Below the pieces are notes generated by a model. That model did not search any database. It worked only from the letters and a program-made list of their open reading frames with translations, and had not been told where the DNA came from. This document shows positions 1 through 20,577 of a stretch of DNA of 20,577 nt, piece by piece. How positions within the stretch are numbered: the first letter of the stretch is position 1; the number at the start of each line of letters is the position of its first letter. The translations under genes and the position numbers were made by a program. This DNA is from a virus, in the IMG/VR virus record IMGVR_UViG_3300037011_000333, positions 1 to 20,577 of that record. One strand, given 5' to 3'.

Positions 1-416
1 TCTAATGTAGACAAGTAGAAATCTCTACCAACTATCTGGCCCAATACTGTCCCCTCTACTTTATGAAAGAAATAATCTCTGGCATCAGGCATAACGTAAA
101 TTTTAGTGGCCCGATAACACACATCATCTCTTTCAGGAATGAAATCAAAATATCCTTTTGGATAAAGAGAATCTGCCTCTGCTGAAATAACGAATTTTGT
201 AGTAATCGCTTTAAGCCCAATAAATATCTGCCTAAAAAGATTAAATCCAGAAGCTCCGACATCTCCTACACAAATATTATTTCCAAGTTTCATGGGTTTT
301 TGTGTAACACTAACAATAGGTAACTCACCACTAACTTCGAGTAGACTGTCAATAATCCTCTTTTCGAAATCTGGTTTCTCACGCCCACTGCTATAGTAAA
401 GTATCGTCGTATTCAT
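1..416 (-). CDS. GT-A-type glycosyltransferase-like protein, truncated by window edge
   Basis: The reading frame opens at ATG 416 (MNTTILYYSSG...) and runs without a stop for 138 codons to the window edge, so the C-terminus is missing. Its start overlaps the stop of the acetyltransferase gene by ATGA, as throughout this operon, which supports the frame. The protein begins with a hydrophobic beta strand typical of nucleotide-sugar (Rossmann-like) folds. Around residues 76-86 it carries an acidic AEADSLYP segment after a hydrophobic strand (KFVIS), which resembles the metal-binding DxD region of GT-A glycosyltransferases. That assignment is an inference from motif position and from the sugar-enzyme neighbours; I do not recognise a specific family. 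It probably transfers the sugar made by the upstream aminotransferase and acetyltransferase products. Confidence 0.6.
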   Translation of the reverse strand, partial: MNTTILYYSSGREKPDFEKRIIDSLLEVSGELPIVSVTQKPMKLGNNICVGDVGASGFNLFRQIFIGLKAITTKFVISAEADSLYPKGYFDFIPERDDVCYRATKIYVMPDARDYFFHKVEGTVLGQIVGRDFYLSTL

Positions 417-706
417 ACAAAATGTTTCAATATCAATCGGTAATGTTCTTTATTTGTCTTCTGAAATCCGACTTTACGATATAGTCCCTTAGCAACCTTG
501 TTGTCTGAATTTGCTACTAACTCAACGGAATCCACGCAATACTCTTTGGCAGCAGCAATAGCCTTTTCCATTAAGACAGTACCAATCCCTTTATGTCGTT
601 TATTTTTATCTACTTCGACATTGTCTATCATCATTATTCTTGCCTTACCATTGTAGTAAATAGTGCCTATACATTCTCCGCCATCTACGACAATTGCGAT
701 TTGCAT
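413..706 (-). CDS. GNAT-family N-acetyltransferase
   Basis: A 97-aa protein with the GNAT fold signature. The strand IMMIDNVEVDKNKR is followed by the acetyl-CoA pyrophosphate loop R-H-K-G-I-G (about residues 37-42), then helix TVLMEKAIAAAKEY. Motif B follows near the C-terminus (VELVANSDNKVAKGLYRKVGF), with the Asn and the LYRKVGF element common in this family. It is short for a GNAT, with a reduced N-terminus. The start at ATG 706 overlaps the end of the aminotransferase gene by 22 nt, and its stop overlaps the next gene (ATGA). Because it directly follows a sugar-type aminotransferase, N-acetylation of an amino sugar is the likely role, but the substrate cannot be read from sequence. No strong ribosome binding site is visible, so it is probably translationally coupled. 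Confidence 0.85.
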   Translation of the reverse strand: MQIAIVVDGGECIGTIYYNGKARIMMIDNVEVDKNKRHKGIGTVLMEKAIAAAKEYCVDSVELVANSDNKVAKGLYRKVGFQKTNKEHYRLILKHFV

Positions 707-1755
707 TCGTTTAATATCCCTGTTATATATTTGACATCATCAATGCTCATTTTTGGATGCAATGGGAGATATAAATACTGCGATTCTAATCTATCCATGT
801 TAGGTAATTTCTGTCTGCCACCAAAGACTTTAAAGACGTCATTGCGGATCTGTACCAGATCACATTCAATACCATGCTCCCTGAGATATGTCATGGTTTC
901 ATCGCGGTAATCAGTAAGGATTGCCAATAACCAATAACTGCCACCACAAATCACATCTATATCTTGAGCATAAGTTTCGGCAAGTATCCTACGATATCCC
1001 AGAACTTCATCAGAATGTCTGAGCCCGACGATTCCCATAGTAGCAGCAATATCATTCATGTGGAATTTGTAACCGGCTTCCTCGATGTCCATCGTCATCT
1101 TGTGGTTATTGAGCCATTGCCAGTTTGCACGTTTCTTGGCTTCCCTATCAATACCGAACCAACGCAGTTTTTTCGCCCTTTGATAATCTTCCTCGTTTCT
1201 GAGGACTAACATCCCGCCATCGCCTGTTGTGAAATGCTTGATAGCCTGGAAGGAATAAGCAATAATGTCTCCATGTATTTCACTTACTCCAAGCGATTGA
1301 GCTGCATCTATGATGACTGGGATATTACTTTCTTTTGCTAAATCGAAAATCCTGGTATCAACAGGAATCCCGCCCAAAGTAACGACGACAATCGCCTTTG
1401 TATGTTTTGAAATTTTGGATTCAATATCGCGATAACTCACAGTTAAGTTATCGTTAATGTCTATAAACTTAATCTTTGCTTTGCGTCTTAATAGCGGGAT
1501 GGATGTCGCTGTACAAGAAAAGACTGGGGTAAGAACTTCATCACCTTCACCGATACCAACAAGATGATATGCTAATTCTAAGGCTGCCGTACCACTATTA
1601 ACAGCCAGACAGTATTTATAGCCGAACTTTTTTCCAAATTGCTTTTCAAATTCATCTACTAAGGGTCCTTGTCCTATCCAACGAGTATCAAATACCTTTG
1701 ATAATTCAGCTAACCACTCATCTTTATAGATGTTGGGATAGAATAAACTTATCAT
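685..1755 (-). CDS. DegT/DnrJ/EryC1/StrS-family PLP aminotransferase (sugar aminotransferase)
   Basis: A 356-aa member of the DegT/DnrJ/EryC1/StrS family, which makes amino sugars by PLP-dependent transamination of keto-sugar nucleotides, usually with glutamate as donor. Landmarks are the N-terminal GP-x-V-DEFEKQF segment, SGTAALELAYHL (residues 54-65), the PLP-nitrogen aspartate in IIDAAQSLGV (D150), and the Schiff-base lysine K173 in SFQAIKHFTTGDGGM. Length is near the family's usual 360-400 residues. The C-terminal domain seems slightly shortened. The start ATG 1755 overlaps the radical SAM stop by ATGA. No dehydratase or other keto-sugar-producing enzyme is in the window, so its substrate must come from the host or from genes further left. 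A role in perosamine-like or deoxyamino-sugar synthesis is an inference. Confidence 0.9.
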   Translation of the reverse strand: MISLFYPNIYKDEWLAELSKVFDTRWIGQGPLVDEFEKQFGKKFGYKYCLAVNSGTAALELAYHLVGIGEGDEVLTPVFSCTATSIPLLRRKAKIKFIDINDNLTVSYRDIESKISKHTKAIVVVTLGGIPVDTRIFDLAKESNIPVIIDAAQSLGVSEIHGDIIAYSFQAIKHFTTGDGGMLVLRNEEDYQRAKKLRWFGIDREAKKRANWQWLNNHKMTMDIEEAGYKFHMNDIAATMGIVGLRHSDEVLGYRRILAETYAQDIDVICGGSYWLLAILTDYRDETMTYLREHGIECDLVQIRNDVFKVFGGRQKLPNMDRLESQYLYLPLHPKMSIDDVKYITGILNECKSQLS

Positions 1756-2525
1756 ATATTACGATTGCACTCCCTGCATGGAATCATGCTAAAATCAAGT
1801 GCTCTATTCTTCTTCCTTAACCATTTAGACTCATTCCATATTTCTGTTAGAGTCTGCTTATTAGCATCCCCTAATATCAATTTTCCATCATAGTCCATAC
1901 AGCAGGGAACTACCCTGCCATCCCATAATATAGTCATAGCACCTAACAATGCTCTGCAAGGCTTCCTTACCCCATTCCTCTCAATATCACAGTGTCGTGA
2001 TCCACCCCAATTCTTAAATTCACTAAATCTTGCATTCTTCCCCCATAATTTTTTGAATTGTTTTACTTCATGCTGATTCTCATCTACAACTACCATTGAA
2101 ACGACGACATGAGAATTCGATTTTTTAATTAAATCCTCTACATTTGCTTTGACTGTTTCATAGTGTGGTCCTCGTGTGATCTTGTCGTAAGTTTCTTTTG
2201 TTGCTGCATTTACACTACAGCAAAATAAACCAATGTTAGGATATTTTATAAGTCGGTCAACATCTATAAGTTCAGCATTAGTGAAGATATGTACTACTAC
2301 TTCTTGAGATTTCAAATAATCTAACCACTGCCAAATCCTCGGGAAGACAAAGGGTTCACCATTTAAAAAGGGTATAAAGACTGAATCTTTAATCTCTTTC
2401 CCTTCTTTTATTATCTTGTAAAATAATTCATCACTCATTTCTCCCTTTGGTCGCGTCATATCATATCGTGGGCAGAAGGTACATTTGGCGTTACATGCGG
2501 TAGAACTCTCGAATTGAATTTTCAT
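1752..2525 (-). CDS. Radical SAM protein with SPASM-like C-terminal cysteines
   Basis: From ATG 2525 this is a 257-aa radical S-adenosylmethionine enzyme. The [4Fe-4S] motif C-x3-C-x2-C is at residues 11-18 (CNAKCTFC), followed by a GEMSDELFYKII segment and the NGEPFVFP element typical of the core barrel. The C-terminal part has further cysteines (VVPCCMDYDGKLILGD and IPCRECNRN), matching a SPASM/twitch auxiliary-cluster domain and the LGDANKQTLTEIWN segment that often accompanies it. The ATG overlaps the glycosyltransferase stop by ATGA, which fixes the start against an in-frame upstream TTG at 2534. SPASM proteins modify peptides or sugars. Given neighbours on both sides, a sugar substrate is likely but unproven. 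Confidence 0.9.
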   Translation of the reverse strand: MKIQFESSTACNAKCTFCPRYDMTRPKGEMSDELFYKIIKEGKEIKDSVFIPFLNGEPFVFPRIWQWLDYLKSQEVVVHIFTNAELIDVDRLIKYPNIGLFCCSVNAATKETYDKITRGPHYETVKANVEDLIKKSNSHVVVSMVVVDENQHEVKQFKKLWGKNARFSEFKNWGGSRHCDIERNGVRKPCRALLGAMTILWDGRVVPCCMDYDGKLILGDANKQTLTEIWNESKWLRKKNRALDFSMIPCRECNRNI

Positions 2526-3301
2526 AACCGCCAACGCGGTATTATTTCTTTTTCGTAATATTCACGCCAAACATCAAGTGCATATTTATAACCTTGCTCG
2601 CAATTCGCAGGGTTTTCTTTCGTGCCATTGTTATGAGTACGAGAAAAAGAACGATGCTTATGGGAAAACCACGTGTTTTTATTCACCATCAATTTCCCGC
2701 CAGCTTTCCAAGTCTTAAATACCATTTCGTGAGAATCCTGTATCAGAGGTCCATACCCTTCCGTCTGTAATTCCCCGATGACTTTATCCCACCACGTTCT
2801 ATGCATACACCACATTGAACCCTGCATAGCCATTGTTTCACTGATAGGTACGTCTTTCTGTTCTTCATCTCTACTTGCCCATCTCTGCCCGGCGAATTTT
2901 ACGCCACCTTGAATTACCAGTTTCTCATGTTCAACAGGGGGTTGGTCATCCATAACTTTCCACTGCACCGGATCAAGGAAATATCTCTTTGCAGTTACTA
3001 TCCAGTTTTCTTCGCATTGTAAGCTGAGAATAGTGTCATATCCATCGCCAAACATACAATGTTCATCAATACGCATTATATATTTACCCCTGGATACAAG
3101 AACTCCAGCATTGATAGCACCGCGCATTCCTCTGTTCTTACCGAGATGAACAATGCGGACTCTTTTATCGTCATTCAATTTGGTCCAGTATCCGTCAAGC
3201 ACGGCAATAACTTCTACTTCGCCCCTGGCATTGTTGAGCAATTCATCAATGGTTTTCTGCAAATAAATTGGATGATGTGATGGAATTATTGCTGATATCA
3301 T
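2522..3301 (-). CDS. GT-A glycosyltransferase (family 2/27-like, DXH motif)
   Basis: A 259-aa GT-A glycosyltransferase. The N-terminus has the family 2 pattern: IIPSHHPIYLQKTIDELL, then VIAVLDGYW around residues 31-38, RGMRGAINAGVLVSRGKYI, and the metal-binding site as IDEHC (D79-E80-H81). A D-x-H rather than D-x-D motif recalls polypeptide GalNAc-transferases. The later stretch (about residues 160-215: GSMWCMHRTWWDKV, then SHEMVFKTWKAGGKL and FSHKHR) also resembles the acceptor-side Gal/GalNAc-T motif of that group. The GT27-like reading is inference, because I cannot run an alignment. No signal peptide or membrane segment is seen, so it is cytoplasmic. It overlaps both neighbours by ATGA. 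It is the first gene of the glycan module, directly after the lysis genes. Confidence 0.85.
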   Translation of the reverse strand: MISAIIPSHHPIYLQKTIDELLNNARGEVEVIAVLDGYWTKLNDDKRVRIVHLGKNRGMRGAINAGVLVSRGKYIMRIDEHCMFGDGYDTILSLQCEENWIVTAKRYFLDPVQWKVMDDQPPVEHEKLVIQGGVKFAGQRWASRDEEQKDVPISETMAMQGSMWCMHRTWWDKVIGELQTEGYGPLIQDSHEMVFKTWKAGGKLMVNKNTWFSHKHRSFSRTHNNGTKENPANCEQGYKYALDVWREYYEKEIIPRWRL

Positions 3302-3780
3302 AATGCCAGAAACATCCCTATCAGGATGCCGACGACGCCACCTGTTCCAAACCAGGTAAGTTTATCTTTTAATTTAGGTTTCGCCGCTTCAATATCTTTC
3401 AGGCATTTTTCCATTCGCAATGATTGTTCTGCTTTTTGAGCTTCAATAATTCGTTTCAAGGCTTCACTCGCTTTCTCACAATTCAATATGGCACTTTCAA
3501 GATTTTTCTGTACTTCATCCATCAGCAGCACTTTATTATTATATTCGTCAATCAGAAAGCCTTCTGAGGTAGCAAGCCCGCGACATTGATTTAGCTGGTC
3601 ATTAAGCATAACTATATCTCTTGCTTCCTGTTCATTGAATGTGAAATAACATGCTCCTTCTCCCGAAGGCGGAATAATCTCATTTTCTGCTCTTGCTGAA
3701 CAAATGGAAAGACACAGGATGGCAAAGATAATCAATATACCAATCCAAAAAGATTTATTTACATTCCACCTTAGGATCAA
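3298..3780 (-). CDS. Membrane-associated coiled-coil protein with C-terminal TM, spanin-like
   Basis: A 160-aa protein with an N-terminal signal-like hydrophobic segment (residues 9-28, ending SICSARAEN). A long helical, Gln/Glu/Lys-rich central region with regularly placed cysteines follows, and then a C-terminal hydrophobic helix (about 143-160, GGVVGILIGMFLAL). Start is TTG 3780, supported by GGAGG six bases upstream. The start lies inside the 3' end of the preceding spanin-like gene in another frame, the nested or overlapping arrangement seen for Rz/Rz1 pairs. Unlike a classical outer-membrane spanin it lacks a clean lipobox (LSIC is a poor match). It has a C-terminal TM, so it may act as a single-molecule spanin or as an unrelated envelope protein. 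Confidence 0.6.
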   Translation of the reverse strand: MILRWNVNKSFWIGILIIFAILCLSICSARAENEIIPPSGEGACYFTFNEQEARDIVMLNDQLNQCRGLATSEGFLIDEYNNKVLLMDEVQKNLESAILNCEKASEALKRIIEAQKAEQSLRMEKCLKDIEAAKPKLKDKLTWFGTGGVVGILIGMFLAL

Positions 3781-4120
3781 ATCCCGCCTCCTTTAATCTC
3801 CTGATGGTTTCCTCAGTTGTTTCAGGAGGATTAATAATTACTTCCCGTTGTTTTTCAATATTCTTTTTAAGTGTGTCGATCTTTTGGGAAGATTTTATTA
3901 TCCCCTCGGCAAGATATTTTGCCTTAGCCTTGTAATCCTGCATCTTTGCCTCATACTCGTCGGATTGCTTCTGTAGAGTTTCAATCTGCTGTTCTTTTTC
4001 GCTTATCAGTTTTTCATAATTTTTTGTCGTCAATTTGGCAACAACAATAGCAGTAATACCAACAACAAATAATATTATCAGAGCAAAAAACCACATTTTC
4101 TGTTTAGTTCCAATCTCCAT
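3755..4120 (-). CDS. Inner-membrane spanin-like protein (Rz-like)
   Basis: From ATG 4120 (TAATG overlap with the transglycosylase stop) this is a 121-aa protein. It has one N-terminal membrane helix (about residues 8-28, MWFFALIILFVVGITAIVVA) followed by a long periplasmic coiled coil (KNYEKLISEKEQQIETLQKQ onward). A short non-helical tail with NPPETTEETIRRL closes it. This is the topology of Rz-type i-spanins, which join the inner and outer membranes in the last step of lysis of Gram-negative cells. Position directly after a cell-wall hydrolase supports the assignment. There is no sequence signature that proves it, so the call rests on topology, size and context. Confidence 0.65.
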   Translation of the reverse strand: MEIGTKQKMWFFALIILFVVGITAIVVAKLTTKNYEKLISEKEQQIETLQKQSDEYEAKMQDYKAKAKYLAEGIIKSSQKIDTLKKNIEKQREVIINPPETTEETIRRLKEAGFDPKVECK

Positions 4121-4737
4121 TACCAAAATACCATCCTATCCCTTAAGGTTTTATATTGAAGTCCATATTTGAAAACTCTCTGTGGATACTGATATGCAAT
4201 ATCACAGAGATCTAAAATTTGACCCGAAGAAAGTTTTATCTTCTTCCGTTTACAAGCAAGACGCATTAGATCATAGTTAATAGTTCCTGCTCTCTGTGCC
4301 TCTCGCATGCAAATTCCTATTCCTCCATTGTAGAACATGTATGTCAACCACAGATCCCCATCTTGATTACTCTTATGCAACTGTTTCATATACCAAGCAT
4401 TCGCCTTAACTGCATGTGAAGGATTCATCATATTCAAATCTCCAATATACCCCTCACAATATCGTTCAGTAGCTGGCATAAACTGCATCAACCCTTTGCC
4501 ACCATCAAAACTAACTACGTTTGATCTGCAGGAACTCTCTTGTTGTGCTTGTCCTACAGCATACCAATAAGGAAACTTTAATCCCCAGTAATAACTATTC
4601 CAATGTCTAATCTCTGGGATATAAGCTTGGCATCTCTGAGCAGCATGACCTATAATTACCAAGCCCAAAAGAATTCCAAAAACAAGTCCACCTATGAATC
4701 CAATGAAGAACAAAAGCTTTGTTCTGGATACTTTCAC
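4120..4737 (-). CDS. SLT-type lytic transglycosylase (phage endolysin candidate)
   Basis: A 205-aa protein with a GTG start at 4737 that overlaps the preceding stop (GTGA). Residues 8-30 form a glycine-rich membrane or signal-anchor segment followed by a signal-peptidase-like GHAAQ, so the enzyme is exported. The soluble lysozyme-like (SLT) domain shows the catalytic glutamate in AQQESSCRS (E67), GLMQFMP (82-88) and the YNGG motif (136-139). These are the hallmarks of family 1 lytic transglycosylases, which cut MurNAc-GlcNAc bonds to form anhydro ends. The glycine-rich hydrophobic N-terminus could be a SAR (signal-anchor-release) segment. The adjacent holin-like and spanin-like genes argue for host lysis rather than virion-associated wall penetration, although the latter remains possible. 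Confidence 0.88.
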   Translation of the reverse strand: MKVSRTKLLFFIGFIGGLVFGILLGLVIIGHAAQRCQAYIPEIRHWNSYYWGLKFPYWYAVGQAQQESSCRSNVVSFDGGKGLMQFMPATERYCEGYIGDLNMMNPSHAVKANAWYMKQLHKSNQDGDLWLTYMFYNGGIGICMREAQRAGTINYDLMRLACKRKKIKLSSGQILDLCDIAYQYPQRVFKYGLQYKTLRDRMVFW

Positions 4738-5015
4738 CCACCTATTCCATATACATAAGCTGCGGTCACGTGAATCGCAATAGCCATCAGTTGATGGTAT
4801 TTGTTATCCGCAGAACTAAAATCAATGTAAGGGTACATCCAAATCCTCAATATAAAGGCGTGCAATTGTGAAGCACTAAACAACAGTATCTTATAAAGAA
4901 AAAGCTCCAGTCCTTGTTTTGAAACAGGTGGCATCAAGAATAAAACAATTCCAATAGCCACTAAAACACATATCTCAATCCATGTACGTTTAAGTTGCGT
5001 TATCAGTCTTGCCAC
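4734..5015 (-). CDS. Small membrane protein, holin candidate
   Basis: A 93-aa hydrophobic protein starting at GTG 5015, with GGAG seven bases upstream. It has a basic N-terminus (MARLITQLKRTW), one clear TM helix (residues 12-30, IEICVLVAIGIVLFLMPP), an amphipathic middle (LFLYKILLFSASQLHAFILRIW) containing a PYIDFS turn, and a final hydrophobic helix (MAIAIHVTAAYVYG). Two or three membrane spans, small size, and the position just before the transglycosylase all fit a holin. Holins are too diverse for sequence proof. Its 5' end overlaps the end of the 41-aa membrane peptide gene by 26 nt. Confidence 0.6.
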   Translation of the reverse strand: MARLITQLKRTWIEICVLVAIGIVLFLMPPVSKQGLELFLYKILLFSASQLHAFILRIWMYPYIDFSSADNKYHQLMAIAIHVTAAYVYGIGG

Positions 5016-5115
5016 CTATTTTCTCCTTAACATAAGCAATCATCTGTTTGATTTTGTCCATTCCCACCAAAGCCCCTGCAATAAAACATGCTACACCGAC
5101 AATGATAGTAACCAT
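4990..5115 (-). CDS. Small single-TM protein (41 aa)
   Basis: A 41-aa ORF (starts MVTIIVGVACFIAGALVG, ends KIGGKTDNAT) with a strong ribosome binding site, AAAGGAG, about six bases before ATG 5115. Residues 2-18 form one membrane helix and the rest is a basic amphipathic tail. The ORF sits between the Cys-rich small gene and the holin candidate, and its 3' end carries the ribosome binding site of the holin gene. Size, topology and position suggest a lysis-associated peptide, for example an antiholin or accessory holin. That function is inference. Confidence 0.6.
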   Translation of the reverse strand: MVTIIVGVACFIAGALVGMDKIKQMIAYVKEKIGGKTDNAT

Positions 5116-5127
5116 AATTATCTCCTT

Positions 5128-5280
5128 TCATGCGGTTGATTTCTCCCAACATCTCCGACATGTCCTGTCATTAAGGTTGGGCAAACAATACTGTGATTTA
5201 ATTATTCTACATAACTTTTTCAGCTTGACTTGTTTTGCAGCCCATACATAAAAATCATGAATAACACCCTGGCTCCGCAT
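5128..5280 (-). CDS. Small basic Cys-rich protein (50 aa), zinc-binding-like
   Basis: A 50-aa ORF beginning MRSQGVIHDFYVWAAKQVKL at ATG 5280, two bases after the previous stop and with AAAGGA nine bases upstream. It contains four cysteines, two spaced by eight residues (CRIIKSQYC) and a CRRC pair, a pattern that could bind one zinc ion. The sequence is rich in Lys and Arg. Placement between two tightly packed genes, and a stop just before the next ribosome binding site, support it as real. I do not recognise the family. Function could be nucleic-acid binding, but nothing proves it. Confidence 0.5.
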   Translation of the reverse strand: MRSQGVIHDFYVWAAKQVKLKKLCRIIKSQYCLPNLNDRTCRRCWEKSTA

Positions 5281-5281
5281 T

Positions 5282-5749
5282 TCATACTTTCCTTTTAGAT
5301 TCCTCTACTAAAGCTTTCAAATCCTTAACTTTCTCACTTATAGTATCTTTAATCTCCTTTGCCATATCTCTGATTGAGAGTTCAATTCTTAAAATCGTTC
5401 GCTCATAACTGTCTATGGTTAGATACTTATCAGGCAAAGTCTTTTCCCGCAATATCGATTGCTTTTCCATTACTTCTTTCATATCTGCTCGTATTTCTTT
5501 TGTGTCCTCAGCAATCTGATTTATTGTAGCGTTCTGAGGACACCGTAATTGCATAGTTGAGCAATGACTTGTAAGGTTTCCCAAAGTTACAATGCTTGAT
5601 AAATCAGGTATCTTGCTTTCCATTTTCTCCATTCTTTTTACTAACCCTCTATAAACCAAACCTATCAGCCCTAAAGTGATAGACAATACGGCTCCAAGGA
5701 TAATCCATAATTCGGTAGAATGTTCTGCTAAACTCTCTCCTGCTGTCAT
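5282..5749 (-). CDS. Membrane-anchored coiled-coil protein of unknown function
   Basis: A 155-aa protein starting at ATG 5749 with AGGAGGG six bases upstream. After a short polar N-terminus it has a membrane helix (about residues 14-34, LWIILGAVLSITLGLIGLVY) and then a mostly helical, charged region. A short Cys-containing break (HCSTMQLRCPQN, about 83-94) precedes long coiled coils (INQIAEDTKEIRADMKEVME and SYERTILRIELSIRDMAKEI). It lies between the portal gene and the lysis genes. Such proteins in phages are often annotated as lysis accessory or membrane proteins. I recognise no specific family. Confidence 0.65.
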   Translation of the reverse strand: MTAGESLAEHSTELWIILGAVLSITLGLIGLVYRGLVKRMEKMESKIPDLSSIVTLGNLTSHCSTMQLRCPQNATINQIAEDTKEIRADMKEVMEKQSILREKTLPDKYLTIDSYERTILRIELSIRDMAKEIKDTISEKVKDLKALVEESKRKV

Positions 5750-5767
5750 TCACAGCCCTCCTATCTG

Positions 5768-7489
5768 CTATTTTGTCTGATCTGGCGTTGCCGGTTTTTT
5801 TTCTGCCGGTTTTGCTGGATTATTCTGTGGATTATCCCCCGGCATCTGGTCCGGCTTAGGAGGCGGGGAACCGTACTGCATTTTTTCTATCGCTTGTTTC
5901 CGTCTCTCCCGCGATAAATCAAAAATCCCGAACTCTCTTGCAAGCCTGTCGTTTGAAACTCCAATCGATTGCATACCACCATGTTTGGAGCCAAGATAGG
6001 CATTGACCTGTTCCTGTGGTCTTTCTTCCATCTTGACGCTTGGGAATGTAATAATTACTGCTTCACAGAGCTCGACTTCAAACTTTTTAACCTTTGGCGG
6101 CTCATCAGGATTGTCGGTAAGCGCTTGACCGCTCTTTTCATCAAATACCGGCCAGAGCATCTTGTAGGTCTCCGGCAGTTTATAAGTCTTTTTACCAGCT
6201 CCCAGAATCTTACCGCCGAACGCCAGTTTCGCGGCAAAACAAGGACGCAGAAAATCGTAGCGAAGGAAATGCTCGAGTTTTCCTTGCAGGTTTTCTATCT
6301 CTGCAACCAATGGCGGTCTGGTGGTGCGAATGGAGGCGTAAGAAGAACCGGCAGATTGTCCTTGCCATAAATCCTGTGGAGTTCGCGCGCCGGCGCCCGA
6401 GAGATTCAACACATCCTGTCCTTCGCCAGAAAGCGAGGGCAATTGTGGACTATAAACCTTTAATTTCAAGCCCGGCATGGTAAATACCCTGGACCCGGGA
6501 GTCAATGGTTTGGTCAGCCCTGTTGCTTCACGCTCTGCAGCAGTCATTTTATTCCATAAATGCCAGGCTACCTTGCCGGCAGGTGTATCTTCAAATTCCA
6601 ATGCCCAGGTATAAGCACTCAATGACCGTTTATGATCAAGTCCCCATCGCATAGATTTCACATAAAGGTTGATCCATTCAACAACTGTTGCAAGGGAAGA
6701 TGTATCGCGCAGGTATTCATAGATTCCGGTAAGATTTTTCCAGTGCAGAATAAAGCGCCGATACCCGCCGACTTTCTTGAATTTACCGCCCTTTCCGGTA
6801 GTCTCCGGCGCAATCTTCAATTTATCGAATTTATCTCCAAGTGCCTTTGTTCTTTCAATCATGTATTCAGGCTCAAGGATAAAGCGGACATCAGGGATTA
6901 ACTCGGTCAGTTTACCGCCGCGATATTTGTAGAACAGGGTTTGATAAGCATCATCAGGATCTGTCAGTAAACCCATATCCTCACCGGTACCAATTCTATC
7001 CGGCTCAAGGATACGTACAGTAACCGTGCCTTCTTCGTCTAATGCCAGCAGCATAAACATTTCGCCTTCTGCCATCATACGAATGATCACACCAGGCATT
7101 CTTGCATAGAGTTTGTTTCGCTGATGATTCCACAGATCCATGAGAAACATATTGATTTCGGGCTCATCTGAATAGACCGAGAACCCTGCTTCAGCCACAT
7201 AATCAGCCTTGGAATTTACCGATGCGTTAAGCGGACCAAATAGACGATACTTATTCCAGCATGCTTTCTGGATCTCACGCCAGTTCTTATCGGATGGCTT
7301 GACAGTGATACCTTCGAGTTCAGGGAATAGGTCAACCAATTCTGTGACAGTTGCGGCAAGCGTTACGAAGTTATCCGGGTCCTGCCACATGACATTCCCC
7401 ATAAGGTCAATCGATGGGTCCTGTTTCCTAATTTGCTTCCATTCTTTGTCCGTAAAATATTCCCTGATTGTCTTGCCTTTTGTTGTCAT
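5768..7489 (-). CDS. Portal protein
   Basis: A 573-aa protein, chosen start ATG 7489 (an in-frame GTG lies two codons upstream). Size, an acidic and aromatic-rich mixed fold, the position after the large terminase, and a Pro/Lys-rich disordered C-terminal tail (PPPKPDQMPGDNPQNNPAKP) all fit a phage portal: the dodecameric ring at one capsid vertex through which DNA is packaged. Internal stretches such as NASVNSKADYVAEAGFSVYS, EGEMFMLLALDEEGTVTVRI and ILEPDRIG resemble the clip/stem core of portal proteins. Further along, GAGARTPQDLWQGQSAGSSY resembles the segment in many portals where a flexible loop precedes the crown helices. The intrinsic terminator ends only 12 bases before the start, which is unusual (see findings). 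The call combines context and general similarity. Confidence 0.8.
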   Translation of the reverse strand: MTTKGKTIREYFTDKEWKQIRKQDPSIDLMGNVMWQDPDNFVTLAATVTELVDLFPELEGITVKPSDKNWREIQKACWNKYRLFGPLNASVNSKADYVAEAGFSVYSDEPEINMFLMDLWNHQRNKLYARMPGVIIRMMAEGEMFMLLALDEEGTVTVRILEPDRIGTGEDMGLLTDPDDAYQTLFYKYRGGKLTELIPDVRFILEPEYMIERTKALGDKFDKLKIAPETTGKGGKFKKVGGYRRFILHWKNLTGIYEYLRDTSSLATVVEWINLYVKSMRWGLDHKRSLSAYTWALEFEDTPAGKVAWHLWNKMTAAEREATGLTKPLTPGSRVFTMPGLKLKVYSPQLPSLSGEGQDVLNLSGAGARTPQDLWQGQSAGSSYASIRTTRPPLVAEIENLQGKLEHFLRYDFLRPCFAAKLAFGGKILGAGKKTYKLPETYKMLWPVFDEKSGQALTDNPDEPPKVKKFEVELCEAVIITFPSVKMEERPQEQVNAYLGSKHGGMQSIGVSNDRLAREFGIFDLSRERRKQAIEKMQYGSPPPKPDQMPGDNPQNNPAKPAEKKPATPDQTK

Positions 7490-7500
7490 AATCACCCAAT

Positions 7501-7541
7501 AAAAAAACCCGCTGTCGGTTGCCTTCCGAAGCGGGTTTTTT
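7501..7541. terminator. Bidirectional intrinsic terminator just before the portal gene
   Basis: An inverted repeat CCCGCT (7508-7513) / AGCGGG (7530-7535) is extended inward by TCGG/CCGA around a TTGCCTT loop, with one bulged G. It is flanked by seven A on the left and six T on the right of the plus strand, so it can terminate in both directions. On the minus strand the U-tract ends about 12 bases before the portal ATG at 7489. No gene on the plus strand needs it, so the relevant direction is probably minus. Confidence 0.85.
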
Positions 7542-7584
7542 CTTTCTTTCGATTTATAAAGATAACTCTACATTCTAAAGAAAA

Positions 7585-7613
7585 ACATTACATTGTTTTT
7601 TTTAGTTTGTCAA
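7585..7613 (-). promoter_or_regulatory. Possible sigma70-type promoter upstream of the terminator and portal gene
   Basis: On the minus strand a perfect TTGACA (7613-7608) is followed after 17 bases by TAATGT (7590-7585), a poor -10 match (three of six). Transcription would start near 7578 and meet the terminator before reaching the portal gene. A second -10-like TATAAA lies a little further downstream, in TTTATAAATC near 7552-7561. The TTGACA also lies inside a possible short ORF. The evidence is the -35 and the spacing only, so this is weak. Confidence 0.3.
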
Positions 7614-7689
7614 GCAACTGCCTGAAAGTGTTGATTTCATTGACATAGATTGTGTCACCATTCCTGTGACACTCAAAAGTGTCATTCAG
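7588..7689 (-). CDS. Short protein-like ORF without a standard start codon
   Basis: The frame read from CTG 7689 to TAA 7588 encodes 33 residues (LNDTFECHRNGDTIYVNEIN, then TFRQLLDKLKKTM) that look like a real strand-turn-strand-helix protein rather than noise. No ATG, GTG or TTG exists in this frame after an upstream TGA, so it needs a CTG start, a frameshift from the preceding gene, or it is a remnant. It overlaps the end of the preceding gene by four bases and finishes before the terminator. I do not recognise it. Confidence 0.3.
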   Translation of the reverse strand: MNDTFECHRNGDTIYVNEINTFRQLLDKLKKTM

Positions 7690-8057
7690 GTGAAAAGTCC
7701 GATTTCCTCAAAATATTTCTCGCATGATATTTTCATTTCATATCCCAAATCACAAAGATGTTGTCGGTGCTGTAATCGTCTGGGAATGGGATCGCCCTGC
7801 CGTATTCTTTTCGAGAAATACGTCGCAAGTTCTCCCCATGATTGATACTTACTACTACCCCTGCAAAACTGGACATGGAATATACACAACAAACAATCTT
7901 CAGGGATAGGAAAGCGGGTCTGCTGTTTTGGGTAATACCAACGTGCAAAGCGTTCTATCGTACCTATGAAAGCAAATTTTTCCTCCATTATGGATTGCTG
8001 CACTCTTGCGTTATTTGATTGTGAGGTGTTATCCCGCTTCGGCATAATCGTCGGCAT
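7686..8057 (-). CDS. Hypothetical Cys-containing protein (about 123 aa), start uncertain
   Basis: An ORF with likely start at ATG 8057 (MPTIMPKRDNTSQ...). ATG 8045 or ATG 7982 (MEEKFAFIG...) are also possible, and none has a clear ribosome binding site. The open frame extends further upstream but would overlap the HNH gene. The protein has aromatic and basic segments (FARWYYPKQQTRFPIPEDC) and several cysteines (CLLCIFHVQFC, LCDLGYEMKISC) that could bind metal. I recognise no family. It follows the HNH gene after a 61-base gap with no feature I can name. It is the last complete gene before the terminator. Confidence 0.5.
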   Translation of the reverse strand: MPTIMPKRDNTSQSNNARVQQSIMEEKFAFIGTIERFARWYYPKQQTRFPIPEDCLLCIFHVQFCRGSSKYQSWGELATYFSKRIRQGDPIPRRLQHRQHLCDLGYEMKISCEKYFEEIGLFT

Positions 8058-8118
8058 GCAGGTAACATTGGCTTTGAGATAATAATAATATCCCAGGATG
8101 TCACCTGAGCTAAGAAAT

Positions 8119-8442
8119 TTATCCCTGATTCCCCACCCCCATAGGCTGTAAACTTTCAATGTAGCGTTCAAGGCAACCCCTTCGAATCTCTCCAAAATCT
8201 GCCCAAAAATATTTCCGTTGAAAACTATGCCAGCCCATGCCAGGCGATTCACCTTCTTGATGATGAAGTCTACAAAGAGGAATACAGTTTAGATCTGACG
8301 GCTTCAAGCAAATTCCACCTTTGCCTTTTTCTTTGACATGGTGCGGATCGCTTGGCATTCTACCGCAAACGCAACAGGGTAGCGTCTTGATGAATCGCAT
8401 ATATTTAGAATTTCGGTAGGTCTGTGGTTTCCAGTTTGTCAA
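8119..8442 (-). CDS. HNH-type nuclease-like protein near terminase
   Basis: A 107-aa protein from TTG 8442, supported by AAGGAGG six bases upstream even though this start lies inside the preceding gene. The core shows CCVCGRMPSDPHHVKEKGKGG and then LNCIPLCRLHHQEG. These are two CxxC-like zinc ligand pairs with the HH of an HNH/betabetaalpha-metal site, and a GWHSFQRKYF element common in the DUF968-like phage HNH group. HNH proteins beside terminases in HK97-like phages stimulate terminase cleavage at cos sites (established for several phages). Its place directly after the large terminase and before the portal fits that role, though this is inferred here. Confidence 0.75.
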   Translation of the reverse strand: MTNWKPQTYRNSKYMRFIKTLPCCVCGRMPSDPHHVKEKGKGGICLKPSDLNCIPLCRLHHQEGESPGMGWHSFQRKYFWADFGEIRRGCLERYIESLQPMGVGNQG

Positions 8443-8617
8443 AAAATCCCTCCTTATGTGCCAACGCTAAACATACTTGCCGAAATTGTTCACGGACAAA
8501 CATCCAGCGTTCAATGCCTTTCTTTTTCCTGTATGCATCTGCCGAACTGACTTCGATATAGGCAATCTCTCTGTCGAGAATCTCGTAAACACGTTCTATG
8601 TCGCGTATTGGAATCAA
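8405..8617 (-). CDS. Small hypothetical protein (70 aa) between terminase and HNH genes
   Basis: A 70-aa ORF with a TTG start at 8617 overlapping the terminase stop (TTGA). It is mostly helical and charged (IRDIERVYEILDREIAYIEV...), ending LETTDLPKF. Its 3' end contains the ribosome binding site and start of the HNH gene, an overlap of 38 bases. I recognise no family. Continuous spacing with both neighbours and sensible composition support it as a real gene. No motif suggests a function. Confidence 0.55.
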   Translation of the reverse strand: MIPIRDIERVYEILDREIAYIEVSSADAYRKKKGIERWMFVREQFRQVCLALAHKEGFFDKLETTDLPKF

Positions 8618-11127
8618 CCCCCCAACCTTAGAAATGCGCCCACTTCAGGATAATCACCGATGACATCCTTGTTGACATGCGCCTCCGCAAACTTTGTATC
8701 CCGGCTAAATCCGTCATACATATCGGACCGTAAACTGTGGATAGCATGCCCTGTCGCCATCATAACGTCATCATTCGGCTCCCCAGGTTTAACCCTATGC
8801 GTTTTGTTCATCTTGAATTTCGACCCATAATAACCAACCTTCTTTGCCACACCGCCTTCGATAATGCGTTCTATTTCGATAAACGCTCCCATTTCAGCAC
8901 GCAGAATATCGTCTACTCCATCAGGAGGGAAACTGTGATAAACCTTGCTCGTCTCATCAAACCATAAGGGAACTGTCGGCGACTTGAACATGCCCTTTGA
9001 TACCAACGTATAGAACATCGGGAACATTTCATCCTGGTGCTTGAATGATTGCGGTACCAGGGAAGCTTCAAACCCACGCAGTTGCAGTTGATCATATACA
9101 TCCCTGCACTGATATTCCTCAAGGTCTATACCGGTGATGATGCCGAACTCGTTGCTCATATTCACCATATGCTGGAGCATGATATCCATCGTTGAATCTG
9201 GTGGCAGGAAAATATTAAGTACGAAACAAAGCCAGTTATATTCGTCCATGGGCGCGCGCAAGAGTGTGACAATAGCTGTTCGGTCAGAACGCTTCGACAT
9301 CTGCTTCGCTCTATCCACGCCCATCCCGATTGCATAATAATCGAAACCGAAGGTATCCATTAATTTTTCAACGTCCCCAGCCTTTGCCGGCAATTTATAA
9401 ATATCGTCCATGGGTATGAAGCGTGATTTGATAGTATGCCTTTGTGCTTTTAAATCAGTGATATCCATAGCACCTTCAAGCTTATGTATTTTGCGAGTGA
9501 GTAAATGAAATTCTGTAATTGCGTCTGTCAACTCCTTGGATGGTCCGAAGTGATTATCGATACCGGCTATCCCAACTTCAATAAGCTGTGGCTGTGTAAC
9601 AAAGTGACTGGCTGTGCCTCCCCATATGTTTCGGAAATGTTTAATGTACTCTGCTTCTCCATGTGTAACTCTGAAATGGTCACGTTCTTCTGCCGTGCTT
9701 CGCGGGTTATACCAGGCGTCACCGTACCACTGGAAATACATTTTCGGGTCCTTGCCTTCAATAAAGGCACGATAGAATTCATGCCAAATGTGGTTTTCAT
9801 CAGTTGCAATTCCCTCTGCAATCGTAAAGGCATTTGCCCTGAATCTTGTCGAACCTTCCAGCTTTGCAAACTCCATCCGGTCCGACAGGTCAAAGAATTC
9901 TGTAAAGACAAAGATGGACGAGTTGCTGAGTGTACCCGCCTTGATGGATGCTGTTTTGATAAAGCTATAGATAGTTTTCTTACCCGCCTTGATATGGATC
10001 TCATTTTCCTGAATGACCAGCCAGGTCTGATTTTTCAGGTCAGGAGAATATTCGATGATCTGCTTGATTTCATCCATAAGCAGATGTTCAGCCTGCGTTT
10101 CTGAATTGCAGGCAATAAGATAAATCTTCTGACGCGGACGGTTGTAAAAGAAAAACAGGACTATCAGACAGACATCGGTGGTTTTGTAATCACCCCTGGG
10201 ACGACATAGGCATATAAGCTTATAGAGTAAATCTCCTTTGGGGTCTTTCCTGAATACCTCTGCATAAAGCTCTCGCTGTTTTTCGTTGGGATCCATTTTT
10301 ATCCCCTGGTCGGTAACAGGATCGTAAATCCGAACCTTATCCTTAATCCAACGCAGGAAACCTTCCTCTGTCATGGGATAGGTTTTCTTTGCATCGTAAA
10401 CATAGTACCCGTGTTCTGCTGCGATATCTTCGAGATTGGTGTCGGCAACAGCATCAGACAAGGTTTTAAATTTTTTCTTTTCGTTATATTGCTTGGTAAG
10501 AAACCGGACGATATCTTTCTGGTGGTAATAATAATCAGCACCTGAGAAAGCTGCCTGTTCCTGCTGCCGCACATAGCAGTCGCCGCTTTTTATTGCACGC
10601 TTATCATCTGAAAGAATACGATACGGTAATTTACCGTATCCCTTAATGCCGATTTCTCTCCAGCGACCTATTTCCGCTCGGGGTACCTGTAAAATTTTCG
10701 CGAGTTCCGATTGTTTAAAATCACTCGTCGCTTCTCCCTTCATCACGCGCTCGGACAATGCGTCCTTAAAGCGCTCCAAAAAAACCGGCGCATAATCACT
10801 GAATTTTTTACTTATCGCGGTTTTGGGAGATTTTTTTATTTTATTCTTTGTGTACTGCGTCCAGCCGGGATGCTCATCCGGAGGTATGTCAAAGATAAAC
10901 CATCGAATCAGTATTCGCTTGAAATTTCTTTTGGCAAGGTCAGGAACTTTGCGGCGCTGTGCAGTCAAGAACCCCTTGCGGCATGCGTCCGGTAGATATC
11001 TCCAGTGGAGACCATATTTCTTTGCAAATTCAAATGCAAGGATAAATCGGGTATCTTCCGGGAAGCCTTCAGGGATATCGTCTGCCTGGTGAGCTTTTGC
11101 ATCTTCTCTGACTGCTGCATAGGTCAA
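8614..11127 (-). CDS. terL: Terminase large subunit with long N-terminal DNA-binding-like extension
   Basis: An 837-aa protein from TTG 11127, chosen because AGGAG lies eight bases upstream; TTG 11133 is only two bases from it. Numbering here counts from 11133 (839 aa). The C-terminal two thirds is a large terminase: an ATPase with a Walker A-like CRPRGDYKTT (about 309-318, one residue off the usual GKT) and Walker B-like SIFVFTEFFD (about 406-415). An RNase H-like nuclease follows, with acidic residues in IGMGVDRAK (D607), ITGIDLEEY and EPNDDVMMATGHAI. Residues 1-290 are extra. They include a helix-turn-helix-like SELAKILQVPRAEIGRW (about 142-158), as found in small terminase subunits. No separate small subunit gene is recognisable, so the extension may supply DNA recognition. 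Typical TerL proteins are 450-650 aa. Confidence 0.85.
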   Translation of the reverse strand: MTYAAVREDAKAHQADDIPEGFPEDTRFILAFEFAKKYGLHWRYLPDACRKGFLTAQRRKVPDLAKRNFKRILIRWFIFDIPPDEHPGWTQYTKNKIKKSPKTAISKKFSDYAPVFLERFKDALSERVMKGEATSDFKQSELAKILQVPRAEIGRWREIGIKGYGKLPYRILSDDKRAIKSGDCYVRQQEQAAFSGADYYYHQKDIVRFLTKQYNEKKKFKTLSDAVADTNLEDIAAEHGYYVYDAKKTYPMTEEGFLRWIKDKVRIYDPVTDQGIKMDPNEKQRELYAEVFRKDPKGDLLYKLICLCRPRGDYKTTDVCLIVLFFFYNRPRQKIYLIACNSETQAEHLLMDEIKQIIEYSPDLKNQTWLVIQENEIHIKAGKKTIYSFIKTASIKAGTLSNSSIFVFTEFFDLSDRMEFAKLEGSTRFRANAFTIAEGIATDENHIWHEFYRAFIEGKDPKMYFQWYGDAWYNPRSTAEERDHFRVTHGEAEYIKHFRNIWGGTASHFVTQPQLIEVGIAGIDNHFGPSKELTDAITEFHLLTRKIHKLEGAMDITDLKAQRHTIKSRFIPMDDIYKLPAKAGDVEKLMDTFGFDYYAIGMGVDRAKQMSKRSDRTAIVTLLRAPMDEYNWLCFVLNIFLPPDSTMDIMLQHMVNMSNEFGIITGIDLEEYQCRDVYDQLQLRGFEASLVPQSFKHQDEMFPMFYTLVSKGMFKSPTVPLWFDETSKVYHSFPPDGVDDILRAEMGAFIEIERIIEGGVAKKVGYYGSKFKMNKTHRVKPGEPNDDVMMATGHAIHSLRSDMYDGFSRDTKFAEAHVNKDVIGDYPEVGAFLRLGG

Positions 11128-11143
11128 GGGCAATGCTCCTGCA

Positions 11144-11204
11144 CCGCCCTTGATAGGGTAGGTAGTTAGGCGTTGATAAAAGCCGCCCTTTTAGGGTAGG
11201 CGTT
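11144..11204. repeat. Paired hairpin-forming direct repeat in the terminase leader
   Basis: On the plus strand CCGCCCTTGATAGGGTAGG (11144-11162) and CCGCCCTTTTAGGGTAGG (11183-11200) are near-identical. Each can form a small CCCT/AGGG hairpin, and each is followed by a CGTT box (11171-11174 and 11201-11204, the first after eight extra bases). The pair fills the 88-base gap between a promoter-like -10 box and the terminase start. It could be an operator, an RNA leader element or a packaging site. Confidence 0.7.
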
Positions 11205-11209
11205 AAAAC

Positions 11210-11238
11210 ATTATACTATGGTTTTATCTTTTTACGAA
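11210..11238 (-). promoter_or_regulatory. Candidate promoter for the terminase operon
   Basis: On the minus strand a perfect TATAAT -10 box (11215-11210) lies in the intergenic gap before the terminase gene. The -35 region at 17-base spacing reads TTCGTA (11238-11233), a three of six match. Transcription would begin near 11203, at the edge of the paired repeats. A perfect -10 in one of the few real intergenic gaps is the main support. Confidence 0.45.
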
Positions 11239-11413
11239 AATTATTTGCTGTGTCATGTAAAATGATATGCTGCATCACGCCCTCATGAACAATGGCAACG
11301 GCTCTCAAGTATGTTGTGAGCACTACGTCGAATTCTCCATAATTCAGTCCATGCTCTTTCTGCAGGTACTTGAGTCTAACCGTTGCCATATCCACAATCT
11401 CATTGTCAGTCAC
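11216..11413 (-). CDS. Small hypothetical protein (65 aa)
   Basis: A 65-aa ORF (MTDNEIVDMATVRLKYLQKE...) with GTG start 11413, two bases after the preceding stop; ATG 11389 is an alternative. It is predicted helical with a mix of charged and hydrophobic residues. A C-terminal basic tail (NNFRKKIKP) follows. No family is recognised. Its 3' end abuts the -10 box of the terminase promoter, so it is the last gene of the preceding transcription unit. Confidence 0.55.
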   Translation of the reverse strand: MTDNEIVDMATVRLKYLQKEHGLNYGEFDVVLTTYLRAVAIVHEGVMQHIILHDTANNFRKKIKP

Positions 11414-11415
11414 TT

Positions 11416-11613
11416 TTACTTATGCCCGAGCCCGCCTGCCTTCTGTTCATAGCGAAGATGCCTCTCCAGCATCCAGTTGATTTCTTCATCCATTGCTGCT
11501 GCTGCTCGTTCATCACCTACTTCTTTATATTCTTTTTTCATTCTTCTCAATCTGGCTCGTACTGTTTTCCTCTCTAATCTTGCACCCTCTGATAACATCG
11601 GATCTGCTGGCAT
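11416..11613 (-). CDS. Small basic hypothetical protein (65 aa)
   Basis: A 65-aa ORF starting at ATG 11613 with CAGGAG about six bases upstream. The sequence is Arg/Lys/Glu-rich and strongly helical (ARLERKTVRARLRRMKKEYK, then GDERAAAAMDEEINWMLERH), ending KAGGLGHK. It may be a small nucleic-acid- or protein-binding helical hairpin. I recognise no family. It sits in a run of very small genes between the HU-like gene and the terminase. Confidence 0.6.
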   Translation of the reverse strand: MPADPMLSEGARLERKTVRARLRRMKKEYKEVGDERAAAAMDEEINWMLERHLRYEQKAGGLGHK

Positions 11614-11616
11614 ATA

Positions 11617-11724
11617 TTACTCCTGATTTTTAGACGGTGCAAGTTGCCCTGCACCGTCCGGCTTGAAAAAGGAATGTACTTCTACCGCAACGCTTGCATG
11701 TGCTGGTGGTGCGTTGTCAACCAC
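11617..11724 (-). CDS. Possible 35-aa ORF (GTG start)
   Basis: The frame from GTG 11724 encodes VVDNAPPAHASVAVEVHSFF and then KPDGAGQLAPSKNQE before TAA. Its composition is protein-like, and its last codons contain the ribosome binding site of the next gene, as usual here. The start is poor: GGAGGA lies only one base away. The frame could instead be reached by a -1 shift from the overlapping 27-aa ORF. Either reading is uncertain. Confidence 0.35.
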   Translation of the reverse strand: MVDNAPPAHASVAVEVHSFFKPDGAGQLAPSKNQE

Positions 11725-11765
11725 TCCTCCATTCTGTCATTAACCATTGATAGATCTCTACTCAT
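11682..11765 (-). CDS. Possible 27-aa ORF
   Basis: ATG 11765 begins [20 protein letters not shown] and ends after 27 codons. A very strong AAGGAGGTG lies upstream, but only about two bases from the ATG. The next in-frame ATG (MVNDRM...) is about 20 bases from it. The ORF overlaps the end of the preceding membrane peptide gene and the start of the 35-aa frame. It may be the 5' part of a frameshifted product. Confidence 0.3.
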   Translation of the reverse strand: MSRDLSMVNDRMEEWLTTHHQHMQALR

Positions 11766-11919
11766 CACCTCCTTTCTGTATCAAACTGACCTTTCTTTTC
11801 CACTCTTGTTTTTGCTCCTGATTTCGTATTTCCCAAAACATTGCCTGCCAAATTATTGTCGCTACACCAAACCCGAGTGCGAAAAAAGAAAACGCATATG
11901 CGATTAAATCCAGACTCAT
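11758..11919 (-). CDS. Small single-TM protein (53 aa)
   Basis: A 53-aa ORF ([20 protein letters not shown]...) whose ATG overlaps the HU-like gene's stop as ATGA, so it is translationally coupled. Residues 4-26 form one membrane helix, followed by a charged Gln/Glu/Lys/Arg cytoplasmic tail ending QKGGDE. Function is unknown. The topology is like many small phage membrane peptides. Confidence 0.55.
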
Positions 11920-12173
11920 TTCTTTTTCGCTTCTTTGAATTTTAGGACCTGCTTCGCCGGGATAGAAATAACTTCGCCGGTCTGCGGATTCCTGCCTTGG
12001 CGTGCACTTAAGGTTACGACCTTGAATGTACCGATAGCTGTTCTGAGTGGTGCGTTCACTGTTATTTCCGGGATTGCATTGAATACACCCCTGGTGATTT
12101 CGCCCAACACCTTCTTGGGAATATTATCAAACTCTTTACTCACAACGTCCACAATGTCATCTACGTTAGCCAT
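11916..12173 (-). CDS. HU/IHF-family DNA-binding protein
   Basis: From ATG 12173, with AGGAAGGAGG about six bases upstream, this is an 85-aa HU/IHF-family protein. The C-terminal half shows the family's beta-arm region: [20 protein letters not shown], close to the HU signature GxFxV..R..R.GRNPxTGE. It continues [18 protein letters not shown], as in HU. The N-terminal helices ([20 protein letters not shown]) fit the dimerisation part, though they are less conserved than in host HU. HU bends and compacts DNA, and phage copies take part in replication, transcription or packaging. The length is normal (about 90 aa). Confidence 0.9.
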
Positions 12174-12912
12174 TCTTACCTCCTTCCTGTTCAATGATTG
12201 CTATTATCTTGGAATATACTGATACATCTCCAAGACGCTCCTGTATGCCCTCCGACTTTGTTTCAATCTTATTCGATTTTATCCAGAGATACGCGTCAAT
12301 TTGTTTCAACATATACACCAAGGCGATGCCTTCAGGCGATGACAGATCCAGCCCGGGATACTGTTGCAGAATCTTTGACACACGCAAAAAGTTACCGAGT
12401 GGATTACCACCGAACGCGTAATCAAAATTCTTTTTTGAATGAAGATCTGCTTCATTAACAATCCGTCTTGTAAATGAAGGATGACCATGAGGAAATTGAT
12501 GTCTTATCAAATATGCAATCGCCTCATTTTTCCATTCTATATTCTCGAAATATCCTAACATGCTGTTACATGGCTGGCAAAGAAGTCCCCTTATTTTTCC
12601 GGTTTCATGATCATGATCGACAGCTAAGTGACGCTGCATTTCTGATTTTTTACATAAAGCACATTTCCCTTCCTGTTGTATGTGTATCAGATTATATTCT
12701 TCATAAGATAATCCGTAGAGCCGCTTGATTTGATTTTTCCAAGCATTTTCTTTCATTTTTTGTTTCGTTTCTGGAATCTCGGCATATCTTTTTCGTTTTT
12801 TTTCGTTTAATTCGTTTCTTCGTTCTGCTACATACTGTTTATGCCAACATAATTTACATAACCCTTTCCCATAATGCGGACGGTCTGGATGACAAGTTGA
12901 TTTTTTAGCCAT
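12166..12912 (-). CDS. Endonuclease VII-type HNH protein fused to the rest of an interrupted all-alpha gene
   Basis: A 248-aa protein from ATG 12912 (GAGG nine bases upstream). Residues 7-23 form a small zinc motif ([19 protein letters not shown]). Residues 68-122 form an endonuclease VII-like HNH domain: CALC at 84-87, [17 protein letters not shown] (96-112) and CNSMLG. From residue 137 the sequence changes to [19 protein letters not shown], followed by [20 protein letters not shown] and a helical region to the end ([29 protein letters not shown]). That part resembles small phage NTPase-like all-alpha proteins (MazG/DUF6378-like, an inference from pattern only). The 5' part of the same all-alpha gene lies just upstream at 12905-12988. 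The ORF thus seems to be an HNH element inserted in that gene and reading through into a reconstituted copy of it. Confidence 0.85.
12448..12495 (-). repeat. 3' copy of the target-gene segment, re-encoded inside the HNH ORF
   Basis: The 48 bases encode [16 protein letters not shown]. They are the counterpart of 12917-12964, which encodes FPHGHPEFTKKLVEEA. Codons differ at most positions (for example CCA to CCT, GGA to GGT, CAC to CAT, TTC to TTT), while 10 of 16 residues are identical and most others are conservative. The pair is a protein-level rather than DNA-level repeat. Confidence 0.75.
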
Positions 12913-12988
12913 GTTTGGCTTCCTCAACAAGCTTCTTTGTGAATTCAGGGTGTCCATGTGGAAATGCTTTGCGAAGTTCGTCAATCAT
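12905..12988 (-). pseudogene. Truncated 5' fragment of the all-alpha gene interrupted by the HNH element
   Basis: ATG 12988 overlaps the preceding stop (ATGA), exactly like an ordinary operon gene start. It encodes 27 residues (MIDELRKAFPHGHPEFTKKL, then VEEAKHG) before TAA 12905. Residues 6-24 match [19 protein letters not shown] near the end of the HNH ORF. The natural continuation (DLHSKKN...) is now found only in the HNH fusion. Insertion appears to lie after codon 24. Confidence 0.75.
12917..12964 (-). repeat. 5' copy of the target-gene segment, in the truncated gene
   Basis: These 48 bases encode FPHGHPEFTKKLVEEA in the frame that starts at ATG 12988. This is the partner of the re-encoded copy at 12448-12495. 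The copies lie 469 bases apart, about the size of the HNH coding part between them. Confidence 0.75.
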
Positions 12989-13530
12989 GGATTCTCCAGT
13001 CCTTGTGAAGAATAAATAATTGCATCTTTTAACTTAATAACTGGTATGGCATAAAACGATGCTCTACCATGTGTTTCATTGATTTTTAAAATACCTATTT
13101 TACCTAAGCCGCCCGCTTTTTCAACAAGCAACTTATATCTTAAAATATCTAACATAATCCACTTTTCAAAATCTGTATTGTCCTTATTAGCCCAACCATA
13201 GAAATAAAGCTGTGCAGCCAATTTGAACCATTCTCCAACGGATTCGTATTCAGTACCAACTGCATTGTTATATTCCTGAGTGAAATCCGAATATTGAATA
13301 TATTTATTTTCCCTGTATTTTTCTTGAAGAGTAATAAAATTTCCGGATGGAAATTGTATAAGGGAATCAATAGCAAATTCTTTATCAAGAATATGAACCC
13401 CTTTTCCTTTTGTTCTTAAATCTTCGATTTCACAATTAGGGAATATTGCTTTATAAATACGAATTGCACTTACCCTCATTTGTCGCTGGAATTGTACAGT
13501 TCTAAGCTCATTAAATTCATTCCTTGCCAT
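12985..13530 (-). CDS. Possible PD-(D/E)XK nuclease (restriction-like), overlapping methyltransferase
   Basis: A 181-aa protein starting at ATG 13530, 14 bases inside the methyltransferase gene. Residues 45-80 read GVHILDKEFAIDSLIQFPSG, then NFITLQEKYRENKY. An acidic residue in a strand (AID), followed some 15 residues later by a strand with Q-E-K, is the D...(D/E)xK layout of PD-(D/E)XK nucleases. This is a motif-level inference, not a family recognition. The rest has helices and strands with no other signature. Direct overlap with a DNA methyltransferase makes a restriction-modification pair possible. A host-DNA-degrading nuclease or an unrelated protein is also possible. Confidence 0.6.
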   Translation of the reverse strand: MARNEFNELRTVQFQRQMRVSAIRIYKAIFPNCEIEDLRTKGKGVHILDKEFAIDSLIQFPSGNFITLQEKYRENKYIQYSDFTQEYNNAVGTEYESVGEWFKLAAQLYFYGWANKDNTDFEKWIMLDILRYKLLVEKAGGLGKIGILKINETHGRASFYAIPVIKLKDAIIYSSQGLENP

Positions 13531-14836
13531 ACAGATTCAATCTCCCCTTCGCTATTTTTATATATTCCTTGCTAATTTCTATCCCGTGGAAACGTCTCCC
13601 CATCTGACAAGCAGCTACTCCCGTTGTGCCTGAGCCTACAAATGGGTCAACTACCATTTCTCCTTTTTGGGTAGTAGCATTAATAAGCCACCGCATTACA
13701 GATAATGGTTTTTGAGCAGGATGTTGTTTCATATCCACTCCATTGAAATTCGTCTGTGGCACTGCCGCTACATGACAATCAAAATCCGTGAGTTCTTTCC
13801 CCCATTCGTGTCCTTCTATTTTTATCTTTTTCTCGGAATCCTTACGGCGATAAAAAAATATGGGCTCCCATGTTTGTTTGAATCCTTTACGACTTTGAGG
13901 ACTCTTATTGTTCGGATAATGCCAGACGAGTAATTGTTGAAAGCTATAGTTGGAAAGAAATTTGTCAAACCATTGTTTCCCTTGAAATAGATATCGTTGA
14001 CTCCAAAAAATTAAAAAGAAATCTGCCCCACACTCATTCCATTTGTCTAACCAATTGCAAGTAAACTTTTCGAGTTTGTCTGGCTCCCATGTCTCTTTCA
14101 GAATCCCATAGGGTGGATCTGTAATAACTGCATTGCATGGTATCATTGTTTCATCGCTTGTAACCATCCATTGATCTGTCAATGGCGCCTGTTTTGCCGC
14201 CTCAGCTACCTTCTTTTTGTTGCTATCCTTACGCATATCTCGCTTGACCTGCGATATCGTTTTCTTTCCACTCGTAATATCAGCTATCTTTTCCGGTGCA
14301 GTTTCCTTAATCTTCTTGACATCCGAAACATACTGCTTGTTTGTGCCGACTACCTTTGCAGCTTGGTCATCAGACTTTAGCATCGGTTGTCCAATTTTTT
14401 GGATAAGCGATTTTTTTGTCTTACCTGTGGTAGAAACCGCAACATCTTGTGGTTGGTCTGCTTTTTTGGCTTTTTCGCTCTTTTTGTCTCCTCCTGCCAG
14501 CCTCTGCCTTTCCTTTGCCTCTTGTGCCAGCATCGGCTCTATCTCCATTGCTATGACTGCCTTCTGACTGCTGTTGAGGTGTCTGCGATGCAGATTCATG
14601 GAAATAACAAACATAACCAGCGATCCTTTTCCGTCCCATGTCTCAAATTTTGGCTGGATGCCGAGTTCCAGGCAGGCTTTATAACGATTGCGTCCATCAA
14701 GGATTCGACCATCAGAATGCAAACAGATCGGTTGTAATAATCCAATAGAAGCTATGTCATCTTTGAATATTTTATATTCATTGTCATCCATGAGAGGGAA
14801 TATTTCACTGACAGGATGAATTTTTAACTCACTCAT
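13517..14836 (-). CDS. ParB-domain/DNA methyltransferase fusion (N6-adenine or N4-cytosine type)
   Basis: A 439-aa fusion from ATG 14836, chosen over ATG 14848 because GGAGG lies five bases upstream. Residues 1-60 form a ParB/Srx-type N-terminal domain (SEIFPLMDDNEYKIFKDDIA, then SDGRILDGRNRYKAC). A Lys-rich linker follows, with a helix-turn-helix-like GTNKQYVSDVKKIKE (164-178). The C-terminal methyltransferase has motif IV TDPPYGI (239-245) before motif I VVDPFVGSGTTGVAACQ (395-411), the order of the beta class. DPPY favours N6-adenine. Fusions of this kind occur widely in phages as solitary methylases that protect DNA or alter regulation. An overlapping nuclease-like gene follows. Confidence 0.9.
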   Translation of the reverse strand: MSELKIHPVSEIFPLMDDNEYKIFKDDIASIGLLQPICLHSDGRILDGRNRYKACLELGIQPKFETWDGKGSLVMFVISMNLHRRHLNSSQKAVIAMEIEPMLAQEAKERQRLAGGDKKSEKAKKADQPQDVAVSTTGKTKKSLIQKIGQPMLKSDDQAAKVVGTNKQYVSDVKKIKETAPEKIADITSGKKTISQVKRDMRKDSNKKKVAEAAKQAPLTDQWMVTSDETMIPCNAVITDPPYGILKETWEPDKLEKFTCNWLDKWNECGADFFLIFWSQRYLFQGKQWFDKFLSNYSFQQLLVWHYPNNKSPQSRKGFKQTWEPIFFYRRKDSEKKIKIEGHEWGKELTDFDCHVAAVPQTNFNGVDMKQHPAQKPLSVMRWLINATTQKGEMVVDPFVGSGTTGVAACQMGRRFHGIEISKEYIKIAKGRLNLYGKE

Positions 14837-14847
14837 TTGTGCCTCCA

Positions 14848-15210
14848 TCAGAATGGATCCAGTTCCCCGGTTTCCTCAGCCGGCTGTTCTTCCCCGCCAT
14901 TTTTCTTCTTCCCCACAAACTTTATTTCCTCAGCGACAACCACTGTCTTGCTCCTTTTCTGTCCATCGGATTCCCATGTCTCTGTTTTCAATCTGCCACG
15001 ACAAAGCATTTGCGACCCCTTGCTGAGATATTTCCCGGCATTCTCCGCCAGCTTCCCCCAAGCGGTTATTTCGGCAAAGAATGTTTCTTCGGTATCTTTG
15101 TACTTCCTGTTTGTCGCAACTCCAATCTTTGCAACGGCAGTACCGGAAGACGTGTATTTAAGATCCGGATCCCTTGTTAAATTCCCTAATATTACTACAC
15201 TATTAAACAT
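14848..15210 (-). CDS. ssb: Single-stranded DNA-binding protein
   Basis: A 120-aa SSB from ATG 15210 (GGAG five bases upstream; an in-frame GTG two codons earlier is less likely). The OB fold is clear: MFNSVVILGNLTRDPDLKYT, SSGTAVAKIGVATNRKYKD, FFAEITAWGKLAENAGKYLS, KGSQMLCRGRLKTETWE. A short acidic tail ends in ELDPF, a shortened form of the DDDIPF tip that binds replication and repair partners. It is much shorter than bacterial SSB (about 175 aa) because the linker is nearly absent, as in many phages. It overlaps the RusA gene end by 16 bases. Confidence 0.96.
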   Translation of the reverse strand: MFNSVVILGNLTRDPDLKYTSSGTAVAKIGVATNRKYKDTEETFFAEITAWGKLAENAGKYLSKGSQMLCRGRLKTETWESDGQKRSKTVVVAEEIKFVGKKKNGGEEQPAEETGELDPF

Positions 15211-15659
15211 TTCCACTCCATTTCTGGTGTCATTTCTGTTACAAGAATATCGGCACCTGGCTTATCATCTGTGTATTTTTTTATGACGACCTGCATGATT
15301 ACCTGCGTGTCATCTTTCCATAAAATTTTTGTCAGTGCATCTTCTGTACTGCGAATCATTTTCGTAGTGTCGGGTTTGACACCCGGATAGACAGGCGCTG
15401 ATAGTTTCAATAAGTTAGCATTCTTTCCCGATCCATAATGACCCTTCGGACGTGCTATCCAGAAAATTATTCTCATGAAAAGTGGACCGGTCAATAGCGG
15501 ACCATTGAAAACTTCCTGACAAGCATGCCGGACGTCAGCTCTCCAGTCCTTGCTTTTCTTGCAATCTTCAGTCACAATTGCCCTGTTTGTTCCCTTAATC
15601 ACAAAGGCACGCTTGGATCCACCTGGTCTTGGAATTCCATATACCCGAAAAGTTACCAT
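15195..15659 (-). CDS. rusA: RusA-family Holliday junction resolvase
   Basis: A 154-aa protein from ATG 15659 (MVTFRVYGIPRPGGSKRAFV...), with AAGGAG seven bases upstream. The frame is open further up to 15836, but that stretch holds the tRNA-like RNA. RusA motifs are the KPDTTKMIRSTEDAL segment (PDxxN-like followed by the ED-A-L aspartate) and LWKDDTQVIMQVVIKKY (the catalytic DD). RusA cuts four-way junctions symmetrically and resolves recombination intermediates before packaging. It lies next to SSB and downstream of replication genes, as in many temperate phages. Confidence 0.92.
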   Translation of the reverse strand: MVTFRVYGIPRPGGSKRAFVIKGTNRAIVTEDCKKSKDWRADVRHACQEVFNGPLLTGPLFMRIIFWIARPKGHYGSGKNANLLKLSAPVYPGVKPDTTKMIRSTEDALTKILWKDDTQVIMQVVIKKYTDDKPGADILVTEMTPEMEWKCLIV

Positions 15660-15675
15660 GATCTCCTTTTTATTT

Positions 15676-15842
15676 TGCCGGAGGCAGGATTCGATACCTG
15701 CACGATGAGCAACGGGCAAAGCCACACTGTACTCATCCACCCCTCTGGGGTTGCGTCTACTCTTCACATGGCTCGGAAGTCCGATTGCTGCCCGCGGCTT
15801 CCAATTTAAGCTGTAAGCGCCATGTGCTTCCGCCACTCCGGC
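15676..15842 (-). ncRNA. tRNA-Leu-like structured RNA, about 167 nt
   Basis: On the minus strand the first 15 bases (GCCGGAGTGGCGGAA) and the last 13 before the discriminator region (CCTGCCTCCGGCA) match tRNA-Leu. They form a perfect 7-bp acceptor stem GCCGGAG/CTCCGGC (15842-15836 with 15683-15677). A T-arm GCAGG/CCTGC encloses TATCGAAT (15701-15684), one base longer than a normal T-loop. A D-arm-like GCG...CGC with an 11-nt loop and a CTTAAAT loop (as in a UAA anticodon) follow the 5' end. There is no normal anticodon stem. Instead an 8-bp helix CACATGGC/GCCATGTG (15826-15819 with 15772-15765), a small ACCCC/GGGGT hairpin (15739-15751) and a long arm GATGAG/CTCATC (15704-15737) occupy the middle. 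No CCA is encoded. It fills a 192-base gap between two genes. Not a standard tRNA; function unknown. Confidence 0.65.
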
Positions 15843-15851
15843 ATCCCTTTG

Positions 15852-16235
15852 TTAGACCGGTGGTTCAGCCGGTGGCTCAACCGGTGCGTTCGGCACAATA
15901 TCCGCCAACGCAGTTGCAATGGCAATAACCTTGTTTAGCTTTTCTCTTTCAACTGGAGTGATCGCTGGATTCTGAAGCGAAGAAATTAAATTAATAATCT
16001 CGGCGCTCGCTTCTTCCAATTTTACGGTAACAAAATCTAAAGCATCGGATAATTCTGACATGTGTTTTTTCACCTCCTTTCTTGTTTTGTCAATGGCGAG
16101 GACGACAAATCCGGTTGCTACCCAGATTGTCGCCATAATGCCATTTCCAAAAATAATGCTGAGTACAGCAAGCGATAATGTGAGAAACCAAATGATGCTG
16201 ATGTAATGATTGTTTGGATTAAACTTTTGTATCAT
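15852..16235 (-). CDS. Two-helix membrane protein with internal start site
   Basis: From ATG 16235 (AAGGAGGTG five bases upstream) this is a 127-aa protein. It has two adjacent membrane helices (about residues 10-31 and 34-50), a basic KTRKEVKKH stop-transfer, and a soluble helical domain with a Pro/Glu/Val tail (NAPVEPPAEPP). An in-frame ATG at 16061 (MSELSDALDFV...) has its own perfect Shine-Dalgarno, AAGGAGGTGA at 16079-16070, so a 69-aa soluble form may also be made. I recognise no family. Size and topology resemble holin or superinfection-exclusion type membrane proteins, but the neighbours are replication genes. Confidence 0.65.
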   Translation of the reverse strand: MIQKFNPNNHYISIIWFLTLSLAVLSIIFGNGIMATIWVATGFVVLAIDKTRKEVKKHMSELSDALDFVTVKLEEASAEIINLISSLQNPAITPVEREKLNKVIAIATALADIVPNAPVEPPAEPPV

Positions 16236-16254
16236 TAACACCTCCTTAGTTTTT

Positions 16255-16419
16255 TCATGTCGCATACACAATGCTAAACATCATGTCACATTTTTTGCAT
16301 TTGCATACATAAAAAAGCGTTGAATCGGCTTGCTCGAATGCCTCCAATCTCTCGAATAATACAGCATCTGCATTGCCACAATACTTGCAGACATAATTTT
16401 CAAAGAGTTCTGATCTCAT
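16255..16419 (-). CDS. Small zinc-ribbon-like protein (54 aa)
   Basis: A 54-aa ORF from ATG 16419 that overlaps the primase-helicase stop as ATGA. It begins MRSELFENYVCKYCGNADAV and ends with FYVCKCKKCDMMFSIVYAT. Two cysteine pairs (CKYC and CKCKKC), about 25 residues apart, are the layout of a zinc ribbon (CxxC...CxxC). Such small proteins often bind nucleic acid or partner proteins. Coupling to the primase-helicase gene suggests a replication-associated role, which is inference. Confidence 0.65.
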   Translation of the reverse strand: MRSELFENYVCKYCGNADAVLFERLEAFEQADSTLFYVCKCKKCDMMFSIVYAT

Positions 16420-18002
16420 TGTTTCCAATACCATGTGCCTTCATTTTTCAGCACAACTCCCCTTTCCATAACAAAATCTATTTTTGCACCTGTCGGATCT
16501 ACCGAATATTCGTGCCAGTTTTTCGCCTTTACAATTGTCAGCGTCCCATAGTCTATGCTCAGGTAAAGTCGTGCTTTTTCTTTCGTAATTGCACCGCCTC
16601 GTCCCATATCTGTTGTAGCATCCTTTTTCTGCAATGCAATAATGGCTATTCCTTTTCTCAGTTTATCAAAGATTTTTTTAATCCACCCGCCTACCTTGTA
16701 GAAGTCCTCATGTATTTCCATAAAATCAATTATATTTACTGCATCCGGAAGAATAATATCCCACCAGTCTTGACTTCGTTTTATCCATTCTACTTTTTCT
16801 CTGAACGAAGCCAGTCCAGTACCAAAACCCTTTAGACGTATTGACAATTCGTGGCTATCCATTTCTGAGGATTGATATCTAACGTGAAAATTGTCTTTAT
16901 TTTTCACTGCGAAATTAAGAAGCATGGCAGTTTTCCCAGCATTGCTCGTACCAGCAACGACAGCAATGTTTCCTTCGTATAAATCTGCGAATTGCTCTAT
17001 CCCAAAAGGCCATTTGAAATTTAGAGGCTGCGGAGTCTGATCAGACAGTTGGATATACTCAATCGTTTTATCGAGAAGCCGATAAACACCAATACCTTTG
17101 TCTCTCTCGATTATTCCTCTCCGGGATAATTCCATGACTGCTGCCCGGCCTTCACCTTTCTGTTCTGTATTCTTCAGATTGAGTTCATTAAAACAGGATT
17201 CTATGCGAAACGTCCCGTCCTGCGCTATGCACCATTGCGAAACTTCTTGCTTCACGTTGCGAGGTTGTTCAGATGCTCGCCTTAATGCACTTAGAACTTT
17301 CTGTTCAGCTTCTTTTAGTGGGAATGGTGGGTGGCATGCCAGTGCAAGTTTTACAAGTGTTTCATAGATTTCCTCCTGTGGAATCCGGGATTTTACCAAA
17401 GCATTCGCTATATGAAACATATCTTCATCTCGCCGACCTTCTGTAAACATCAGACCGGTTGGCGATGGTACCATAATTTCTTTTGAACTTATTTTCTTTG
17501 GTAAAACGTCATAGAGACTTTTTGGTATTCTTGGTATTTCCATCTGACCAATATCAATACCCTCATTCCATTCATACCTCTTGCCATTGGCACCAACTGA
17601 GGGTGGCGCAATAATCATCCCCCCATTGGCGCGAATATCCACTTTTGTAAAACCATCTATCCCGGCTTTTGTAATCAGATTAGAATCGAGACACCTAAAC
17701 CACCAATGTTGTCCCCCTCTCGGAGAATTAACAATAGGGACAATTAGCGAATCTGGCACAAAACTTTCAATCTCCTTTTTTCCTTCCTCACTGTCGATGT
17801 CAATCACAGCCACACCTGATATCTGTCCGGTAATAACACCGATATTAGCATCCGGCCACTTTTTCCACCAATCCTTGATATCTTGTTCTGTCGGAAGCTT
17901 TTTCTGATAAATAGCCCAATCAACAAGAGATTTTTTATCTTTTGGAATAACAGGTATTACCGAAAACCCTTGCCGTAGATATTTAATTGCCTGCTGCATC
18001 AT
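16416..18002 (-). CDS. Primase-polymerase fused to RecA-fold helicase
   Basis: A 528-aa fusion from ATG 18002, chosen because GAGGGG lies four bases upstream; an upstream ATG 18023 lacks this. The N-terminal Prim-Pol (archaeo-eukaryotic primase-like, bifunctional primase/polymerase) domain has the catalytic DID at residues 68-70 (VAVIDIDSEEG), SPRGGQHWWF (93-102) and VDIRANGGMIIAPPS (121-135). A primase-C-terminal helical region follows around 190-245. The C-terminal ATPase has Walker A GTSNAGKT (351-358), a Walker B-like IIDFMEIHEDFYK (about 424-436) and ALQKK (456-460), as in DnaB/RecA-fold helicases. It probably primes and unwinds at the phage fork. It overlaps the initiator-like gene by 20 bases. 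Confidence 0.92.
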   Translation of the reverse strand: MMQQAIKYLRQGFSVIPVIPKDKKSLVDWAIYQKKLPTEQDIKDWWKKWPDANIGVITGQISGVAVIDIDSEEGKKEIESFVPDSLIVPIVNSPRGGQHWWFRCLDSNLITKAGIDGFTKVDIRANGGMIIAPPSVGANGKRYEWNEGIDIGQMEIPRIPKSLYDVLPKKISSKEIMVPSPTGLMFTEGRRDEDMFHIANALVKSRIPQEEIYETLVKLALACHPPFPLKEAEQKVLSALRRASEQPRNVKQEVSQWCIAQDGTFRIESCFNELNLKNTEQKGEGRAAVMELSRRGIIERDKGIGVYRLLDKTIEYIQLSDQTPQPLNFKWPFGIEQFADLYEGNIAVVAGTSNAGKTAMLLNFAVKNKDNFHVRYQSSEMDSHELSIRLKGFGTGLASFREKVEWIKRSQDWWDIILPDAVNIIDFMEIHEDFYKVGGWIKKIFDKLRKGIAIIALQKKDATTDMGRGGAITKEKARLYLSIDYGTLTIVKAKNWHEYSVDPTGAKIDFVMERGVVLKNEGTWYWKQ

Positions 18003-18903
18003 GGGACCCCTCGGTAAAAGCATCTAAATTCATAGAGGATATCTTGGCCAGTTTTTCTTTAGATAAATTTAAAGGCTTTGTATTTGTTTCGATTTTGCTT
18101 TCATCTTTTCGTTGTATATCTACTCTTTTTGCCTTATCTTGTGATCGCAATAGCCAGTTTACTATAAATCTTTCATAATTGGACTTTCGATTTTTTGGAT
18201 TGGCTAATAACCATGCTTCCATAGCTTTAAACTCAGAATCAATATCTAAAGCTGGAAACTTTTCTTTTAACAGCGAGTGTTTTTGTGTAGTTAAATTTTT
18301 AAACTTAAATGTTTCCCAACAAAAATCAATTTTCGTTTCTGCAGTAGTATTCTTCTTCTTTAAGTATAGTTTAGTTCTGGCATTGCTTACAGCATTGCTT
18401 ACAGCATTGCTTACAGCATGTGATTTTACCAGTGTTTCCTCAGATTCTTGATTTGTAAAGTTAATATAGGATTTATCGGGTAAATTAAAAATAAGATTTT
18501 TTTGGTTTTCCAAAATACAAGCATTGCTTGGAGCATCAATTAAGTCCTCAAGGCTCTCTCTACCCCATCTGGCATTGGCCATCATTTGTGCTTTTTCCTT
18601 ATAAGCCACTATATGTCCTTCATGGTCAATCCAGTCATGAATATAAAATCCATCTTTATTATTTTTCAGAAATCCTACTTTAATAAGTGCTGCTATCATC
18701 TCGCCTTCATTTCCCCACCATCCAACGATAGACTCAATCTCCTGGGCAGAATACCCGGTCAGCTTCCCGTCTCTTGCATGATACTTACCAACGTAAGCCC
18801 ATATTTTGATCGGTATTACCTCCGAGCCCTTCCCCAACAGGCCAATCAGTCTGCGCGTCTTTGGGTGATTGAAATAATCTAAATCGAGATTAAGATAAGG
18901 CAC
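17983..18903 (-). CDS. Replication initiator/helicase-loader-like protein with internal repeats
   Basis: A 306-aa protein from GTG 18903. The N-terminal 100 residues (MPYLNLDLDYFNHPKTRRLI..., TGYSAQEIESIVGWWGN, GFYIHDWIDHEGHI) resemble the winged-helix domain of phage replisome organisers (Lin1244/Lin1753-type N-terminus). A low-complexity linker contains HAVSNAVSNAVSNA, encoded by 12-bp direct repeats. The C-terminal domain (TQKHSLLKEKFPALDIDSEF, MEAWLLANPKNRKSNYERFI, VNWLLR) has the pattern seen at the end of DnaD/DnaT-like loader proteins. Coupling to the primase-helicase fits a replication-start role. The repeats may be origin iterons, as in lambda O. Confidence 0.75.
   Translation of the reverse strand: MPYLNLDLDYFNHPKTRRLIGLLGKGSEVIPIKIWAYVGKYHARDGKLTGYSAQEIESIVGWWGNEGEMIAALIKVGFLKNNKDGFYIHDWIDHEGHIVAYKEKAQMMANARWGRESLEDLIDAPSNACILENQKNLIFNLPDKSYINFTNQESEETLVKSHAVSNAVSNAVSNARTKLYLKKKNTTAETKIDFCWETFKFKNLTTQKHSLLKEKFPALDIDSEFKAMEAWLLANPKNRKSNYERFIVNWLLRSQDKAKRVDIQRKDESKIETNTKPLNLSKEKLAKISSMNLDAFTEGSHDAAGN
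18380..18419. repeat. 12-bp direct repeats (candidate origin iterons)
   Basis: On the plus strand GCATTGCTTACA occurs three times without gaps at 18380-18391, 18392-18403 and 18404-18415, followed by a partial GCAT. A fourth related site, GCATTGCTTG plus GAGCAT, lies at 18521-18536. A very A/T-rich stretch (about 18460-18520) lies between them. Iterons next to an A/T-rich segment inside an initiator gene is the lambda-type origin layout. Confidence 0.6.
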
Positions 18904-18906
18904 TTT

Positions 18907-19494
18907 TTATTCCCATCCACCATTTAATGAAATGTTATTAATATCACTATCTGTTAAATAGGCAATTATTTCGGCAGCTACTTTTAATGCATGATCTGTT
19001 ATTTCCTTACCAGTAAAATGCATTACCTTATATCCTTTTTTTAATAAGTGTCTATCTCTTATTTTTTCATATCTCCTTTCATTTTCGATCCTTTCGTGAA
19101 ATTCTTGAGAATCACATTCAATAATTATCTCTTTCACCATCATTCGTGGAAGTTGTATCCCTTGATCTCTGGTATAACCATGAATGGAACCCCATGAGAT
19201 CTTGAAATCAACTCTATAGTTGTCTATACGATATTGCGGACCAATATATAATCCTCGTACATACCATATACCGTCTTTATCTTGGACTGGTTCGTCATCC
19301 TCCATCAGATTAAATTTTTGAATAGCTTTTAAAGCACAATAAAGCAACTGTTCTATAGGAGATTCAATATTTAATTCTATAAAATCATTCCATATCTCTT
19401 GATGAAACCCTATGCTTTCATGCTTGCCTATTTCTTCTGAACATTCATCAAGAAACTTCAAAACATTGTTAGCCACAACTGGAAATTTTTCCAT
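18907..19494 (-). CDS. Vsr/DUF559-like PD-(D/E)XK nuclease
   Basis: A 195-aa protein from ATG 19494 (TGATG overlap, GGGGAG six bases upstream). The C-terminal domain shows the DUF559/Vsr-type nuclease layout: an early Glu in ESPIEQLLYCALKAI, YRVDFKISWG with the catalytic Asp, IIIECDSQEFHERIENERRY with the ExD pair, and RDRHLLKKGYKVMHFTGKEI. The last part matches the family's R...L...GY.V..F pattern. The N-terminal 45 residues are helical and unassigned. In phages such nucleases may act in recombination, host DNA breakdown or repair. It sits between possible recombination genes and the replication initiator. I favour a DNA nuclease but cannot say which. Confidence 0.75.
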   Translation of the reverse strand: MEKFPVVANNVLKFLDECSEEIGKHESIGFHQEIWNDFIELNIESPIEQLLYCALKAIQKFNLMEDDEPVQDKDGIWYVRGLYIGPQYRIDNYRVDFKISWGSIHGYTRDQGIQLPRMMVKEIIIECDSQEFHERIENERRYEKIRDRHLLKKGYKVMHFTGKEITDHALKVAAEIIAYLTDSDINNISLNGGWE

Positions 19495-19994
19495 CAACAA
19501 CTCCCCTGTTGTATTGCCCTCTGGAAATTATTACATTCCAGTACCTTTTCTCCTAATTCACCCTCTAAATCAGTCCATTTTTCTTTTGTAAACTTCGGTT
19601 TGTGGATTCTACCAGGTATATCCATACAGGCAGGATAAACATTGATGCAATCGGCGCATAAACTCTTTATCTGTTTCGCTATGAGTTCATGCTCGATTTT
19701 ATCCAAAGAAGCTTCTGTGGCAAGACCTTTCTCGACCAGGACATGCTTTAAAACCACACAGATATTGTTGAGCTGATTGAATACCGAGAATGTCACAAAG
19801 TTATTCAGGGCTTCATCCCGGGACATTGGCTTCTGCATGAAATTCTTATGTTTTTCAAGAATCTTGTCAGCTTTGAATGCCAGCTTTATCGAAGCCTGTC
19901 CGATCAGTAATTCGTTCAGTTCAGCCTCTGAAAACTCCAGTAAGTTCTGTCGCATAAGGATTTGGATTTCTTCGTGAGTATATGGTCTGCTCAT
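19494..19994 (-). CDS. Hypothetical protein (166 aa) in the recombination/replication region
   Basis: A 166-aa protein from ATG 19994, overlapping the preceding stop as TAATG. It is mostly helical (THEEIQILMRQNLLEFSEAE, NELLIGQASIKLAFKADKIL) with a C-terminal cysteine cluster (CADCINVYPACMDIPG), which could bind metal, and two more cysteines at 153 and 166. I do not recognise a family. Its position between a possible annealing protein and a nuclease suggests a DNA-processing accessory role, which is inference only. Confidence 0.6.
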   Translation of the reverse strand: MSRPYTHEEIQILMRQNLLEFSEAELNELLIGQASIKLAFKADKILEKHKNFMQKPMSRDEALNNFVTFSVFNQLNNICVVLKHVLVEKGLATEASLDKIEHELIAKQIKSLCADCINVYPACMDIPGRIHKPKFTKEKWTDLEGELGEKVLECNNFQRAIQQGSC

Positions 19995-20577
19995 TAATAT
20001 GGCTCCTGGGTTGTGGTTTCCTCTGGTGGGGTTATTGCGTTCATTCTTTTGACAATTGCCTCATGAATGACTGCCTGCTGTTCTTTTGTGCAGCTCCCCC
20101 AGACTTTTTCAACGATTGCGTCCATGGCTTCCTGTGTTTCTGCCATTTCTATTGTTTGAACGATTGCGTTCAGCACAACTTTCATGTCGTGGCTCATGTC
20201 AGGTTCTGGTGGTGCAATTCTCGCCTGTAATGCTTGTTTCCTTTCTTCCTTGAGTTTATTCAAAGCTTTATTTCTGGCAAGTGTACCCTTGTCTTTCTTT
20301 TTCAGTTCCGGATCTACACAGATTTGATGCCAGGTTATCTGGAGTTCCTCCGGCGTTGTGGCGACTAAAAGCTTTTGTTCAAAGGTGAGCGGTGTCTCCT
20401 GTGCCTCCTCTGGTTTACTTGGTTGCGCTGTACCTCCGGCGCCTGATACCAGTGCTTCTTCCAGCGGTGCTTCCATGATAACTTCGCCTTCTTTGTCAAA
20501 GTCGGGGTTAATTTCTTCTGGGACCGGTAAGGCATATTTTGAGTGCTGCAGGATCCTTGACGTATCTCTCCTCAACT
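19994..20577 (-). CDS. C-terminal part of a truncated gene; possibly RecT/Bet-like annealing protein
   Basis: The frame is open to the window edge, so the N-terminus is missing; the TTG at 20575 is probably an internal leucine codon. The first visible residues (RRDTSRILQHSKYALPVPEE) recall the C-terminal R-R...K-Y-LPV pattern near the end of RecT proteins, a weak but useful resemblance. The remaining 160 residues are an acidic, Pro/Ala-rich linker (ALVSGAGGTAQPSKPEEAQE) and a helical tail (DAIVEKVWGSCTKEQQAVIH). If it is RecT-like, it would anneal single strands with a partner exonuclease. I rate that at about one in three. Confidence 0.5.
   Translation of the reverse strand, partial: LRRDTSRILQHSKYALPVPEEINPDFDKEGEVIMEAPLEEALVSGAGGTAQPSKPEEAQETPLTFEQKLLVATTPEELQITWHQICVDPELKKKDKGTLARNKALNKLKEERKQALQARIAPPEPDMSHDMKVVLNAIVQTIEMAETQEAMDAIVEKVWGSCTKEQQAVIHEAIVKRMNAITPPEETTTQEPY

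Follow-up and report, generated by a model that had tools for sequence, protein, structure and literature searches.

A candidate homing-type HNH gene joined in frame to a diverged copy of the 5′ segment of a small phage gene

On the minus strand of the window analysed here (a complete virus record of 20,577 bases), a small conserved phage gene ends after 27 codons, and an endonuclease VII-type HNH gene that begins within this fragment runs on into a second, diverged copy of codons 9–24 of the small gene and from there into the remainder of it. The explanation that we favour, and to which we would give roughly an even chance, is that of a homing-type, free-standing endonuclease VII/HNH gene that carries a substitute for the 5′ end of its target.

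RESULTS

Organization of the locus

The start of the small gene, ATG 12988, overlaps the stop of the upstream 181-aa gene (ending at 12985) as ATGA, and the stop of the gene itself falls at 12905; both the coupling and the early termination had been proposed in the initial annotation and are borne out by the ORF reading. The HNH start, ATG 12912, lies inside the 27-codon fragment in the +1 frame; after residue 139, its ORF passes through copy 2 of the duplicated segment and then DLHSKKN... in one open frame to 12166, again as first annotated. The features of the locus are as follows.

12985–13530, minus strand: upstream gene, 181 aa, with ATGA overlap with ATG 12988 (ORF reading)
12994–12997, minus strand: GGAG, Shine–Dalgarno-like, 5 bases before ATG 12988 (read from the sequence)
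12905–12988, minus strand: 5′ remnant of the interrupted gene, 27 codons (ORF reading)
12917–12964, minus strand: copy 1 of the duplicated segment, regarded as native, with the sequence FPHGHPEFTKKLVEEA (segment comparison)
12922–12925, minus strand: GAGG, Shine–Dalgarno-like, 9 bases before HNH ATG 12912 (read from the sequence)
12448–12916, minus strand: 469-base insert, taken from the end of one copy to the end of the other; its actual ends may fall at any point within the duplicated segment
12166–12912, minus strand: fused ORF, 248 aa, consisting of the HNH domain, copy 2 and the rest of the interrupted gene (ORF reading)
12496–12912, minus strand: complete endonuclease VII-type HNH gene body, codons 1–139 (PF02945, phrog_2914, invariant residues and the ends of relatives)
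12508–12510, minus strand: TTG, a speculative candidate for a weak internal start of an unfused product, with GAGG 11 bases upstream (read from the sequence)
12448–12495, minus strand: copy 2 of the duplicated segment, joined to the HNH C-terminus without a linker (segment comparison and profile scores)
12166–12447, minus strand: rest of the interrupted gene, including its stop (family alignment; predicted four-helix fold together with copy 2, model pLDDT 91.3)
11916–12173, minus strand: downstream gene for an HU-like DNA-binding protein (PF00216, E = 3.7e-12; the Pfam row is given as 11916–12167)

The GAGG at 12922–12925 is formed by the Glu-Glu codons of copy 1 and is missing from copy 2; from its position, it may well be used as the ribosome site of the HNH gene. 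At the other end of the locus, the start of the HU-like gene overlaps the stop of the fused ORF by the string ATGGCTAA, which is found again at the overlap between the fragment and the HNH gene.

The duplicated segment

The ungapped comparison of 12964–12917 with 12495–12448 gives a score of 77 for LRKAFPHGHPEFTKKLVEEA, and the duplication exceeds chance. The same test applied to 86 other HNH ORFs gave a maximum of 55, and the median of all 89 rows, which include three of this locus, was 29 (one of the 90 HNH ORFs was dropped for its short flanks, and the controls are not all distinct, there being 63 sequences among 87). The two highest controls, L115 (55, a GC-rich pair) and L102 (53), were judged from their peptides to be of low complexity. 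When a second copy of their own 5′ segment was sought in 28 uninterrupted loci of the target family, the highest score was 35, and a search within the window's own genome returned the fragment as its second match (18.2 bits, E = 1.1e-5).

Against a family profile built without the window, the fragment plus the tail of the gene scores 160.0 bits, copy 2 plus the tail 155.2 bits and the tail alone 135.6 bits; hence, removal of the 469-base insert leaves a family-typical protein. The first 24 codons of the remnant score 12.9 bits by themselves. On these scores, the fragment is the true 5′ end of the gene and copy 2 makes up for its loss. The earlier proposal that the HNH ORF restores its target as a fusion is, therefore, supported, as an N-terminal HNH domain is followed by a second copy of the lost segment.

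Two weak duplications were seen near other HNH genes. That in L101 is out of frame with its gene, and in L054, a short motif at the C-terminus of the helicase, YDQKTGRMVEM, is found again as YDMNTGRMIEV towards the end of a small ORF that follows the first HNH gene. The L054 region (1745–3288) holds two different endonuclease VII-type HNH genes, located after a helicase-like gene (by eye) and before a DNA polymerase gene.

The nuclease domain

PF02945 (Endonuclease_7) matches residues 61–135 of the fused protein (E = 2.2e-22; 79.2 bits versus a cut-off of 23.6), and phrog_2914, annotated as endonuclease VII, matches residues 5–142 (E = 3.1e-30). The four cysteines (Cys84/Cys87 and Cys112/Cys115), the VDHDH motif at 98–102 and Asn116 are all present, and they are invariant in an alignment of 16 sequences, comprising the window and 15 HNH relatives taken from the 80 that were retained (the best 80 of 210); consequently, the nuclease looks intact. 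The position at which free-standing HNH relatives terminate was compared for 24 of these best 80: 18 end no more than two residues away from the join, six of these exactly at the join residue, for example with IEYLNAHQ in L050 and IKYLKRYQ in L064, and the other six extend from 5 to about 22 residues past it. In a model of the fused protein built from HNH relatives alone, most of the HNH part has good confidence, and its last helix spans residues 125–139. Residues 141–169 are of low confidence in the same model, and those beyond are middling.

The HNH ORF qualifies as free-standing, that is to say, outside an intron or intein. P0001 has no match to intein families in Pfam or NCBIfam, and Rfam has no match in the window at gathering scores; with E values up to 10 allowed across 12300–13100, the sole Rfam match is a snoRNA (E = 8.9), far under its gathering score. 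Endonuclease VII-type HNH proteins may also be resolvases or domesticated.

Three long phage matches of P0001, in Phab24, Pan2 and Chop, were considered as fused homologues and rejected, because the part of the match beyond the HNH domain is crossed by stop codons in Phab24 and Pan2 and was lost on re-alignment in Chop. One HNH ORF outside the window, in Gordonia phage Chop (L004), has a long C-terminal extension. A mixed alignment, A3, was dropped, the HNH domain having been misaligned onto the target domain.

The interrupted gene and its family

The interrupted gene belongs to a family of small conserved phage proteins of about 110–130 aa, the alignments of which give the form GHPxF(9)LHSxKNxDYAxGGxPLGNFxRV. 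A first motif pattern gave 15 loci, 14 of which are family members; with further scans, the family totals 30 viral contigs, of which 28 differ from one another within the final 100 residues of the ORF. In 28 of the 30 family contigs, a single frame spans the interruption site, the other two, L040 and L044, being those without a motif match. An endonuclease VII gene of this HNH type was detectable in none of the 30 within the contig DNA examined. Uninterrupted homologues, which the initial annotation had suggested should be sought and compared with both copies, thus exist in number, and the opposing picture that it had raised, with all relatives carrying the fused HNH domain, does not hold.

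The family alignments comprise 11 of the 14 members from the first pattern, including the incomplete L009 (A1), and 23 of 25 relatives, with L033 and L040 left out (A2). A viral scan with FPHGHPxF returned 11 loci with nine new identifiers and no HNH match; the domain was present in one of the nine, L166, which is a contig already known as L043. In scans of genome contigs, none of 41 stretches was confirmed in the first, and none of the 25 loci in the second (17 of them from Neisseria) had the domain. No near relative of the phage itself was found by the queries used: scanning viral contigs one protein at a time, for P0002, for the 181-aa protein and for the terminase, returned no relatives, and annotated phages gave no match for P0002 at E up to 1, nor for the terminase.

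No Pfam or PHROG family covers the target family confidently (24 members searched): DUF6378 reaches a best E of 0.036 and phrog_1485 a best E of 0.0014, each in three of the 24. A Nmad1/DUF6378-like identity for the target is not supported, no profile match being above its cut-off. With the predicted four-helix fold, the best Foldseek match is a phage protein named nucleotide-modification-associated (Nmad1; E = 0.12, TM 0.45), and a DUF6378 protein is matched with a TM of 0.61 but an E of 0.76; a PDB fold search gave nothing below E = 2.8, and PDB sequence searches gave nothing. As these fold matches are weak, they offer no more than a lead towards a role in phage nucleotide metabolism. The join falls within predicted helix 1 (model residues 7–28), with the break after residue 17, and the target domain would, therefore, probably be broken if it lacked copy 2. 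One family member, L020:7641–8222 (minus strand), has an N-terminal extension that by eye is zinc-ribbon-like, so other N-terminal fusions of the target domain may exist.

Divergence of the two copies

The two segments had initially been described as encoding almost identical peptides through mostly different codons, and this had been taken for purposeful recoding. Neither the description nor its interpretation is borne out. The segments are identical at 34 of 48 bases and 11 of 16 residues, and of the 16 codons, six are identical, five are synonymous and five change the amino acid; half of the 10 differing codons, therefore, alter the residue. Identical codons at six of the 11 shared residues compare with 4.4 expected from the codon usage of the phage, and among family members, codons are shared at 41% of identical residues (300 pairs; the motif is matched in 28 of the 30 contigs, which give 25 distinct segments). 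There is, thus, no sign of special recoding, and judged by its codons, copy 2 is an ordinary diverged allele.

The nearest family member to copy 1 shares 10 of 16 residues and 30 of 48 bases with it, and that to copy 2 shares nine of 16 and 27 of 48. Since each copy resembles the other more than it does any of the family members found, copy 2 would come from the same lineage or a near one, and their kinship appears to suit duplication within one lineage at least as well as import. The searches found no donor of copy 2, no empty allele in the same phage and no second example, and the locus is represented by one record only.

Within the fused ORF, the third-position G+C content steps from 0.256 (HNH domain, copy 2 and DLHSKKNFD) to 0.476 (the rest) at about 12420, inside the stretch that encodes the conserved motif (permutation p = 0.014). 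This step would fit a crossover in the conserved motif, with copy 2 arriving together with the HNH gene; it carries little weight, as third positions are AT-rich in the upstream 181-aa gene as well (0.229; 0.37 for the fragment).

Neighbouring genes

The region 13517–14848 encodes a ParB-like part (phrog_12047) and an N6/N4 DNA methyltransferase (PF01555) in one protein. Profile searches found no family for the 181-aa protein of the AT-rich gene 12985–13530; it contains a D...ExK-like stretch, AIDSLIQFPSGNFITLQEK, that by eye resembles a PD-(D/E)XK nuclease, and the two proteins are perhaps a methylase–nuclease pair. At the contig end, 413–3301 holds genes for a GNAT acetyltransferase, a DegT/DnrJ/EryC1 aminotransferase, a radical SAM/SPASM protein and a family 2 glycosyltransferase, a run that suggests sugar or surface modification. 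Downstream of the terminase, two ORFs in different frames overlap, one of them DUF968/HNH-like and the other of 188 aa (8119–8442 and 7686–8252).

DISCUSSION

A proposed homing-type element with a replacement 5′ end

The preferred reading supposes that an HNH gene settled within the 5′ part of the small gene, and that its C-terminus bears a diverged copy of the displaced part, either brought along or gained, such that the target survives as an HNH–target fusion. The native first 24 codons would stay upstream, where they would hold the operon start signals and give the HNH gene both a ribosome site and coupling. The nuclease would cut uninterrupted alleles of co-infecting phages near the EEA-DLH segment, and repair would transfer the HNH gene and the diverged 5′ segment together; the product allele is proposed to escape cutting because its site is interrupted and its copy differs. 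The expected product is the HNH–target fusion, and initiation at the weak TTG inside the ORF, at 12510, could yield an unfused target.

A more far-reaching interpretation, which we hold as possible rather than probable, is that the locus represents a phage element that swaps the 5′ end of a gene for the nuclease domain of the element followed by a diverged copy that resists cleavage, without splitting or splicing the gene. As part of the same idea, and just as tentatively, it may be a natural cleave-and-rescue system in which the nuclease and the rescued target are one protein; loss of the nuclease frame would then be loss of the host gene.

Alternative explanations

That the two copies are each other's nearest relatives would also be expected if the gene had been duplicated in tandem with the HNH gene between the copies, and if the middle of the first gene copy and the HNH stop had then been lost, the latter loss giving the fusion. 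In such a history, the end of the fragment (KHG and the stop), which overlaps the next start as ATGGCTAA, would be the old 3′ end of the first gene copy. Indeed, the fragment ends in ...AAACATGGCTAA and the fused ORF in ...AAGAATGGCTAA, both overlapping the next ATG alike; the ATGGCTAA start is shared with just one of 842 other ATG sites in the window, the stop/start overlap occurring at 12912–12905 and 12173–12166 and at no other ATG tested. However, outside this 8-mer, the two start contexts agree at 16 of 35 bases, which places them at rank 43 of the 842 ATG sites, and starts of the form Met-Ala-Lys/Asn are common, which we count against this history. Moreover, it requires two deletions. 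The family shows one domain match per locus, albeit by a domain search that would miss short fragments, the window's own fragment being absent from its matches, and the separate comparison of 5′ segments gave no second one in the 28 testable loci. We consider a deleted tandem copy to be unlikely.

We are similarly sceptical of an accidental fusion without homing, in which illegitimate recombination would have created a two-domain protein that was kept or tolerated. The HNH and target parts do share one open frame, and other N-terminal extensions of the target domain seem, by eye, to be tolerated, as in L020. Nevertheless, such an event leaves unexplained both a remnant that ends just at the HNH start with the ribosome site kept and an HNH gene that is complete to the end point of its relatives.

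An assembly chimera is decidedly improbable. The window is a single virus record, perhaps a metagenome contig, in which reads from two phages could have been joined via a shared HNH sequence, the HNH gene following a split gene in the first phage and standing next to a divergent gene in the second. However, the frames are open, and no direct repeat of at least 14 bases in the window touches the locus. Exact words of at least 8 bases shared by the two copies are absent from the compared stretches, which makes a chimera joined at the duplicated segment unlikely; one joined through the HNH sequence is less easily dismissed. Finally, an intron, an intein or a ribosomal bypass, by which the 469 bases would be removed or skipped and the fragment and tail joined, can be given hardly any credence: its clean removal would yield the family-typical protein, but Rfam offers no match at gathering scores, the HNH frame fills the insert and the second copy would be superfluous.

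Comparison with known systems

The initial annotation could not place a free-standing HNH ORF that restores its target in this manner, which was too strong a statement, as the accounts drawn on here describe precedents in fungal mitochondria (PMC3630166) and, unfused, in yeast (PMC7282813). According to the excerpted account of the former, mORFs in Glomus atp6, atp9, cox2 and nad3 and in Allomyces atp6 carry duplicated C-termini, the native end being left as a remnant; the Glomus atp6 copies have 63.5% nucleotide and 91% amino-acid identity, and in Glomus atp6 and nad3, the mORF and the replacement are both in phase with the gene, so that a frame joining nuclease and target is already known (PMC3630166). 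The phage locus resembles the mORFs in that an endonuclease ORF sits within a gene and is accompanied by a diverged substitute for the part displaced. It differs in that the mORFs described there replace the 3′ end and encode LAGLIDADG or GIY-YIG nucleases (PMC3630166), whereas in the phage the 5′ end is concerned and the nuclease is of the endonuclease VII/HNH type, precedes the restored gene and forms its N-terminus.

The WHO elements of Torulaspora and Lachancea likewise combine an endonuclease gene with a diverged piece of the target, the displaced piece lying beside it, and the available account attributes resistance to allelic differences and reports experimental evidence of cutting (PMC7282813). 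In these elements, as described, the 3′ end of FBA1 is replaced, and the endonuclease is separately transcribed and unfused (PMC7282813), whereas the phage locus is fused and has its 5′ end copied. With the mORF and WHO elements, then, the phage locus shares a second, diverged copy of a target segment beside a nuclease gene, here in phase; the replaced part is not the 3′ end, the duplicated segment (codons 9–24 of the target) being at the 5′ end.

Insertion of an HNH gene into a conserved gene is also familiar from T4-type phages (PMC2988022). In the parts of these sources that we draw on, mobE splits nrdA in Aeh1 and mobA splits T4 39/60 (PMC2988022, PMC3014915), protection against cleavage is the role proposed for the insert of T4 gene 60 (PMC5009743) and several T4 HNH homing genes overlap the preceding coding sequence (PMC2988022). 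The split genes are left as two polypeptides, and the same excerpts mention no replacement copy or fusion (PMC2988022, PMC3014915). No phage case of the present kind was among the literature matches listed, which cover open-licence papers only. By analogy, the phage locus is best read as the logic of the mORF and WHO elements at work in a phage, at the 5′ end and with the nuclease as the N-terminus.

Implications

If this reading is correct, homing in which an element carries its own replacement for the displaced part, as in fungal mitochondria and yeast nuclei, would also occur in phages, and the phage version would be a mirror image, acting at the 5′ end with the nuclease as the N-terminus. 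A nuclease gene could then live in a useful gene without an intron or intein, the fusion guarding it against loss. The arrangement has a searchable signature, in which the C-terminus of an HNH ORF repeats the end of the preceding ORF fragment.

Follow-up and report, generated by a model that had tools for sequence, protein, structure and literature searches.

A tRNA-Leu-like RNA without an anticodon arm and a family of tRNA-shell RNAs in viral contigs

We identified a 167-nt RNA on the minus strand of a 20,577-nt viral contig (IMG/VR record IMGVR_UViG_3300037011_000333, positions 1 to 20,577; hereafter the window). The sequence-only reading had taken it for a functional RNA derived from tRNA-Leu and lacking the anticodon arm, and at the sequence level this is well supported by homologues, by strong covariation in the acceptor and D-stems and by a D-loop helix that recurs in relatives with other sequence. 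A wider search of viral contigs recovered 61 distinct RNAs (69–245 nt) with the same tRNA-like outer parts, which we call the tRNA shell. The shell recurs in dozens of viral contigs and its stems covary, which is more than chance would give, and we regard the family as almost certainly real. It is widespread and apparently unannotated, occurring in viruses of bacteria and probably also of archaea, and it is probably new; we found no description of it in the open-licence literature. tRNA finders and Rfam have skipped these RNAs despite their presence in well-sampled E. coli phages, a Lactobacillus phage and a methanogen virus. We are much more certain that the family is real than of the mechanism that we propose for it below.

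Architecture of the RNA in the window

The RNA runs from 15842 (G1) to 15676 (N73, an A) on the minus strand. It is flanked on the 5' side by a small ORF without family match (15852..16061, part of ORF 15852-16271) and on the 3' side by a gene for a RusA-like Holliday junction resolvase (15195..15659; PHROG 140, E=1.4e-30), both also on the minus strand. Only 9 nt separate it from the stop of the small ORF and another 9 nt from the GGAG Shine-Dalgarno of rusA (15663-15666; ATG at 15657-15659), so that, as had been read from the letters, it fills the intergenic gap directly before rusA. Promoters and terminators near the RNA were not above shuffle level, and its interior had no stretch of 11 nt or more in common with the rest of the window on either strand.

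Unconstrained folding of the minus strand gave a class II-like cloverleaf (-70.4 kcal/mol, z = -3.04; 1 out of 200 shuffles equally stable). This fold recovered the acceptor, the D-stem, the T-arm, a long variable arm and, where a tRNA has its anticodon arm, a stub. The acceptor strands GCCGGAG (15836..15842) and CUCCGGC (15677..15683) form 7 out of 7 pairs, and this stem covaries across the family. It is followed by a U8-G9 linker (15834..15835); U8 is invariant in the family alignment (A1), where position 9 is A or G. The D-arm opens with UGGCGGAA, and its stem pairs GCG (15831..15833) with a CGC (15753..15755) that terminates the tRNA-Leu-like GUAGACGC; all 3 pairs vary on both sides across the family. 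The T-arm, GCAGG-UAUCGAAU-CCUGC (15684..15701), has an 8-nt T-loop and is the defining motif of the family. The long variable arm (15704..15737) pairs GAUGAG (15732-15737) with CUCAUC (15704-15709) and was placed by folding in the class II position, as in tRNA-Leu. The anticodon-arm position is taken by the hairpin ACCCCAGAGGGGU (ACCCC-AGA-GGGGU, 15739..15751) in both the MFE and the centroid structure, that is, by a 5-bp stub with a 3-nt loop and without a 7-nt anticodon loop. The acceptor, the start of the D-arm, the T-arm with its 8-nt loop, the GGGG hairpin and the GAUGAG/CUCAUC arm had all been proposed from the sequence and were all found, on the minus strand; the RNA indeed encodes no CCA.

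Two earlier assignments had to be moved. The 8-bp helix CACAUGGC (15819-15826)/GCCAUGUG (15765-15772) is real, but it does not stand in place of the anticodon stem: since the D-stem GCG/CGC closes around it, it is an insertion inside the D-loop (15765..15826). The UUAA that had been likened to a UAA anticodon lies within this insertion and not at the anticodon site, and is most likely a chance occurrence. The RNA combines the 7-bp acceptor and 5-bp T-stem of a tRNA with neither a 7-nt T-loop nor G18G19, the docking partner of the T-loop in tRNAs, which is absent from the D-loop outside the insert. The family features are all present: the 7-bp acceptor, UG, the GCG D-arm, GCAGG-UAUCGAAU-CCUGC and no anticodon.

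The sequence-only reading had proposed ARAGORN and Rfam runs, and these gave no fit to an ordinary tRNA or a group I intron: ARAGORN called 0 tRNA genes and no tmRNA in the window, and the Rfam tRNA, tmRNA and intron (including group I) models did not match at the locus. The sole local Rfam match at this RNA was the manA RNA (RF01745), which aligned over its full length but stayed below threshold, with 19 bits where the cut-off is 55.2 (E=0.0067 on 321 nt). Among the family, about 20 of the 61 loci were checked against Rfam and none matched. The window RNA contains complementary stretches for a candidate pseudoknot between the D-insert and the variable arm (CGGGCA/UGCCCG, by analogy with manA), but the shuffle P was 0.14 and the pairing was not seen in L148, L184, L194 and L260 (L numbers denote our loci).

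A covarying shell around a replaced interior

The lead to relatives was the 8-nt T-loop UAUCGAAU. A first T-arm pattern in IMG/VR returned contigs L148, L149 and L155, which carry the same shell, and a wider pattern combined with a shell filter on viral contigs gave the 61 RNAs. The constancy of UAUCGAAU across members is by construction, as they were collected through that one sequence; other 8-nt T-loops exist, such as UAACCAAU in the methanogen virus vir555 and UAUUGAAU in a second, tandem member at L171:1761-1905. The T-loop motif occurred exactly once in 39 out of 40 virus records. In INPHARED, BLASTN with the window RNA, L148 and L155 gave no full-length relative; the phages phAPEC8 and SAC12B were reached through short T-arm matches alone. 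The loci of proteins related to RusA, SSB and the primase yielded no such RNA where searched (the RNA searches covered part of these loci), and the terminase search found none. Bacterial genomes held 10 exact T-arm matches, of which only L285 passed the shell filter.

In the family alignment, 99.4% of the pair cells were paired, against 73.4% after shuffling, and 7 out of 7 acceptor pairs and 3 out of 3 D-stem pairs varied on both sides among relatives. Both of these statistics are partly built in, as acceptor and T-stem pairing were filter criteria. In a cleaner test, the 5' end was fixed by TGGCGGAA alone and paired with the seven bases following the T-arm: the acceptor was perfect (7/7) in 31 out of 36 distinct loci, while 1000 shuffles (re-pairings) gave a mean of 1.6 and a maximum of 6 perfect acceptors.

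The consensus consists of a 7-bp acceptor whose sequence is free, then UG or UA, a D-arm GCG-GAAgaUAGA-CGC, a variable interior, GCAGG-UAUCGAAU-CCUGC, the closing acceptor strand and any N73. G18G19 is usually missing from the D-loop (GG counted in 6 out of 40). CCA was encoded exactly at positions 74-76 in 8 out of 57 members (P=3e-6), compared with 0-2 members at each of 18 other offsets, which argues that the 3' end acts as a true tRNA end. Position 73 was A in 21 members, C in 17, T in 13 and G in 6, and this lack of conservation counts against recognition by one synthetase.

The sequences of close relatives show that the shell is kept while the interior is replaced outright. Between L189 and L212, the upstream flank is 94% and the downstream flank 99% identical, with an interior of unequal length and 48% identity; L214 and L275 have 93% upstream and 44% interior identity. 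The stability of the interiors was barely above that of shuffles (mean z -0.52, P=2e-4), a weak hint of a structured payload. Together with L184, L260, L194, L222 and, by eye, L148, the window RNA forms a sub-group in which GCGGAAG is followed by a helix and then ...ACGC. All carry this inserted helix at one and the same D-loop position, each with a different sequence; this recurrence in sister RNAs supports the 8-bp helix of the window as real.

Genomic setting and named viruses

We found 11 members in phage tRNA arrays, 1-23 nt from tRNAs (L162, L167, L173, L180, L182, L201, L205, L206, L211, L253 and L280), and others in gene gaps. No PHROG recurred in more than 2 of 42 downstream or 3 of 42 upstream neighbourhoods, same-strand downstream ORFs began 14-925 nt from the members, and one neighbour gene of a member encodes a tRNA nucleotidyltransferase. 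Two of the arrays hold further RNAs: a GOLLD RNA (164.8 bits) at L182:685-1176 and a permuted tmRNA (RF04321, 60.2 bits) at L211:4747-4901. At L170:605-738 and L262:696-831, a second tRNA-Leu-like RNA lies near the member (135-137 nt, canonical D- and T-loops, variable interior).

Three named viruses carry members of the family or close variants of them. Phage phAPEC8 (JX561091) carries an unannotated anticodon-less member of 76 nt plus N73 between tRNA-Asn and tRNA-Thr (L162:1452-1528). The same T-arm is present in dozens of records of Escherichia phages, and the RNA had no match in 5,426 E. coli genomes; with this member the question becomes testable in laboratory E. coli. Lactobacillus phage SAC12B has an anticodon-less member in a tRNA array (L294:1111-1230; acceptor TCATTAG/CTAATGA by eye), where several ordinary tRNAs are likewise unannotated. 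In Erwinia phage Faunus (L164:1443-1526) we noted a further tRNA-like RNA that lacks an anticodon; its T-loop is canonical, and it has a loop GGGTGAGTAACGC that resembles a conserved stretch of 16S rRNA.

In the methanogen virus vir555, the member is located just upstream of a methyltransferase gene and overlaps an annotated hypothetical ORF. The primase of the window (16416-18023) was closest to those of Methanosarcina virus MetMV (34.6%, 97% covered) and vir555, which makes a methanogen, an archaeon, a possible host of the window virus; the terminase and portal of the window had no match. By eye, positions 685-3301 of the window hold consecutive aminotransferase-like, radical SAM-like and glycosyltransferase-like ORFs.

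Proposed role and comparison with known RNAs

We propose, with about even confidence in the statement as a whole including its mechanism, that the family members are trans-acting RNAs matured like tRNAs, whose shell protects a fast-evolving interior. They keep the acceptor stem, U8-R9, a short D-arm and the T-arm of a tRNA (tRNA-Leu-like in the window), and the anticodon arm and the D and variable loops would have been replaced by a lineage-specific interior. tRNA-processing enzymes would excise the RNA from its transcript (RNase P at G1, with 3' trimming) and CCA would be added where it is not encoded. As the missing D-loop GG and the 8-nt T-loop alter the elbow that RNase P and the CCA-adding enzyme normally read, this processing may differ from that of tRNAs. 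The product would persist as a stable non-decoding RNA active in trans, with the shell as a scaffold for maturation and stability and the interior contacting a varying target that is probably host-encoded. That the shell is conserved and the interior swapped points to an arms race.

The strongest rival, which we consider possible though clearly less probable, is a decoy or sponge that mimics the acceptor/T-arm half of a tRNA and titrates or jams a protein that binds tRNA, such as a defence nuclease that cleaves it; the interior would then vary under little constraint or block product release. The restriction of conservation to the tRNA half, the 3' CCA of some members and the usual single copy per virus record are in line with a decoy, as is the occurrence in bacterial immunity of nucleases that cut tRNA tails, not anticodons (PMC12851939). 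However, neither the acceptor sequence nor N73 is constrained, we identified no matched defence gene, and under an arms race one would expect changes in the bound shell too and not in the interior alone.

A cis-acting leader, in which the structure would control the translation or the stability of the gene that follows (rusA in the window) as proposed for manA, is improbable. The position directly before the rusA Shine-Dalgarno and the full-length sub-threshold manA match speak for it, manA being classed as probably cis-regulatory (PMC2864571). The idea, already raised by the sequence-only reading, is weakened by the variety of downstream genes, by their widely differing distances and by the several members that sit between tRNA genes; for the window RNA itself, given its place next to rusA, a role in cis keeps some probability.

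We think it very unlikely that the RNA is a charged tRNA mimic, to which CCA would be added and which a synthetase (LeuRS) would load with an amino acid for non-ribosomal use. The tRNA-Leu-like D-arm, the long variable arm and A73 of the window RNA would suit LeuRS, and the bacterial enzyme does not need the anticodon, but across the family N73 and the acceptor are free to vary, and the shortest members have no long variable arm. A decaying or intron-bearing tRNA gene has hardly any standing left: the tRNA-Leu resemblance is clear and the anticodon gone, yet decay is contradicted by recurrence and by covarying acceptor and D-stems, and an intron by members of 69–72 nt, which could not accommodate both an intron and an ordinary anticodon arm, and by the unmatched Rfam intron and tRNA models at the locus. 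Least credible of all is a tag-encoding tmRNA-type RNA, which has the acceptor, T-arm and long interior in common with the family and nothing beyond this shell to support it, as neither ARAGORN nor Rfam called a tmRNA in the window and members of 69–77 nt are too short for a tag reading frame.

Beyond the trans-acting reading itself, we tentatively suggest, with less than even confidence, that viruses infecting bacteria, and at least one methanogen virus, may exploit the tRNA maturation pathway as an all-purpose scaffold for delivering effector RNAs that are exchanged rapidly; T4 RNAC and manA would then be special cases. If true, nature would have its own counterpart to the tRNA scaffold used in the laboratory.

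Among known RNAs, bacterial tRNA-Leu shares with the window RNA the 7-bp acceptor, U8-G9, the GCGGAA...UAGACGC D-arm and the long variable arm, whereas the window RNA has no anticodon loop, no G18G19, an 8-nt T-loop and interior insertions. Like tmRNA, it has a tRNA-like acceptor and T-arm around a non-tRNA interior, but it matches no tmRNA model and has no demonstrated tag frame. The manA RNA (RF01745), one of two precedents, resembles it in that its acceptor-like stem leads into UG and a GAA motif, in the lack of an anticodon loop, in a long helix reminiscent of a variable arm and in an enlarged T-loop (GGUA...AAUCC). It differs in its 5-bp acceptor, its 5' hairpin, an interior that is conserved in the examples read and its treatment as cis-regulatory. 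The manA RNAs themselves (L020:1501-1698, L023-L142) look tRNA-like, with acceptor-UG-GAA, a T-loop starting UA and, in those read, GGCA/UGCC pairing; a tRNA lay within 600 nt at 12 out of 120 manA loci. CMCompare reported a weak link between manA and tRNA (PMC3692125), and our comparison raises the possibility of a tRNA-like superfamily that includes manA.

The other precedent, similar in architecture by eye, is T4 RNAC (rnaC, species 1 RNA), a stable 139-nt RNA that is phage-encoded within the T4 tRNA cluster and has tRNA-like ends, no anticodon and a large non-anticodon interior. It has 5 out of 7 acceptor pairs and a T-arm CCGGG-UUCGAAU-CCCGG, and differs from the family in its canonical 7-nt T-loop, its two U-U acceptor mismatches and the lack of the GCGGAA..UAGACGC D-arm. 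RNAC is small, is expressed late and has no known function (PMC9697503, PMC3014915); the family described here gives a handle on this decades-old question.
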